A stretch of 51,693 nucleotides of DNA from a virus. The notes below the pieces were generated by a model that did not search any database, was not told where the DNA came from, and saw only the letters and a list, made by a program, of their open reading frames with translations. The position numbers and the translations under genes were made by a program. How positions within the stretch are numbered: the stretch's first letter is position 1; each line of letters starts with the position of its first letter. Positions 1-51,693 of the stretch are shown here, one piece after another. The stretch is taken from positions 1 to 51,693 of IMG/VR virus record IMGVR_UViG_3300036393_000028; one strand, 5' to 3'.

Positions 1-1140
1 TCATGATTTTCCAGCCTCTTTCCTGAGTGGGACAGTGAAATCCTCTACCAGTGGGACAATATCTGTTGCCCCGGCGTTCTGCGCGGTAGTCGGAAGTATG
101 AGGTGCATAGCCGATCCTGCCAGGCGCTTTTGCTCCGCTGCCTTGGTGTAAACCTCGGCCTGCTGGAGCGTCGTCCATCCGAAGATAGACATGAGCTGGT
201 GCGCCGTGGCGCCGTTCTCGGCCGCGATGGTCGCGGCGGCCTTCCTGAGCCCGTGAGCCGAGCAGTGCTTGAGGCCGGCTTCATCGCACCACCCCCGGAA
301 GCGCATGCCGAAGCCGGCCGCGGTGAAGGGCTTGCCATAGGCCGTTTCGAGATAGGAGAGACCCCCAGACGGATAGGCGTCAATGAAGCGGTCGAGGATC
401 GGCAGGACCGGGATCGTGAGCCGGACAGGATTCCGCCTCTCGTTCTTCTTTTGGGTGAATGTCAGAAAATCGCCTTCGCGGTGCTGTCTGCCGAGCCGTG
501 GCGCGTCGCTGCGCCGGCAGCCGGTGAACATCACAAGCGCCATGGCGAGCGCTGGCTTCGTGCCCATCGGGTGACGGCGCAGATATTGCGCCACCTCGGG
601 CACTGTCCACGTATGCCAGCCGCCTTTCGGCGTCTTCATCTTATGGACTTCGACCATCACATTGCGGTCAACATGGCCGGCGGTGAGCGCCCACTTAAAC
701 AGGCCCTTCAGGGCCTTGATGAGATTGTTTGCGGCGTGGGGCGTCTTGGTGAGATCGTCGCGCATGCCGACGACATGCTTGCGCTCCATGAGCCGGTAGC
801 GCTTGTGGCCGTGCTTTGCGCAAACCTGCTCCAGCTTCGCTTGCCGGCGGCGCTGCGTGACGGGATCGAGCAGGCGCCATTCCTGCGATAGATAGTAGCG
901 ATCAGCGAGCCAGCGGATAGATTCCTTCGGGGCCTTCGCGTTCGTCGCTGGCAATGACTTTTCCGCCATCGCCTTGGCGGCATCATATGCCGCGTCGAAT
1001 TCGGGAGCATGGATATCAGGCAGCCGGATCTTCTTCATCCCCGCCCGGCGATAGTAATAGCGGCTATTGCCGTACCGATCTTTGTCATCGGTGACGTGCT
1101 TGTATTCCTTCTCGATCTTAACCATGGCGGACCCCGTCAT
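1..1140 (-). CDS. int: Tyrosine-recombinase phage integrase
   Basis: Site-specific recombinase that would integrate and excise the phage by strand exchange through a phosphotyrosine. The 379-aa product has an N-terminal arm/core-binding part and a C-terminal catalytic domain. That domain shows box-I Arg in FTGCRRSDAPRL (about residue 209), HGLRKAA giving the HxxR pair (about 296-299), GW (about 321-322) and the nucleophile Tyr in AEVYTKAA (about 331), so the catalytic set looks complete. I start at 1140 because this ATG overlaps the stop of the excisionase-like gene (ATGA); an upstream start at 1158 is less natural. It is the last gene of the leftward early operon, and the window begins on its stop codon, so attP/attL must lie outside or at the edge. 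Confidence 0.93.
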   Translation of the reverse strand: MTGSAMVKIEKEYKHVTDDKDRYGNSRYYYRRAGMKKIRLPDIHAPEFDAAYDAAKAMAEKSLPATNAKAPKESIRWLADRYYLSQEWRLLDPVTQRRRQAKLEQVCAKHGHKRYRLMERKHVVGMRDDLTKTPHAANNLIKALKGLFKWALTAGHVDRNVMVEVHKMKTPKGGWHTWTVPEVAQYLRRHPMGTKPALAMALVMFTGCRRSDAPRLGRQHREGDFLTFTQKKNERRNPVRLTIPVLPILDRFIDAYPSGGLSYLETAYGKPFTAAGFGMRFRGWCDEAGLKHCSAHGLRKAAATIAAENGATAHQLMSIFGWTTLQQAEVYTKAAEQKRLAGSAMHLILPTTAQNAGATDIVPLVEDFTVPLRKEAGKS

Positions 1141-1370
1141 GCCGCCACCTCGTCCCATTCGTTGACGGCCTCCTTATCAGGGAGGGCATCAAAGGCGCTG
1201 TCAAGTCGGTGCCGGTCCCAGACCCGGCGCGCGTCGATAATCTTGGGCTGTGGCATCCGGCCATCAGCCACCATCTGGTCAAACTTCGATGCGCCCACGC
1301 CGATGTATTCGGCGGCTTCTTCGCGGCTCAGCCCACGCGGAAGGAGCGTATGGGGCGCATCACGCTTCAT
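1137..1370 (-). CDS. Excisionase-like winged-helix DNA-binding protein
   Basis: A 77-aa protein with a MerR/AlpA-type helix-turn-helix: GLSREEAAEYIGVGASKFD followed by a wing-like segment with RRVWDRHRLD. Short proteins of this type placed directly before an integrase usually act as excisionases (Xis) or integrase regulators, bending attachment-site DNA. Its stop overlaps the integrase start (ATGA) and its start overlaps the stop of the HNH gene, so translation is coupled. The Xis role is inferred from size, fold and position. Confidence 0.75.
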   Translation of the reverse strand: MKRDAPHTLLPRGLSREEAAEYIGVGASKFDQMVADGRMPQPKIIDARRVWDRHRLDSAFDALPDKEAVNEWDEVAA

Positions 1371-1699
1371 CCGCTCCTCCGCGATCCAAACCCGCGCTGG
1401 CGGCCCCAGGCTGGCGACGGCTTCCGCAAGCCGGCAATACGACTGGCAATCCGGTCTGCCTTGGCGCAGGCGGTCTTAAACTTCGACGTCTCCGCCTGAT
1501 GGCAGCACTTCTTGCCGATCACCCGGCAATTCTCGAAAGAATTGTCGCCATCGGATTCCGCCTCCTTGTGGTGATGATACTCGGGCGGGTTCGAAGCGCT
1601 GAACGGGCCGCCGCAATATTCACAGCGAGGCTCGCCAGCATCGTTCTTGCAATGCTCGTGGCGGGCCTTCTTCGTAGCTTGTGAGAACTCCCGTCTCAT
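1367..1699 (-). CDS. HNH endonuclease-like protein
   Basis: A 110-aa protein with CEYCGG (CxxC), then EYHHHKEAESDGD, a conserved Asn in NSFENC and a second Cys pair CCH, which is the order of a zinc-bound HNH nuclease fold. It would be a nicking or double-strand endonuclease used in recombination, packaging or DNA processing. It sits in the recombination operon with 4-bp stop/start overlaps on both sides. It may equally be a degenerate HNH protein with a structural role; the C-terminus is basic and glycine-rich. Confidence 0.7.
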   Translation of the reverse strand: MRREFSQATKKARHEHCKNDAGEPRCEYCGGPFSASNPPEYHHHKEAESDGDNSFENCRVIGKKCCHQAETSKFKTACAKADRIASRIAGLRKPSPAWGRQRGFGSRRSG

Positions 1700-2136
1700 G
1701 CCGCCTTGCGCTCCCTGGCGAGGAAGGTGAGCGGATCGAAGCCGAATTTCTCCGTCAGCGCCTTCGTGGCCTGATCAAAGAACACCTTGAATGCGGCCTG
1801 ATCCATCGCGGCAAAGGCGATGCTGTCGGCCATGATGATTTCTTCGCCGTCGAAGCGGCGGAACGTGGTCACGTAGCCGAGGTGCATCTTGATGGCTTCG
1901 TTCAGCTTCTCGACTGTGGGATAGGCTTCGGTCGCACCATTCACATAGGCGAGCATGGCGAAATAGGTCCGATGCAGGGGCAGGGAGCGGCGCTGTTTGA
2001 CCGTGATCTCCAGTTCGGCGCCAGTTGGATACCGGTCCAGCAATTCGGCCTCGAAAGCTGAGACCGGCGACAAGCCAGCTTTCGTCTTCGTCACGATGAT
2101 CGGCGCGCGATCGATATCCCGCTTTGCCATGGTCAT
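1696..2136 (-). CDS. Conserved phage protein of the recombination operon
   Basis: A 146-aa soluble protein that I do not assign to a named family with confidence. It has a charged N-terminus, the phrase RRSLPLHRTYFAML, and an aromatic-rich middle (GYVTTFRRFDGEEI). Proteins of this look and size commonly accompany Bet/RecT annealing genes in phages and may be DNA-binding recombination accessories. Here it directly follows the Bet-like gene (4-bp overlap), so a recombination role is a contextual inference. Confidence 0.6.
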   Translation of the reverse strand: MTMAKRDIDRAPIIVTKTKAGLSPVSAFEAELLDRYPTGAELEITVKQRRSLPLHRTYFAMLAYVNGATEAYPTVEKLNEAIKMHLGYVTTFRRFDGEEIIMADSIAFAAMDQAAFKVFFDQATKALTEKFGFDPLTFLARERKAA

Positions 2137-2942
2137 TCGTCCTTCAGGAGGGCAATGAGGCGGTTGTAATCGGACATGCCAATGCCGCCATGTTCGCGCG
2201 CTGGCTCGATCTCTGTTTCAAAAATTTCATCCTGCGTCGCGCGGCTCTCCGCATTGAGCAGCCGCGTCACCCAGGCCTCCACGCCTTCAGCAGCGGGTGG
2301 GTTCTCGTCAATCTGGTCCAACTCGCCCAATGCTTCGCGCGCTGCCAGCGCAAGGGGCGTCGTAGGCGAGGGCGCAACCAGCGCTGTCGTGACCGGCTTC
2401 ACGCTCTCCATGCGCTCATATTCGTCCTCATCCATGATGCCGGACAGGCCGAAGGCATAACGGGCGCACTGGATTGTCGCCTTGTGGCGGAGCATCCGCG
2501 CCGGCCACTTCTTCCAGGGGTCGCTGTCGTCGCGGCGGCACTCTGCCATATACTCAGTAACCTCTGTCGGGTGCGAGCGGCCCTTGCGGAATATCTTGCA
2601 GGTGACCGCCAACAGCTTGCCGTCGGCGTCCAGCACGTCCTTGAACTCCATGCCGTCAAAATCGGCATGAGAGTTGATGATGTTCAGCCAGCCGTCTATG
2701 CCGACAATCGGCTGAAGGCCACCGCCGCGCGTCGGAAAGGCATAAATCTCTTTCAGCACGGGATTGAGGTTGTATTGCCGCGCCACCATCAAGAAGGCGC
2801 TGAAGTGTTCCCAAGTCGCACCCTTGGGCATGATAGAGCGAAGCGTGACTTCGAAGGCGTTTGCCTCCATGCCGTAGCGCTGGGCCAGGGTCGGAATGAT
2901 GGACTGGCGAAGGCCGGATTCGATAGTGATCACGTTATTCAT
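2133..2942 (-). CDS. bet: Bet/RecT-type single-strand annealing protein
   Basis: A 269-aa protein matching the phage recombination protein Bet (Red-beta/RecT superfamily), which binds ssDNA and anneals complementary strands during phage recombination and concatemer formation. Diagnostic stretches are FSAFLMVARQYNLNP, KEIYAFPTRGGG, PIVGIDGWLNIIN and KWPARMLRHKATIQCARYAF. I chose ATG 2942 because the upstream stop overlaps it as ATGA; the reading frame extends further upstream without such a signal. The Glu/Ala/Pro-rich C-terminus (about 220 onward) varies in this family. No partner 5'-3' exonuclease is recognisable nearby. Confidence 0.9.
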   Translation of the reverse strand: MNNVITIESGLRQSIIPTLAQRYGMEANAFEVTLRSIMPKGATWEHFSAFLMVARQYNLNPVLKEIYAFPTRGGGLQPIVGIDGWLNIINSHADFDGMEFKDVLDADGKLLAVTCKIFRKGRSHPTEVTEYMAECRRDDSDPWKKWPARMLRHKATIQCARYAFGLSGIMDEDEYERMESVKPVTTALVAPSPTTPLALAAREALGELDQIDENPPAAEGVEAWVTRLLNAESRATQDEIFETEIEPAREHGGIGMSDYNRLIALLKDE

Positions 2943-3277
2943 GCGGCATTCCTTTTCAGGCTGTATTGTTCGATGCCAGAGGGCCAGGGCTGGCTGCTCT
3001 CCGCGACGGCGCGGTAGACATCCTCGGGGATGGGATGCTGAGCGCACCAAGACCAGACATCGGCAGCGTCGATGATGGAGGGCTTGTTGATGACGACCTT
3101 GCTCTGAAGCGCGACCATGCGTCCGCCGCCGTCAGCAAAGATCGCAACGGGCGCCCACGGCGCGCCGCGACCAGAGAACAGCTTGCGCCGGTAGAAGCCG
3201 GCGTGAGGCTCGCCTTCGTGGATCTGACCGAATGAGCCCGCCAGCGCGTCACGCCACCATGCGTAGTCGTCAGTCAT
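2939..3277 (-). CDS. Hypothetical phage protein
   Basis: A 112-aa acidic, tryptophan-rich protein (YAWWRDALAG near the start; DVWSWCAQHPIPEDVY towards the end). No family is recognised. It reads as a genuine gene: ATGA overlaps on both sides, normal composition, and a place between the annealing protein gene and other early genes. A role in early phage DNA metabolism is only guessed from position. Confidence 0.6.
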   Translation of the reverse strand: MTDDYAWWRDALAGSFGQIHEGEPHAGFYRRKLFSGRGAPWAPVAIFADGGGRMVALQSKVVINKPSIIDAADVWSWCAQHPIPEDVYRAVAESSQPWPSGIEQYSLKRNAA

Positions 3278-3525
3278 CTCGGTCCTGCCTCAGCGTGATT
3301 AGTGTTGTCGATGACGAGGGATATGGGCTTGTTCGGAATGATCTGCATGCCGAGCGCTGCAGCGGCCTGCTCAAGCTGAAAAACAAGCTGTTGCCGATGG
3401 CGATCAACCGGGATTTCCGGTGCATAGCCTCTCATGCCCTCGATCATTGCGGCGATTTCGAAAGCCTGCCGAAGTGAAGGCCGTGCCCTGTCAATCTGCC
3501 TCACGCTCGGAAGATGATCGGTCAT
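3274..3525 (-). CDS. Hypothetical phage early protein
   Basis: An 83-aa protein without recognisable domains. It is predicted mostly helical in the middle (SLRQAFEIAAMIEGMRG, then QLVFQLEQAAAALGM). It is coupled by ATGA overlaps to both neighbours in the leftward operon. Function unknown. Confidence 0.55.
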   Translation of the reverse strand: MTDHLPSVRQIDRARPSLRQAFEIAAMIEGMRGYAPEIPVDRHRQQLVFQLEQAAAALGMQIIPNKPISLVIDNTNHAEAGPR

Positions 3526-3734
3526 GACGGATCACCTCCAGCCCCACAATATCCAGTCGGCTCTACTGGACCGGTCGTGCCGTAGTTCTTCCAGCGCCAG
3601 AGCATGCAGGCGCGGCCACGGCAATTCCACGGGCCTCCTTCGCGGATCTGAGGTATCTCGGCAATCGAGAAGGTGAACGGGCATATCAGCTTGCTCGCTT
3701 CTTCCTCAGTCACAGGTCTTGTGCGAAGGTCCAT
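3522..3734 (-). CDS. Small Cys-containing early protein
   Basis: A 70-aa protein with four cysteines (ICPF, WNCRGRACMLWRW, GYCGAGG) that could bind a metal, although spacing fits no standard zinc finger. The start at 3734 is chosen because AAGGAG lies about 8 nt upstream, while the in-frame GTG at 3743 falls inside that ribosome site. Coupled to the next gene by ATGA. Function unknown. Confidence 0.55.
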   Translation of the reverse strand: MDLRTRPVTEEEASKLICPFTFSIAEIPQIREGGPWNCRGRACMLWRWKNYGTTGPVEPTGYCGAGGDPS

Positions 3735-3739
3735 GGAGG

Positions 3740-3994
3740 TCACTCCTTGGGTTCGGTGGGAGCGGCACGCGGCTGCTTCGTCAATTCAGCATGGCGCTCG
3801 CGATCCGCGTCCGACCATTTGTCCTTCATGGTAAGCACGGCCAATTCACGCTCAGCGGGGCTCGCTTCCGCCCACGCTTTCGCATAAGCTTCGATGTAGA
3901 GCGCGTTACGGCGGCGGCGCTTCTCGGCTTCGCTGAAAATCATGTCGCTATCTCCGGAGTCCAGGGCTTCGCGGCCTGCGTTTGTCAGAGGCAT
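3740..3994 (-). CDS. Hypothetical helical early protein
   Basis: An 84-aa, highly charged, mostly helical protein (SEAEKRRRRNALYIEAYAKA, then AERELAVLTMKDKW). No domain is recognised. It starts next to the stop of the upstream gene in the leftward early operon. Function unknown. Confidence 0.5.
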   Translation of the reverse strand: MPLTNAGREALDSGDSDMIFSEAEKRRRRNALYIEAYAKAWAEASPAERELAVLTMKDKWSDADRERHAELTKQPRAAPTEPKE

Positions 3995-4327
3995 CTAACG
4001 GCCCTCGGCCTTGGCCCTAACGGCCATCAAGCGGACAAAGACCTCATGTGCCTCATGATTTTCCCACTCGCCATTGTCCGTGTCGTAGAAATGGCCGGCG
4101 AGGAAGTCCGTCGCCTGTTCGATGGCCGTAGCCATATCAGGAGCCGCCGCGATCAGATGGGCGTCCGCCCACTTGTCGCCGAACGGGTACGGCTCCCCCG
4201 CCTTGATCGGGCGGTTGCAGAAAACGGCGGGATCGCTGGTGTTGTTGCCGACAGTACAAATCCAGGCGTTGCCTTCGTTCACGGCCCACGGTCCGGGAGT
4301 GCGCTTGCTTTCGGGAGACGTCGTCAT
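3995..4327 (-). CDS. Conserved phage protein (TPGPW...DAHLIAAAPDM type)
   Basis: A 110-aa protein with a hallmark seen in many unrelated phages: RTPGPWAVNEG near the N-terminus and ADAHLIAAAPDMATAIEQ in the middle. The family is common but has no established function. It ends one base before the next gene in the early operon. Confidence 0.65.
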   Translation of the reverse strand: MTTSPESKRTPGPWAVNEGNAWICTVGNNTSDPAVFCNRPIKAGEPYPFGDKWADAHLIAAAPDMATAIEQATDFLAGHFYDTDNGEWENHEAHEVFVRLMAVRAKAEGR

Positions 4328-4329
4328 TG

Positions 4330-4638
4330 TCAGGACTCCGACGACGAGAAGCGCGGGGAGAAGAAATCCATCAGCTTGCCGGTATCGCGGTTGAGATGGC
4401 GCTCAATGCCAAAGACGTCATGAGCAAAGTTGAAGTCATCGGCCGCCAACAGCGCGTCGAGGCGGAGCGGGTTGCCATTGGCATGGCACGCCGCGATGTC
4501 CATATGAAAGTCCGTCAGACTGCGTTCGTTTTCGCGATCCATGTGCAGGGCCATTTCCCGAGCACGGACGGCGATCTTCTTGATCAGGTTGAAGTCGGCC
4601 TTTGAGGTTCTAAAGCTCGGGGCGGCGTCGACAGTCAT
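4330..4638 (-). CDS. Hypothetical phage early protein
   Basis: A 102-aa protein with a helical core (DFNLIKKIAVRAREMALHMD) and the segment DIAACHANGNPLRLDALL. It resembles a type of phage protein of unknown function, but I do not name a family. The start at 4638 is preferred over 4644 because AGGAG sits 7 nt before it and only 1 nt before the other ATG. Confidence 0.55.
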   Translation of the reverse strand: MTVDAAPSFRTSKADFNLIKKIAVRAREMALHMDRENERSLTDFHMDIAACHANGNPLRLDALLAADDFNFAHDVFGIERHLNRDTGKLMDFFSPRFSSSES

Positions 4639-4650
4639 TCTCATCTCCTA

Positions 4651-5370
4651 TCAAGCGGCGGCGTTGACTTCGGCGAGCTTCTTCATGTCGGCAAGCGCTT
4701 CGGCGTTGCTGTCATAAAACCGACCCGGATTGATGGGGTGACCGCTCTCGCGATAGATGAGTTGGGCAGCGAGGGCCGTGTTGTGGAACCGTTCCAGCGC
4801 ATATCCGGCCTCGCCAGCGAGGTGGACAACCCAGCCAGCGCGGCAATGCGTCGTGCCGCAGGTATGCCATCTACCCATGTCGAGCGCGCCCGGCAGAGAT
4901 ACGGCCTCAAACACTCGGGCGTGAATGTCTTTGATTTTCGGAATCGGCGGCTGACCGGACGCCACATCCGATGACGGATCGCCCTTCAGGTTCTTTTTGT
5001 TGTAGAGATAGGCGACATTCGAGCAGTCCGAGCAGTCCGAGCAGTCCGAGCAGCGCGAGCAGTCCGAGCAGCCCGAGCAGTCCGAGCAGTCCGAGCAGTC
5101 CGAGCAGCCCGAGCAGCCCGAGCAGTCCGAGCAGTCCGAGCAGCGCGAGCAGCCCGAGCAGCCCGAGCAGTCCGAGCAGCGCGAGCAGCCCGAGCAGCCC
5201 GAGCAGTCCGAGCAGCGCGAGCAGCCCGAGCAGCCCGAGCAGTCCGAGCAGTTAATGCAATCGCGGCAATTTTTCAGGCTGTCGAGCGCGCGCTGGGCCG
5301 CCTCCTTCGAGCCGAAGTATTCAACGGAGCACTTATTGCCGTTGTTGTCGGTGAGCCAAGTGAATGACAT
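4651..5370 (-). CDS. Cys-triplet repeat protein with conserved phage C-terminal domain
   Basis: A 239-aa protein in three parts. Residues about 1-34 are a short N-terminal domain beginning MSFTWLTDNNGNKCSVEYFG. Residues about 34-120 are a tandem repeat in which Cys occurs at every third position (28 in a row, mostly CSD, CSG or CSR). The C-terminal domain (about 140-239) contains RWHTCGTTHCRAGWVV and LIYRESGHP, a form seen at the end of other phage proteins. The ATG at 5370 has GGAG upstream; longer starts lack a ribosome site. The repeat would suit a disulfide- or metal-rich solenoid, but function is unknown. Confidence 0.7.
   Translation of the reverse strand: MSFTWLTDNNGNKCSVEYFGSKEAAQRALDSLKNCRDCINCSDCSGCSGCSRCSDCSGCSGCSRCSDCSGCSGCSRCSDCSDCSGCSGCSDCSDCSDCSGCSDCSRCSDCSDCSDCSNVAYLYNKKNLKGDPSSDVASGQPPIPKIKDIHARVFEAVSLPGALDMGRWHTCGTTHCRAGWVVHLAGEAGYALERFHNTALAAQLIYRESGHPINPGRFYDSNAEALADMKKLAEVNAAA
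5021..5253. repeat. 9-bp tandem repeat encoding Cys-Ser-x triplets
   Basis: About 26 consecutive 9-bp units (plus-strand forms GAGCAGTCC, GAGCAGCCC and GAGCAGCGC) encode CSD, CSG and CSR on the minus strand. The units show a 36-bp higher-order order (D-G-G-R) repeated three times near the protein N-terminal side, then a less regular part. The array is in frame in the minus-strand gene and likely changes length by slippage in multiples of 9 bp. Confidence 0.9.
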
Positions 5371-5396
5371 GGGTTTTCTCCGGTGAGATGTTGCGT

Positions 5397-5753
5397 TCAA
5401 GCGGCGAGGGGATTGGAGGCGGCGGGGGTCACGAGGACAGGGCGCGCCTCGCGGTAGTAGGCGATCTCCTTGCGCACGAAAGCGAGCTGCAAGCGGTAGT
5501 CCTTCGCCGCCCGCATGCACATCACCTCGCTGCGGCGATCCATGGCGGTACGGAAGGCGATGGCGCCTGCGCGGTTGTCGAAGATGCGAGAGAGCAGACG
5601 GAAGCGCTTCATCTGCGCAACGTCGAGATGGTGGAGGCGAAGCTCATCGCACTCGGCATAGGTGCCCCGAGTGATTTGAGCGCCACGGTCGTTGCAGATG
5701 ATGTAGCGGGCGGGGGCTTCGAGGGCTTCGAGACCAGCGGGGGTGAAGGGCAT
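5397..5753 (-). CDS. Hypothetical phage early protein
   Basis: A 118-aa protein starting MPFTPAGLEALEAPARYI, with RGTYAECDELRLHHLD and a basic helical second half. No family is recognised. The ATG at 5753 overlaps the upstream stop (TGATG). It lies in the promoter-proximal part of the leftward operon. Confidence 0.55.
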   Translation of the reverse strand: MPFTPAGLEALEAPARYIICNDRGAQITRGTYAECDELRLHHLDVAQMKRFRLLSRIFDNRAGAIAFRTAMDRRSEVMCMRAAKDYRLQLAFVRKEIAYYREARPVLVTPAASNPLAA

Positions 5754-5938
5754 CACATGTTCCCCGCGAGCTTGTTTGAACGATCAAGCCAGTACTGGCC
5801 CTTGGCGTAGAGCTTCTCGGCTTTCGTGTGGTTGCCGCGCTCAGCGGCTTCATTCGCGTCTGCCAAGTACCGGTTACCCCTGTCCTCGGCGTCCACGAGC
5901 TTTTCGTGGAGGGTCTTCGGCTTTGCTGCGGTCTGCAT
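5753..5938 (-). CDS. First gene of the leftward early operon, small helical protein
   Basis: A 61-aa highly charged protein, predicted as two helices like a single tetratricopeptide unit (LHEKLVDAEDRGNRYLADAN and ERGNHTKAEKLYAKGQYWL). It is the promoter-proximal gene of the leftward operon. The ATG at 5938 follows a leader with an 8-bp perfect hairpin (5945-5966); a longer frame upstream would run into the promoter. Function unknown. Confidence 0.6.
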   Translation of the reverse strand: MQTAAKPKTLHEKLVDAEDRGNRYLADANEAAERGNHTKAEKLYAKGQYWLDRSNKLAGNM

Positions 5939-5944
5939 CGGTTG

Positions 5945-5966
5945 GCTCCATCGCGTTTGATGGAGC
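5945..5966 (-). promoter_or_regulatory. Hairpin in leader of leftward early transcript
   Basis: GCTCCATC and GATGGAGC form a perfect 8-bp stem with a 6-nt loop, 7 nt before the first start codon of the leftward operon and just after its promoter. A leader hairpin here could be an antitermination (boxB-like) site or control translation. It has no U-tract, so it is not a standard terminator. Confidence 0.5.
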
Positions 5967-6013
5967 AGACTATACACGAAGCGCGTACAGATGCAAGCGC
6001 GAACGCGTATAGT
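5966..6013. promoter_or_regulatory. Leftward early promoter and operator-like sites (PL region)
   Basis: On the minus strand TTGCAT-N16-TATAGT reads as a promoter for the leftward operon, and TATAGT at 6008-6013 on the plus strand could be a -10 for the small rightward gene at 6115. Two operator-like sequences lie here: TATACACGAAGCGCGTA at 5971-5987, and TATACGCGTTCGCGCT on the minus strand at 5996-6011. They resemble the two sites next to the repressor gene (7082-7097, 7110-7130), so this is probably the repressor-controlled PL. Confidence 0.6.
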
Positions 6014-6114
6014 GTAGAAAAATATTTGTGGGCGCCCAAAAGAAGATTCTTGATTCGTTCTTACGCCTGAGTCAGGCTGATGACTCTAGGTCAGTGAGTG
6101 CGGAGGGGAGCGTG

Positions 6115-6324
6115 ATGACGGCTTATTTCGTTCAGCCCTATGAAAAGACTGAGTATGGCGAGCTTACTTGCCGGGACCGCTTGCGGGCGAGGGACGAGAT
6201 TCACGCTCGAAGCATGGCGCGCCTGGTCAACAGCGCGGGGGCGGTGGCCTATTGCCGGACGCCGGACGGGCGGGTGGTGATTCTACTTGCTGTCGGCGTC
6301 GTGCCGGCCGGTGCGCGTGCCTAG
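6115..6324 (+). CDS. Small hypothetical protein in immunity region
   Basis: A 69-aa protein starting MTAYFVQPYEKTEYGELTC. The strong ribosome site GGAGGGGAG lies directly before GTGATG, fixing the start. The C-terminal half contains AVAYCRTPDGRVVILLAVG. It is the only plus-strand gene between the leftward operon and the repressor, and its stop overlaps the tail-to-tail repressor stop. It could be a regulator or immunity modulator; no family recognised. Confidence 0.55.
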   Translation: MTAYFVQPYEKTEYGELTCRDRLRARDEIHARSMARLVNSAGAVAYCRTPDGRVVILLAVGVVPAGARA

Positions 6325-7037
6325 CGCATCTTCTTCCCGACGACGCGATGACAGTGCGGCCACTCGGCGAAGGGCACGTTCCATTCCTTCGGCTCATTGT
6401 ATTGCCGAATGCGCCAGCGCTCAGGAGTGAAGCTCACCAGCCGCTTTATGATCGCTTCGGCGGAACCGTGAGGAGGTGTGTGATAGAGGACGACGAATGT
6501 GTCGGCCTGCGGCGGAAGGTGGGGATTTATCCAGGCGACGTCGCCAGCCTCGAACGCAGGCACCATGGATTCTCCGACCACCAATATGCCATAGCCGCCC
6601 CGAACGGTGCTGATCTCCGGCGGGGGCGAGACCCGCTGGATTTCCTCGAAATGCACAATGATATGGCCTTCTCCACCCATAGCTGCCGCATAGATCGGGA
6701 CTGTTGAGGCGGTGGCGCGAGCCGCCGCGTCAAAGAAGGGAGGGTCTTCGGCAAAGAAGCCCGCTTGAGGGAATATCTCCTCCACGACCGGCACGGCCAT
6801 CGCCATGATCTCGCGTCGCTGGATCGGTGGATCGCCAGACCCGACCACCTTCAGAAGTTTCTGCACAAGATCCACAGGCAAGTGGGTGCGCTCGACTGAT
6901 GCGTCTTCGTAGCGCTGAAGCGAGGAGCCGCCGGGCAGGCCTATGTGCTTGGCAAATTTGTCCATTCCCATGCCCGTCCGGTTGCGGATGTTCCGCAATC
7001 GAGTGGCGATATTGGGCGCCGGTGTCTTCGCGTTCAT
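6321..7037 (-). CDS. CI-like repressor (HTH plus S24 autopeptidase)
   Basis: A 238-aa lysogeny repressor. Residues about 8-65 are a lambda-type HTH (RLRNIRNRTGMGMDKFAKHI, then SSLQRYE). Residues about 115-238 are a LexA/CI S24 peptidase fold with nucleophile Ser157 in VVGESMVPAFEAGD and general-base Lys198 in EAIIKRLV. The expected cleavage site is around YAAAMGGEG (117-124), which lacks a canonical Ala-Gly or Cys-Gly pair. RecA-stimulated self-cleavage on DNA damage would induce the phage. It is divergent from the Cro-like gene, with operators between. Confidence 0.9.
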   Translation of the reverse strand: MNAKTPAPNIATRLRNIRNRTGMGMDKFAKHIGLPGGSSLQRYEDASVERTHLPVDLVQKLLKVVGSGDPPIQRREIMAMAVPVVEEIFPQAGFFAEDPPFFDAAARATASTVPIYAAAMGGEGHIIVHFEEIQRVSPPPEISTVRGGYGILVVGESMVPAFEAGDVAWINPHLPPQADTFVVLYHTPPHGSAEAIIKRLVSFTPERWRIRQYNEPKEWNVPFAEWPHCHRVVGKKMR

Positions 7038-7081
7038 GGGGGCTTTGCCTGGGGTGTGAGTGCACCCAATCCCCTATCACG

Positions 7082-7130
7082 CATACGCGAACGCGATCCG
7101 CGCTTGATTTTATACACGCAGTGTGTATAA
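7082..7130 (+). promoter_or_regulatory. Rightward early promoter with operator palindrome (PR/OR)
   Basis: TTGATT (7104-7109), a 16-bp spacer and a perfect TATAAT (7126-7131) form a strong promoter for the Cro-like gene. Between them lies a perfect 8-bp inverted repeat, TTATACAC (7110-7117) and GTGTATAA (7123-7130), with a 5-bp spacer, so a bound repressor would cover the promoter. A second related site, CATACGCGAACGCGAT, is at 7082-7097. The minus-strand promoter for the repressor gene is weak by eye, as expected for an activated PRM. Confidence 0.75.
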
Positions 7131-7141
7131 TCGCGTTTGCC

Positions 7142-7375
7142 ATGAGCAGAAAGCAGCCAAAACATCCCAGAAATTCGGCCGAACGCGTGGTTCTCAAATT
7201 CGGGGGCTTTCGTGAGATGGCGCGCATCCTCGGGCACAAGCATCCGACCACGGTTCACGGCTGGATCAGGCGAGGCGTGATCCCGCCTCGCCAGCACGAA
7301 ACGATCTGGCAGGCCGCTCAGGCTCACAAGGTCAAGCTCCGCAAGTCGGACTTCTTTTCGCAGGTGGCGGCATGA
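7142..7375 (+). CDS. Cro-like HTH protein (carph-isopro type)
   Basis: A 77-aa protein with FGGFREMARILGHKHPTTVH followed by GWIRRGVIPPRQHETIW, the signature of a small HTH domain found in Cro-like phage proteins. It would bind the same operators as CI and favour lytic growth. Translation starts at the ATG 11 bp after the perfect -10 box, so the transcript leader is very short or absent. The next gene overlaps its stop (ATGA). Confidence 0.75.
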   Translation: MSRKQPKHPRNSAERVVLKFGGFREMARILGHKHPTTVHGWIRRGVIPPRQHETIWQAAQAHKVKLRKSDFFSQVAA

Positions 7376-7809
7376 GGAGGAACGAAGCCGGCGTTCAGCA
7401 GGCATTTAATCTCGCTCCCAAGAGCCTCCGCAAGCTCGCCGGCAATCCGGGCTGGATTGATCAGGACATCGTCACCATTCGGAAGATGAATGCTTCTGGT
7501 GCCACCTTGATCGAGATCGGGAAGGCGCTCGGCTGGACCGCCCAAAAGGTCAGGTATCGGATGAAGCGCGACGGCATACCTTTCTGTGGTCGACACGACT
7601 GTGGCGATAAACGGGCCGAGCGGACTTCCCTGGGTCACCGCAAGCACGGTCGCGGCCTTTGGCATGACAGGGCAATCGAGTTGAAGGCGGCGGGCCTGAA
7701 GACTGGGCAGATCGCGGCCATTCTCGGTTTCCCGCCGGACAAGATCAGCAAGTTCTTCTCGAAGCGTCGTATCGCCGACCTATACCCCCGCGAGCGGAGG
7801 TCAGCGTGA
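7372..7809 (+). CDS. Putative HTH transcriptional regulator (two HTH segments)
   Basis: A 145-aa basic protein with two helix-turn-helix-like regions: IVTIRKMNASGATLIEIGKA (about 33-55) and ELKAAGLKTGQIAAILGFPP (about 103-123), each followed by a basic recognition-like helix. It lies second in the rightward operon, the place of CII-like or GcrA-like regulators. The exact role is unknown. It overlaps both neighbours by 4 bp. Confidence 0.6.
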   Translation: MRRNEAGVQQAFNLAPKSLRKLAGNPGWIDQDIVTIRKMNASGATLIEIGKALGWTAQKVRYRMKRDGIPFCGRHDCGDKRAERTSLGHRKHGRGLWHDRAIELKAAGLKTGQIAAILGFPPDKISKFFSKRRIADLYPRERRSA

Positions 7810-9785
7810 CGACACTCGCCCAATACAGCGCTGCGCGCGCCGCATTGGCGGAAGCCTCCCGTGTCGAGCAGGTCATGCATGTCCGCGACGAGGTCGAGCA
7901 CCTGAAGCTCTATGCCCGCCAGATCAAGGACCGCTCCTTGATGGCGGATGCGCTGGAGCTTCAGCTTCGTTGCGAGCGCCGCCTTGGCGAGCTGCTCGTT
8001 GCGGCCAAGGAGCTTGGGCAGATCGCCGAAGGCCGGCGCCGAAAAAACTCTGACAGCGATGCAGAGTTTCCGCGCGTCGTTCTTACCGAGGTCGGTATCG
8101 ACCATCGCCTTTCCTCGAAAGCCCAGAAAGCCGCCAGCCTGTCGCAACAAGCCTTCGACTCCATGGTCGAGCAGGCCCGCAATAGGCTGGTCAGCGGCGC
8201 GGCCATCATCGTGGATATGGCAAAGGCCGAAGACAAAAAGGGTCGCCGCGATGAGAAGGAGGCCGCCCTTGCCGAGCGCATTCGCGCTGCCTCTGCCAAT
8301 GTCGGCAACGGCAAGCTCTATGGCCTGATCCTCGCTGATCCGGCTTGGCGCTTCGAGCCTTACAGCCGCGAAACCGGCATGGATCGCGCGCCCGAGAACC
8401 ACTATCCCACGATGACGCTCGACAAGATCGAAGCGCTTCAGATCCCGGCCGCTGATGACTGTGTCCTGTTCCTGTGGGCCACGGTGCCGATGCTGCCTGA
8501 AGCGCTGGCGGTCATGGGCGCATGGGGCTTCACCTACAAATCTCAGATCGTCTGGGTGAAAGATCGCATCGGCACCGGCTATTGGGCCCGGAACAAGCAT
8601 GAGCTTTTGCTGATCGGAACGAAGGGCAGCATTCCCGCGCCAGTGCCGGGCACCCAGCCGGAAAGCGCCATTCTCGCCCCGGTCGGCCGTCACAGCGAGA
8701 AGCCCGAAGTTTTCCATGAGCTGATCGAGCGTCTTTTCCCGAACATTCCGAAACTGGAAATGTTTTCGCGGCGCGCTCGTCCCGGCTGGGATTCATGGGG
8801 CGCGGAGGCCGACCTTCCTCCCCATGACGAAGACGGCGTGATCATAGACGATGTTCCGGCGATTGGGCCGGCAACGGCGCCCGCTCCCGGCGCAGGCGGC
8901 ATGTCCGCCAAGGGCGATGATATTTCACTCGCAGACCTTCGTGACATGCTCGATTACTCTCCTGAGACGGGTGAATTCCGGTGGAAGGTTGCAAAAGGGC
9001 GAATGCAGCCCGGCGACACGACGGGCAGCGACAACGGTAACGGCTATCTGATCATATGGATCGACGGTCAGCGCTACAGGGCTCATCGCCTCGCATGGCT
9101 CTACCACTACGGCCAATGGCCGGTCGCCGATATTGATCACGTCAACGGCGACCCAACTGACAATCGGATCGAGAATTTGCGTGAATGCACCGACCGCGAA
9201 AACTCGCGCAATCGTGGTCCATGGAAGCGGAATCAATCTGGCCTGAAGGGCGTTCATGCCCAGAACGGCAAGTGGCGCGCGCAAATAACCGCTGACGGCG
9301 AGAAGATCGACCTTGGCACCTTCTCCTCCAGGGAGGAAGCCCACGCGGCCTATCGCGAAGCGGCGCGCAAGTATCATGGCGATTTTGCTCGAACAGCTGC
9401 ATCGCCCATCAAATCCAACGCGAAAGCAACCGAAGTCGAACCCGGAAACGCTGGGGGCGCGGCCCCCGTAAGACACAACAACGACTGGGCTGGTGTTGCG
9501 AGTAGGCTTGCCGGTGGGCGGACACCGGACAGCGAGGAGGGCGGTTCATGCGCTCTGGGCGCGTCGCCTTCCTCGCAGGTTTTAGATGAGCCATCCGGGG
9601 CCGATCCCGGAAGCGCCGTGGAATGCGGCGCACAAGATTCCGAGGTCGCCGCTGTTGCTCCCGCTTCAGCGGCGATAGCGCCGGTTGAGCAGTCGCCCCC
9701 GTTCGACAACGCTCCCGGCGCTCCCCATTCCGGTGAGATGCCGGACATTCCCGCAATTTTTGATCGCAGGGAGAAGGCCGCATGA
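7806..9785 (+). CDS. MT-A70 adenine-N6 DNA methyltransferase fused to HNH-AP2 module
   Basis: A 659-aa protein. Residues 1-160 are a charged helical N-terminal region common before phage MT-A70 enzymes. Residues about 170-335 are the methyltransferase, with catalytic motif ADPAW (178-181), HYPTM, LFLWATVPMLPEAL, the SAM-region phrase HELLLIGTKG and the usual end PGWDSWG. Residues about 372-470 are an HNH endonuclease domain (YRAHRLAW, DIDHVNGDPTDNRIENLREC) and about 475-526 an AP2-like DNA-binding segment (SGLKGVHAQNGKWRAQI). The rest is low complexity. It probably methylates adenine in phage DNA; the endonuclease looks like a homing-type insertion kept in frame. An internal ATG at 8901 could make the nuclease part alone. 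Confidence 0.88.
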   Translation: MTTLAQYSAARAALAEASRVEQVMHVRDEVEHLKLYARQIKDRSLMADALELQLRCERRLGELLVAAKELGQIAEGRRRKNSDSDAEFPRVVLTEVGIDHRLSSKAQKAASLSQQAFDSMVEQARNRLVSGAAIIVDMAKAEDKKGRRDEKEAALAERIRAASANVGNGKLYGLILADPAWRFEPYSRETGMDRAPENHYPTMTLDKIEALQIPAADDCVLFLWATVPMLPEALAVMGAWGFTYKSQIVWVKDRIGTGYWARNKHELLLIGTKGSIPAPVPGTQPESAILAPVGRHSEKPEVFHELIERLFPNIPKLEMFSRRARPGWDSWGAEADLPPHDEDGVIIDDVPAIGPATAPAPGAGGMSAKGDDISLADLRDMLDYSPETGEFRWKVAKGRMQPGDTTGSDNGNGYLIIWIDGQRYRAHRLAWLYHYGQWPVADIDHVNGDPTDNRIENLRECTDRENSRNRGPWKRNQSGLKGVHAQNGKWRAQITADGEKIDLGTFSSREEAHAAYREAARKYHGDFARTAASPIKSNAKATEVEPGNAGGAAPVRHNNDWAGVASRLAGGRTPDSEEGGSCALGASPSSQVLDEPSGADPGSAVECGAQDSEVAAVAPASAAIAPVEQSPPFDNAPGAPHSGEMPDIPAIFDRREKAA

Positions 9786-9931
9786 TGCCCGCATTCGTCA
9801 CCGGCGCTGCTGTCGTCGCCTCGATCATTGGCACGCTGGTGCTCGCCGCCGGTTTTGTATGGGCGCTTGGCCTCTTTGCATCTCGCCGCCGCCGCGACCA
9901 TTACGATGACCTTGATCGGATGTTCAAATGA
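9782..9931 (+). CDS. Small single-pass membrane protein
   Basis: A 49-aa protein whose ATG overlaps the stop of the methyltransferase gene (ATGA). Residues about 6-33 form one hydrophobic helix (VVASIIGTLVLAAGFVWALG) followed by a positively charged RRRRD and an acidic tail, which would place the C-terminus in the cytoplasm. Function unknown; the clean coupling argues that it is real. Confidence 0.5.
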   Translation: MMPAFVTGAAVVASIIGTLVLAAGFVWALGLFASRRRRDHYDDLDRMFK

Positions 9932-9993
9932 ATTGCCCCGCCGCACATATACGCATGCAGCGGGGCCCTGACGCGCTGGATGAAGTGAGGCTG

Positions 9994-10161
9994 TCAGCGC
10001 GCCTCCAGCCGCCGCACGATGCGGTCGGCAATCGATCCTACTTGCTCAAATCCGTTTCCTCCCCCGGCGCGGGCCTTTGCAGTTGTCTCCTGCGCCGCAA
10101 CTTGGCGGGGCTTCGGCCCTCGCCATCTTTTCTTCGTCTGAAAATCGATGATCTTCGCCAT
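9994..10161 (-). CDS. Small protein on the opposite strand (MAKIIDFQ type)
   Basis: A 55-aa basic protein beginning MAKIIDFQTKKRWRGPKPRQ and ending in GSIADRIVRRLEAR. GGAG stands about 10 nt before the start. The N-terminal phrase is of a type seen in small rhizobial proteins. It is the only leftward gene within the rightward replication operon, so its transcript would be antisense to that operon. The competing plus-strand frame (9928-10266) has an unnatural composition. Confidence 0.5.
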   Translation of the reverse strand: MAKIIDFQTKKRWRGPKPRQVAAQETTAKARAGGGNGFEQVGSIADRIVRRLEAR

Positions 10162-10234
10162 CTGTCGGTAGCTCCTATCGTCATCTCGTCACTTCTTGGT
10201 CGTTGTGACTGTGACACAGGAGCTTTCCAGAAAG

Positions 10235-10645
10235 ATGGAAAAATCTTCCAGACCACCGGGGCGTAAGATGTTTGTTGGCGTTACCCATATCGAAATGCTT
10301 GAGGAATTGGGCGGCGATCGAAAGGCTGAAGCCAGAGATTGGCACCTTCGTTGCCTGTTGAACTGGCACGACAAAGCCAAGTCAGCCATCCGCCATATCC
10401 TCAGCGGCGAACAGAAACTGAGCGGCCAAGACGAACGCGACATTGAGGCCGCTTACATCACCTATCACGCGGATGAGATCGAGGCGAACCGTGAAGAAGA
10501 CCGCAAGCACTATGCCGCCCTCCGGGATGTCATCGCTGTTCTTGAGACGGCTGATCCTGAGATTCATCGCAAGGCCATTGAGGCGGTACGGGATGTGGCG
10601 GGTCGTCTCGGGAGCATGGCTAGTCAAGGCCGGGCTGAAGATTGA
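10235..10645 (+). CDS. Hypothetical phage protein
   Basis: A 136-aa soluble charged protein. The middle is strongly helical (LLNWHDKAKSAIRHILSG, DERDIEAAYITYHADEIEAN). No family recognised. The start is uncertain: ATG 10235, ATG 10268 or an upstream start at 10196 are possible. It lies between the methyltransferase and clamp genes, so it may serve DNA replication. Confidence 0.5.
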   Translation: MEKSSRPPGRKMFVGVTHIEMLEELGGDRKAEARDWHLRCLLNWHDKAKSAIRHILSGEQKLSGQDERDIEAAYITYHADEIEANREEDRKHYAALRDVIAVLETADPEIHRKAIEAVRDVAGRLGSMASQGRAED

Positions 10646-10659
10646 GACGGAGCCGCACA

Positions 10660-10740
10660 TGCTTTCCGCCCTTTATTTCTTCATCGGCGTTCCCGCAATT
10701 TCCGCCGCTATCGCTGGCATCTGGATGATTTGGGGGTGAG
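10660..10740 (+). CDS. Possible 26-aa membrane peptide
   Basis: A short frame encoding a single hydrophobic helix (MLSALYFFIGVPAISAAIAG...) with GAGACGGAG upstream. It resembles the small membrane protein at 9782 in character. It may be a real small protein or chance; low confidence. Confidence 0.3.
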
Positions 10741-10769
10741 CCCCGTGAACCTTGAAGGAGGAAGATAAC

Positions 10770-11024
10770 ATGGATCGCTTTCACGTGATTGACGACGCCG
10801 CTGTGATCATTCGCAGCAAGGGCGGGGTGTACAAGCAGGCCAAGGTCTATCGCCGTGGCAGCGACCTCTATGCCGCCCATGCCGGCGGCTTCATCAGGCT
10901 CATGGGTGGCAGGGGCACCTCTCACCCGAGTGTATCCTGGGATGAGATCGAGGCTGGCGATGAGGTCACGGTTGATAAGCTCGGGCGCCTGACATTCCGC
11001 CAGAAACTCGCGATTGCATCATGA
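10770..11024 (+). CDS. Hypothetical phage protein upstream of clamp gene
   Basis: An 84-aa protein (MDRFHVIDDAAVIIRSKGGV at the start, then a Tyr/Arg-rich beta-like stretch). The ribosome site AAGGAGGAAG is 6 nt before ATG 10770 and decides the start. Its stop overlaps the start of the DnaN-like gene (ATGA), so the two are co-translated. Function unknown. Confidence 0.6.
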   Translation: MDRFHVIDDAAVIIRSKGGVYKQAKVYRRGSDLYAAHAGGFIRLMGGRGTSHPSVSWDEIEAGDEVTVDKLGRLTFRQKLAIAS

Positions 11025-12145
11025 GGGGCTCCGTCAATGCGGCCGATCTCGCTGCGGCGATCAAGACCGCTCAGTCCATCATCTTCGCCGGCACGAAGAA
11101 TGAAGCGCTGCGGCATGTCCGACTGAAGGCGATGGCCAGCACCATCGAGGTCGAGGCGACGAACATGGATCAGCATATGCAAGTGCGAGTTCCGGCCGAT
11201 GTGGGCGGGCCGCCCGTCATCGTTGATCCCACTCGACTTCTGATGGCGCTTCAGCCGATCTCGGGCGATGTGACCATATCGTGCACCGAAGGACATATGA
11301 GCGTGTCGGGGAAGGGCGCGCGCTCGCGTCTGGCGCTTCTGCCGGCCACCTCATGGCAGGGCGTCGAGGTGCCAGCGGCCGAAGCTAGCTTCGACGTGAA
11401 GCCCGAAAGCCTGCTCAGCGCCCTCAATGCCGTTCTGCCGGCCGCGTCCACGGATGGCTCTGTCTATTATCTGGCTGGCGTTCATCTGAGATGGGACGGC
11501 CCCGACTTCATCGCGGAGGCCTGCGACCGCTTCGTCGTCCTGGGGAAGGAGATTGAGGCGAGAAAGCCGGCCGCGTGGCCGGGCTCAGTCATCGTGCCCC
11601 GGGAATTCATCCTTGCCGCTGGCAAGCTGCTGGCGAGCGACAGCGCCACGCTATCGGTTACCGAGAATAGGATCGTCCTCGCGACCCCGGCGGGCGTCCT
11701 GGCCTCCAAACTCATCGCCGCGACATATCCCGAGCTGGATCGCGTATGGGACAAGAAATCGGCGCCAGTCCTCCGGGCTGACCGCAAATCGCTGGTCGCG
11801 GTCGTCAAGCTCGCCCACCAGTTCAGCGAATCTGACGGCGAGAAGCTTCGTTCTCTCGTGATCCATGAAGGCGAAGTCATCGCCATGGGGGCGAATGGCG
11901 AGAAATTCCAGGCCGCTTTTGAGTGCGAATACATCAAGGCGCAGGACTATTCGTTTCAGCCCAAGCTCCTGTTGACGGCACTATCGGCGCTCACAAGCGA
12001 AACGGTCGAGCTTACGGACGGCGGGCAGCAGCCGGATACCGTGGTCATGCATGGCGACGGCATCAGGACGTGCGCCGTGAGGCAGAGAAGCCTGCCGCCT
12101 TGGTGGCGTCGTGAGCAGGCGGCCCAGAAAGCCGAGGCCGCATGA
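11021..12145 (+). CDS. DNA polymerase III beta subunit-like sliding clamp
   Basis: A 374-aa protein with the length and three-domain plan of DnaN. It starts with a segment like SVNAADLAAAIKTAQSII, contains VEATNMDQHMQVRVPADVGG (matching the usual ATNLE-type beta strand), and has SLLSALNAVLPAASTD opening the second domain and VVKLAHQFSESDGEKLRSL in the third. It should form a ring that tethers a polymerase to DNA. The C-terminus is extended (PPWWRREQAAQKAEAA). A phage-borne clamp suggests it replaces or competes with the host clamp in phage replication. Confidence 0.75.
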   Translation: MRGSVNAADLAAAIKTAQSIIFAGTKNEALRHVRLKAMASTIEVEATNMDQHMQVRVPADVGGPPVIVDPTRLLMALQPISGDVTISCTEGHMSVSGKGARSRLALLPATSWQGVEVPAAEASFDVKPESLLSALNAVLPAASTDGSVYYLAGVHLRWDGPDFIAEACDRFVVLGKEIEARKPAAWPGSVIVPREFILAAGKLLASDSATLSVTENRIVLATPAGVLASKLIAATYPELDRVWDKKSAPVLRADRKSLVAVVKLAHQFSESDGEKLRSLVIHEGEVIAMGANGEKFQAAFECEYIKAQDYSFQPKLLLTALSALTSETVELTDGGQQPDTVVMHGDGIRTCAVRQRSLPPWWRREQAAQKAEAA

Positions 12146-12528
12146 AGACCGTCATCCGTCTCCAGCACGTTCCGCCCTCAACGAACAATCTGTTCGTGAA
12201 TGTGCGCGGCAAGGGCCGAGTAAAATCCGAGCGATATCGGACGTGGCTACAGGCCGCTGGCTGGGATCTGGCGCGCTTCAACCATAACCAGCGCTGGAAT
12301 GAGCCTGTCTATCTCACCATCGCCATCGGCAACCTTCGCGCCAACGCGGACGTGAGCAATCGCGTCAAGGCTATTGAGGACTTGCTGGTCGTCCACAAGA
12401 TCATCCCCGGCGATTCCATCCAATGGGTGAAGGGCGTCAACGTCTATCTCGCTCAAGAGCCCTTCGACGGCGTCGAGATCGCCATTACGCCGGCCACGCC
12501 TGAGCAGATGCAGAGGAGGGCGGCTTGA
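12142..12528 (+). CDS. rusA: RusA-type Holliday junction resolvase
   Basis: A 128-aa protein of the RusA family, which dimerises and cuts four-way junctions made during recombination and replication. Seen here: the N-terminal VPPSTNNLFVNVRGKGRVKS, and the catalytic acidic region NADVSNRVKAIEDLLVVHKI followed by DSIQWVKG. It starts on the stop of the clamp gene (ATGA) and is coupled to the next gene in the same way. Confidence 0.88.
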   Translation: MKTVIRLQHVPPSTNNLFVNVRGKGRVKSERYRTWLQAAGWDLARFNHNQRWNEPVYLTIAIGNLRANADVSNRVKAIEDLLVVHKIIPGDSIQWVKGVNVYLAQEPFDGVEIAITPATPEQMQRRAA

Positions 12529-12776
12529 TCGACTGGAACCAAGCCCGCCAGTTCTGGCGTGACGGTCTCGATACCTACGACATAGCCAAGTTTTTCGGCG
12601 TCCCGGAGAGCGACATTTACAACGGTCTCAACCGAAGGAGTACTGCGTATGCTGTATCAAGCGCTGCCAGTCAGGGAATGCAGGAGCGGGGCGGAAGTCA
12701 GGCAGACGTATCGGGAGGCGCGGCGCCGATTGACCGCCGCAGGCCACTGCGCATCGTCGCCACCGGCCGTCCCTGA
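12525..12776 (+). CDS. Small HTH-like protein overlapping the DnaA-domain gene
   Basis: An 83-aa protein. The N-terminal half reads like a helix-turn-helix (ARQFWRDGLDTYDIAKFFGV then PESDIYNGLNRR). The C-terminal half is low complexity and coincides with the overlapping frame of the next gene (12649-12776). ATGA coupling to rusA supports the start; the true functional part may be only the first 45 residues. Confidence 0.55.
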   Translation: MIDWNQARQFWRDGLDTYDIAKFFGVPESDIYNGLNRRSTAYAVSSAASQGMQERGGSQADVSGGAAPIDRRRPLRIVATGRP

Positions 12777-13131
12777 AGCTCGCATGTCCGGCGTGGCTAC
12801 GGGCAGCATGTGGCTCGGCATCGATCCCGCAGCGCTTCCGCCGCAACACATACGCGGCTCCGACATTATCCGCGCTGTCCTCAACGCCACCCAGGTCCGG
12901 CGCAACGACCTGATGAGTCCGCGCCGAACTCGGAATATCGCTGAGGCGCGCCAGCTCGCCTATTTCTTCATGCATCACTTCACCAGCCTCTCGCTGCCGC
13001 AGATCGGCCGAATGGTGGGTGGGAAGGATCACAGCACGGTCATGCACGGCATCAGGCGGGTAACAATGGAGCCCGAAGTGTTCGGAGCCCGCACGGCACT
13101 GATTGCGAATGAATTGGGCGTGAAGGTGTGA
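12649..13131 (+). CDS. DnaA domain IV-like DNA-binding protein
   Basis: A 160-aa protein whose C-terminal part (about 85-150) is the DNA-binding domain of replication initiator DnaA: RQLAYFFMHHFTSLSLPQIG followed by RMVGGKDHSTVMHGIRRV, matching the DnaA-box recognition helix-loop. The AAA+ ATPase part is absent. Start ATG 12649 has AGGAG 8 nt upstream; ATG 12784 would avoid the 128-nt overlap but has a poor ribosome site. It likely binds DnaA-box-like sites at the phage origin or acts as a repressor. It precedes the replication initiator-like gene. Confidence 0.8.
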   Translation: MLYQALPVRECRSGAEVRQTYREARRRLTAAGHCASSPPAVPEARMSGVATGSMWLGIDPAALPPQHIRGSDIIRAVLNATQVRRNDLMSPRRTRNIAEARQLAYFFMHHFTSLSLPQIGRMVGGKDHSTVMHGIRRVTMEPEVFGARTALIANELGVKV

Positions 13132-13135
13132 ATTA

Positions 13136-14026
13136 ATGACCCGATGGTATCGAGCATATGAGGGCACGGTGACCGACGCCAAATTGGCGGAGGCCGCTCT
13201 TGTCGTCGGCTGTTCGAAGTCGGTGGCAATCGCCACATGGCATGCTCTGCTTGAGAATGCCGCATGCACCAATGACGGCGGTCGAGTGGATACGCCGGCC
13301 AGGCGCATTGCCGCGATCCTAAGCGAGCCTGTAGAGACGATCCAGGGCCTATTCGATGCCTTCTGCGAGGCGCTGATGATCGAAGGATCGAGCATCGCCA
13401 ACTGGAAGAAGCGACAATTCGAGAGCGACAACAGCACGGAACGGTCAGCAAAGAGCCGTGCAGCGGCGAAGGCGAGGGAGGAAGCGGCCAAGCAACAGCA
13501 ATGCAACGCTGATGCAACGTTGCAAAATCAACCTGAAACGTCCCCCTCTGTCTATGTATCTGTCTCTGATGGTAGGGTTGCTTCAGAAAAGATTACCGAC
13601 GAGTTCGAAATTTGGTACGCGGCCTATCCGCGACACGTCGGCAGGGGCGCGGCGCTTCGAGCCTACAAAACCGCCAGGACCAAGGTCGAGCCCGACGTAC
13701 TGCTCCGGGCGGGCACCCTATACGCCAGCAAATGCAAGGGGATGGATCAGAAATTCATCCCTCATGCGGCCACGTGGCTGAACCAGGAACGCTGGCTTGA
13801 CGAGGACCTGCAGCCTCCCAAGCCACCGCCCGAAAATACCCGCGTCTACGTGAAATACGGCACGGATGCTGGCGACGCCTGGGAGGCGCACTACCGTGCC
13901 CTGAACAAGGTCCCGCCCCGAGATCAGCACGGCGGCTGGTGGTTCGACAGCGAAAGCCCGCCTGCGATTGTTCAACGTGGAACATCGGACGCCATCCTTC
14001 ACCCCGCAACATCAGAGGCCGCATAG
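13136..14026 (+). CDS. Replication initiator/organiser-like protein
   Basis: A 296-aa protein with the plan of phage O/DnaD-type replication proteins. It has an N-terminal winged-helix region (MTRWYRAYEGTVTDAKL, then ALLENAACTNDGGRVDTPAR), a charged linker of Ala, Lys, Glu and Gln (about 105-130) and a C-terminal domain (FEIWYAAYPRHVGRGAALRA, then FIPHAATWLNQERW). Position after clamp, RusA and DnaA-domain genes supports a role in origin recognition and helicase loading. The Gln/Asn-rich linker is where phage origins often lie, but I see no clear iterons. Confidence 0.7.
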   Translation: MTRWYRAYEGTVTDAKLAEAALVVGCSKSVAIATWHALLENAACTNDGGRVDTPARRIAAILSEPVETIQGLFDAFCEALMIEGSSIANWKKRQFESDNSTERSAKSRAAAKAREEAAKQQQCNADATLQNQPETSPSVYVSVSDGRVASEKITDEFEIWYAAYPRHVGRGAALRAYKTARTKVEPDVLLRAGTLYASKCKGMDQKFIPHAATWLNQERWLDEDLQPPKPPPENTRVYVKYGTDAGDAWEAHYRALNKVPPRDQHGGWWFDSESPPAIVQRGTSDAILHPATSEAA

Positions 14027-14362
14027 ATGAAGCGCAGATCATTTTTCGGAGCAATGGCCGCTGCCGGCATAGGCGGCAAGAAGGTCGCAAGCAATGTTCT
14101 CGATGAGATCGTGGAGACGTCGTCGCTGGGCGGCTACATCGGGGGCGGCGAGGAGTGCGCACAAGTTGGCGCGTCTATGGATTATATCACGTCGCTGCAA
14201 GGGCAAGCGGCAAAAATGGCCGCACTCAAGACGGTAGGAATTCCTGCAGTAGTACGCGACTATTTCCGAGATTGGAATGGCGCGCCAGAGGTAAACGGCG
14301 ATCCGCAAATTGCCGACGCCATCCGCTCCCTGCTGAATAAGGAGGACAATGCAAATGGGTGA
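14027..14362 (+). CDS. Hypothetical protein with Tat-like N-terminus
   Basis: A 111-aa protein starting MKRRSFFGAMAAAGIGGKK, which resembles a twin-arginine signal (RRSFF) but has a short hydrophobic stretch and a Lys pair, so export is doubtful. The remainder (EVNGDPQIADAIRSLLNKED) looks soluble. It begins one base after the stop of the replication gene. Function unknown. Confidence 0.5.
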   Translation: MKRRSFFGAMAAAGIGGKKVASNVLDEIVETSSLGGYIGGGEECAQVGASMDYITSLQGQAAKMAALKTVGIPAVVRDYFRDWNGAPEVNGDPQIADAIRSLLNKEDNANG

Positions 14363-14519
14363 GGAACCGAGGAAGCTTTGGGCCGACGCGGGCCTTTCGT
14401 CTCTCATCGCCATCGACAAGGCGCTAGCGCCGATCCTGAAGACACTGGATCAGCGCGCCCACATCGCCGGCCTCAAGGAGGCTCTGGAAATTACCAAGAA
14501 AGCGCTCGGAGATGGCTGA
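14355..14519 (+). CDS. Small hypothetical protein
   Basis: A 54-aa protein (MGEEPRKLWADAGLSSLIAI ... LKEALEITKKALGDG), mostly helical. The ribosome site GGAGGA lies about 9 nt before ATG 14355. It overlaps the previous gene by 8 nt and the next small frame by 8 nt, in a chain of overlapping genes. Function unknown. Confidence 0.5.
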   Translation: MGEEPRKLWADAGLSSLIAIDKALAPILKTLDQRAHIAGLKEALEITKKALGDG

Positions 14520-14619
14520 GCTTGAGCGCCGGGCCGAACAGGACACCCGAGAGGAAATTGTCTTATCGTCCAATGGACATGGCTCCTCAGAACAGGGGTG
14601 CGGACAGGAGAAGGGATGA
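14512..14619 (+). CDS. Possible 35-aa linker gene
   Basis: A 35-aa acidic frame (MAELERRAEQDTREEIVLSS ...) that overlaps the previous stop and ends in an ATGA with the next start. The clean coupling at both ends suggests translation, perhaps only to pass ribosomes to the regulator downstream. Confidence 0.35.
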   Translation: MAELERRAEQDTREEIVLSSNGHGSSEQGCGQEKG

Positions 14620-14969
14620 CCGGTCAATCCCGCATCCAACAACTCGAGGATCAGGTAGAGGTGCTGAAAGATGCCCTAGCTGATCGGACCGTGCCGCTGC
14701 CTGACGATTGGCCTCTATCTCCCATGGAAGAAACCGTCTTCCGGGTTATGCTCAAGCGGGACGTCGCCCGGTTCGCCGCCATATTTGCTGCGCTCTATTC
14801 GGATCGGCCAGACCCGCCCGACGACAAGATCATCCATGTGTTCATCTTCCGCATTCGCCGGAAGCTCAAGCCTTTCGGCGTCGTCGTCACCAGGGTACGC
14901 CATGTCGGCTATGCCCTCGATGCTGTGACGCGCGCCCGGTTCAAAGATCAGGAGCAGAAAGCCGCATGA
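14616..14969 (+). CDS. Winged-helix (OmpR/PhoB-like) DNA-binding protein
   Basis: A 117-aa protein with an N-terminal coiled coil (RIQQLEDQVEVLKDALADR) and a C-terminal winged helix resembling the Trans_reg_C domain of response regulators: LSPMEETVFRVML, HVFIFRIRRKLKPFGV, and TRVRHVGYALD, which matches the usual wing motif. There is no receiver domain. Lying directly before the NusG-like gene (ATGA), it is a candidate late-gene activator. Confidence 0.65.
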   Translation: MTGQSRIQQLEDQVEVLKDALADRTVPLPDDWPLSPMEETVFRVMLKRDVARFAAIFAALYSDRPDPPDDKIIHVFIFRIRRKLKPFGVVVTRVRHVGYALDAVTRARFKDQEQKAA

Positions 14970-15583
14970 TCAGCCAGCCGAAATCCGAGCCCGTCAAGGA
15001 CGCGGTGAAAGATCATCTGAAGAAGATCGAGCTGCCGCCGCGCAAGCACAAGAGCCTGCCGGCAGGATATGAATGGCTCGCCTTCAGCACACATCCCGGC
15101 AAGGAGTGGATGGCTGAGTATCATCTATCCCGCATGGGACGGACGGTCTTCCTGCCAATCGAGATCAAGAAACGGCGCGTCAGTCATCACGCGAAGCGTA
15201 TGCGGGAGTTCGAGCTGCCATTGCTGACCCGGTGCCTTTTCGTGGGCTTCGAGCCTGGTTTGCCGAAACTCTGGCAGGACATTTGCCACCTATCTTTGAT
15301 CCAGGGTGTGATTGCAGCATGGGGCGCCGACGGTATGTTGCGCCCGGTATCCATCACTGAGGCGCAGATGTACGTCATGCTTGGTCGTATCGGTGATATG
15401 GTGCACACGAATCCGCGCCGTTCGTTCGGCCTGGGCGATCTGGTTAGGATCAAGGACGGTCCGTTCGCCGGGTTCTTTTCGAAGGTGCAGGGCATCAAGA
15501 GCCAGAGCGCGCGCCTGGAGCTTCACATTCTCGGCTCATCGCGCGGTGTCGACATTCCCCTGGAGCAGCTGGAAGCGGCGTAG
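14966..15583 (+). CDS. NusG-like transcription antitermination protein
   Basis: A 205-aa protein with an NGN-type domain (about 33-150: YEWLAFSTHPGKEWMAEYHL, then TRCLFVGFEP) and a C-terminal KOW-like domain (about 158-205: FGLGDLVRIKDGPFAGFFSK). NusG/RfaH proteins ride on RNA polymerase and suppress pausing or termination. As the last gene before the structural block, it probably plays the part of a Q-type late antiterminator. The start overlaps the preceding stop (ATGA). Confidence 0.82.
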   Translation: MISQPKSEPVKDAVKDHLKKIELPPRKHKSLPAGYEWLAFSTHPGKEWMAEYHLSRMGRTVFLPIEIKKRRVSHHAKRMREFELPLLTRCLFVGFEPGLPKLWQDICHLSLIQGVIAAWGADGMLRPVSITEAQMYVMLGRIGDMVHTNPRRSFGLGDLVRIKDGPFAGFFSKVQGIKSQSARLELHILGSSRGVDIPLEQLEAA

Positions 15584-15619
15584 CGTTCAGCGAACAGTCA
15601 CCAAATCGGCGCTATCAAA

Positions 15620-15679
15620 CTCCCCGGACGACTCCTGATCCTGTAGCCAGCCATTGAGCCGAGGCCGGGGAGCCCGGCC
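15620..15679 (+). other. Strong inverted repeats after the NusG-like gene
   Basis: CTCCCCGG (15620-15627) pairs with CCGGGGAG (15665-15672), and GGCCGGG (15663-15669) pairs with CCCGGCC (15673-15679) around a 3-nt loop; the two are mutually exclusive. There is no T-tract. This could be a switching RNA structure, an antiterminator target or part of a packaging site. The whole 15584-15728 stretch has no credible gene. Confidence 0.4.
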
Positions 15680-15728
15680 AGCCTGAGTCTGGCGCACGGC
15701 GAAGCTCTGTCCGAATTTCAGTTTCAAA

Positions 15729-15806
15729 GGTGGTTGACCAGGCCTGGTTGGCCTGATCGGTTTCATACGCCGAATAAGCAGAGTTCGATCCTCTGGGCCG
15801 CAACCA
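15729..15806 (+). tRNA. tRNA-like sequence, anticodon CAT
   Basis: A 78-nt sequence folds as a cloverleaf: D stem CAGG/CCTG with a GG-containing loop, anticodon stem TCGGT/GCCGA with loop TTCATAC (CAT in the right place after a U33), 5-nt variable loop, T stem CAGAG/CTCTG with loop TTCGATC, then GGCCGCA, discriminator A and an encoded CCA. The weak part is the acceptor: GGTGGTT pairs with GGCCGCA at six of seven positions, three of them G-U. A rival pairing GGTGGTTG with CAACCACC is perfect. It may be a phage tRNA-Met/Ile2, a decayed tRNA or a tRNA mimic. Confidence 0.55.
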
Positions 15807-15983
15807 CCCTTTTCCCAGTTTTGGGGAAAACCCCTCTGGCGGCAGCATATGCGGTTGCTGAGCGAAGACCCCGAGCTATCGCATCACTCGGGCCCCGCTT
15901 GAAAGCTGGGAGTTGCGTCCCGGCCCGCCAGAATATCGACCCCCGGCGAGGGCAAAAGAACTGTTCCTCGCTGGTACAATTCT

Positions 15984-16340
15984 TCAGGCGGCTTTCTTGG
16001 CGCGCGGCTTTGTCCGCTTCACTGGCTTTGCTGCTGGTCGCAGCACGACGCCCACAGCGCTCATGACCTTGAGCATGGTGTCAAAGCTCGGATTGCCCTT
16101 GCCGGACAGCGCCTGATACAGGCCCTCGCGGCTCATGCCGGTGGCCTTGGCCACATTGGGCATGCCCTGAGCCTTGGCGACTACGCCCAGCGCTTTGACG
16201 ATGACGCGGGTGTCGCCGTCATAGTCCTCAAAGATCGCCTCCAGGAACGTGGCGATTTCCTCCGGGGTGCGGAGATACTTGGCGGCGTCAAAGGGGGAGA
16301 GCGCGGCGCCGTCGGGCATTTCGGTGTTTGCTTTGCTCAT
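15984..16340 (-). CDS. HigA-type antitoxin (addiction module antidote)
   Basis: A 118-aa protein with the antidote plan of RelE/StbE-linked systems: LSPFDAAKYLRTPEEIATFL, then an HTH (MPNVAKATGMSREGLYQALS, then GNPSFDTMLKVMSAVGV) and a basic tail. It would neutralise the adjacent toxin and repress the operon at the 16646-16669 operator. The toxin gene precedes it and overlaps by 4 bp. The module faces opposite to the late genes and lies between early and virion genes, as morons do. Confidence 0.88.
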   Translation of the reverse strand: MSKANTEMPDGAALSPFDAAKYLRTPEEIATFLEAIFEDYDGDTRVIVKALGVVAKAQGMPNVAKATGMSREGLYQALSGKGNPSFDTMLKVMSAVGVVLRPAAKPVKRTKPRAKKAA

Positions 16341-16639
16341 TTCAGTTGGTCCTTCCAGTAGGAGGCAAATCTCTTCGCCTTCGCAATGTCAGTGGTCTGG
16401 GTCGACTTATCACCGCCGAGGAGGATAACGGTATCCTTCAGGACGATGTAGTAGACCCGATAGCCGGGGCCGAAATCGAAGCGCATTTCCATGACCCCTT
16501 CGCCGACCGGCTTGGCATCGCCAGCGTGGCCCGTCGCCTCGAACTTGATCAGGCGGGCTGCGATCCGCGCCGAAGCCTTGCGATCCTTCAGGCTGCTAAG
16601 CCAGTTGTCGAAAGCTTCGGTGTTGATGTGCTGTGCCAT
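16337..16639 (-). CDS. RelE/HigB-type toxin
   Basis: A 100-aa protein of the RelE/StbE killer family, expected to be a ribosome-dependent mRNA endonuclease. Typical phrases are AFDNWLSSLKDRKASARIAA, GVMEMRFDFGPGYRVYY and VILLGGDKSTQTTDIAKAK. It is followed by its antitoxin gene (4-bp overlap), the HigBA order. Its start lies 6 nt from the operator-like inverted repeat. Confidence 0.9.
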   Translation of the reverse strand: MAQHINTEAFDNWLSSLKDRKASARIAARLIKFEATGHAGDAKPVGEGVMEMRFDFGPGYRVYYIVLKDTVILLGGDKSTQTTDIAKAKRFASYWKDQLK

Positions 16640-16645
16640 GTGTTT

Positions 16646-16692
16646 GACTGTAAGCTAAACATTACAGTCTGTCAACTGGATATTACAGACTG
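16646..16692 (-). promoter_or_regulatory. Operator of the toxin-antitoxin operon
   Basis: GACTGTAA (16646-16653) and TTACAGTC (16662-16669) form a perfect 8-bp inverted repeat with an 8-bp spacer, directly upstream of the toxin start at 16639. A third half-site, TTACAGAC, lies at 16683-16690. This fits autoregulation by the antitoxin. Confidence 0.65.
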
Positions 16693-16770
16693 GTGCGAAT
16701 AATCCGTAAGAAAAAATTCCGCAACCTCTTTCCCGCTGTGAAGCGGCATATCCCCTAGATGGAGGGCCCC

Positions 16771-17196
16771 ATGGCCGCCTTTGTAAAAATCAACGACTTC
16801 GTCGAGCAACTGGTCAAGGCCAAGCACGACTTCGGCTCACACACCTTCAAGGTGATGCTGACGAATACCGCGCCAAACCCGGCGACGAATACCGTGAAGG
16901 CTGACCTCACCGAGATCACCGCGCAAAATGGTTATGTTGCCGGCGGCGCAACCTCGGCAATGTCAGTCTCGGAAACTGGCGGCACGGCCAAGATCACGGC
17001 GACTGACGTGACCTTCACAGCGTCGGGCGGCAGCTTTGGCCCATTCCGCTATGTGATCGTCTACAACGACAGCCAGACCTCGCCCGCCGATCCGCTCGTT
17101 GGCTACTACGATTATGGCAGCTCGATCACCCTGAACGACGGCGAGTCCTTCACGACCGACTTCGACGGGACAAACGGCTTTATCCAGATCGCGTGA
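16771..17196 (+). CDS. Phage virion-associated protein
   Basis: A 141-aa beta-rich protein starting MAAFVKINDFVEQLVKAKHD and containing FKVMLTNTAPNP, a form common in phage tail or virion proteins of unknown exact role. The start at 16771 has GGAGGG upstream. It opens the rightward late block. Confidence 0.65.
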   Translation: MAAFVKINDFVEQLVKAKHDFGSHTFKVMLTNTAPNPATNTVKADLTEITAQNGYVAGGATSAMSVSETGGTAKITATDVTFTASGGSFGPFRYVIVYNDSQTSPADPLVGYYDYGSSITLNDGESFTTDFDGTNGFIQIA

Positions 17197-17208
17197 AGGC
17201 CCTGAGCA

Positions 17209-18036
17209 ATGGTTCTCGTTAATCGCGCATGGATGATGGTAACCGGTTCGCCTGGCACCGGCACAGTCACGCTCAATGCCGCCCGTACAGGCTACCTGAC
17301 CTTCGCTGCGGCGGGCGTCACCAATGGCCAGAGCGTCACCTATGAAATACAGGAGAATGGAGTAGGCTGGGAGCTAGGGCGCGGCACCTACACGAGCACG
17401 GGCACTACGCTCGCCCGCGACGCGGTTCTAATCACCTCTGCCGGAAATCAGACAAAGCTGAATTTCACCAGCGCTGCGACTGTCTTCATTACCGCAGCGG
17501 CTGAAGACCTGATTTGCCAGGGCAAGCACACGATTTGGATACCAGCTGGCGCCATGATCCCGCGCACCACGAACGGTGCAGCTTCTGGCTCCGCCGAGAC
17601 GACGACGAACAAGGTCATGATCAAGACTTTGAACTTCGATGCCTCGACGGCCGAGTATGCTCAGTTCTCGGTCCAGATGCCTAAAAGCTGGAATGAGGGG
17701 ACTGTTTCGGCGCGCTTTCTCTGGTCGCACGCGTCGACTACGACGAATTTCGCGGTGATCTGGGGTATCCAGGGACTGGCGCTCTCAAATGATGATGCGA
17801 TGGACGCCGCTTTTGGTACGGCTCAGACAGTGACCGATACGGGCGGCACGACCAATGATCTCTATCGGTCTGACGAAACTTCAGCAGTGACGATCGGCGG
17901 TACGCCAGCCGAGGGCGATATGGTGATATTCCAAGCGTACCGTGATGCAGCGGCTGGCGGCGACACTATGGCGGTTGATGCGCGCCTGCATGGCGTCGAG
18001 CTGTTCTATACCATCAATGCGCAGACGGACGCCTAA
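17209..18036 (+). CDS. Adhesin-like virion protein
   Basis: A 275-aa beta-rich protein. Residues about 1-100 resemble a phage fibre module (TGTVTLNAARTGYLTFAAAG, YEIQENGVGWELGRGTYTS, TLARDAVLITSAG). The second half (about 105-275) is a jelly-roll-like receptor-binding type (AEYAQFSVQMPKSWNEGTVS, VIWGIQGLALSNDDAMDAAF). Likely part of the tail tip or a head decoration. The next gene starts on its last base. Confidence 0.65.
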   Translation: MVLVNRAWMMVTGSPGTGTVTLNAARTGYLTFAAAGVTNGQSVTYEIQENGVGWELGRGTYTSTGTTLARDAVLITSAGNQTKLNFTSAATVFITAAAEDLICQGKHTIWIPAGAMIPRTTNGAASGSAETTTNKVMIKTLNFDASTAEYAQFSVQMPKSWNEGTVSARFLWSHASTTTNFAVIWGIQGLALSNDDAMDAAFGTAQTVTDTGGTTNDLYRSDETSAVTIGGTPAEGDMVIFQAYRDAAAGGDTMAVDARLHGVELFYTINAQTDA

Positions 18037-18683
18037 TGCTGCAGGTTCAGCATCTCGTGGGGTTTGGCGCGGCGGCCATTTCTTCGCCGCCATCGTTCAC
18101 GTTCATAGGGATGTCGCTTTCTAACGCCTCTCTGACGACTTACACGTTCACGGCGGTGGACCTCGGGGCTGACGATCCTGACAGAGTATTCTATATTCCG
18201 ATCTCAGCCGCTGCCGGCTCGAACCGAAACGTGGTCAGCGTCACAGTGCTCGGAGAATCGGCGACGATCGTTACCAGCAATGCCGCATCGGTCAATTATG
18301 CTGGCGTGGCCGCAATCAGGCTGCCATCTGGAAATAGCGGCAACATCATTGTGGAGTTGTCAGGATCGGCTGTGACAGCAGGCATCGGCCTCTACCGCGC
18401 CGTCGGTTACTCTGAGGGCGCAACTCATTCGGTAACGACCAATGCGACAGGATCTCAATCGCTGACTACCCCTGTGGGCGGCGTCGCGGTCGCCATTGCC
18501 TATTCGGGTAATGCAGCCATCACTTTCACCGGCTTGACGACGGATGATAGCGGCGCCGCTGCCGCCAACAGAAACTATGGCGTCGGCTCCGCTCAATCAC
18601 TCTCAAGCGGAAGCCTTTCGATTGACGCCACGGGCACCAGTTTTACGGGCCTAAGCGCTGCATCGTTCGCTCCGCTAAGCTGA
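18036..18683 (+). CDS. Virion protein, beta-rich
   Basis: A 215-aa Ser/Thr/Ala-rich beta protein (TTYTFTAVDLGADDPDRVFY, then GYSEGATHSVTTNATGSQSL). The style is that of phage structural proteins with a single jelly-roll-like domain. No exact family. It overlaps the previous stop by one base and is followed closely by the repeat protein. Confidence 0.6.
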   Translation: MLQVQHLVGFGAAAISSPPSFTFIGMSLSNASLTTYTFTAVDLGADDPDRVFYIPISAAAGSNRNVVSVTVLGESATIVTSNAASVNYAGVAAIRLPSGNSGNIIVELSGSAVTAGIGLYRAVGYSEGATHSVTTNATGSQSLTTPVGGVAVAIAYSGNAAITFTGLTTDDSGAAAANRNYGVGSAQSLSSGSLSIDATGTSFTGLSAASFAPLS

Positions 18684-18695
18684 GGTTCCGCATAC

Positions 18696-19364
18696 ATGCT
18701 GGGTCTCCATCCAATTGCTGGCGCCCCTCTTGCCGGATGGCCTGAGGCGACGGTCACCCCTGAGCAGGGGGCATTCGCATTCACGGGCCGTCCGGCCAAT
18801 CTCCTGCGTCACCGGAGGGTAGCTGCGGCGCAGGGCGCCTATTCACTGACGGGTCAAGATGCCGCGTTTCTCAAGGGCATCATACTGTCGGCCGATGACG
18901 GCGCGTACGCTCTGACCGGGCAAAACGCGACGCTCAAGGTTGGCTATCGCATCCAGGCTGTGACGGGCCTTTACCAGATCAGCCCGCAAGATGTTCAGCT
19001 GTTCAAGGGATTTCAGCTGCTCGCGGAGCAGGCGGCATTCACACTTGCTGGCAATGCCGCCGTCGTAGGCAGGTCGTTCTCGCTGATTGCGCAGTGGCGG
19101 GGGTATCAAGTCGTCGGCCAGGCAACCAGTCTTAAGAAGGTAAAACGTGTTCCTGCCGCGACTGGCGGCTTAAATTTGGTAGGGCTCAATGCGGAGTTTT
19201 TCCGCGGCAAGGTGCTAATTGCGGATCGTGGGGGCTTCACGCTCAATGGGACGGGCGTTTTCCTCGACCTTCGCACATTCGCCCGTCCGCCGCGCCTCAC
19301 TGGCGCAGTCGCTCGGGCAGCAGCTCTTCAGTCCTCGATCGCCAAAGTGGTGAGGCTCAGCTAA
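18696..19364 (+). CDS. Virion protein with seven to eight tandem ~23-aa beta repeats
   Basis: A 222-aa protein built of repeats of the pattern G-A/x-Y/F-x-L-T-G-Q-x-A-x-L-x-x-G-x-x-L-x-A, e.g. GAYSLTGQDAAFLKG, GAYALTGQNATLKVG, AAFTLAGNAAVVGRS and GGFTLNGTGVFLDLR. Such repeats occur in phage structural proteins and may build a stalk. It overlaps the next start by one base. Confidence 0.65.
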   Translation: MLGLHPIAGAPLAGWPEATVTPEQGAFAFTGRPANLLRHRRVAAAQGAYSLTGQDAAFLKGIILSADDGAYALTGQNATLKVGYRIQAVTGLYQISPQDVQLFKGFQLLAEQAAFTLAGNAAVVGRSFSLIAQWRGYQVVGQATSLKKVKRVPAATGGLNLVGLNAEFFRGKVLIADRGGFTLNGTGVFLDLRTFARPPRLTGAVARAAALQSSIAKVVRLS

Positions 19365-19669
19365 TGCGCAAATACGTTGGCGGGTCCCTGCCATACCAGA
19401 TCAAGGTCGAAGAGGTCGAAGCCGAGCAAGATCCCGGGCCCGACTTCATCGACACGCCGAACATCGTGTTCAAGTGGTCGATGGAATGGCAGGGGACATG
19501 GAGCACGATCGTCCCGACGCGCATCAGCACGGGACACTATCAGGCCGTCGTGACGCCGCCTCGCAGCGGCACGCTCTTCTGGCGCTGGGAGACCAAGGAC
19601 ACTCTCAACACTGTGAAGGAGGGGCACGACATCATCAAGGAAAGCGCCTTTGAAATGGGGCGGTGCTGA
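19364..19669 (+). CDS. Hypothetical virion-associated protein
   Basis: A 101-aa Trp-rich beta protein (TPNIVFKWSMEWQGTWSTIV, then GTLFWRWETKDTLNTVKEGH). No family. It abuts the small terminase gene (stop and start adjacent). Confidence 0.55.
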   Translation: MRKYVGGSLPYQIKVEEVEAEQDPGPDFIDTPNIVFKWSMEWQGTWSTIVPTRISTGHYQAVVTPPRSGTLFWRWETKDTLNTVKEGHDIIKESAFEMGRC

Positions 19670-20050
19670 ATGAGCCAGTTCAAGAAAGGGCAGTCGGGCA
19701 ACCCCGGCGGCCGGCCAAAATCGAAGCCCTTCACCGACGCGCTGCGCATTGCGGTGCTCGAAGCCGATGGCGACACGACCAAGCTCCGGCGTATTGCCGC
19801 GAAGCTGACTGAAATGGCGATCAGCGGCGACATCCAGGCAATCCGGGAAATCTTCGATCGCCTCGAAGGCAAGGCCCATCAAAGCGTGGAACTGAATGAC
19901 AATCGTTCCGAACTTTCCGACGAAGAGCGCAGCGCGCGCATCATTGAACTCCTTGAGCGCCGTGGCGCAATTGGAGCTGCTGGAGCACCTGGAGAAGGAC
20001 AGGCTGAGGGCTGCGAGGGACAGCCTGAAGGCATACGCCCGCTTCATTGA
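19670..20050 (+). CDS. Terminase small subunit-like (DUF5681) protein
   Basis: A 126-aa protein with the DUF5681 hallmark FKKGQSGNPGGRPKSKPF at the N-terminus, a helical middle (IAAKLTEMAISGDIQAIREI) and a Gly/Glu-rich tail that coincides with the start of the large terminase in another frame. It would recognise phage DNA for packaging. Position before the large subunit supports this. Confidence 0.72.
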   Translation: MSQFKKGQSGNPGGRPKSKPFTDALRIAVLEADGDTTKLRRIAAKLTEMAISGDIQAIREIFDRLEGKAHQSVELNDNRSELSDEERSARIIELLERRGAIGAAGAPGEGQAEGCEGQPEGIRPLH

Positions 20051-21503
20051 GATTCCGGGCGCGCCCCTCAATGACGATGAGGAGAGCGAGCAGTTCTATA
20101 TGGACCGGGTGACGCCGGCCAAGCATCATGACCTCATCCTGGATGTCTGCCAGGACATGGCGGCCGGCAAGCACAAGCGGGCCATGATCTTCGGCCCGCC
20201 TGGCATGGCGAAAAGCACCTATGCCTCGGTGGTATTCCCTACTTGGTTCATGGGGAAGTTCCCGCGGTCGAGCATCATCGGCGCTTCTTACGCCTCTGAC
20301 CTCGCCAGGAAGTTCGGCCGCAAATGCCGGGCGGTGGTCCGCACCGAAGGTTACGGGCAACTGTTCAACACGGCGCTGCGCGCCGACACCAGCGCGGTAG
20401 ATGACTGGGCCTTGGATAGCGGGTCCGACTACATGGCCGGCGGCTTTCTTTCGGGCATCACCGGCAACCGTGCCGACGGTGCCGTAATGGACGATCCGCT
20501 TCGGGGACGCGCCGACGCTGACAGCAAGACGATACGGGACAAGATCTATTCGACCTACATCGACGACATCCGCACCCGCCTGAAACCTCACGCATGGCAG
20601 CTCCTCATGATGACGCGCTGGCACGAGGATGACATGGCCGGGCGCATCCTGCCGGAGGATTATGCAGGTGAAAGCGGCCTCATCCGCTGCCGCGATGGCT
20701 TTGACTGGTATGTCGTTTGTTTGCCGGCGGAGGCTGGCGCCAATGACCCGCTCGGACGCAAGCCGGGCGAGATCCTGTGGTCGGACTGGTTTATTGCCGA
20801 AGAACTGAAAGTCATCAAGGAGCACAATCCGCGCACCTGGTCATCACTCTACCAGCAGCGGCCGACGCGCGAAGAAGGCAACTTCTTCAAGCGCGAATGG
20901 CTGCAGCCCTACAAGAAACTGCCCGAGGGCTGCCGCTTCTATGGCGCTTCGGACTATGCGGTGACGGCCAATGGCGGCGATTACACCGTGCATATGGTCG
21001 TCGCTGTCGATCGTGACGGGAACATCTATCTCGTCGACCTGTGGAGGGGCCAGACCGAAAGCGACAAATGGATTGAGGCGCTTCTTGATCTCGTCGCCAA
21101 GCACAAGCCGCTCAAATGGGCGGAAGAGCAAGGCCAAATCATTAAGAGTGTCGGTCCGTTCCTCATCAAGCGCTCACGCGAGCGCAAGGTGTTCTTCGCC
21201 CGGGAACAATTCGTCTCGGCAACCGACAAACCGAGCCGGGCGCGCTCGATACAGGCCCGCATGTCTATGGGCATGTTCTACGTGCCGGAAAGCACGCCAT
21301 GGCTGGCGGACTTCATTGCGGAACTCCTCGCCTTCCCAGCCGGCAAGAATGATGACCAGCCCGACACGCTGAGCCTCATCGGCCGATTGCTCGAGGAAAT
21401 GCAGGGCAGGCTGCAGGAGGCCCCCAGCCCCGAGAAAGACCGCTGGGACCGAGCCTTTGACAAAGCCGAGAGGCAGGAAGCGATTTCATGGAAGACGCGG
21501 TAG
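19896..21503 (+). CDS. terL: Terminase large subunit
   Basis: A 535-aa packaging motor ATPase/nuclease. Walker A is FGPPGMAKST (about 100-109), the Walker B-like acidic pair is GAVMDDP (about 196-202), and the nuclease domain follows from about 345 (FYGASDYAVTANGGDYTVHM with catalytic-type Asp, later PAGKNDDQPDTLSLIGRLLE). It hydrolyses ATP to move DNA into the prohead at the portal and cuts concatemers. The start is uncertain: ATG 19896 overlaps the small subunit by 155 nt, while GTG 19962 would give 513 aa and a shorter overlap. Confidence 0.93.
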   Translation: MTIVPNFPTKSAARASLNSLSAVAQLELLEHLEKDRLRAARDSLKAYARFIEIPGAPLNDDEESEQFYMDRVTPAKHHDLILDVCQDMAAGKHKRAMIFGPPGMAKSTYASVVFPTWFMGKFPRSSIIGASYASDLARKFGRKCRAVVRTEGYGQLFNTALRADTSAVDDWALDSGSDYMAGGFLSGITGNRADGAVMDDPLRGRADADSKTIRDKIYSTYIDDIRTRLKPHAWQLLMMTRWHEDDMAGRILPEDYAGESGLIRCRDGFDWYVVCLPAEAGANDPLGRKPGEILWSDWFIAEELKVIKEHNPRTWSSLYQQRPTREEGNFFKREWLQPYKKLPEGCRFYGASDYAVTANGGDYTVHMVVAVDRDGNIYLVDLWRGQTESDKWIEALLDLVAKHKPLKWAEEQGQIIKSVGPFLIKRSRERKVFFAREQFVSATDKPSRARSIQARMSMGMFYVPESTPWLADFIAELLAFPAGKNDDQPDTLSLIGRLLEEMQGRLQEAPSPEKDRWDRAFDKAERQEAISWKTR

Positions 21504-23401
21504 ACATCGAAGGAAAGAAGGGTGAGCCTGCCGGCGCAGAGTTGACCAAGCTTGTCGCTTTCTATGAAGAAGCGGTAGACGAGACCCTTGATGCCAGGAA
21601 GCGAAACGAAAGGACACGGGACTACTACGACGGGGTCCAGTACACGGCTGAAGAGGTGGCAGAGCTAAACAAGCGCGGTCAGCCGGCCCTCACCTTCAAT
21701 CACGTCAAGCGCAAGGTAAATTTCCTTCTCGGCCACGAGCAGGAGCGCCGTACCGATCCTAAGGCCTATCCTCGCAATATGCCGGATGAGGAGGGCGCCC
21801 AGGCCGCAACTGATATGCTGCGCTATGTGCAGGATGACCAGGACATGCCTGAAAAGCTGTCCGACGTCTTCGAATACATGATGCTGGAGGGGTTCGGCGG
21901 CGTCGAAGTACTCTATGACGTGAATAAGGGATGCGTCGACATCAAGGGATGGGCTTGGGATCGCCTGTTCTACGACCCCTATTCGTCAAAACATGACTTT
22001 TCGGACGCCATGTATCTGGGGGGCATCGTCTGGATGGACGTCAGTCGCGCGCAGGCGAAATATTCGGATAAAGTCGACATTATCAATGGCGCGGTCGCGG
22101 CCGGGAAGACCGAGTGGGAAACCTCGACCAGCGAAACCTACGACGACAAGCCGCGCAGGACCATGTGGGTCGATTTCAAGAAGCGTCCGCGCATGCTCAT
22201 CATTCAGATTTATTGGAACGACGAGGGCGTGTGGAAATGGGCGCACTTTTGCAGGGGTGGGTTCTTGAGGGGGCCAATTCCTGTTGCCTTTCTCGATGAC
22301 GACGGCGTTCCAGAGTGCCCGTTGATCCTTCAGGCCTCGTATGTAGACCGTGACAACGCCCGATATGGCGAAGCAGCGGAGCTTTTGGACCGCCAAGACG
22401 AGATTAACAAGAGGCGCAGTAAGATGCTGCACTTGATATCGGTCCAGCAGGTCATGGCCGATGAAGGTGCGGTTGACGATGTCGACAAAGCGCGCATTGA
22501 GCTCGCACGCCCTGACGGCTACATCGAGAAACGGCCGGGCCTGGATTTCAAGATCCTTGACACATCTAAGATGCTGCAGGGCCAGGCCGAGCTATTGGCC
22601 GAAGCCAAGGCCGAGATGGAAGGCGCCGGCCCCAATGCCGCGCTTATGGGCAAGCAAGGCTCATCTGCCTCCGGTCGCGCCGTGCTGGCGTCTCAGCAGG
22701 GTGGCTTGACCGAGCTCGCCCGCGTCTTCGGCCGGTACAAGCACTTCAAGACCCGCGTGTACCGGCAGGTCTGGAATCGGGTGAAGCAATTTGTCACCGC
22801 TGAAAAGTGGGTGCGTGTCACCGACGACGAGAAGAATATTAAGTTCGTCGGTTTCAACCGGAGGATGACGGTTGCCGAGGTCATTCTCAAGGAGGCTCAG
22901 CAGAAGGGGGCCGGTCCAGAGGATTTGGCGGCGCTCGAAAAAGCCATGATGGAGATCGACCCTGAGCGCGCGCAGTCGGATAGCGGCGAAGTCGCCAACA
23001 ATGTCGCGACGATGGACATGGACATCATCATTGATGAGGGCCCGGATACGGTTGTTATCCAGCAGGAGCAGTTCGGCGAAATCGTGGATCTTGTCCGTGC
23101 GGGCCTGCCTTTTGAGCCGGAGGATATCCTGGCGCTTTCGCAATTGAGGAAGAAGGACGAAGTTATCAAGCGCCTCCGCGAACGCAAGCAGACGCAGCAG
23201 CAGGCAGGCGGACCGCCGCCCGAGATCCTGGAAGCCGAGCTTCGGGAGAAGAATGCAGCTGCCTTCGACAGGGAACAGTCTGGCATCTCCAAGCAGATCG
23301 ACAATGCTGGGAAGGTCGCCACGCTACAGCAATATGGCCCCGCGCCGCCGGCAGATGCGCTGAGGCAGCAGGGGCCGCAGCCGCCGATGGGCGGTCAGTA
23401 G
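21488..23401 (+). CDS. Portal protein (P22-type)
   Basis: A 637-aa protein that should form the dodecameric vertex through which DNA is packaged and ejected. It has the P22/short-tail portal character: TRDYYDGVQYTAEEVAELNK, PALTFNHVKRKVNFLLGHEQ, EGFGGVEVLYDV, GWAWDRLFYDPYSSKHDFSD and a long C-terminal helical barrel-type tail rich in Gln and Pro. AGGAAG precedes the ATG; it overlaps the terminase stop by 16 nt. Confidence 0.9.
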   Translation: MEDAVDIEGKKGEPAGAELTKLVAFYEEAVDETLDARKRNERTRDYYDGVQYTAEEVAELNKRGQPALTFNHVKRKVNFLLGHEQERRTDPKAYPRNMPDEEGAQAATDMLRYVQDDQDMPEKLSDVFEYMMLEGFGGVEVLYDVNKGCVDIKGWAWDRLFYDPYSSKHDFSDAMYLGGIVWMDVSRAQAKYSDKVDIINGAVAAGKTEWETSTSETYDDKPRRTMWVDFKKRPRMLIIQIYWNDEGVWKWAHFCRGGFLRGPIPVAFLDDDGVPECPLILQASYVDRDNARYGEAAELLDRQDEINKRRSKMLHLISVQQVMADEGAVDDVDKARIELARPDGYIEKRPGLDFKILDTSKMLQGQAELLAEAKAEMEGAGPNAALMGKQGSSASGRAVLASQQGGLTELARVFGRYKHFKTRVYRQVWNRVKQFVTAEKWVRVTDDEKNIKFVGFNRRMTVAEVILKEAQQKGAGPEDLAALEKAMMEIDPERAQSDSGEVANNVATMDMDIIIDEGPDTVVIQQEQFGEIVDLVRAGLPFEPEDILALSQLRKKDEVIKRLRERKQTQQQAGGPPPEILEAELREKNAAAFDREQSGISKQIDNAGKVATLQQYGPAPPADALRQQGPQPPMGGQ

Positions 23402-23434
23402 TTTCTCACATCGGGATCAGATGAAGGTGACGAG

Positions 23435-23629
23435 TTGAAGTGGAACCACATGAGCGTCAAACCAAAGAAAGATGGTTGGTGCGCGCTCTACATACCTGAG
23501 ACCAAGCAGATAACTGCCGCTCTCTGGCAAGATGGCTCATGGTGGAACACTGACGATCTTGTCTGGGATGAAATCGAGGCCTTTGGCCGAATCTATCACT
23601 GGGCGCGTATGACGCTGCCGAAGAACTAG
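23435..23629 (+). CDS. Small hypothetical protein between portal and scaffold
   Basis: A 64-aa Trp-rich protein (KKDGWCALYIPETKQITAAL, then RIYHWARMTLPKN). The pattern, with a KDG near the start and a final H-W-x-x-x-P-like ending, recalls DUF551-like phage proteins. It starts at TTG 23435 (GAAGGTGA upstream) or ATG 23450. It is flanked by a TTTCTCACAT direct repeat after its own and the portal stop codons, as if inserted. Confidence 0.5.
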   Translation: MKWNHMSVKPKKDGWCALYIPETKQITAALWQDGSWWNTDDLVWDEIEAFGRIYHWARMTLPKN

Positions 23630-23711
23630 TTTTCTCACATTGAGAATAGCCGACGCCGGGCATCATCGGGCGAGTAGGGACGCCGCCTTACGGGCGATTG
23701 AAGGATCATCC

Positions 23712-24500
23712 ATGTCTGACGAAGCCGATGCCGCGGTAAAGCCGCTTTCTGAAATCTTTGGTGTGAAGCCAGACTCCGCTAAGGCGCCCGAGCCGGCCAA
23801 GGTCGAAGACCTCAAGCCTGTCGAGCAGCCGGCCGGAGAAGGTAAGGGCGAAAAAGCCGGGGAGACGCCAGCCCCGAAGGCCGAAGAAAAGAAAGAGGAG
23901 CCCGCACCGGTAAAGAAGGATGACCCTATTACGGCGATGCGCAAAGCGCTGAAGGCAACGCAACGCGAGCTGCAGGCCCTGAGAAATCAGAACCAGCAGC
24001 CCAAGGAGCAGAGCCAGGCGCCAGACCCGATCGTCGATGCCGCGGGTTTCTCCAAGCATATCAGTGACCAAGTCGGTGAACGGCTTTGGCAGGAAAGGCT
24101 TGCGGATGCCCAGGAGGATTTGAGCGAGAAACTAGGCGATGCCTATGAAGAAACGCTCGAAACCTTCACCGAGATGATGCGGGAACGCCCTCAGCTCTTC
24201 CAAGAGTGGCGCGCGTCGCGGAATCCCGGAAAATTCCTGATGAAGGCGGTGGAGGACCATCGCAAGCAACAGGAAATCGGCGACCCAGTCGCCTTTGCCG
24301 ATCGCATCCGAGCGGAGACCCGCAGGGAGATGTCGGCAGAGATCGACCAGCGGATAGCCGAAGGCATCAAGAAGGCGCTCGGACAGCGTCTCCCCAGCTC
24401 GCTGGCTGATGAGCAGACGCAGGGAAGTGGACGGGTTGAGCCCGAACCGCCCCCGCTGAAGCCGAAGTCAATCGGGCAGATCCTCGCAAAGCGAAAGTAG
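23712..24500 (+). CDS. Scaffolding protein
   Basis: A 262-aa, very charged helical protein: a Pro/Ala/Glu/Lys-rich first third, a coiled-coil region (ITAMRKALKATQRELQALRN) and a basic C-terminus (SIGQILAKRK). Position directly before the major capsid gene and composition are those of head scaffolds, which template prohead assembly and then leave. AAGGA stands before the ATG at 23712. Confidence 0.8.
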   Translation: MSDEADAAVKPLSEIFGVKPDSAKAPEPAKVEDLKPVEQPAGEGKGEKAGETPAPKAEEKKEEPAPVKKDDPITAMRKALKATQRELQALRNQNQQPKEQSQAPDPIVDAAGFSKHISDQVGERLWQERLADAQEDLSEKLGDAYEETLETFTEMMRERPQLFQEWRASRNPGKFLMKAVEDHRKQQEIGDPVAFADRIRAETRREMSAEIDQRIAEGIKKALGQRLPSSLADEQTQGSGRVEPEPPPLKPKSIGQILAKRK

Positions 24501-24511
24501 AAACAGCTTTG

Positions 24512-24531
24512 GCCCGCCGTGATGGCGCGCC
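24512..24531 (+). repeat. 20-bp direct repeat before the capsid gene, copy 1
   Basis: GCCCGCCGTGATGGCGCGCC occurs here, 25 bp before the major capsid start, and again at 41767-41786, 25 bp before the tail fibre start. The sequence contains a small GCC-GTGAT-GGC hairpin. A shared late regulatory or mRNA stabilising element is likely. Confidence 0.6.
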
Positions 24532-24555
24532 CGGCCCTTAGATGGAACTTTTATC

Positions 24556-25638
24556 ATGGCTAACACTACGACTGCCTCCGGTCTCACCGTTAAGCAGTGG
24601 GACTCCGACTTCTTCGAAGAATACGTCCAGGAGAACGCGTTTTCGCGTTATATGGGCGAGGACGAAAACAGCATCATCCAGCTCAAGGAAGACCTGAAGA
24701 AGAAGAAGGGCGACACGATCACATTCGCCCTGGTCAACAAGCTGAAGAACGCCGCGGTCATCGACAATGCGACCCTGGTCGGCAATGAAGAGCGCATGGA
24801 CCAGCGCTCGCATGCGCTGACGATCCATCAGCGCCGCAACGCTGTCGTCGTGCCTGCATTCGAGGGCCAGAAATCGGCCATTGACCTCCGTCAGGCCGCC
24901 AAGTCGGTCCTCAAGACGTGGTCGATGGAAGACACTCGGAATCTCATCATCGAGTGTCTCGGGGATATCAACGGCGTGCCGTATGCGCTCGCCAATGAGA
25001 CCCAGAAGGACGCATGGCTCGTCGACAATGCGGACCGCGTAGCTTTCGGCGCCCTTCGCTCGAACAACTCGGGCAACGACCATTCGGCCTCGCTGGCAAA
25101 CATCGACAATACGGCCGACAAGCTGTCGACCGACGCCCTCTCGATGCTCAAGCGCATGGCGCTGGCGGCCAACCCCAGGGTCAAGCCGATCTTGGTGGAG
25201 GGCGGCAAGCGCTTCTATGTCGCGTTCGCCGGCAATCGCACGTTCCGCGACCTCTCCAAGAGCGCTCCGGTCCAGAACGCTCAGCGCGAAACCGTCGTGA
25301 AGATGCAGGCCATCAAGCTCTTCGAGGGCGGTGACGTCGAGTGGGATGGTGTGATCGTCCACGAGATCGATGACATTCCGGTCTACGCCGGGGTCGGCGC
25401 TGGCGGCATCGATGTGTCGCCGGTCTACCTCTGCGGCGCCCAGGCGCTCGGAATGGGTTGGGCGAAGCGTTGGGAGTCGATCGACGACGAGACCGACTAC
25501 AAAGACAAGCAGGGTATCGCCATCCGTGGCTGGACCGATACCGATAAGCTGTACTTCGGAACCGGCGCCAACGATACCGCCGATCCCAAGCAGCATGGCG
25601 TGGTGACCGGCTATTACGCTGCCGTCGGCGACGCTTAA
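24556..25638 (+). CDS. Major capsid protein (N4-gp56 family type)
   Basis: A 360-aa shell protein of the HK97 fold class, N4-gp56/DUF4043 type. Characteristic phrases: GLTVKQWDSDFFEEYVQENA, FSRYMGEDENSIIQLKEDLK, KKKGDTITFALVNKL, RRNAVVVPAFEGQ and the C-terminal QALGMGWAKRW. Followed at once by a terminator-like hairpin, as is usual for highly expressed capsid genes. Confidence 0.92.
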   Translation: MANTTTASGLTVKQWDSDFFEEYVQENAFSRYMGEDENSIIQLKEDLKKKKGDTITFALVNKLKNAAVIDNATLVGNEERMDQRSHALTIHQRRNAVVVPAFEGQKSAIDLRQAAKSVLKTWSMEDTRNLIIECLGDINGVPYALANETQKDAWLVDNADRVAFGALRSNNSGNDHSASLANIDNTADKLSTDALSMLKRMALAANPRVKPILVEGGKRFYVAFAGNRTFRDLSKSAPVQNAQRETVVKMQAIKLFEGGDVEWDGVIVHEIDDIPVYAGVGAGGIDVSPVYLCGAQALGMGWAKRWESIDDETDYKDKQGIAIRGWTDTDKLYFGTGANDTADPKQHGVVTGYYAAVGDA

Positions 25639-25645
25639 TCATCAC

Positions 25646-25677
25646 GGGCGGGGCAATGACGCTCCGCCCCAATTTTC
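25646..25677 (+). terminator. Hairpin terminator after the major capsid gene
   Basis: GGGCGGGGC (25646-25654) pairs with GCTCCGCCC (25661-25669) in a 9-bp stem with one G-T, loop AATGAC, then CAATTTT. It would reduce, not stop, downstream late transcription, keeping capsid mRNA highest. Confidence 0.65.
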
Positions 25678-25701
25678 CATCCCGAAAAAGGACACTCCAC
25701 A

Positions 25702-26133
25702 ATGGCTACTTTCATTGCAGCCGCTGCCGCTGCTAGCGCGCCGGTCGCTGCCTCTCGCATCGCGGGCCAGCCTGTCACCGTTTACAGTGAGTATGCGATC
25801 GGTGCCGCCCTGGCACTGAATGATCTCATTCGCATGGTCAAAATGCCGGCAGGTGCTCGTGTGCTCGGCGTCACGCTCGGCGCTGACGACCTCGATACAG
25901 GCGGTTCGCCGGCCATCACTCTCGATGTCGGTGACGACGCTGACCCCGATCGCTATGTCGCCGCTTCGACCATCGGCCAGACCGGCGCCGCGCCTACAGG
26001 GGCGATCCTGAAAGCGGGCTTCGGCTACGTCTATTCTGAAGACGACACGATCGACATCCTCGTCAAGGCAGCGCCGGCCACTGGCGCGACGACCGGCACG
26101 CTGCGTTTGGCGGCCACCTACGTCACGCCCTAA
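25702..26133 (+). CDS. Head decoration or head-associated protein
   Basis: A 143-aa Ala/Thr/Gly-rich beta protein (VYSEYAIGAALALNDLIRMV, KMPAGARVLGVTLGADDL). Proteins of this type directly follow N4-gp56 capsid genes and probably decorate the head. It has its own good ribosome site (AAAAAGGACAC) after the terminator hairpin. Confidence 0.65.
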   Translation: MATFIAAAAAASAPVAASRIAGQPVTVYSEYAIGAALALNDLIRMVKMPAGARVLGVTLGADDLDTGGSPAITLDVGDDADPDRYVAASTIGQTGAAPTGAILKAGFGYVYSEDDTIDILVKAAPATGATTGTLRLAATYVTP

Positions 26134-26145
26134 GGAGAAAAACCA

Positions 26146-26391
26146 ATGGCACGACACAAGAAGAACCCCGACGCACCGGTCCAGGAAGGCGAGCAGGCCG
26201 AACCGGCGACCGAGAAGGCTTCTAAGGCCTCAGCGCCCGAATTCGTCTTCGTCGGAGATCAGAACGGCCACGGCCCGCAGGAGCTGCAGCTGTACGGCCT
26301 GATCTTCGTGAAGAAGGGGCCTGCTGTTGAGGTCGATGACCCGGCGGCGGCCAAGAAGCTCGCCGCCAACAGCCATTTCAAAGCAGCCTGA
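26146..26391 (+). CDS. Small head-region protein
   Basis: An 81-aa protein with a charged N-terminus and a beta-rich half (FVFVGDQNGHGPQELQLYGL, then DPAAAKKLAANSHFKAA). Function unknown; place among head completion genes. A terminator-like hairpin follows. Confidence 0.55.
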   Translation: MARHKKNPDAPVQEGEQAEPATEKASKASAPEFVFVGDQNGHGPQELQLYGLIFVKKGPAVEVDDPAAAKKLAANSHFKAA

Positions 26392-26394
26392 CCT

Positions 26395-26420
26395 GAGGCG
26401 GGGGAGACCTCGCCTCTCTT
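26395..26420 (+). terminator. Hairpin, probable attenuating terminator
   Basis: GAGGCG (26395-26400) pairs with CGCCTC (26411-26416), extended by a G-T and GG/CC inner pairs, followed by TCTTTCC. It has the same make-up (9-bp stem with one G-T at the seventh pair) as the hairpin after the capsid gene. Confidence 0.5.
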
Positions 26421-26438
26421 TCCTCCCGAGGCGTCGAA

Positions 26439-26792
26439 ATGGCAACAATCGCGAAACTCGAAAAGGCTGTTCTCCAGGATCTGCGCATGCTCGCGGCCGA
26501 AGAGACGCCGCCGGCCTATCTCGCGGCGATCGTGCGTGAGCGCTATCTTGATCGCCTGCCGACGCTCACCAAGGACGATTACGCCGACTGGGAGGCCGAA
26601 GTCATTCCCGACGAGGCTCTGCCCGGCCTGCGCCTTGTCATCGCTCACGAGTGCGCTCGCCCATTCGGTAAGTCCAGTTCGCTCATCCCGACGCCGCCTT
26701 TCCGCTCGCTGGAGGAGGAAGGCCTGCACAAGCTCGCCCTCTATATGCGGATCAAGACAACCTATCGACCGGTGAAGGCCACGTATTTCTGA
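26439..26792 (+). CDS. Head completion / adaptor-type protein (P22 gp4-like position)
   Basis: A 117-aa helical protein (MATIAKLEKAVLQDLRMLAA, then LTKDDYADWEAEVIPDEALP). Its place directly before the gp10-like gene is that of the portal-bound adaptor (gp4) in P22-like phages, but the sequence identity to it is not evident by eye. The next gene starts on its final base. Confidence 0.6.
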   Translation: MATIAKLEKAVLQDLRMLAAEETPPAYLAAIVRERYLDRLPTLTKDDYADWEAEVIPDEALPGLRLVIAHECARPFGKSSSLIPTPPFRSLEEEGLHKLALYMRIKTTYRPVKATYF

Positions 26793-28327
26793 TGGTCGCC
26801 CTTCCGCTTCCCATGGGCTCAAATCCGGGCCGGTACGAGGAGATCAACCGGCAACGGCTGATCAACTGCTATTTCGAGCCCGGCGCTACCAAGAAGAACG
26901 GCACCATCTTCATGGTGGCTGGCTCGGTACGCTTCGTGCCGGTCTCCGCATCGCAGTTTCGCGGCGGGATCGAGTGCGACGGCATCATTTACGGGGTCTG
27001 GGCGGACGGCGCCTATAAGGTCACCTCGGGCGGCCTTACGCAATTCCTGGGCTATGTGACCGGCTCTAAGCGCGTTTGGCTGGCAAAGAACGGCGCCGAC
27101 ATCGGACCTCGCTCGCAGGCGAAGGTTTCGCCCAATTTTACGGTTCAGGAGCAGACGACAGTCCCGCGCAAGCTTGTCCTTCAGGCTGCGACCGGGTTTT
27201 TTGGCCTCAGCGGCACGGGGCCGGCTTCGACGGCACAGATCGGTATCGTGACGGACAATGGCGATTATTTCCTGATCGAGCAGGACAAGCTGGAGCAGGT
27301 GGGTACGTCCGACCTACCGAAGTTCATCAGCATCTGTGAGATCGACGGGTATTTCATCCTGGTGGCCGCCGACGGAAGGTTTTTCACCACGGCGATCAAC
27401 AATGGCCGGATAATCAACGGTCTCGACGTCGCCGCTGCTGAGGGCAGCCGGGACAAGAACGTCGCCGGCATCGCTCACCGGCTCGAGCTGTGGATTCTCG
27501 GCAAGGAGACCACGGAAATCTGGCGCGATGTCGCCAACCCGGAGGGGTCGCCATTCTCCCGCCTGCCTGGCGCCGTGCTGCCAAAAGGGGCGGGCGCAGC
27601 GCAAAGCATAAGGGAAGTGGATAACGGCATTGCCTGGGTGGGCAATGACTTCCTTGTGTATCGGAATGATGGCTATGCGCCGGTCCGTATCAGCATCTTC
27701 GCGGTCGAGCATGCTATTCAGAATGACCCGAACCCGCAGGACATCGAGGCAGACGTCTGGACCGAAAACGGCCATACCTTCTACGCCTTGACCGGCACGG
27801 ATTGGACCTGGGTGCTCGATTTTGCGACCATGCAGTGGCATGAGCGTGTCAGTTATGGGCAAAAGCGCTGGCGCGGCCGGGGCTGCATCCGCGCCTTTGA
27901 CAAGAACATCGTCGGCTCACGCGATGACGGCGCGCTCTATGAGATGCAGAGCGAGGTCCGCAAGGAGTTCGGCCTGCCGCTGGTCTGCCGGATCAGGGCG
28001 CCATCCTTCGACGCCTTCCCCGATCCGATCGCCTATGACGAGATCAACATTCGGATCGTCACCGGCAAGGCCAAGGTGAAGGGCTCGAAGATCGAAACCG
28101 ATCCGGTGATGACGCTACGGTGGTCGGATGACGCCGCGACCTTCACCGGTACGCGCCAGATCAGCTTGGGCAAGATCGGAGAGAATAGGACGCTTGTCCG
28201 CTCGCACATGCTGGGCTCGGGCAATCCAGCCGTCCCGCGCACCTGGGAGTTCGAAGTGAGCGACGATCATGTCGTCGCTATCTCAGCGGTAGACATCAAT
28301 CCGGAAGCGCGCCCCGATGGCCAGTAA
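26792..28327 (+). CDS. Packaged DNA stabilisation protein (P22 gp10-like)
   Basis: A 511-aa tail hub protein that should plug the portal and hold packaged DNA. Hallmarks are the start ALPLPMGSNPGRYEEINRQR, LINCYFEPGA, GVWADGAYKV, HRLELWILGKETTEIWRDVA, GIAWVGNDFLVYRNDGYAPV, and the C-terminal MTLRWSDDAATFTGTRQISL followed by an HMLGSGNPAVPRTWEFEVSD phrase. The next gene overlaps by 11 nt. Confidence 0.9.
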   Translation: MVALPLPMGSNPGRYEEINRQRLINCYFEPGATKKNGTIFMVAGSVRFVPVSASQFRGGIECDGIIYGVWADGAYKVTSGGLTQFLGYVTGSKRVWLAKNGADIGPRSQAKVSPNFTVQEQTTVPRKLVLQAATGFFGLSGTGPASTAQIGIVTDNGDYFLIEQDKLEQVGTSDLPKFISICEIDGYFILVAADGRFFTTAINNGRIINGLDVAAAEGSRDKNVAGIAHRLELWILGKETTEIWRDVANPEGSPFSRLPGAVLPKGAGAAQSIREVDNGIAWVGNDFLVYRNDGYAPVRISIFAVEHAIQNDPNPQDIEADVWTENGHTFYALTGTDWTWVLDFATMQWHERVSYGQKRWRGRGCIRAFDKNIVGSRDDGALYEMQSEVRKEFGLPLVCRIRAPSFDAFPDPIAYDEINIRIVTGKAKVKGSKIETDPVMTLRWSDDAATFTGTRQISLGKIGENRTLVRSHMLGSGNPAVPRTWEFEVSDDHVVAISAVDINPEARPDGQ

Positions 28328-28790
28328 CGCTATCGTCGCACCGCGTGGCTCTGCCTTCTTGAGCGAGCGAGGCAACCTGACGCCCGCATGGCATAATTAC
28401 CTGTCGCAAATCGAGGTTTTGACCAAAGGAATAACGGTCACAGATACCGGAGCTGCACTCGCGCAGATTGCCGATCGCATCGACACTCTTGAGGCGCAAG
28501 TGGCAGAGGCAGAAAAGATATTTTCTGAACGCAACTGGGCCTTCGTATCTCGCCCCGCCAGTGAGATAGCTGTGGCCGGCGGTGGACAATTGCTCACGGT
28601 CCACCACGATCTGGGGACCAAACACCTGATCGCCCGGGGCTACAACGACGACTTTTCTGGCGGAAACTCTACAACGCACTGGGCGCGCATCATCGACGAG
28701 AACACCATAGAGATAATGCTGAGCGGGGGATCTTACGGGGGTAACGGCACGCCTGCCGCGTTGGTTTTGGGCTTCTACGGGTATGAATGA
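28317..28790 (+). CDS. Tandem paralogue 1: tail-associated coiled-coil protein
   Basis: A 157-aa protein: an N-terminal motif (GNLTPAWHNYLSQIE), a coiled coil (QIADRIDTLEAQVAEAEKI) and a beta C-terminal domain with VHHDLGTKHLIARGY. The same order recurs in the two following genes. Probably a trimeric tail appendage protein. No named family. Confidence 0.6.
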   Translation: MASNAIVAPRGSAFLSERGNLTPAWHNYLSQIEVLTKGITVTDTGAALAQIADRIDTLEAQVAEAEKIFSERNWAFVSRPASEIAVAGGGQLLTVHHDLGTKHLIARGYNDDFSGGNSTTHWARIIDENTIEIMLSGGSYGGNGTPAALVLGFYGYE

Positions 28791-29241
28791 CAACATAACC
28801 ATGCCGCTCTCGCCCGTGGTGGACGCGAGGCTTATGGCACATCCGGAATGGCGCCGGTATCTCGGTGCAACGCGGGAGTCGATCAAGCTGTTGCAGGACC
28901 TCATTGAAGCTGGCGGCGGTGCCGAAGGGCTTTCCGAGCGCCTCTCGGCCCTGATGGCCCGCATCAATGCTCTCACGGAACAAGCGGCCAATCAGCACGA
29001 ACGCCTGGTGGCGTGGCAAGGCACAAATGATGAGGCCGGCACCAAGGTGCAGTTCAATCATGATCTCGGCACCCGCAATCTGTTCTGGTTCATCAGGAGC
29101 CCGACATCAGGAGTGATCCTGACGCGATACCGGGAGCTGGAGCAAACCGAATCCTCGGTGCGCCTTCGGGATGATGACTACGACCCCATCCCGGCCGGCA
29201 TGGACGCAACATTCATCGGAGTGATCAGTGACCGCTACTGA
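28783..29241 (+). CDS. Tandem paralogue 2: tail-associated coiled-coil protein
   Basis: A 152-aa protein with SPVVDARLMAHPEWRRYLGA, a coiled coil (LSERLSALMARINALTEQAA) and NHDLGTRNLFWFIRSP in the C-terminal domain, parallel to the genes before and after it. It overlaps both by 8 and 14 nt. Function inferred only as virion-associated. Confidence 0.6.
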   Translation: MNDNITMPLSPVVDARLMAHPEWRRYLGATRESIKLLQDLIEAGGGAEGLSERLSALMARINALTEQAANQHERLVAWQGTNDEAGTKVQFNHDLGTRNLFWFIRSPTSGVILTRYRELEQTESSVRLRDDDYDPIPAGMDATFIGVISDRY

Positions 29242-29701
29242 TGTCGGCTTGCCCGACAGCCCGGTTGTGGACGGCAGGCGACATCTTACGTCCGAATGGC
29301 TTCATGCTCTCGGTGAGATTGAGAAGTTGAACAGCCTGAAGGTGGCGTACGAGAAGATCGCTGACGCGAATGTGCAGGTAATTTGGGATGCTCTTAGCGA
29401 GGCGGAAGGGGCATTTGACGCGGTCCTAGCGCGACCCGTTCCGAACAATATCGTTTCCACGGCCTTTCCGTTTGAGAGGGCCCCTCCAGTGACGCAAGGC
29501 ATTCCGCATGAGCTGGGGACGACTGTCTACATTCCCATGGTCCAGCAGAGCAACATTGTCAGCACCGGTTTCTGGATGATGCCCATCCCTTCGAACGGCT
29601 TTACTAACATGCCAACAAAGGACGCAAACATCTGGAATCTCGCGGGCTCCATCGCCAGCTCGCCGGACCAAGTTTGGTTCACATTCGCGATTACAGCTTG
29701 A
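29228..29701 (+). CDS. Tandem paralogue 3: tail-associated protein
   Basis: A 157-aa protein with SPVVDGRRHLTSEWLHALGE, a helical stretch and PHELGTTVYIPMVQQ in the C-terminal domain, the third member of the set. The start GTG/ATG region overlaps the previous gene by 14 nt. Virion role inferred. Confidence 0.6.
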   Translation: MTATDVGLPDSPVVDGRRHLTSEWLHALGEIEKLNSLKVAYEKIADANVQVIWDALSEAEGAFDAVLARPVPNNIVSTAFPFERAPPVTQGIPHELGTTVYIPMVQQSNIVSTGFWMMPIPSNGFTNMPTKDANIWNLAGSIASSPDQVWFTFAITA

Positions 29702-29713
29702 AGGATTGAAGTC

Positions 29714-30406
29714 ATGAGCATCTGGGGCAGCATCACCGGATCTGATGCCATCAAGGACGCCGCCAAGATCCAGGCCAAGGCCACGCGTGAAGCGGTTGCC
29801 GCTCAGCGTGAGGCTGGTGACGCGGCGGTGGGCTATTATACGCCCTATCGCGAAGGCGGCCTGTCCGCCTGGGACCGGCTCATGCAGTATGCTGGCGTGA
29901 AGGGCGTCGATGCGCAGAAGGCGGCCTTCGACGAGTTCAAGGACTCGCCCGGCGTCGAGTTTTTCAAGGACCGCGGCATTCAGGCAATCGACCGGAGTGC
30001 GGCGGCGGCAGGAGGCCTGAAGAGTGGGCGCACGCTGATCGACCTCGATCGTTTCGGCCAAGGCCTCGCCGAGCAGTCTTTTGGCGACCACAAGAACGAT
30101 CTCCGCTATCTCAGCGACACCGGTTATGGCGCATCTGCCGCCAGCGCAAACGCGCGCTTGGGCACCGCTGCCCGTGTCGGTGATCTGACCATGGACGGTG
30201 CACGCACTCAGGCCGAGCTCGCTTATCAGAGGGGCCAGATCGTCCCGAACCTGATTTCGGGCGTCGCTGGCATCGGCGCTGATCTCTTCGGCCGCTGGAT
30301 CGGCAGTCGGGCCAAGAAGGAAAATCCCTATGCGTCCGATCCGGGATTTGCGGGCTCGAGCTATCGGCCGGTCGGCTCTACTTCCCGCTTTGGCGGTGCG
30401 AGGTAA
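29714..30406 (+). CDS. DNA ejection (pilot) protein, first of three
   Basis: A 230-aa Ala/Gly-rich protein (MSIWGSITGSDAIKDAAKIQ ... GLSAWDRLMQYAGVKGVDAQ, later a Gly-rich hydrophobic LISGVAGIGADLF). Small Ala-rich proteins at this place (P22 gp7-like) are carried in the head and ejected with DNA to form a conduit across the envelope. Assignment is by position and composition. Confidence 0.7.
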   Translation: MSIWGSITGSDAIKDAAKIQAKATREAVAAQREAGDAAVGYYTPYREGGLSAWDRLMQYAGVKGVDAQKAAFDEFKDSPGVEFFKDRGIQAIDRSAAAAGGLKSGRTLIDLDRFGQGLAEQSFGDHKNDLRYLSDTGYGASAASANARLGTAARVGDLTMDGARTQAELAYQRGQIVPNLISGVAGIGADLFGRWIGSRAKKENPYASDPGFAGSSYRPVGSTSRFGGAR

Positions 30407-30412
30407 CATCAC

Positions 30413-31576
30413 ATGGCACTCGATCTTATGGGCGTTTACCAGTCGTTTCGCGGCGGCCAGGAGGCGGCGCGCGAAAATCGGCTGCTCGACATGGCTGAAC
30501 AGGCACGCCAGGCACAGGGCGCCGCGCTTCAGGGGAACAAGCAGGCGCTTGCTGATCTTGGTGGTCTCGATCCCCAGGCCTATGCCCAGACGAAGGGCAC
30601 GCTCGATGATCAGAAGCGTCAGTTTGTGCAAGACTTCGCGCGGCAGGCATACGCAGCTCGAACGCCTGAACAATGGAATGCACTGGTCAACCGGTATGAG
30701 GCTGACGGTCACGTCTTCGACGACTGGGAGCGCGACCCCGCCAATCGTGAGGCCGTCATTGCTAAGGGCATCGATCTTGGTGACCAATTGGGTCTGGATT
30801 TGCGTCGTGAGCAAAGCGCTGCCGAGAGTTCGCGCTGGCAGCAACAGTTTGCTGCCGATCAGAACTGGCGCACGACACAGGCCGACCTTGAGCGCCAGAA
30901 GATTGCTGCGGATGAACGCCTAACGGCGCGAAAGGCTGACCCATACAGCGAGCGCGCCGCCGCAGCGGACCAATATGGCCTAAAGCAGGGCACCCCGGAG
31001 TACCAAACCTTCGTTCTCACCGGCAATACGCCGCAAGAGCAGCGCTCTACGGCGGCAGATCGCGCAGCCATTCGCGAGGCGGACGATATGGCGTTTGCCT
31101 CTCAGAATGCCATTGGGCAGCTCCGGCAGGCCATCGAACTCAATGAGAAGGCAGGCAGCGGCATGTTTGCTGGCGCGCAGGCTGTTGCCGCTCGCAATGA
31201 TCCGACCGGTTTGATCTTCGACCAGGAGCAGGGCAAGGCAACGACCGAGTTTACCAACCTAGTCCTCAATCAGGCATTGGGCTCGCTCAAGGCCATCTTC
31301 GGTGGAAACCCGACCGAAGGCGAACGTGCGATACTGCTCGACTTGCAAGCCTCGGTAGACAAGAGCCCGGCCGAGCGGCGGTCTATTCTCGAACGCGCCA
31401 TCTCAATGGCAGAACGCAAGATGCAGTACAATCAGGACCGCGCTCGCGAGCTCCGTGGCGGGACCTATTATCAGCCGAAGGAGGAGGCGCCGACGGGTGG
31501 CAACGAAACTCCAGCCGGAGCCAAACCTCCCGCGCCCTCTGACACTGCGCAAACCGATCCATTGGGAATCCGCTGA
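30413..31576 (+). CDS. DNA ejection protein, second of three
   Basis: A 387-aa Gln/Ala-rich helical protein (MALDLMGVYQSFRGGQEAAR, later QAIELNEKAGSGMFAGAQAV). Composition and place match P22 gp20-like ejection proteins. It shares its last base with the next start. Confidence 0.72.
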   Translation: MALDLMGVYQSFRGGQEAARENRLLDMAEQARQAQGAALQGNKQALADLGGLDPQAYAQTKGTLDDQKRQFVQDFARQAYAARTPEQWNALVNRYEADGHVFDDWERDPANREAVIAKGIDLGDQLGLDLRREQSAAESSRWQQQFAADQNWRTTQADLERQKIAADERLTARKADPYSERAAAADQYGLKQGTPEYQTFVLTGNTPQEQRSTAADRAAIREADDMAFASQNAIGQLRQAIELNEKAGSGMFAGAQAVAARNDPTGLIFDQEQGKATTEFTNLVLNQALGSLKAIFGGNPTEGERAILLDLQASVDKSPAERRSILERAISMAERKMQYNQDRARELRGGTYYQPKEEAPTGGNETPAGAKPPAPSDTAQTDPLGIR

Positions 31577-33717
31577 TGGCTACAATTGCGGAAATCCGTT
31601 CGAAGTACCCTCAGTATCAGGACCTGTCGGACATGGACCTCGCCGGCGCGCTTTATCGCAAATACTATAGCGATATGGACCCGGGCGTCTTTGCTCAGAA
31701 GATCGGTCTTGAGGCTCCGGCTCCAAAGAAGTCGGAGCTGCCTGCCGAAACGCCTTATCCTGAGCCGAATGTTGGTCGGAAAGGCTTCATGAAGCCTGAT
31801 GACCGTTTCAACGCTGATCTCGGAACGACGACACTTCAGGGGTCCTTGCTGAATTTCAGCGATGAAATACTTTCCGGCATCGAGGCGCCCATTGACGCCG
31901 CTATTGGCGCTGTTACCGGCAAAGGTCCGACGAACCTTTCTGAAGCCTACGATCAGGCGCTCGCCTACAATCGTGCCAAGCTCGAAGCGACGCGTGAGCA
32001 GCGGCCTGGCGCGGCCCTGGCTACCGAAATCGGTGGCGCTCTCATGACTGGTAAAGTGCCGGCGGGCATGGTCGTGAAAGGCGGCAATCTCCTGAGCAAG
32101 GCAGGCCGCGGCGCAGCTATTGGCGCAACTTACGGCGGTGTGGCCGGTTTCGGCGCGGGCGAGGGGGCGGATGATCGTCTAGGTGAGGCGTTGTCTGGTG
32201 CGCAAGTGGGCGCTCTGGTGGGTGGTGCCGTTCCGCCTGTGCTCGATCGGGCCGGGCGGCTGGTCGTCAACGCCCTGAGCAACCGAAGCACTGCGCAGGC
32301 GGCTCAGGACTTCGCGCAAGTTGGAGTTCGGCCAACAGTTGGTGCCGTCACCAACAACCGCGGCGTTCAGCTTCTCGAACAGGGCATTGCGAACACGCCG
32401 GGCGGCGCGTCCCCCATGGCGCGCGTGATGACCCGGCAAGCCCAGGACATCGAGGATGCGACCGGACGCCTTGTCCAGCGCATCGGCCAACCGCAAACTG
32501 GTCAAGGCGCCGGCGATATCATTCGTGACGCTGCGAGCAAGGCCGCCAAGCGCTTCGAGAGCCGTCAAGAGGAACTGTACGACAGGGCATATAGGGTGAT
32601 CGGCGGCGATACTCGCATGACCACTCCGAATGTCCAGGCGATGCTCAGTAAGCTGGAGGACGAGAAGATCTATGCCGAGGGAATGCGTGACGAGGTGCTT
32701 CTGCCCGTTCTCGCTCGCGTAGGCAGGATCGCCGAGGCTGGCCTTGGTGGTGTTCCGTTTGACGTTGTTCGCAAAACCCGAACCGACATCGGGCGCATGC
32801 TGAAGGTCAAGCCGGTTGCGATGACTGATAGCGCCGGCATGGACTATATGCGCCAACTCTATGGAGCGCTGTCGGAAGACATCAAGGCAACAGCCAAGGC
32901 TATTGGGCCTCAGGCGGAACATGCCCTTGCCGTCGCTGATCGTTACACTCGCTTCAATCTCACAATGAATCAGCCGCTATGGCAGAAGATGCAGAACCTG
33001 GATGCCGGCGAAAAGGCATTCAATGCTGCCCTTAGTGGTTCGAAGGACGGCGGCTCAACGCTCGCGCGCCTTCGCCGGAACTTCACGCCTGATGAGTGGG
33101 ACACCGTTGCAGCAACCGTCCTCGATCGCATGGGAAATGCGCGACCGGGACAGCGTGGCGTCATCGACCCCGCCCAGGAAATGCTGCCGTCGTTCTCGAC
33201 GAATTCGTTCCTGACCAATTGGGGCAAATTGGCACCGGAAGCGAAGCAGGCCCTGTTCGGTGGCAAACGGTATGGCGAAGTTCGCCAGTCGCTCGACACG
33301 CTCGTCCGCGTGATGTCTCGGGCTCAGGCGGGACAGAAGCTCGGCAACCCGTCTGGAACGGCACGCAATGTCATGACTGGAGGTGCCTTGACACTTGCAG
33401 GCCAGCGGCTGTTCTCGGGAGACATGATTGGCGCGGCAGGTGTGCTCGCCGCGTCGCATGTCGCGCCCTACATCACGGCGAAGATGATCACTTCGCCCTT
33501 GGTCGTGAGGAGTTTTGCCCGGGTTGCTGCTGCTCGAAATCCTGAGCAAAGCGAGAAGGCCCTGAATATGTTGCTTCTGGCAGTCGAGCGGGATCCTGAT
33601 CTTCGGGAAGACGCTGCGCAGCTGCGTCAGCGGCTTCTTGGCGCGCCTTCTCCCGAGCGTCCTTCCGGTCTATGGACCATGACCAGAGAAACACAGCCAA
33701 CAGCACGGGTACAGTGA
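31576..33717 (+). CDS. DNA ejection protein, third of three (large)
   Basis: A 713-aa protein in the place of P22 gp16. The N-terminal 45 residues carry a short motif (IRSKYPQYQDLSDMDLAGAL then YRKYYSDM). Residues about 160-230 hold Gly/Ala-rich, weakly hydrophobic stretches (GRGAAIGATYGGVAGFGAGE) that may enter the membrane; the rest is helical. Its last 230 nt lie opposite a minus-strand membrane protein gene. Confidence 0.75.
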   Translation: MATIAEIRSKYPQYQDLSDMDLAGALYRKYYSDMDPGVFAQKIGLEAPAPKKSELPAETPYPEPNVGRKGFMKPDDRFNADLGTTTLQGSLLNFSDEILSGIEAPIDAAIGAVTGKGPTNLSEAYDQALAYNRAKLEATREQRPGAALATEIGGALMTGKVPAGMVVKGGNLLSKAGRGAAIGATYGGVAGFGAGEGADDRLGEALSGAQVGALVGGAVPPVLDRAGRLVVNALSNRSTAQAAQDFAQVGVRPTVGAVTNNRGVQLLEQGIANTPGGASPMARVMTRQAQDIEDATGRLVQRIGQPQTGQGAGDIIRDAASKAAKRFESRQEELYDRAYRVIGGDTRMTTPNVQAMLSKLEDEKIYAEGMRDEVLLPVLARVGRIAEAGLGGVPFDVVRKTRTDIGRMLKVKPVAMTDSAGMDYMRQLYGALSEDIKATAKAIGPQAEHALAVADRYTRFNLTMNQPLWQKMQNLDAGEKAFNAALSGSKDGGSTLARLRRNFTPDEWDTVAATVLDRMGNARPGQRGVIDPAQEMLPSFSTNSFLTNWGKLAPEAKQALFGGKRYGEVRQSLDTLVRVMSRAQAGQKLGNPSGTARNVMTGGALTLAGQRLFSGDMIGAAGVLAASHVAPYITAKMITSPLVVRSFARVAAARNPEQSEKALNMLLLAVERDPDLREDAAQLRQRLLGAPSPERPSGLWTMTRETQPTARVQ

Positions 33718-33823
33718 AATAAAGCCCCCATTTGCCAACGCCCCAAGACGCAACGCCGCCAATGACCAACACAACGCCGAGAATGAAGGCAATTCCCAGC
33801 ACATAGATGAGTAGGCGGGTCAT
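33488..33823 (-). CDS. Two-segment membrane protein, antisense to ejection gene end
   Basis: A 111-aa protein: two membrane helices (LLIYVLGIAFILGVVLVIGG and LYFTVPVLLAVFLWSWSI), then a charged cytoplasmic tail. Start at 33823 overlaps the stop of the upstream exported protein (ATGA), which argues for real translation. The tail is encoded opposite the last 230 nt of the ejection gene. Possibly a lysogenic conversion or exclusion protein; function unknown. Confidence 0.6.
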   Translation of the reverse strand: MTRLLIYVLGIAFILGVVLVIGGVASWGVGKWGLYFTVPVLLAVFLWSWSIDRKDAREKARQEAADAAAQRLPEDQDPARLPEATYSGPSRFAQDFEQQQPGQNSSRPRAK

Positions 33824-34173
33824 TCACTTGCCCTGATATAGCCAGCCGTCACCGCCTGACTGATTGTCAGGCACTGCCGGTAGCTCGTGGCAGTTCGGTT
33901 TTGCTTCTCGGCCGTGGCGGTGGCATCGCGGTCAAGCGCGCGCTTGGTTGCCAAGCATAGGCTCGCATTCTTATTGACACTAAAATCCATGAAGTAGGTG
34001 GAAAGGGTTATATCGCCGACCTCTGGCCAAATCTCAATCAGAACCCAGGTGTCAGCATTGATCTCTGGGTACGGCAATGGACCGAACTTCAGTTCGGCGC
34101 CGTAGGCGACAAGGGGAGAGGTCAGCCATCCCCAGGCCACTATTGAAACAGCAATCAGCGTGCCGCGCTTCAT
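33820..34173 (-). CDS. Exported protein of unknown function
   Basis: A 117-aa protein with a cleavable signal peptide (MKRGTLIAVSIVAWGWLTSP, cut after about AYG-A). The mature part includes WVLIEIWPEV, NKNASLCLATKRALDRDATA and SYRQCLTISQAVTAGYI, with two Cys that may pair in the periplasm. The sigma70-like promoter at 34182-34210 ends 8 nt before the ATG, so the mRNA should be nearly leaderless. It forms an operon with the membrane protein downstream. Confidence 0.7.
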   Translation of the reverse strand: MKRGTLIAVSIVAWGWLTSPLVAYGAELKFGPLPYPEINADTWVLIEIWPEVGDITLSTYFMDFSVNKNASLCLATKRALDRDATATAEKQNRTATSYRQCLTISQAVTAGYIRASE

Positions 34174-34181
34174 GACCGGCC

Positions 34182-34210
34182 TATATAGGAGATTCCAACG
34201 TGACGAGCAA
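34182..34210 (-). promoter_or_regulatory. Leaderless-type promoter, copy 1
   Basis: On the minus strand TTGCTC, a 17-bp spacer ending GAATCTCC, then TATATA, 8 nt before the ATG of the exported protein. Matches copies at 35163-35191 and 36412-36440 in boxes and spacing, and the rhizobial sigma70 form CTTGAC-N17-CTATAT. Confidence 0.7.
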
Positions 34211-34410
34211 ACCGGCCCCGGACCAGCCCGGCAAGGGCATCGAGGAGAGGCGGGTGAAGATGCTGGAGCTGATCGACACCCGTTGCGCTGGCGTCATGGA
34301 CGCTGGACGGCGCTACCCGGTTGCTTACCCTGATGACGCGCGCCCTGAGGGCAGTCCGTTTGAGCCTCAGGACCTCATCGACAGCTTGCCGCCTATTCGC
34401 CCCGGCGCCT
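34200..34410 (+). pseudogene. Possible truncated gene, 5' part
   Basis: A GTG at 34200 with AGGAG 9 nt upstream opens a frame whose first about 70 codons have normal coding composition (VKMLELIDTRCAGVMDAG, DLIDSLPPIRPG). After about 34410 the frame continues only as the shadow of the minus-strand gene, with unnatural composition. It looks like the start of a gene cut off by a rearrangement. The end is approximate. It overlaps the minus-strand promoter region. Confidence 0.35.
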
Positions 34411-34722
34411 CTTCCCGCCATCAGGCGGGTATGGAAAGGATATGTCAGGGGCATCTTTCACGACGTACCCTGGCAATTGTGGGCGACCGTGGCCCTCAAC
34501 CAAGATGCTGGGTAGTGGATCGTTTAGGAAGTAGTCCGCAATCTGTGACTTCTGATGTCGCAGGCCGTCCAGGCGAATTATTCGCCGTGGCTTTTGCACT
34601 CCTTCGTCTTGGAACACTATCCAGTCTGGAACGAGCCATTTCGCGCCTTCGTGCTCGATCGTGTCCATCTTGAAGATTGAGCCGCTGTTGTCCAGCCCGA
34701 GCAAGGTTTTACGAATTTTCAA
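34393..34722 (-). CDS. Hypothetical accessory protein
   Basis: A 109-aa soluble protein (GAKWLVPDWIVFQDEGVQKP, then GYVVKDAPDISFPYPPDG). It starts at TTG 34722 with GGGGAGG 6 to 8 nt upstream; no ATG gives a similar site. No family recognised. Moderate A+T content compared with the virion genes suggests a moron. Confidence 0.55.
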   Translation of the reverse strand: MKIRKTLLGLDNSGSIFKMDTIEHEGAKWLVPDWIVFQDEGVQKPRRIIRLDGLRHQKSQIADYFLNDPLPSILVEGHGRPQLPGYVVKDAPDISFPYPPDGGKRRRGE

Positions 34723-34803
34723 AGCCGTCCTCCCCTGAGGCCCCGGGCCGATCTAATCACATCCAAAAGCCGGGCAATAGCAGGTGCCGCTCGTTGAGAA
34801 AGC

Positions 34804-35154
34804 CTATTTCTGCGTCGCCTGAAGGTATCTCTTGCAGGCGGCAACAAAAGTCAGGAGGACGGTGCCAGCCATTTGGGTTGTTGCAGCGTCTGGCGTCCGG
34901 CGAATATGGTCCTTCACCATGTTCAGCGCGGTGCCTGAGTTGATCTCGTTTTCCGAGAAGCATTTGAAGTAGGCGTCAGCCCGAGCCTGATCGGCTGGCC
35001 TATCAACAAATGTGACGAGAGATTCGGCAACACCCCACACAAAGCCAGCCCGGAACAGGTCGTTGTGTTGTTCCCACTCTGAAAGGGTCATCGCATGAAC
35101 CCCGGGGGGCCCGACCAGCAACCCAGCAATTAGGCAGGGGGCGAAGCGGCTCAT
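34804..35154 (-). CDS. Exported protein of unknown function
   Basis: A 116-aa protein with a signal peptide (MSRFAPCLIAGLLVGPPGVH-AMT). The mature part is helical with two Cys (DAYFKCFSENEINSGTALNM and LTFVAACKRYLQATQK). Its promoter (35163-35191) ends 8 nt before the ATG. A general layout like Rap/Tai-type small periplasmic proteins is possible, but not shown. Confidence 0.65.
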   Translation of the reverse strand: MSRFAPCLIAGLLVGPPGVHAMTLSEWEQHNDLFRAGFVWGVAESLVTFVDRPADQARADAYFKCFSENEINSGTALNMVKDHIRRTPDAATTQMAGTVLLTFVAACKRYLQATQK

Positions 35155-35162
35155 GCCCCCGT

Positions 35163-35191
35163 CATATAAGAGATTCTGACGCCATGGGCAA
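35163..35191 (-). promoter_or_regulatory. Leaderless-type promoter, copy 2
   Basis: On the minus strand TTGCCC, a 17-bp spacer ending GAATCTCT, then TATATG, 8 nt before the ATG at 35154. Same make-up as the copies at 34182 and 36412. Confidence 0.7.
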
Positions 35192-35249
35192 ACAGGGGGC
35201 CTTTGAGGATATCCCAAAGTGGCCCCTTCGTGGCCTGATGGGCAAAGGA

Positions 35250-35290
35250 AAAGGGGGCCTTGTACGCTGGCGTACAAGGCCCCCTTTATT
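35250..35290. terminator. Very strong bidirectional terminator
   Basis: Arms 35250-35267 and 35270-35287 form a perfect 18-bp stem (AAAGGGGGCCTTGTACGC on the left), with TTTATT to the right and, read on the minus strand, CCCCCTTTTCC. On the minus strand it ends the toxin-antitoxin operon before the next gene with its own promoter. Confidence 0.85.
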
Positions 35291-35319
35291 GATCGGCGCC
35301 AAGATGAGAGGTGGCAGTC

Positions 35320-35772
35320 TCAGGCCGCAGCCTGGACTTTCCACCCGTGGCCTTGTTCTTCGACAAGGCAGACCTTGTCGATTTCTTGCTGATTGAGCTG
35401 GGCTAGGCGATCAACGAGCGCGCGAACGGTTCCGTCACCGCCTAGGTACTCGGAATAAAGGGCGCGAAGGAGCCGATCTGCGGAGCCCGGCATAGGCTTC
35501 CTGCGGTTCTTCTCCCATAGACGGAGCGTCTGCTCTGTCGCGCCGACTAGATCCGCTAACTGGCCTTGAGTTAGCTCCATCTCCCGGCGAATGAACCGGA
35601 GCGCCTGACCCTCTAACGGAGTGGGTGTCTCAATAAGCCAGCGGCCGATGACCTTGTGTAGGCCCTCGGTATCGTGAATGGATACGCCCTCTCCATAAGG
35701 GGTCTGATGAACGGTGAAGCCGTTCTTGAGATAGATGTTGTCGAGTCCGCTCTCTAGATAGTGGTAGCTCAT
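35320..35772 (-). CDS. HTH antitoxin (MqsA/HigA-type)
   Basis: A 150-aa protein. Residues 1-45 form a beta-rich domain (MSYHYLESGLDNIYLKNGFT, HQTPYGEGVSIHD); residues about 58-110 are an XRE helix-turn-helix (IRREMELTQGQLADLVGATE, then QTLRLWEKNRRKPMP). It follows the DUF4258 toxin gene, so it should act as antitoxin and autorepressor. A strong terminator follows. Family assignment rests on domain order and partner. Confidence 0.78.
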   Translation of the reverse strand: MSYHYLESGLDNIYLKNGFTVHQTPYGEGVSIHDTEGLHKVIGRWLIETPTPLEGQALRFIRREMELTQGQLADLVGATEQTLRLWEKNRRKPMPGSADRLLRALYSEYLGGDGTVRALVDRLAQLNQQEIDKVCLVEEQGHGWKVQAAA

Positions 35773-35782
35773 CTGAGCCTCC

Positions 35783-36100
35783 TCAAAACACTGTAATGAT
35801 CAGCACGTTGTCCTTCAGATCGACGGCGACCGTGCAGGTCATTTCCTCCCCGGCAGCGTGGCGATAAAAGTTCGCCTGCCAATTTCCGAACTTGTTCTCA
35901 AATGGGCCCTCGACAACTGTACCCACCTGACAGCAACGTTCAATTTGGCGGCGGCTGTAGCCACGCTTAACCGCTCTTTTCAGAGCGTGCGACAAGATGA
36001 TGATCCGGTTTGTATCGGCAGCAATTTCCCGCACGATCCGCCGCATGTTATCGGCAGTCATTGGGAATTGCTTGATTTTGGCGGTGTCACCATCAGCCAT
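35783..36100 (-). CDS. DUF4258 protein, probable toxin
   Basis: A 105-aa protein. The C-terminal part (about 38-105) is a DUF4258 domain: SHALKRAVKRGYSRRQIERC, GPFENKFGNWQANFYRHA, then DLKDNVLIITVF. DUF4258 proteins resemble MqsR/RelE-type toxins and are paired with XRE antitoxins, as here. ATG 36100 is chosen because the promoter and palindrome 36103-36121 end 2 nt upstream; an earlier in-frame start would read through them. Confidence 0.78.
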   Translation of the reverse strand: MADGDTAKIKQFPMTADNMRRIVREIAADTNRIIILSHALKRAVKRGYSRRQIERCCQVGTVVEGPFENKFGNWQANFYRHAAGEEMTCTVAVDLKDNVLIITVF

Positions 36101-36102
36101 GG

Positions 36103-36121
36103 ACCTATAATTATTATAGGT
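36103..36121 (-). promoter_or_regulatory. Palindromic operator over the -10 box of the second toxin-antitoxin operon
   Basis: ACCTATAA-TTA-TTATAGGT is a perfect 8-bp inverted repeat with a 3-bp centre, 2 nt before the toxin ATG, and contains TATAAT. TTGACA stands upstream on the minus strand (about 36129-36134). Binding here by the antitoxin would block transcription and, for a leaderless mRNA, initiation. Confidence 0.7.
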
Positions 36122-36411
36122 CTTATGGTTTGTCAATGAATATTCCTGATTTTCGTAAGAAAATGCTGGTGTTTCAATAGTTTAATGTTTCTGCCAATGG
36201 TGTGGGTGGTCGTTTTGCGCTTAATTCGCGTCCGGCTTGGCATGTCAAGGCGAGGCAGGCGAGGTTTGTTATGTCTAGGTCTGGCAAGTCGGGGCGTGTC
36301 GCCGTTCGACAACAGGAGAGGGCTCTGGCCCTCCCATTATTCCGCTTGGGCGAGCATCCAGCGTAGACGGGTCATTCGAGCGTCCAGAGGGGGCGATGGC
36401 TCATCCCCGGC

Positions 36412-36440
36412 CATATAAGGGAGTTTGAACCTAGGGGCAA
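36412..36440 (-). promoter_or_regulatory. Leaderless-type promoter, copy 3
   Basis: On the minus strand TTGCCC, 17-bp spacer ending AAACTCCCT, then TATATG, 7 nt before an ATG at 36404. That ATG opens only a 10-codon frame (MSHRPLWTLE), so the product may be a tiny peptide or a non-coding RNA. Confidence 0.6.
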
Positions 36441-36555
36441 ATGGAGGGCGAAAACCCCAGGGAAGCCATTGAAATCTAACGTGACTTTCCCTCTTAGTGT
36501 GCGCCTTTACGGGTCTTTCCTGCCCCTGACGAAAGCACTCTATGCTCGCCTGGTA

Positions 36556-36583
36556 TTGCGAGAAGAATTGTAAACCCCATATG
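36556..36583 (+). promoter_or_regulatory. Candidate promoter of the three-gene operon
   Basis: TTGCGA, 16-bp spacer, CATATG, about 70 nt before the first start at 36655. By eye only; alternatives exist nearby. Confidence 0.35.
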
Positions 36584-36654
36584 GTGACGGTTATTGCATT
36601 GGGCTCCCGTATAGGGCAGGTTTCCGTCCGACTCGGGGTGAGAAGTGAACAGTC

Positions 36655-37410
36655 ATGGGTAATTGGGATGCTTTGAGCATCCAGCTGGTCTGGTTTGCTG
36701 CAGATGCGCGGCATACAGACGCCGCAGCGCTGTACACGTCAATCTTTGGCGCAGATCCAGATAACTTTCAGAAAAACAAAACGCCAACACCAGGGGCGCC
36801 ACAACTATCGATAGCTGCTGGCGTCGTCGATGATTTTGCCTATCAGCTGATGGTTCAGGCGGGTCGAGTGGATCTAATGGCGCAGCGACATCAGGGGGAG
36901 GGTGTCGAGGGGCCAGTGCCAATTGCCGGGACTGACAAGGTGATCACCGAACTGTCACGGCGCGCAGCAGTAATAGGTGAGGGGCTCCGTGGAGTGACTC
37001 GGCTCGCCCTGGTGACAACGCTTATCGCTCCCGCTGCGAACCATTTAGAGGCTAACGAGAAGGTGGCTGAGCAAATTGGAGTTAAGCTGCCGCGCCATGA
37101 TGTCACGGACCTAATGTTCCAGCTCAATCTGCGCAAGCCGATTGTCGGGTTTACCGATACCGCAATGAATCGGCTCGTAAAGTTCGGAGTGGCTGGCTTT
37201 CAGTCAATAACCGTGGAGATCGGACCGCAGGCGGTGGTAACACCGCACACTGTCCAAAATTACGCCGCAAGTTTGTCAATTGACACAAATACGGTTCCAC
37301 GTCTGACACCGTTCTCTAGCGAAGAGCAGAAGATGATCTGGTCTTCATTGGCCGCGGAGACCAACAAGCTTCGCGCCGATGGTTCCCTTGGAGGCCTGTG
37401 GAATGCGTAA
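36655..37410 (+). CDS. Three-gene accessory operon, gene 1 (unknown)
   Basis: A 251-aa soluble protein that I do not recognise. Visible features: MGNWDALSIQLVWFAADARH, LIAPAANHLEANEKVAEQIG, and a beta-rich end with NYAASLSIDTNTVPRL followed by the helix SSEEQKMIWSSLAAETNKLR. No signal peptide, no membrane segment and no nuclease or ATPase motif. Lower G+C than the virion genes. Its stop lies inside the start of gene 2, so the three genes are translated together. Place in the moron region suggests a lysogen trait such as defence. Confidence 0.6.
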   Translation: MGNWDALSIQLVWFAADARHTDAAALYTSIFGADPDNFQKNKTPTPGAPQLSIAAGVVDDFAYQLMVQAGRVDLMAQRHQGEGVEGPVPIAGTDKVITELSRRAAVIGEGLRGVTRLALVTTLIAPAANHLEANEKVAEQIGVKLPRHDVTDLMFQLNLRKPIVGFTDTAMNRLVKFGVAGFQSITVEIGPQAVVTPHTVQNYAASLSIDTNTVPRLTPFSSEEQKMIWSSLAAETNKLRADGSLGGLWNA

Positions 37411-37993
37411 TTCTGCAAATTCTAGCGCCAACCGCGCCTATCTCGTGGTCGTCCATGGTCCCCGCGACGGACTTAGCGCGTCTGTTCACGATAGGAGAGA
37501 CGAGGATCTGGCGTCCTCGGCGCGCGCGCCGAGGACGCAGAGCCAGATTCCCTCCTACTTCCTCCCGATGGTAGACTTTAGTCATGGCGACGCTGACTCA
37601 AACGGGCTGACGGTTTCAAATGAGGCGGCAGTGTTTTCAGCACTTTATTCGGCGATCGATGGCATGAAGTCGTTGCCGACAGGCTTCAGTGACGCTGTAG
37701 ACGACGAAACCGCATTCGACGCCGAGCGAGTCCTAGGCTTCATTGAGGCTTCGGGAGTGCCAGCTCCGAAGATATTCTCCCACGGCGGCGACGCCGTTGT
37801 CTTCACTTGGGATTTTGATCCAATCAATCGGTACTTGACCATAAGCGGTGGAGATGCCGCTTTCTTGGACGTGAACAAGGACAGTTTCATTCAGTGTCCC
37901 TACGAGATCGTTCCGCTGGATAGTCCAGATGCGTCATCATTGTTACGACTTCTAGGCAACGCTAAAGTCGTAAAGAATGCTGACAAACGATGA
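37403..37993 (+). CDS. Three-gene accessory operon, gene 2 (unknown)
   Basis: A 196-aa protein, ATG 37403 overlapping gene 1 by 8 nt. The N-terminal 60 residues are polar and probably disordered (RDEDLASSARAPRTQSQIPS); then a mixed alpha/beta domain (GLTVSNEAAVFSALYSAIDG, PAPKIFSHGGDAVVFTWDF, RYLTISGGDAAFLDVNKDSF). No family recognised. The second domain looks like a small binding domain, not an enzyme. Confidence 0.6.
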   Translation: MRNSANSSANRAYLVVVHGPRDGLSASVHDRRDEDLASSARAPRTQSQIPSYFLPMVDFSHGDADSNGLTVSNEAAVFSALYSAIDGMKSLPTGFSDAVDDETAFDAERVLGFIEASGVPAPKIFSHGGDAVVFTWDFDPINRYLTISGGDAAFLDVNKDSFIQCPYEIVPLDSPDASSLLRLLGNAKVVKNADKR

Positions 37994-38564
37994 GACTGTG
38001 ATTCGTTGCGCGCTTTTCCCCCGGATGGTTGCATCTGGGGTTATCGCTGCTGAGCGGGCAATATCAGATTTCCATAAAGAGAAAAGTCCCGAGGGCGACG
38101 ACATATTGACCATTTCGGTTGGCCGAAATGACAGCCTGCCTACTGTGGCTGAGAAGCATGATTTCGGATGTCGGACTGCGGTAAAGGCAAATGAGGGGAT
38201 GGAGCAGAGGAAAGGCGCCCCGCTAGCTCGGCCAGATGAGACAGTGCATTACAGAGGGTGCTTTAGCTTAAGCGTCGCCCATATCCAGGCCGCCCCGCGC
38301 AGACATTTTGAAATATGGGTGGAGCCTCATCCGATCGATGGACTCGATGAACACTGTAACGTTGTGATGAAGCGCAACAATGGACAGGCCACAAAATCGC
38401 AACTGAGTGCCGAGAGGACCAGTATCCTTGTGCACTTGCGGCTCGGCTTATACAGCCCGATGGAGCACATTTGCGATTGCGACGCCGATCTAATTGACCT
38501 CATCGGCGCAATCAGACTGGTGGCTGCTCCCGAGCGTCTTAAGTCTTTAGGCGCGGCCTCGTAG
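37977..38564 (+). CDS. Three-gene accessory operon, gene 3 (unknown)
   Basis: A 195-aa protein overlapping gene 2 by 17 nt. It contains FPRMVASGVIAAERAISDFH, YRGCFSLSVAHIQAAPRRHF, and near the end LYSPMEHICDCDADLIDLIG. No signal peptide or membrane segment, no recognised family. The tight overlaps argue that the three products act together. Confidence 0.6.
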   Translation: MLTNDETVIRCALFPRMVASGVIAAERAISDFHKEKSPEGDDILTISVGRNDSLPTVAEKHDFGCRTAVKANEGMEQRKGAPLARPDETVHYRGCFSLSVAHIQAAPRRHFEIWVEPHPIDGLDEHCNVVMKRNNGQATKSQLSAERTSILVHLRLGLYSPMEHICDCDADLIDLIGAIRLVAAPERLKSLGAAS

Positions 38565-38626
38565 GGTGCCCCCCCCGATGTTTTGCGCTGAGGTTTCGCC
38601 TAAGCCAAAAAGGGCGCTGATGAAAC

Positions 38627-39016
38627 TCACTCGCTCGGTACAACGTAGTATTCATCACCGGAGTAGGGATTGCCGGCCCCGTAGGGATTGTTGAGGCTGT
38701 CTGGCGAATACTGACTGCCATATTGGCCATAGGGATTGGAGATCGAATCCGGGTCGTAAGGATTCGAACTCAGGCGACCATGATAGCTGCCATCGCTCCC
38801 GTAAACCTTGGGTGCGTCGGTAGCATAGGGATTGGTCCAAGACTTGTTGCTGTATTGGCTGCCATATTCGCTGTAGGGGTTCATCAGGCCATCGGACTTG
38901 TACGGGCTCCCGGCGCCATACGGATTGTCCAGGCACTCTGGGTCATAGGGGCAGACGGCCATTGCTGGGCCTGTCACCAAGACAAAGAGGCCCAGTGTCA
39001 GCAATACTCGTTTCAT
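38627..39016 (-). CDS. Exported NPYG-repeat protein
   Basis: A 129-aa protein with signal peptide (MKRVLLTLGLFVLVTGPAMA) and a mature part made of Tyr/Asn/Pro/Gly/Ser repeats such as LDNPYGAGSPYKSDG, MNPYSEYGSQYSNKS and SNPYGQYGSQYSPDSLNN. Repeats of this sort appear in small exported proteins of proteobacteria; role unknown, perhaps surface or periplasmic. Transcribed towards the three-gene operon (convergent). Confidence 0.65.
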   Translation of the reverse strand: MKRVLLTLGLFVLVTGPAMAVCPYDPECLDNPYGAGSPYKSDGLMNPYSEYGSQYSNKSWTNPYATDAPKVYGSDGSYHGRLSSNPYDPDSISNPYGQYGSQYSPDSLNNPYGAGNPYSGDEYYVVPSE

Positions 39017-39259
39017 GGAAGCCCTCGCGACACTATCATGCAGAACTAACACGGCGTATAACGCCAAGGCAAATGCCTCTATTCCTCCTGAGCCTGTCGG
39101 CGCCAACGCCAGCGTGGCAGCTGAGAGATAGGCGAGGTTTCGGCGGGCCGCCTATTTCGCGCCAGCAACAGGGAAACTATCGGTTCACCCTCTCAACAGT
39201 CGGGCAAGTGACAGCAACGTCAATTTGTGCTGAAATCCCCGAGAATGGGGAGGGCCGAC

Positions 39260-39676
39260 ATGCGCGGCGCGTTGATTCGGGCGGGGATTTTATTCTTGGG
39301 CGCCACGGCGGCCTGGGCGGATGATGTGCCGAAAACGGTCAAAATCAAGGGCGATGGGACTGGCGTGCTTCGGATCATCGGAGCCTTCGATGGTATTGAA
39401 TCTCCAACGTTTATATCATTAAACAGTAAGAGGCCTCTCGATTGTCCGGAATACGGATTCTGGAGCCCGAATGGGAGGGTGTTTTCCAGCTGCGACGGAA
39501 AATATGTCTACGAGTCGCAGAGAGTGATCAGGGCGAAAAAGAGAAATCTTGAAGCCATCCTCAAGCTAAGGACACCTCGTCCAGGGCCAGGAGGCCCGGA
39601 CAAGCCTAAGCCTGCCGGTGGAACAGAGGAGCCTGGTCCTGACAACATTGTTCTGCCGGCGGAGCCAAACCAATGA
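39260..39676 (+). CDS. Exported protein, gene 1 of a secreted/membrane pair
   Basis: A 138-aa protein with signal peptide (MRGALIRAGILFLGATAAWA-DD), a beta domain with two Cys (PLDCPEYGFWSP and VFSSCDGKYVY) and a Pro/Gly-rich tail (TPRPGPGGPDKPKPAGG). GGGAGGG before ATG 39260 fixes the start. The downstream membrane protein overlaps by 4 nt. May span the periplasm as a superinfection-exclusion component; this is a guess. Confidence 0.6.
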   Translation: MRGALIRAGILFLGATAAWADDVPKTVKIKGDGTGVLRIIGAFDGIESPTFISLNSKRPLDCPEYGFWSPNGRVFSSCDGKYVYESQRVIRAKKRNLEAILKLRTPRPGPGGPDKPKPAGGTEEPGPDNIVLPAEPNQ

Positions 39677-40080
39677 CCGAGGACGACGTACTCAAAGAGC
39701 GGTATGACCGCGTTCGCGCCGAAAAGAAAAATATGTCCGGCAAGATCAGCGACATTTGCCGGTTCATTGGCTTCGGACTTCTGGCCGCTTTCTACACGAT
39801 CTACACTGATGACCAGAGGTTTGGTGCGTTGTTGTCTGATGGGTCGTGGGCAAAATTTCTTTTAATCTCATTTGCCTTTGCGGGGGCGGTCGCGATTTTC
39901 TTCGACTACATGCAATATGCGGCCGGATATCGAAGCGTCAAAGATGCGATTGGCGCTGACAACAAAATGTACCGTGATGAATCTTGGGCCTACTGGATCT
40001 GGAACAATGCATTTCTCGCCAAGCAGGCGGCCACGCTGATCGGTTGTCTGGCGCTGATTGCGTTCATCTTTACAGTATAG
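39673..40080 (+). CDS. Membrane protein, gene 2 of the pair
   Basis: A 135-aa protein with a charged N-terminal helix (MTEDDVLKERYDRVRAEKKN) and three membrane segments (ICRFIGFGLLAAFYTIYT, FLLISFAFAGAVAIFFDYM, ATLIGCLALIAFIFTV). No family recognised. Coupled to the exported protein by ATGA. Confidence 0.6.
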   Translation: MTEDDVLKERYDRVRAEKKNMSGKISDICRFIGFGLLAAFYTIYTDDQRFGALLSDGSWAKFLLISFAFAGAVAIFFDYMQYAAGYRSVKDAIGADNKMYRDESWAYWIWNNAFLAKQAATLIGCLALIAFIFTV

Positions 40081-40114
40081 GTGCGCGTCTCACGTGCGGA
40101 AGGGGATCAAGGTC

Positions 40115-40423
40115 ATGAGAGGACTGATTGCCGCCTTCGCTATCGTATCCATGAGCTTCTCTGTCTCTGCCGCTGATCCCAATTCATGGCAGGCTCTTAA
40201 GGTGACCAGCGCAGAACTCGCCGCGGCAGCCGACTCTCATGTTGAGGCGGCGACCACCTATCCAGTTTCGGAACTCACAATTCCCAATCTGAACACTAAG
40301 AAACCTGGCAATGTTGTCGTAACATTCTGGCGAGTTGGCGAGAAACACTATAGGTGCTTCACCTTTTTCGTTGAGTCGATTTGGCAGATTGCCGAGCAAT
40401 GTGAGGCGCCAGCGAAGAAGTGA
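40115..40423 (+). CDS. Small exported protein
   Basis: A 102-aa protein with signal peptide (MRGLIAAFAIVSMSFSVSA-AD) and a beta-rich mature domain (NVVVTFWRVGEKHYRCFTFF) with two Cys. AAGGGGATCAAGG precedes the ATG. Probably co-transcribed with the pair upstream. Function unknown. Confidence 0.6.
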   Translation: MRGLIAAFAIVSMSFSVSAADPNSWQALKVTSAELAAAADSHVEAATTYPVSELTIPNLNTKKPGNVVVTFWRVGEKHYRCFTFFVESIWQIAEQCEAPAKK

Positions 40424-40454
40424 GGCTAACTCTCGACGTAGGCGGGGCCTCAGT

Positions 40455-41144
40455 TCATCGGTAAGGCGCTCGCCACCCGGCGGCGACGGCCTCCGCTTCA
40501 TTGCAGAACCACCTCTCACCTTTGGCTGGCTCGATGCGGGTCCGGCCATAGTGCTTGGACCATGGCGCATGATAGATCTTCTCGCCCTTGGCGCTGATGT
40601 TGCCTTTTATCGGGCAATCCTTCGTAGGGGCGATCTGCGCCGCGGTCTCCCAGCGCCTGGCGCGGTATTCCCAGGGCGGTTGGGTCTTTGACTGCCAGAT
40701 ACCGAGTTTCCTGGCGCGGGGCGCCTCCTCGAGCTGGCTGTAATCTGTCGAGTATTTGACGAAGGCCCACGCCAAACCGGAGGCGACGAGCTTGGCACCG
40801 ATGTCGGGTTCAGTCTTGGTAGAGCACACGCCAATCAGTCGACCATAAGCGTCCCGGCCTCTTGGATCGCAACTCACCACCTTGCCTTCGGCCATGGCTG
40901 CCAGGGCTCTTATGGCAGTTCGCGAGCAATTCCAGGTGCCTTTCGGAAGCTGGCATTTCTGACCCGTCTCGGGCGCGTCGATACCGAAGATGCGAACAAC
41001 AAAGGGCGTACCATCCATCATGACGCTGATGGTATCGCCATCAATGATAGTGGCCCGCCCCGAGGCAGCGGCGGCATGGGCGCCACCTGCCGACAGGCAT
41101 AAGCCGACGGCAAGTGCGATCGAGCAACAGAAACGAATGAACAT
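40455..41144 (-). CDS. Exported thermonuclease (SNase-like) family protein
   Basis: A 229-aa protein with signal peptide (MFIRFCCSIALAVGLCLSAG, cut after AHA) and a staphylococcal-nuclease-like domain: ATIIDGDTISVMMDG, VRIFGIDAPETGQKCQ, DAYGRLIGVC and VASGLAWAF. The Asp in DGDT, the Asp-Ala-Pro-Glu and the Arg of YGRLI are the expected active-site positions. A C-terminal extension (about 175-229, NISAKGEKIYHAPWSKHYGR) is excalibur-like. It would cut DNA or RNA in the periplasm. Promoter TTGCTT-N16-CATAAT ends 7 nt before the ATG. Confidence 0.88.
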   Translation of the reverse strand: MFIRFCCSIALAVGLCLSAGGAHAAAASGRATIIDGDTISVMMDGTPFVVRIFGIDAPETGQKCQLPKGTWNCSRTAIRALAAMAEGKVVSCDPRGRDAYGRLIGVCSTKTEPDIGAKLVASGLAWAFVKYSTDYSQLEEAPRARKLGIWQSKTQPPWEYRARRWETAAQIAPTKDCPIKGNISAKGEKIYHAPWSKHYGRTRIEPAKGERWFCNEAEAVAAGWRAPYR

Positions 41145-41151
41145 ATCGGTA

Positions 41152-41179
41152 ATTATGCTGCAATGGTCCTTGAAAGCAA
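41152..41179 (-). promoter_or_regulatory. Leaderless-type promoter of the nuclease gene
   Basis: On the minus strand TTGCTT, 16-bp spacer, CATAAT, 7 nt before the ATG at 41144. Same spacing to the start codon as the three promoters at 34182, 35163 and 36412. Confidence 0.55.
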
Positions 41180-41210
41180 ATATTTGCGCACATGGGTGGG
41201 GACCCCGCGA

Positions 41211-41244
41211 AAAATGGCCCCTCATCGATACCTCTTGAGGGGCC
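41211..41244 (-). terminator. Terminator of the GrlR-like gene
   Basis: GGCCCCTCA (41216-41224) and TGAGGGGCC (41236-41244) form a perfect 9-bp stem with an 11-nt loop; on the minus strand it is followed by ATTTTT. It lies between the GrlR-like stop and the nuclease promoter. Confidence 0.75.
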
Positions 41245-41278
41245 GCGTCGCGTCAAAACCCAGAGAAGTTGTCGCTGA

Positions 41279-41605
41279 TTATTCAGAGAGCCAAGTCAAG
41301 CTCGCCGCGAAGCTTATTCCGGGAGCCCGAGGAGCCGCCCCCTGAAGGGTAGCGCTCTTGTCGGTATAGGCGCCCACCAGATCAATCAAGACGTTGTCAA
41401 TTCCGAATACCGACGGGATCCCGGCCGTCCGATCATGCCGGCCGGTCTGGACTTGGGCAGAAAAGGAGCCCTTATCCAGTTGATACTGCCCAACATAGTA
41501 TAGAGCCCCGTCGCCGCCGTGGATTTTGCCGTCTTGCAAATAAACAACGCCAGCGCCATTGCCCAGTTGAGTCTGGAAGCGCACTTGGTAGAGGCCATTT
41601 TTCAT
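41279..41605 (-). CDS. GrlR-family regulatory-like protein
   Basis: A 108-aa beta-barrel-type protein matching the GrlR family: MKNGLYQVRFQTQLGNGAGV, LQDGKIHGGDGALYYVGQY, FSAQVQTGRHD and SVFGIDNVLIDLVGAYTDK. In enteropathogens GrlR binds the activator GrlA and controls virulence genes; the wider family binds lipids or proteins. Start 41605 has GGAG upstream. In a phage it could modulate a host regulator. It ends with its own terminator. Confidence 0.75.
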   Translation of the reverse strand: MKNGLYQVRFQTQLGNGAGVVYLQDGKIHGGDGALYYVGQYQLDKGSFSAQVQTGRHDRTAGIPSVFGIDNVLIDLVGAYTDKSATLQGAAPRAPGISFAASLTWLSE

Positions 41606-41766
41606 TCGATTATTCTCCGTGTTGCACCTGCCACCCACCGAGGCAGATAGGTGGGGCTAAACCTGATAACAAGAGGCGGACAACCGCCAGCACGGCCTTC
41701 GGGTTAACTTGATGATGGCCGAGCGTTAGTCCAAGAAATGGACTTGTTCTGAGAGAGTTTTGCAAC

Positions 41767-41786
41767 GCCCGCCGTGATGGCGCGCC
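41767..41786 (+). repeat. 20-bp direct repeat before the tail fibre gene, copy 2
   Basis: Exact copy of the element at 24512-24531, again 25 bp before a virion gene start. See copy 1. Confidence 0.6.
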
Positions 41787-41810
41787 AAGCCCAATGAAGG
41801 AGTTTGCTCA

Positions 41811-42758
41811 ATGACGGCCATCTTCATCCCGCCCAGGATCAGGGTCACTGACTTTCAAGGCATGCCGGTCAAAGGCGCGCTGGTCACCTTCTATGAGGCC
41901 GGAACCACGACACTGAAGGCGATCTATCGGGACCCAGGCCTGTCGCTGCCGCACACCAACCCAGTCGTGGCCGATGCTGGCGGCCTCCTGCCGGTGATCT
42001 ACCTCACGGGCTCCTATAAGATCCGCGCGACGGATGCGGCCGGTGTCCTCCTCTTCCCGGAGGTCGATAATCTCGATACTCCGCTGACCAGCTCGGGCGG
42101 TGTGCTGGGCGTGGCCCAGGGCGGCACCGGAGGCGCAACACCGGAGCTTGCCCGTTTCTACCTGGGCGCCGCCGCTCAGGCCACGCTTGACGCTCTTGGC
42201 TCGACGGTCGGCGCCATTCTATCGACCATCAATAGCTATCCTGCCTTCGGGGCGCTGGCCGGCAAGAGCAAGGTGGCACCTGACGACTTCGCATCTAACA
42301 GCTTTGCGCCTGTCTGCATTCAGCGCCAGATCACGCTCAACTCGGTTCGCAGTTCGCTGAACGGCATCATCCCGGTCGACAACACCGCACCGCTCAGGAG
42401 CGAGGGCGACACGATCTTTTCGGTGAACTTCACCCCGAAGCGTTCCGATACGGTCATACGGGCGAGGGTGGTTGCACACCTCGCGGGCGCCTCCCGAATT
42501 GGCGCCATAGCGCTGTTCAACTCCATCGGGGCAAACGACCCTGCGATTGCAGCCATAGCTTGTTACATGGATGGCGCCGCGATGACCAATCCGGTTTACC
42601 TGGAACATGAGTTTCCGAGCCCCGGCACTAGCCAAATCACAGTCCAGGTGAACACAGGCGCCAATGCTGCCTACTTTCTGAACGGCTCCGGCACTTCTGG
42701 CTTGTTCAACGGTACGATGGCGTCCCGTCTCATCCTCGAAGAATACCGGGCGGTGTGA
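41811..42758 (+). CDS. Tail fibre / tailspike-type protein
   Basis: A 315-aa protein. Residues about 1-90 are a phage-tail anchoring domain (MTAIFIPPRIRVTDFQGMPV, ALVTFYEAGTTTLKAIYRDP, GSYKIRATDAAG). A fibre hinge VAQGGTGGATPELARFYLGA is at about 101-120. The C-terminal part (about 170-315) is a jelly-roll-like receptor-binding domain. It is short for a tailspike, and lies apart from the other virion genes after the moron region. AAGGAG precedes the ATG. Confidence 0.82.
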   Translation: MTAIFIPPRIRVTDFQGMPVKGALVTFYEAGTTTLKAIYRDPGLSLPHTNPVVADAGGLLPVIYLTGSYKIRATDAAGVLLFPEVDNLDTPLTSSGGVLGVAQGGTGGATPELARFYLGAAAQATLDALGSTVGAILSTINSYPAFGALAGKSKVAPDDFASNSFAPVCIQRQITLNSVRSSLNGIIPVDNTAPLRSEGDTIFSVNFTPKRSDTVIRARVVAHLAGASRIGAIALFNSIGANDPAIAAIACYMDGAAMTNPVYLEHEFPSPGTSQITVQVNTGANAAYFLNGSGTSGLFNGTMASRLILEEYRAV

Positions 42759-43018
42759 TGATGTTCGACAATCTCCAATGGCGCGACATCCTCCAGCACT
42801 CTGCCGGCGGAATAGCTATGGGCTTCATGGCTTATCTGTTCTGGTGGCCTTTGTTACTGCTCAATGCGGCGTTCTGGATCGGCCGCGAAGCATATCAGCG
42901 GATCGATCAGGGCCAGTCCATGTCCCGCATGCTCATGTCCAACCAGGTCGCGCTTGAATGGGGAGCGCCGTCGATCCTCGCCCCTCTCGTCTATCTCCTT
43001 CTCGCATGGGGGGCATAA
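42758..43018 (+). CDS. Membrane protein of the lysis cassette (holin-like)
   Basis: An 86-aa protein with two hydrophobic segments (GFMAYLFWWPLLLLNAAFWI and PSILAPLVYLLLAWGA). Size, membrane segments and place before endolysin genes suit a holin. GTG 42755, ATG 42758 or 42761 could start it; it overlaps the fibre stop. Confidence 0.6.
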   Translation: MMFDNLQWRDILQHSAGGIAMGFMAYLFWWPLLLLNAAFWIGREAYQRIDQGQSMSRMLMSNQVALEWGAPSILAPLVYLLLAWGA

Positions 43019-43020
43019 CG

Positions 43021-43335
43021 ATGACCAAGGCCGAAGACCGCGAATGGCACCTGGACAAAAAAGTACCCATAGCCCTGATCGTGACAATCGCCCTGACCTT
43101 CGGTGGCCAGGCCATCACCTTCACGATCTGGGCAACTCGTCTCGATAACCGCGTCGCCTCGCTTGAGCAGAAGGACAACGACCGCAACCGGCAGGCCGAC
43201 AAGCTGAATGAAATCGCGGTCAATATCGCCACGCTCACCGCCAGGGCGGAGTCGACCAATCAACAGCTTTCAGATGTTAAGCGCAACGTTGAGAGCCTGA
43301 CGCAGCAAGTGCTGCAAGAGAAAACCCGGCGCTAA
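43021..43335 (+). CDS. Membrane-anchored coiled-coil protein of the lysis cassette
   Basis: A 104-aa protein with one membrane helix (IALIVTIALTFGGQAITFTI, about 17-37) then a long coiled coil (NRVASLEQKDNDRNRQADKL). Proteins like this occur in lysis cassettes as holin or antiholin partners. It starts 2 nt after the preceding stop. Confidence 0.6.
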   Translation: MTKAEDREWHLDKKVPIALIVTIALTFGGQAITFTIWATRLDNRVASLEQKDNDRNRQADKLNEIAVNIATLTARAESTNQQLSDVKRNVESLTQQVLQEKTRR

Positions 43336-43354
43336 ACTCCACAAGGACGGCCCT

Positions 43355-43678
43355 ATGTTGAAATCACCCTACTTCATTGTGGGCGTGGCCATTGGCGCGC
43401 TCGCCGTAATACTCTTGCTCATCGCGCCCAAGTCGTTCGCTCAGGTCGTTCCATGCGGCCCGGAGAAACAGGTCACCAGCGCTCTGACCAACATCGGCGA
43501 AAAGCTGTTTGCCGATGGAACGGCCAAGAGCCCGAATGGAAGCGTGTCAGTGCGGCTGTTCGTCCATCCGACGAAGCGGTCATGGACGCTGCTCATTCTG
43601 CCTGAGCCGGGCAAGGCCTGCATTGGCGCGGTAGGGGAGGGCTTTGAGCCTGCCCGCCTGCCGGGGAGCGACGCATGA
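43355..43678 (+). CDS. Exported or membrane-anchored lysis-region protein
   Basis: A 107-aa protein with an N-terminal hydrophobic segment (YFIVGVAIGALAVILLLIAP) acting as signal or anchor, then a periplasmic beta domain with two Cys (VVPCGPEKQV and GKACIGAVGEG). Function unknown. The HNH gene overlaps its stop (ATGA). Confidence 0.55.
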   Translation: MLKSPYFIVGVAIGALAVILLLIAPKSFAQVVPCGPEKQVTSALTNIGEKLFADGTAKSPNGSVSVRLFVHPTKRSWTLLILPEPGKACIGAVGEGFEPARLPGSDA

Positions 43679-44187
43679 GTGAGCCCCAAGAGGAATGGCG
43701 CCGGATCGCCGCGTTCCCCAACTATGTCATATCGAACCAGGGGAGGGTGAGGCGGGACAGAAGCTCGCCGCGGCATCCAGTGAGCGGACAGCATCTTAGG
43801 CCGCGCGCAGGAAAGAAGGGGCATCTCTACGTGAATCTTGGCGGGACTGGCGCGCCAAAGTCTTGTTACGTGCACCGGCTAGTCGCCACAGCTTTCATCG
43901 GGCCGCCCCCGTCCCCCAAGCATCAAGTCGCCCACTGGGACGGCGACACCTCCAACAATACGGTCGGCAATCTGCGTTGGGCGACCAACAAAGAAAACTC
44001 CCAGGACAGCATTAGGCTTGGCCGAAACCGTCGGCCGCGAGGAGTTGCGGCAGCCAGAGCAAAGCTGACGATCGAGCAAGTCAGGCTGATCCGCGCCGAC
44101 CACAGCATCACGTGCCGGGAGTGGGGCAGACGCCTGAACGTCAGTCACAACATCGTTTCGGCCGCTCGTCGCGGGCTCACCTACTGA
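43675..44187 (+). CDS. HNH homing endonuclease (NUMOD4-HNH)
   Basis: A 170-aa protein: NUMOD4 motif (EEWRRIAAFPNYVISNQGRV), HNH core (YVHRLVATAFIG, VAHWDGDTSNNTVGNLRWAT) and a C-terminal HTH (LTIEQVRLIRADHSITCREW, VSHNIVSAARRG). Freestanding homing endonucleases of this build insert into phage genomes. It sits inside the lysis cassette between a membrane protein and the endolysin without breaking either. Confidence 0.88.
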   Translation: MSEPQEEWRRIAAFPNYVISNQGRVRRDRSSPRHPVSGQHLRPRAGKKGHLYVNLGGTGAPKSCYVHRLVATAFIGPPPSPKHQVAHWDGDTSNNTVGNLRWATNKENSQDSIRLGRNRRPRGVAAARAKLTIEQVRLIRADHSITCREWGRRLNVSHNIVSAARRGLTY

Positions 44188-44196
44188 GGACTAAAC

Positions 44197-44958
44197 ATGA
44201 TCCGCAAATCAACGGAATTTCTGGTGATTCATTGTTCGGCAAGCCCGCCAAATGTCGACGTGGGCGTTGCCGAGATTCGGCAATGGCATCTCAAGCGCGG
44301 CTTCAGCGACATCGGCTATCACTTCGTCATCCGCCGCGATGGCCGGGTGGAGATCGGCCGGCCCGAGAACCTTGTCGGCTCCCATGTCCGGGGCCACAAC
44401 TCGAATAGCCTGGGCATCTGCCTGGTGGGCGGCACGGACGCGCGCCAGCGGCCGGAGAACAACTTCACCGCGGAACAATGGGCCTCGCTCCAGACCCTTC
44501 TGATGCGCCTCACCCAGAAGTACCCCAATGCCAAGATCCTGGGCCACCGGGACTTCCCGCAGGTCGCCAAGGCCTGTCCATGCTTCGACGCCATCAAGTG
44601 GGCCCAGGGCCTCGGTTTGCCCGCAGCGAAGCGCATGCGGCCCGCTATGGCGTCTCTGGCAGGCTTCGAAGCGGCGCCCGAGATCGAGGACGGCGACGAG
44701 GCGGACATGGGGGAGGGCAATGCTCCGGGATTTCCGGATAGCTCGCCAGCTCCTACCGGTCCTGGCAAATGGGCAACAGCGCTATTTGGCGGCGGCGGCC
44801 TGGGCTTGTTCGGCGGCTATGGCTACGGCCTGCCACCAATCGTTCTGCTGGTCGTGGCGGGCCTCACCGCTGTCGGCGTTGTCGGTTTCCTGATCGCCAT
44901 CGGCCGCGAGCGCCGGGAAAAGCTCTGGGACAAGATGGTGGGAGGACTCATCGGATGA
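44197..44958 (+). CDS. Endolysin: N-acetylmuramoyl-L-alanine amidase with C-terminal membrane segment
   Basis: A 253-aa T7-lysozyme-like amidase that would cut the bond between muramic acid and the peptide. Zinc ligands: His12 (LVIHCSAS), His117 (GHRDFP) and Cys127 (AKACPCFD); Tyr41 (DIGYHFVI) and Lys125 complete the site. After a linker (about 140-190) a Gly-rich stretch and one membrane helix (IVLLVVAGLTAVGVVGFLIA) end the protein. Rz follows with an ATGA overlap. Confidence 0.9.
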   Translation: MIRKSTEFLVIHCSASPPNVDVGVAEIRQWHLKRGFSDIGYHFVIRRDGRVEIGRPENLVGSHVRGHNSNSLGICLVGGTDARQRPENNFTAEQWASLQTLLMRLTQKYPNAKILGHRDFPQVAKACPCFDAIKWAQGLGLPAAKRMRPAMASLAGFEAAPEIEDGDEADMGEGNAPGFPDSSPAPTGPGKWATALFGGGGLGLFGGYGYGLPPIVLLVVAGLTAVGVVGFLIAIGRERREKLWDKMVGGLIG

Positions 44959-45293
44959 GCCTCCTCGCCCGCTTCCTCGGCTTCGGTGTGCCTTCTTGGC
45001 TCGTCTATGTGCTGGCGATCAGCGCCGTGATCGGCGCTGTCTACGGCAAGGGATACCTGGACGCCAAGCATGCGGCCGAACTCGCCAACAAGGACGCCAT
45101 CATAGCCGACGTCCGCGCCAAGCTCGAGGCCAATGACGAAATCCGCCGGCAGGCTGAAGCCGACGCCGCCCGCGCTGAAGCTGAAGCCGAAAAACAGAAG
45201 GAACTGCTCGATGAACTGCGGAAAGCTCCGCCTTCCTGCAATCTTACTGACGCTCATGTTGACGGCGTGCGCCGGATTGACGGTGCGCCCTGA
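44955..45293 (+). CDS. Rz: i-spanin (Rz-like)
   Basis: A 112-aa inner-membrane spanin: N-terminal membrane helix (WLVYVLAISAVIGAVYGKGY) and a long periplasmic coiled coil of Ala/Glu/Lys (AELANKDAIIADVRAKLEAN). It would bind the Rz1 lipoprotein across the periplasm and fuse the membranes at lysis. The start overlaps the endolysin stop. Confidence 0.85.
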   Translation: MSLLARFLGFGVPSWLVYVLAISAVIGAVYGKGYLDAKHAAELANKDAIIADVRAKLEANDEIRRQAEADAARAEAEAEKQKELLDELRKAPPSCNLTDAHVDGVRRIDGAP

Positions 45294-45477
45294 CGGCCCA
45301 AAAGTGCCTTTGCCAGACCCGCCCGCGCGCCTCCAGACAAAATGCGACCGTCCTGCCGTCACTGTGGGCCAGGACGCAGTCCAGGCGCTCTATGCGACCC
45401 GTAGCGCCCTCAAGACCTGCGAGGGCAAGCGCGCTGGTTGGAACAAGTTCTACCGCGATGTAAGGGCGAAGCGATGA
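45211..45477 (+). CDS. Rz1: o-spanin lipoprotein (Rz1-like)
   Basis: An 88-aa outer-membrane lipoprotein beginning inside Rz in another frame (83-nt overlap). Lipobox LTAC with Cys20 (LPAILLTLMLTACAGL), then a Pro-rich segment (DGPKVPLPDPPARLQ). This nested order is typical of Rz/Rz1 pairs; it extends well beyond the Rz stop. Confidence 0.85.
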   Translation: MNCGKLRLPAILLTLMLTACAGLTVRPDGPKVPLPDPPARLQTKCDRPAVTVGQDAVQALYATRSALKTCEGKRAGWNKFYRDVRAKR

Positions 45478-45483
45478 AAGTCG

Positions 45484-45556
45484 CTGGCAACCGGCGCCAT
45501 CCCTTCCGGGTAGGCGCGCCCCTCAACGCATGAGGGGCGTCCAACCGGGTTGCCAG
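45484..45556 (+). ncRNA. Structured RNA element (three-way junction) after the lysis genes
   Basis: A 73-nt stretch directly after the Rz1 stop. CTGGCAACC (45484-45492) pairs perfectly with GGTTGCCAG (45548-45556). Inside are two hairpins: 45495-45516 (CGCC/GGCG, then CCC/GGG) and 45517-45539 (CGCCCCTCA/TGAGGGGCG, loop ACGCA). It is followed by a terminator at 45575, so it could be the body of a small RNA or a protective 3' end of the late mRNA. Confidence 0.5.
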
Positions 45557-45574
45557 CCCACTCAATCTAACACC

Positions 45575-45611
45575 GGCCCGCTCCTTGGGAAACCAGGGAG
45601 CGGGCCTTTTG
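45575..45611 (+). terminator. Terminator of the lysis/late operon
   Basis: GGCCCGCTCC (45575-45584) and GGAGCGGGCC (45597-45606) form a perfect 10-bp stem with a 12-nt loop, then TTTTGCGTTT. It stands between the convergent lysis and SRAP operons. Confidence 0.88.
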
Positions 45612-45615
45612 CGTT

Positions 45616-46263
45616 TCAGTCCCCGCGCTGTCCGCGCGCCACGATCTGAATGTCGTTGTCCGCCAACGGCTTCTGCATGGCCTTGGCCTCGCTCCAGGGA
45701 AGCGTGAGCCAGGAGTGCCATTCCTCGGGATCTTTGAGAATGACAGGCATCGACTTGTGGTGGATCGGCTTCACGATGCCGTTCGGTTTCGTGGTCAGAA
45801 ATGTATAGAGGAGGTGGTCGCCTTCGATCGGCTCTTTCTTCGTGCCTCGCGTGCCTGTCCATTGCGTCCAGAAGCCCGCGAACATGAAGGGCGAGCGGTT
45901 GCTATTGAGCGCAAACCACACCGGCTCTTTCTTGCCCGTCTCCGGGTTCGGCTGCGGCGACCATTCGGCAAAGCTCGTCGCCGGCACCAAGCACCGGCTT
46001 TCGATGCCAAGATAGTCCCGCCAGAACGGCGCCCCGAGATTGCGGGCATTGGTGACCTTGTCGCGCTCGTCTGGCGGCGGTTCGAAGCCCCATCTCATCA
46101 TCACGATTTCAAGCTTGCTGGTGGCTGGCGATCGGCGGATGACCGGCGCCACGCGGTCCGGGTGGATACTGGTGTAATTGATGTCGACGTCAGGCGGGGC
46201 CTGGGCACCAGAGAACATGGCGAGCTGCTGCATGTTGCCTCGAATATTGTAGGTATTGCACAT
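45616..46263 (-). CDS. SRAP-family protein (SOS response-associated peptidase)
   Basis: A 215-aa HMCES/YedK-type protein. Catalytic Cys2 becomes N-terminal after Met removal (MCNTYN), where it can form a thiazolidine link to abasic sites in ssDNA. Other conserved parts: VMMRWGFEPPP, TNARNLGAPFWRDYLG, CLVPATSFAEW with its Glu, and HHKSMPVIL with its His. ATG 46263 is used so that Cys is residue 2. It is the last gene of an operon headed by a LexA-type box, in keeping with shielding of damaged phage or host DNA. Confidence 0.9.
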   Translation of the reverse strand: MCNTYNIRGNMQQLAMFSGAQAPPDVDINYTSIHPDRVAPVIRRSPATSKLEIVMMRWGFEPPPDERDKVTNARNLGAPFWRDYLGIESRCLVPATSFAEWSPQPNPETGKKEPVWFALNSNRSPFMFAGFWTQWTGTRGTKKEPIEGDHLLYTFLTTKPNGIVKPIHHKSMPVILKDPEEWHSWLTLPWSEAKAMQKPLADNDIQIVARGQRGD

Positions 46264-46556
46264 CATCTCCTCACGAGTGGCGTCCGGGGCCACCAATCAT
46301 CGCTGTAATCCCCGGTCCTGAAAAGGACCTCTGCGCCTGACGTACCGCGGCAACCTCGGTTCTTGCATTTCGCGGCCTTCGCGATCTGCTTCATGGTCGT
46401 TTCTGCTGGAAACTTCTTGAGCAGGACCTTTGCGTCCATCAGGCGCTTATGGCCGCAACCGAGACACTCCAGCACCATGTTGAGATTGAGCATGTCGACC
46501 TGAGCAAGCGTGACCTCGTCACGGGCGCTGCTCACGCCAAAGGGGCGACCGGCCAT
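46263..46556 (-). CDS. Small zinc-binding-type protein in the SOS operon
   Basis: A 97-aa protein with two Cys pairs (LECLGCGHKR and KCKNRGCRG) likely to hold a zinc ion. Followed by the SRAP gene with overlapping stop and start (TGATG). Function unknown; may bind DNA. Confidence 0.55.
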   Translation of the reverse strand: MAGRPFGVSSARDEVTLAQVDMLNLNMVLECLGCGHKRLMDAKVLLKKFPAETTMKQIAKAAKCKNRGCRGTSGAEVLFRTGDYSDDWWPRTPLVRR

Positions 46557-46559
46557 GGC

Positions 46560-46802
46560 TCACTCTGGTTTCTGCCTGATCACGCCCGTCGCCACCGGGC
46601 GCCAGAAATATTCAGGATCGCCGGTCAGTTGCTCGCCAAGCTTGTCGATTGATTTGGTGAGGGTGGCGCACATCGGCCGCACTTCCGAGCCGAAGTCCTG
46701 CGCATGCGCATATTTCAGCGTCCACAGGCGTGCCTCAAGCAACGCATTGAGCAATAAGGGCTTTTCTTCGGTGCCAAAAGATGATCTCCGGGCGCGCGTC
46801 AT
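46560..46802 (-). CDS. First gene of the LexA-box operon (unknown)
   Basis: An 80-aa protein with a helical core (LLLNALLEARLWTLKYAHAQ then SEVRPMCATLTKSIDKLGEQ). The ATG at 46802 lies 25 nt after the LexA-type box; a longer frame would include that box. No family recognised. Confidence 0.55.
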   Translation of the reverse strand: MTRARRSSFGTEEKPLLLNALLEARLWTLKYAHAQDFGSEVRPMCATLTKSIDKLGEQLTGDPEYFWRPVATGVIRQKPE

Positions 46803-46827
46803 GTCACACACTCCAAACTCACTACGA

Positions 46828-46862
46828 GAACACAATGAGAACAGAGCGGGCCGGGAGTCAAG
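46828..46862 (-). promoter_or_regulatory. LexA-type SOS box and promoter
   Basis: GAAC-N7-GAAC at 46828-46842 (GTTC-N7-GTTC on the transcribed minus strand) is the known direct-repeat LexA box of alphaproteobacteria. CTTGAC, the ideal -35 box, is at 46857-46862, so the -10 falls within the LexA box. Binding of host LexA would block this operon until DNA damage. Confidence 0.72.
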
Positions 46863-46865
46863 TCC

Positions 46866-47057
46866 CTATCGGGTGAAGGCCTCTACCCTCACGGTGACGG
46901 AACCCACGGTCACCGTCTTGCTCGGCGCATCCCATGCCTGTTGGGCGAGGGCTTCGAGGCGCTTTCGTGCTGGCAGCTTCGGAGCGGTTACGGTCACCTT
47001 CACGGCGCGGTTATAGGGCGTCGCCTTGACCTCCAGCACTTCCTTGAATGTCGCCAT
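46866..47057 (-). CDS. Small hypothetical protein
   Basis: A 63-aa beta-rich protein (NRAVKVTVTAPKLPARKRLE, ending SVTVRVEAFTR). No family recognised. It ends just before the SOS promoter. Confidence 0.5.
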   Translation of the reverse strand: MATFKEVLEVKATPYNRAVKVTVTAPKLPARKRLEALAQQAWDAPSKTVTVGSVTVRVEAFTR

Positions 47058-47089
47058 CCCCCATCCTGCCACTGGAGGTGGGGAGAGGG

Positions 47090-47422
47090 CTAGGGGCGGT
47101 TCGCCAGATCAAGGAGAACGTCAGCATGGCAAGGCTGATCGAGCGGGCACCAACAGGCGAGGTTCTTGCCGCGGAGCTTCACGAGGACATCAACCGAGGC
47201 ATCGTTGACCAACAACACACCCAAGAGTGCGCGCCGAAACAGTGCTACGGCCTGAGCGGCGTCTTTTACCTCGCCGCAGTGATACTGAGAGAAGCCGAGG
47301 CCGGGGCGCTCCCCAATGACAAACGGATTCCCGTAGGGGCCGGGCCGCGTGACCTTCACCGTGTTCGGCGGCATGCGCCAACCCTTCTTGCGTGAAAGCT
47401 GGATGCGGTGCGGCTTTTCCAT
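47090..47422 (-). CDS. DUF4326 protein
   Basis: A 110-aa protein with the DUF4326 hallmarks: HRIQLSRKKGWRMPPNTVKV, GPYGNPFVIG, and the C-terminal RGKNLACWCPLDQPCHADVL. The Cys-Trp-Cys and Cys-His suggest metal or nucleotide binding; function unproven. GGAGGAGAGG before ATG 47422 decides the start. Confidence 0.8.
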   Translation of the reverse strand: MEKPHRIQLSRKKGWRMPPNTVKVTRPGPYGNPFVIGERPGLGFSQYHCGEVKDAAQAVALFRRALLGVLLVNDASVDVLVKLRGKNLACWCPLDQPCHADVLLDLANRP

Positions 47423-47436
47423 ATCCTCTCCTCCAA

Positions 47437-47664
47437 TCAAGACATTTCAGGCGGGGCTGGAAGGGGTTGCCAGTGGGTGGCTGGCCAGTGCCGGTTGTTA
47501 AATTTCCCGAAGCCAGTGAAGCCCGCGCCGATGCCCGCACTGCGGTACCAGTCCACAGCTATGCGGCCCTCATGCAGATGGCCCTCCTTGCCAGTGAAGC
47601 GACCCACGAGAATTTTCGTCCCATCCTTCGGCGCCGTCTCAATCGGTTGCCACTCGCTCATCAT
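47437..47664 (-). CDS. DUF551-type protein
   Basis: A 75-aa protein with the DUF551 pattern: SEWQPIETAPKDGTKILVG near the start and THWQPLPAPP at the end. Common in phages; function unknown. ATG 47664 or 47661; the next upstream gene overlaps by 4 nt. Confidence 0.75.
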   Translation of the reverse strand: MMSEWQPIETAPKDGTKILVGRFTGKEGHLHEGRIAVDWYRSAGIGAGFTGFGKFNNRHWPATHWQPLPAPPEMS

Positions 47665-48023
47665 CTCTCTCCATCCTTCGGGGTGGCGTGGGATTCGAGA
47701 AGCGCCTTTTTCAGAGCCGGCCGGTGCTTCCGCATGATTTTGTTGACCGCGCGCTCCGCCTCTTTGCGAGGCTCGGCACGAGGCTTGAACACGCCGGCCT
47801 CGCGCAGAACGTCGAGCTTGCGTCGGTAGGCGCTTGCCGCCCTGTCGAGCGATACTCCCAGCGCGTCGAGCAGCCTGACCACGGTGAAGAACCCAGGGTC
47901 TTTGACCTTGCCGGTCTCTATCTGCGAGATCAGCGGATTGGAAACGCCGCTAGCTCGCTCCAAATCCCGTAACGTCCAGCCCTTGCATTCGCGGGCGACT
48001 GCGATCAGCTCACCAAGCCTCAT
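47661..48023 (-). CDS. XRE-family HTH regulator
   Basis: A 120-aa protein with an N-terminal XRE helix-turn-helix (MRLGELIAVARECKGWTLRD, VSNPLISQIETGKVKDPGFF) and a basic C-terminal tail (KEAERAVNKIMRKHRPALKK). It may control this right-arm operon or a second set of phage promoters. AAGGAG before ATG 48023 fixes the start. Confidence 0.8.
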   Translation of the reverse strand: MRLGELIAVARECKGWTLRDLERASGVSNPLISQIETGKVKDPGFFTVVRLLDALGVSLDRAASAYRRKLDVLREAGVFKPRAEPRKEAERAVNKIMRKHRPALKKALLESHATPKDGER

Positions 48024-48063
48024 CAGTCCATCTCCTTCGGGGTGGCGTCGTGCATGGCGCGGA

Positions 48064-48408
48064 TCAATCGCCTTCTCGACTTGGGTCATAAAGCGGGCAT
48101 GTTTTCTTGTGGTCCACGGCCTGCGGACAGTGAGGCCAGAAGCATTCGCCGTCCCTGCCGGCCTGGCAGTGCGGGTGATCTGCTGGCGGCCATTTGATCG
48201 GCTCGGGTGTCGCCTCTCTCGGCATCATCTTCGCGCCGTCGAGGCGAGCGCGGGCCTGTTCGTATTTGACGATAGCAGCCCGAGCAAGCAGGCTATAGTT
48301 GTCACGCTCATCCTTTGGCAGCGCGTCCCAATCGACCACGCGCTCATGGACAAGTGTGCATATTGCCTTCGCCGCCTCCTCAATAGCCTGCTCTCTGGGG
48401 GAGGTCAT
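48064..48408 (-). CDS. Hypothetical Cys/His-containing protein
   Basis: A 114-aa protein: helical N-terminal half (REQAIEEAAKAICTLVHERV) and a C-terminal part with five Cys and several His (DHPHCQAGRDGECFWPHCPQ then DHKKTCPLYD), likely zinc-binding. ATG 48408 overlaps the upstream stop. Function unknown. Confidence 0.55.
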   Translation of the reverse strand: MTSPREQAIEEAAKAICTLVHERVVDWDALPKDERDNYSLLARAAIVKYEQARARLDGAKMMPREATPEPIKWPPADHPHCQAGRDGECFWPHCPQAVDHKKTCPLYDPSREGD

Positions 48409-49202
48409 GGGCGCTTGGCCTTTCGCAGAAGCTTGCCTTCGATGTGGCTGGCAACCGTCGCCTGACATTCAAGCGCCTCATACGCGTCGTATTCTTCCCG
48501 GCGGTGATGCTTCTCCGCGATGCGCATGATCTGACCGCCGCACTTGCCGGCAATCGCAGCGGCTTCCTTGAAGGCTTCACGGCGCGCCTGTCGGATCAAA
48601 TCGCCTGTCGTCGTGCTCATCTGTGGGGTGAGGGCGGTACGGGCGCGATCTCGGGCGTCACCGATTATTTCGATCACCCATTTCAAAACCAACGGGTTGC
48701 CCTGGAGCTTCTCCTGAGCGGCACACAGGGCGTCGTCCAGGTCTTTCACCAGATCCACAAGCCTCCCCTTCTCTGCGGAGAGGGATTCGAGGAGGGTGGC
48801 GACGGCGCGCAGTTCTTCCGCGCCAGGACCGGCCTGCGATGATGTCGCGTCATTGTCGATGGATTGCGCGCCGCGTCTCAGCATCTCCACCACTCCCGCC
48901 ACATCCGGGGATGGGGGAGTGGTTATGGGAGCCGCGAATAGGCGAGCCTGAAGCGCAACAGCCATGCGGCGGGTCCATATCCTGTCACCTCGGTCACTCA
49001 GTTCTGCCGGCTCCGTGCTCAGAATGATCTGCTCGACTTCGTCGACAGTCAGCGCCTCCCCACCCGCAGGGGCGGGGGAAGCGAGGGCGGCGAGAACATC
49101 CCGGAGATCGGCGGTATGAACGAACATCGTCTTGTGGTTCGGATGAGCAGCAGCCAGATTGGCGGTCAGCCGTCGCAGCGCCTCAGCGGGGTTGTGGGTC
49201 AT
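48405..49202 (-). CDS. Hypothetical phage protein, helical
   Basis: A 265-aa protein with long helices (VAGVVEMLRRGAQSIDNDAT, LESLSAEKGRLVDLVKDLDD) and a C-terminal segment of the common phage accessory type (IRQARREAFKEAAAIAGKCG, then EEYDAYEALE). No enzyme motif seen. ATG 49202 is the first good start; the 57-aa gene upstream overlaps it by 20 nt. Confidence 0.55.
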   Translation of the reverse strand: MTHNPAEALRRLTANLAAAHPNHKTMFVHTADLRDVLAALASPAPAGGEALTVDEVEQIILSTEPAELSDRGDRIWTRRMAVALQARLFAAPITTPPSPDVAGVVEMLRRGAQSIDNDATSSQAGPGAEELRAVATLLESLSAEKGRLVDLVKDLDDALCAAQEKLQGNPLVLKWVIEIIGDARDRARTALTPQMSTTTGDLIRQARREAFKEAAAIAGKCGGQIMRIAEKHHRREEYDAYEALECQATVASHIEGKLLRKAKRP

Positions 49203-49356
49203 GGGGAGTCTCCAGGGTGAGTGCGGCACGCAGATGTTCCTCGGCAATCTCAAGCTTCAAGGACATGTCCTTCCAGGCTCGGCCGTAGACGCCACGACTG
49301 TTTTCAGTGCGGAACGCATCGAGCGCCGCGAGGTATTTTTCTACCGCTGTCCTCAT
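49183..49356 (-). CDS. Small helical protein
   Basis: A 57-aa protein (MRTAVEKYLAALDAFRTENS, then LKLEIAEEHLRAALTLE). ATGA coupling to the upstream gene and a 20-nt overlap with the downstream gene support it. Function unknown. Confidence 0.5.
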   Translation of the reverse strand: MRTAVEKYLAALDAFRTENSRGVYGRAWKDMSLKLEIAEEHLRAALTLETPHDPQPR

Positions 49357-49718
49357 GTCGTTTGCCCCTCTGTAATAGCGGCGAGAAGGGCGGCGGCGCG
49401 GCGGAAATCTTCGCTGCCGACAACTGCCTCATAGGCGGGCTCGACATGGAGGCGGCATGAGACGGTGAGATTGTCCTCAGCATGCGGCCACACCAGCGCA
49501 TGCCTTGCAAACGGCTCCAGCGCCGCCGTGAGTTGCGCCTTCTCAGCGACCACGAACCCGGCCTGATCAAGGATGCGGAGGGCGGCGGCAATTTCCTTCT
49601 CCACCGTGAATGCGCACGCTTCGACATACTGGCGCTCCTGATCAGCATTGAGCTTCAGGGCCTTCGCATCGGCGCGCGTCTTCGCCTCCGCAATTGCTTT
49701 CAGTTCTTCTGGTTTCAT
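49353..49718 (-). CDS. Hypothetical phage protein
   Basis: A 121-aa helical protein (MKPEELKAIAEAKTRADAKA, then QYVEACAFTVEKEIAAALRI) with a later segment AEDNLTVSCRLHVEPAYEAV. Coupled to both neighbours by ATGA. Function unknown. Confidence 0.5.
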   Translation of the reverse strand: MKPEELKAIAEAKTRADAKALKLNADQERQYVEACAFTVEKEIAAALRILDQAGFVVAEKAQLTAALEPFARHALVWPHAEDNLTVSCRLHVEPAYEAVVGSEDFRRAAALLAAITEGQTT

Positions 49719-49909
49719 GTCTGGGGCTCCTGATCCAGGGCGCGGGCCTCTCGCACAGAGGCAAGCTCTTTCCAAAGAGCGTCGCGGCGCTCCTCAAGGC
49801 GAACGATCTGTGTGTGCTCCTGGCTGTCGTGCAGGCGCTCGCGCGCCCATTTGAGGTCATCGAGGATGTCTGCTTCTGAGCGCAGCGGACGGGTGAGAAG
49901 GTCGGTCAT
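49715..49909 (-). CDS. Small coiled-coil protein
   Basis: A 64-aa charged helical protein (ILDDLKWARERLHDSQEHTQ, IVRLEERRDALWKELASVRE). ATGA overlaps on both sides. Function unknown. Confidence 0.5.
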   Translation of the reverse strand: MTDLLTRPLRSEADILDDLKWARERLHDSQEHTQIVRLEERRDALWKELASVREARALDQEPQT

Positions 49910-50322
49910 GGGCGGAAATCCAAGACGACGTCATCCGCGTAGAGTGGCCGGACGACCTTCCACGAATTGGTGTTGACGATGACGCGCGCGATGTCGTTGA
50001 TGCGCAAGTTGCTGCGAAGGGTGTCTTCGTCAGGCAGGTTGCGGGCCTCGATTTCCTCGCGGGTCTCGATCTTGCCACCCAGATAGTGCATCGGACCTGT
50101 GGCAATTTCCTTGCTGTCAAGGTCTCGCGGCCCCCTGGCACGCGTCGAGAACGAGAAGCCGAAGGGCGTAGCCGCGTGGCGCTCCTTGATCGAACGGGCC
50201 ATCTCCATCGCCTTCTCGACATCCCAGGACGGAATTGCCTGCGTCGTTTCTTCGTTGAAGAACGTGCCAGGGCTATAGAACGTGACGAAGTGGGCTTCGA
50301 CTTTTCCATCATTCATTCTCAT
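49906..50322 (-). CDS. Conserved phage hypothetical protein
   Basis: A 138-aa protein (HFVTFYSPGTFFNEETTQAI, ERHAATPFGFSFSTRARGPR, KVVRPLYADDVVLDF). The type occurs in phages of rhizobia and relatives, function unknown. AAGGA lies 10 nt before ATG 50322, inside a leader repeat shared with the upstream gene. Confidence 0.55.
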   Translation of the reverse strand: MRMNDGKVEAHFVTFYSPGTFFNEETTQAIPSWDVEKAMEMARSIKERHAATPFGFSFSTRARGPRDLDSKEIATGPMHYLGGKIETREEIEARNLPDEDTLRSNLRINDIARVIVNTNSWKVVRPLYADDVVLDFRP

Positions 50323-50331
50323 CTCTGCGCA

Positions 50332-50347
50332 TCCTTTCGTGTTTCGA
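50332..50347. repeat. Leader repeat with ribosome site, copy 1
   Basis: TCCTTTCGTGTTTCGA here recurs exactly at 50934-50949. On the minus strand both copies end in AAAGGA just before a start codon (50322 and 50925). Confidence 0.6.
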
Positions 50348-50349
50348 GA

Positions 50350-50925
50350 TCAGGCCGCGTGAATTCGCGTTGAAAGTGCAGCGCGCTCGACCTCGGTGAG
50401 GTCCCAGGCAGCGACGACAAGCCAGAGGTCGCCCTTGCCGATGCGCCGAAGCAGGTAGGGGTCACGCACCGGCACTGGCGTCCATTCGGCCTCCCAGAGG
50501 ACGTGATAGTTGGCGAGCCCCCGTCTCGGGCGAAGCTTGATAGGGATCAGCGGAAGGGCAGCGCGGGCATTGGTGATGCCAGTGCCCGGAACATTCTTGA
50601 AGGAGCCTGATGGGAATTCGATGCTCTTCGAGGCGCTCCGTGACCAACCGTCGGTCGTGAACCGGCAACTCCCGTTACGCCACATTGTGCAGATGGCGGC
50701 CTTCTGGTCGGCCCGCGCTATTGCCAGCTTCGGGTGGCCGGTGGCGTCCAGTCCAGCCCGCTTAATGCTCTCCAGAGCCTGGATGATGGTCCGCCCCTGA
50801 GCCAGCAGCTGATATGTCCGCTGCAGCTCCCAGTCGATCGGCTCGCTATAGTGCTGGTGCTTTTTGTATTCGCGATAGAGTTCGCGCGCCTCAGCCTTGG
50901 TCATCTCAATCTTGGCAACTTCCAT
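50350..50925 (-). CDS. Hypothetical phage protein
   Basis: A 191-aa protein with a helical N-terminal half (MTKAEARELYREYKKHQHYS, QLLAQGRTIIQALESIKRAG) and a second half with RPRRGLANYHVLWEAEWTPV, PVRDPYLLRRIGKGDLWLVV, a beta-rich domain. No named family. GGAGGTCTCC-type leader with AAAGGA before ATG 50925. Confidence 0.55.
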   Translation of the reverse strand: MEVAKIEMTKAEARELYREYKKHQHYSEPIDWELQRTYQLLAQGRTIIQALESIKRAGLDATGHPKLAIARADQKAAICTMWRNGSCRFTTDGWSRSASKSIEFPSGSFKNVPGTGITNARAALPLIPIKLRPRRGLANYHVLWEAEWTPVPVRDPYLLRRIGKGDLWLVVAAWDLTEVERAALSTRIHAA

Positions 50926-51187
50926 GGGAGGTCTCCTTTCGTGTTTCGAACTGGTCGATGTTGACGGGGTGGGGGATGGCGGGGTCGGAGTGCCACCGCT
51001 TCACTTCGATGACCTTCGGGCCGTACATGACGCGGGCGCCAGCGCCGCCACAGGCTGGGCACTGGTAGAACTCAGGCTTCCCTTGCATGCAGAACAGCGA
51101 GCCGGTGCCACGACACAGGCGGCAGATGAGGTTCTGCACCGCCCTGACCATAGCCCCGCTCATGAGGATGGGAGATTGGGACGTCAT
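50906..51187 (-). CDS. Zinc-ribbon (DnaJ-like Cys-rich) protein
   Basis: A 93-aa protein with two CxxC(x)G(x)G knuckles, LICRLCRGTGSLFC and QCPACGGAGARV, like the zinc-binding centre of DnaJ. It may bind nucleic acid or proteins. ATG 51187 overlaps the upstream DUF1643 stop (ATGA). Confidence 0.65.
   Translation of the reverse strand: MTSQSPILMSGAMVRAVQNLICRLCRGTGSLFCMQGKPEFYQCPACGGAGARVMYGPKVIEVKRWHSDPAIPHPVNIDQFETRKETSHGSCQD
50934..50949. repeat. Leader repeat with ribosome site, copy 2
   Basis: Second exact copy of the 16-bp element described at 50332-50347. It also encodes the end of the zinc-ribbon protein. Confidence 0.6.
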
Positions 51188-51693
51188 GACGGGCGCCTCC
51201 ACTCGATGAGAGGCGTCGAGTAGGCGAGCATCAGCGGATGGCGAGGCTGGCCATCCTGAGCTGTTCCCCAGCACATCAGCCGGCACCCGACGCGGTCGGC
51301 TATGGCGACGACGTCACGCCAGCGGGAGCGGAGGTGTGGTGGCAGCTTTCCGAGCGGGCCCCAGGCTGCGATATGCAGGTCGGCGTCACGCAGTGCCTGC
51401 TCGATATGCCGGTCATTGTCGGGGCCGATTGGATCGGCAGCTGTCTTCAGAGCGTTGACGTCCGTGGCCCGGAAGGCGAATTCATTGATCTTGACCAGAT
51501 GGCGGACGCCAAGGAGCCGGAGGAACCCCATGTCCTTGCGGATCGTGTGGTCGTCCTTCGAGGCATCGGCTGTGGACGGGTTCACGCCGCAAATCACAGC
51601 GGTGCCCGCTCCCGAGCCCAGATCGCGGGTCAGGGTGTAGCGCCAGGTCTGGCAATCCGAGATGATGGCCGTGCCGGTCTCGATCATCCCCAT
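51184..51693 (-). CDS. DUF1643 protein
   Basis: A protein of 169 aa to the window edge, with DUF1643 hallmarks: WRYTLTRDLG, AVICGVNPSTADASKDDHTI, MGFLRLLGVRHLVKINEFAF and the C-terminal end LMCWGTAQDGQPRHPLMLAY. The family is widespread in phages with no proven function. Its ATG is the last codon in the window, so an earlier start outside cannot be excluded. Confidence 0.85.
   Translation of the reverse strand: MGMIETGTAIISDCQTWRYTLTRDLGSGAGTAVICGVNPSTADASKDDHTIRKDMGFLRLLGVRHLVKINEFAFRATDVNALKTAADPIGPDNDRHIEQALRDADLHIAAWGPLGKLPPHLRSRWRDVVAIADRVGCRLMCWGTAQDGQPRHPLMLAYSTPLIEWRRPS

Follow-up and report, generated by a model that had tools for sequence, protein, structure and literature searches.

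HNH endonuclease open reading frames (ORFs) inserted in DNA methylases of mycobacteriophages were described by Arsenault and colleagues, in the ShiLan domain and in Pacc40 gp60 (PMC11855218). In these cases the methylase frame stays open through the insertion, an intron or intein signature is missing, and HNH and methylase use different frames; the insertion of Pacc40 has matches among AP2/HNH proteins and is similar to free-standing nucleases encoded beside related methylases (PMC11855218). Nuclease genes also sit at the boundaries of phage genetic exchange (PMC10448857).

Here we analysed a stretch of phage DNA of 51,693 bases (the window), in which an HNH ORF likewise lies within a phage methylase whose frame is open, and for which searches for the signature of an intron or intein were negative. 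However, the window comes from a different phage and encodes a different type of methylase, the HNH lies in a linker near the C-terminus, and, unlike the out-of-frame HNH of ShiLan and Pacc40, it is read in the methylase frame, so that the nuclease forms a domain of the protein. What is new here is an in-frame variant of the HNH insertions already known in phage methylases.

Results

The window is a virus record with genes for an integrase, a repressor, a RecT/Bet-type annealing protein, a sliding clamp and a terminase (PHROGs), and we therefore assign it to a temperate tailed phage. Relatives of its methyltransferase belong mostly to Hyphomicrobiales and other alphaproteobacteria, which suggests a rhizobia-like host from these groups. 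The DNA polymerase sliding clamp (11021-12145; phrog_947, 3e-40) lies in the same gene block as the methyltransferase, downstream of it. Elsewhere in the window, a second, free-standing HNH endonuclease gene with the motif HQVAHWDGDTSNNTVGNLRW was recognised by eye at 43675-44187, and an ORF at 4651-5520 on the reverse strand carries a long run of CSDCSGCSxCS repeats.

The methyltransferase is encoded in a single long ORF on the forward strand with zero internal stops. In this ORF an N-terminal helical region is followed by the MT-A70 domain, a short linker, HNH_3, an AP2-like domain and a low-complexity tail. ORF, Pfam and PHROGs analyses thus bear out the first-pass annotation, which had placed an MT-A70 methyltransferase, a complete HNH-AP2 module and the tail in one frame. 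The parts of the ORF are given below, with L002 denoting the closest relative of the window methyltransferase (IMGVR_UViG_3300010052_000006).

7806-9785, forward: whole fused ORF, GTG to TGA, 659 aa
7806-8234, forward: N-terminal helical region, residues 1-143 (full-length alignment with L002, L003 and L004; phrog_359; model helices)
8319-8807, forward: MT-A70 catalytic domain, residues 172-334, motif DPAW (Pfam PF05063, E 3e-26; METTL3 relatives in the PDB)
8808-8900, forward: methyltransferase end and first part of the linker (LPPHDEDGVII, then low complexity), common with L002 to about 8848
8901-9404, forward: inserted HNH-AP2 module, residues 366-533 (missing in L002; ends fit free-standing homologues)
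8901-8903, forward: candidate internal start for a nuclease-only product (aligns with native starts; anti-SD duplex -5.8 kcal/mol)
9075-9209, forward: HNH_3 nuclease motif with D-H, N and N kept (Pfam PF13392; alignments)
9249-9380, forward: AP2-like DNA-binding domain (Pfam, PDB phmmer, Foldseek)
9405-9785, forward: methyltransferase low-complexity tail and C-terminal peptide EMPDIPAIFDRREKAA (same tail in HNH-free L002)

The MT-A70 match reached 92.7 bits against a curated Pfam cut-off of 23.9, and the DNA methyltransferase family phrog_359 covered residues 31-338 (4e-63). HNH_3 was matched at residues 424-468 (E 2e-18), and the HNH endonuclease family phrog_99 over residues 368-541 (2e-71). 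The AP2 match at residues 482-525 (E 2.6e-4) is under Pfam's own cut-off, but two further comparisons clearly support the domain: plant AP2 domains were matched at 3e-6 (PDB phmmer), and in the predicted model the domain resembles the TEM1 AP2 domain (about 1 Å over 47 columns, 45% identity; Foldseek). A search of NCBIfam found nothing. The full-length AlphaFold model, built from 4 sequences, was poor (mean pLDDT 48), and our conclusions are not based on it.

In its catalytic domain and N-terminal helical region the protein resembles phage MT-A70 DNA adenine methyltransferases. The helical region, which aligns over its full length with L002 and two further relatives (L003 and L004), was found from these alignments to go with the phage MT-A70 type of the window, and the ending LPPHD..xG.II is common to some MT-A70 relatives. 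What sets the window protein apart from the family is the nuclease domain in its linker and the catalytic motif DPAW in place of the usual DPPW. Among 162 distinct MT-A70 cores, a pattern-based sample that includes the window and is not a census, DPPW was present in 115 and DPAW in 12, namely the window and 11 other relatives. The module, in turn, has the features of HNH-AP2 phage homing endonucleases (PHROG 99; 'IPA-HNH', PMC10448857), with an N-terminal HNH_3, a C-terminal AP2, about 165 aa and the D-H/N/N residues; unlike these normally free-standing enzymes, it is fused in frame and its stop codon is gone.

Comparison with L002 shows where the module lies. Identity between the two methyltransferases reaches 96% over the catalytic core and 87% over the N-terminal region, and since 49 of the 57 core differences fall at third codon positions, the methyltransferase appears to be under selection as a protein. 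Past the core, the likeness runs to about 8848, after which the sequences differ: in L002 the frame stays open across another linker, some 51 residues long, and then enters the same tail, with the HNH module missing. Methyltransferase and tail thus occur together in L002 with no nuclease between them, from which it follows that the tail is part of the methyltransferase and that the nuclease entered the linker. The first-pass annotation was therefore right that a low-complexity tail is present, but the tail is not a piece of the insertion; and its suggestion of a simple 3' insertion of a homing gene holds as to the insertion but not as to the position, which is between methyltransferase and tail, inside the linker. 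L002 does not offer a clean empty site for comparison, as 51 different residues stand in place of the module and its flank, and this counts against the insertion reading. At another place, L002 does carry an HNH-AP2 gene that stands alone (identity about 41%).

Over the 13.7 kb of L002 that was compared, the stretch 7775-9785 of the window (L002 5970-7674) is the sole long one with an identity of about 89% or more; around the methyltransferase gene the two sequences are mostly unlike or much more weakly similar. This isolated similarity suggests that the methyltransferase gene was exchanged between phages as a unit, as would be expected in the vicinity of homing nucleases (PMC10448857).

Between the window and L002, the tail DNA (9405-9640) has an identity of about 97% and few changes at third positions, as compared with about 90%, mostly third-position changes, for the methyltransferase DNA; the tail may have been exchanged recently, or its DNA may be constrained. 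A structured RNA in this stretch of about 230 nt was considered and rejected: it folds well on the sense strand (z -3.2), but against a background of 236-nt windows across the phage, with a mean z of -0.6 (sd 1.35), a score of -2.9 is near the 5th percentile. The tail was also rejected as a repeat or mobile sequence. Apart from L002, it was found in no plasmids, phages, viral contigs or 397 genomes of one bacterial order, other weak matches of 20-50 nt being attributable to chance.

The insertion was not seen again. An in-frame HNH was present in 1 of the 162 cores drawn from viral contigs, bacterial genomes and phage records, this one being the window itself; the other 161, the closest relative L002 among them, are without HNH, the pattern that the first-pass annotation had named as the mark of a passenger. 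Of the 162 proteins, 93 end within 12 residues past the core and 19, the window among them, extend more than 50 residues beyond it. Other extensions occur: L117 has a C-terminal HTH_58 domain (2e-11), L208 and L217 have weaker helix-turn-helix matches, and by eye the MT-A70 frame of L236 seems to continue into a cytosine methyltransferase.

When the methyltransferase-plus-HNH stretch was used as a tblastn query, no MT-A70/HNH fusion was found in 50,697 phage and 72,556 plasmid records. HNH-AP2 is of the homing-type phage HNH family, and 3,382 phage records matched the query by either domain. Two phage records, Klebsiella phage GP-1 and Vibrio phage D4, covered at least 80% of the query; they were rejected as recurrent fusions, since their annotation gives separate genes, with the HNH or AP2 just upstream. 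In L007 a separate HNH-AP2 gene (1267-1797) shares four bases with the end of the MT-A70 gene, possibly a step towards fusion, and in L225 an HNH-AP2 gene lies about 269 bases downstream of the methyltransferase gene. Close neighbourhood of HNH-AP2 and MT-A70 genes therefore recurs in a few phages (L007, L225, GP-1 and D4), but the fusion does not. The module has the patchy presence of its family, being missing in L002 and in every other relative examined. That no second phage with the same insertion was found among these sequences counts against taking its mobility as shown.

The limits of the module coincide with those of free-standing genes. Many free-standing relatives have start codons 0 to +8 codons from Met366, the residue encoded by ATG 8901, and the nearest ones (L224, L226, L229, L233 and L012) stop within a few residues of (H)GEFAR; the matching place in the window reads YHGDFARTAASP, whereupon the tail joins. 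As these ends match free-standing starts and stops, the inserted piece is, to the precision with which its limits can be located, an entire free-standing HNH-AP2 ORF from first to last codon, without the stop codon. Its GC content at third codon positions (GC3), 0.65, is lower than that of the methyltransferase (0.74-0.76), which hints mildly at a separate origin. The HNH residues D79, H80, N88 and N92 of the module, invariant across 9-10 relatives, are all present in the window, and for this reason the nuclease looks intact.

The first-pass annotation had further proposed that ATG 8901 could release the nuclease alone, and this codon is indeed in frame. Its Shine-Dalgarno match ranks second of 19 in-frame internal ATG/GTG codons, and its anti-SD duplex is average, about as strong as at many genuine starts in the window. 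A nuclease-only start at this position is plausible, given this average Shine-Dalgarno and its coincidence with the native start of free-standing homologues.

Some related MT-A70 proteins with low-complexity tails end in or contain DIPAFLRR, a peptide like the C-terminal peptide of FtsZ; in the three bacteria checked, FtsZ, assigned by eye from its sequence, ends in LEIPAFLRRQAN. The MT-A70 C-terminal regions with the FtsZ-like motif are as follows.

L066, L067, L069, L178, L181, L247, L250, L251: FtsZ-like motif in the C-terminal region
Window, 9735-9782: FtsZ-like motif in the C-terminal region

The pattern [ILV]PxFL[RK] occurs in the last 60 residues of 5 of 97 MT-A70 frames versus 0 of 7,891 other frames, a contrast whose P value serves as a guide only, since the pattern was noticed in the same data before counting. 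Scanning viral contigs for DIPAFLRR gave 8 contigs, three of which encode MT-A70 proteins reading DGLDIPAFLRR; in the other five (L248, L249, L252, L253 and L254) it lies in unrelated phage proteins, mostly in low-complexity sequence or near the C-terminus. The end of the window protein, EMPDIPAIFDRREKAA, has a weaker likeness to the FtsZ peptide. These MT-A70 tail peptides may mimic FtsZ.

Discussion

We propose that the HNH-AP2 ORF is probably a passenger homing gene, inserted in frame in the methyltransferase linker and spreading by homing. A complete homing-endonuclease ORF that had lost its stop codon would have landed in a disordered linker, in frame at both ends. Such a linker would tolerate an extra domain while the methyltransferase still worked, and the nuclease would be made as a fused domain, from ATG 8901, or both. 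It would then cut methyltransferase alleles without the insertion, and recombination would copy the insertion into the cut alleles, as happens with homing genes that stand alone. That methylation and cleavage are combined on one chain would be incidental. The proposal draws on what can be read in the sequences themselves: modules in one frame, a nuclease missing in L002, ends of the free-standing type and nuclease residues kept. The frame kept at both junctions and the retained tail would also fit a functional fusion.

The best rival, which we consider unlikely, is that the module was taken over as a DNA-binding domain that targets the methyltransferase, with cutting unimportant or lost. AP2 is a DNA-binding fold, both junctions are in frame, and the helix-turn-helix domains behind the core in L117 and, more weakly, in L208 and L217 offer a parallel. 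However, every invariant HNH residue is kept, and the module is fused to no other MT-A70 among the 162 cores or in the phage and plasmid records.

That MT-A70 and HNH-AP2 work together in a bifunctional phage protein is improbable. If it were true, methylation might, for example, guard the genome that carries the insertion, and the nuclease would cut competitor phages that are unmethylated or alleles free of the insertion. Still less probable is a one-polypeptide modification-cleavage (restriction-modification-like) or self-guarding enzyme. Like single-chain type IIG restriction-modification enzymes, the window protein joins a methyltransferase and an apparently intact nuclease in one polypeptide; unlike them, its fusion is without recurrence and nothing points to a common recognition site. 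Type IIG enzymes carry a usual restriction nuclease, whereas that of the window belongs to the homing-type phage HNH family, and PADLOC detects the methyltransferase part alone. Recurrence would be expected of such an enzyme; because the pairing does not recur (1 of 162 cores, 0 phage or plasmid records), the self-guarding element and the one-polypeptide system, both raised in the first-pass annotation, are left without support.

An assembly chimera could be suspected in a metagenomic contig from a public collection, all the more as a second copy of the fusion is not known and the junctions are seen in one sequence; it is very unlikely, because the flanks on both sides match the single relative L002 in the same order and the three modules share a frame without a stop. 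Least probable of all is a self-splicing intron or intein with a homing endonuclease, for although group I introns commonly carry HNH endonucleases and the fold of the tail is somewhat more stable than that of shuffled sequences (z -3.2), there were zero Rfam intron matches at gathering or up to E 10, a Hint splicing domain or intein domain is missing among the Pfam matches, the folding score is unexceptional for this genome, and the frame is open throughout.

As a passenger homing gene, the HNH-AP2 module would mean that a homing gene can persist in another phage gene by simple in-frame insertion into a linker that tolerates it, with no need for splicing. Taken with the out-of-frame insertions of ShiLan and Pacc40, it suggests that HNH nucleases have repeatedly settled in phage methylases, and such insertions would offer a possible route by which methyltransferases gain new DNA-binding or nuclease domains.
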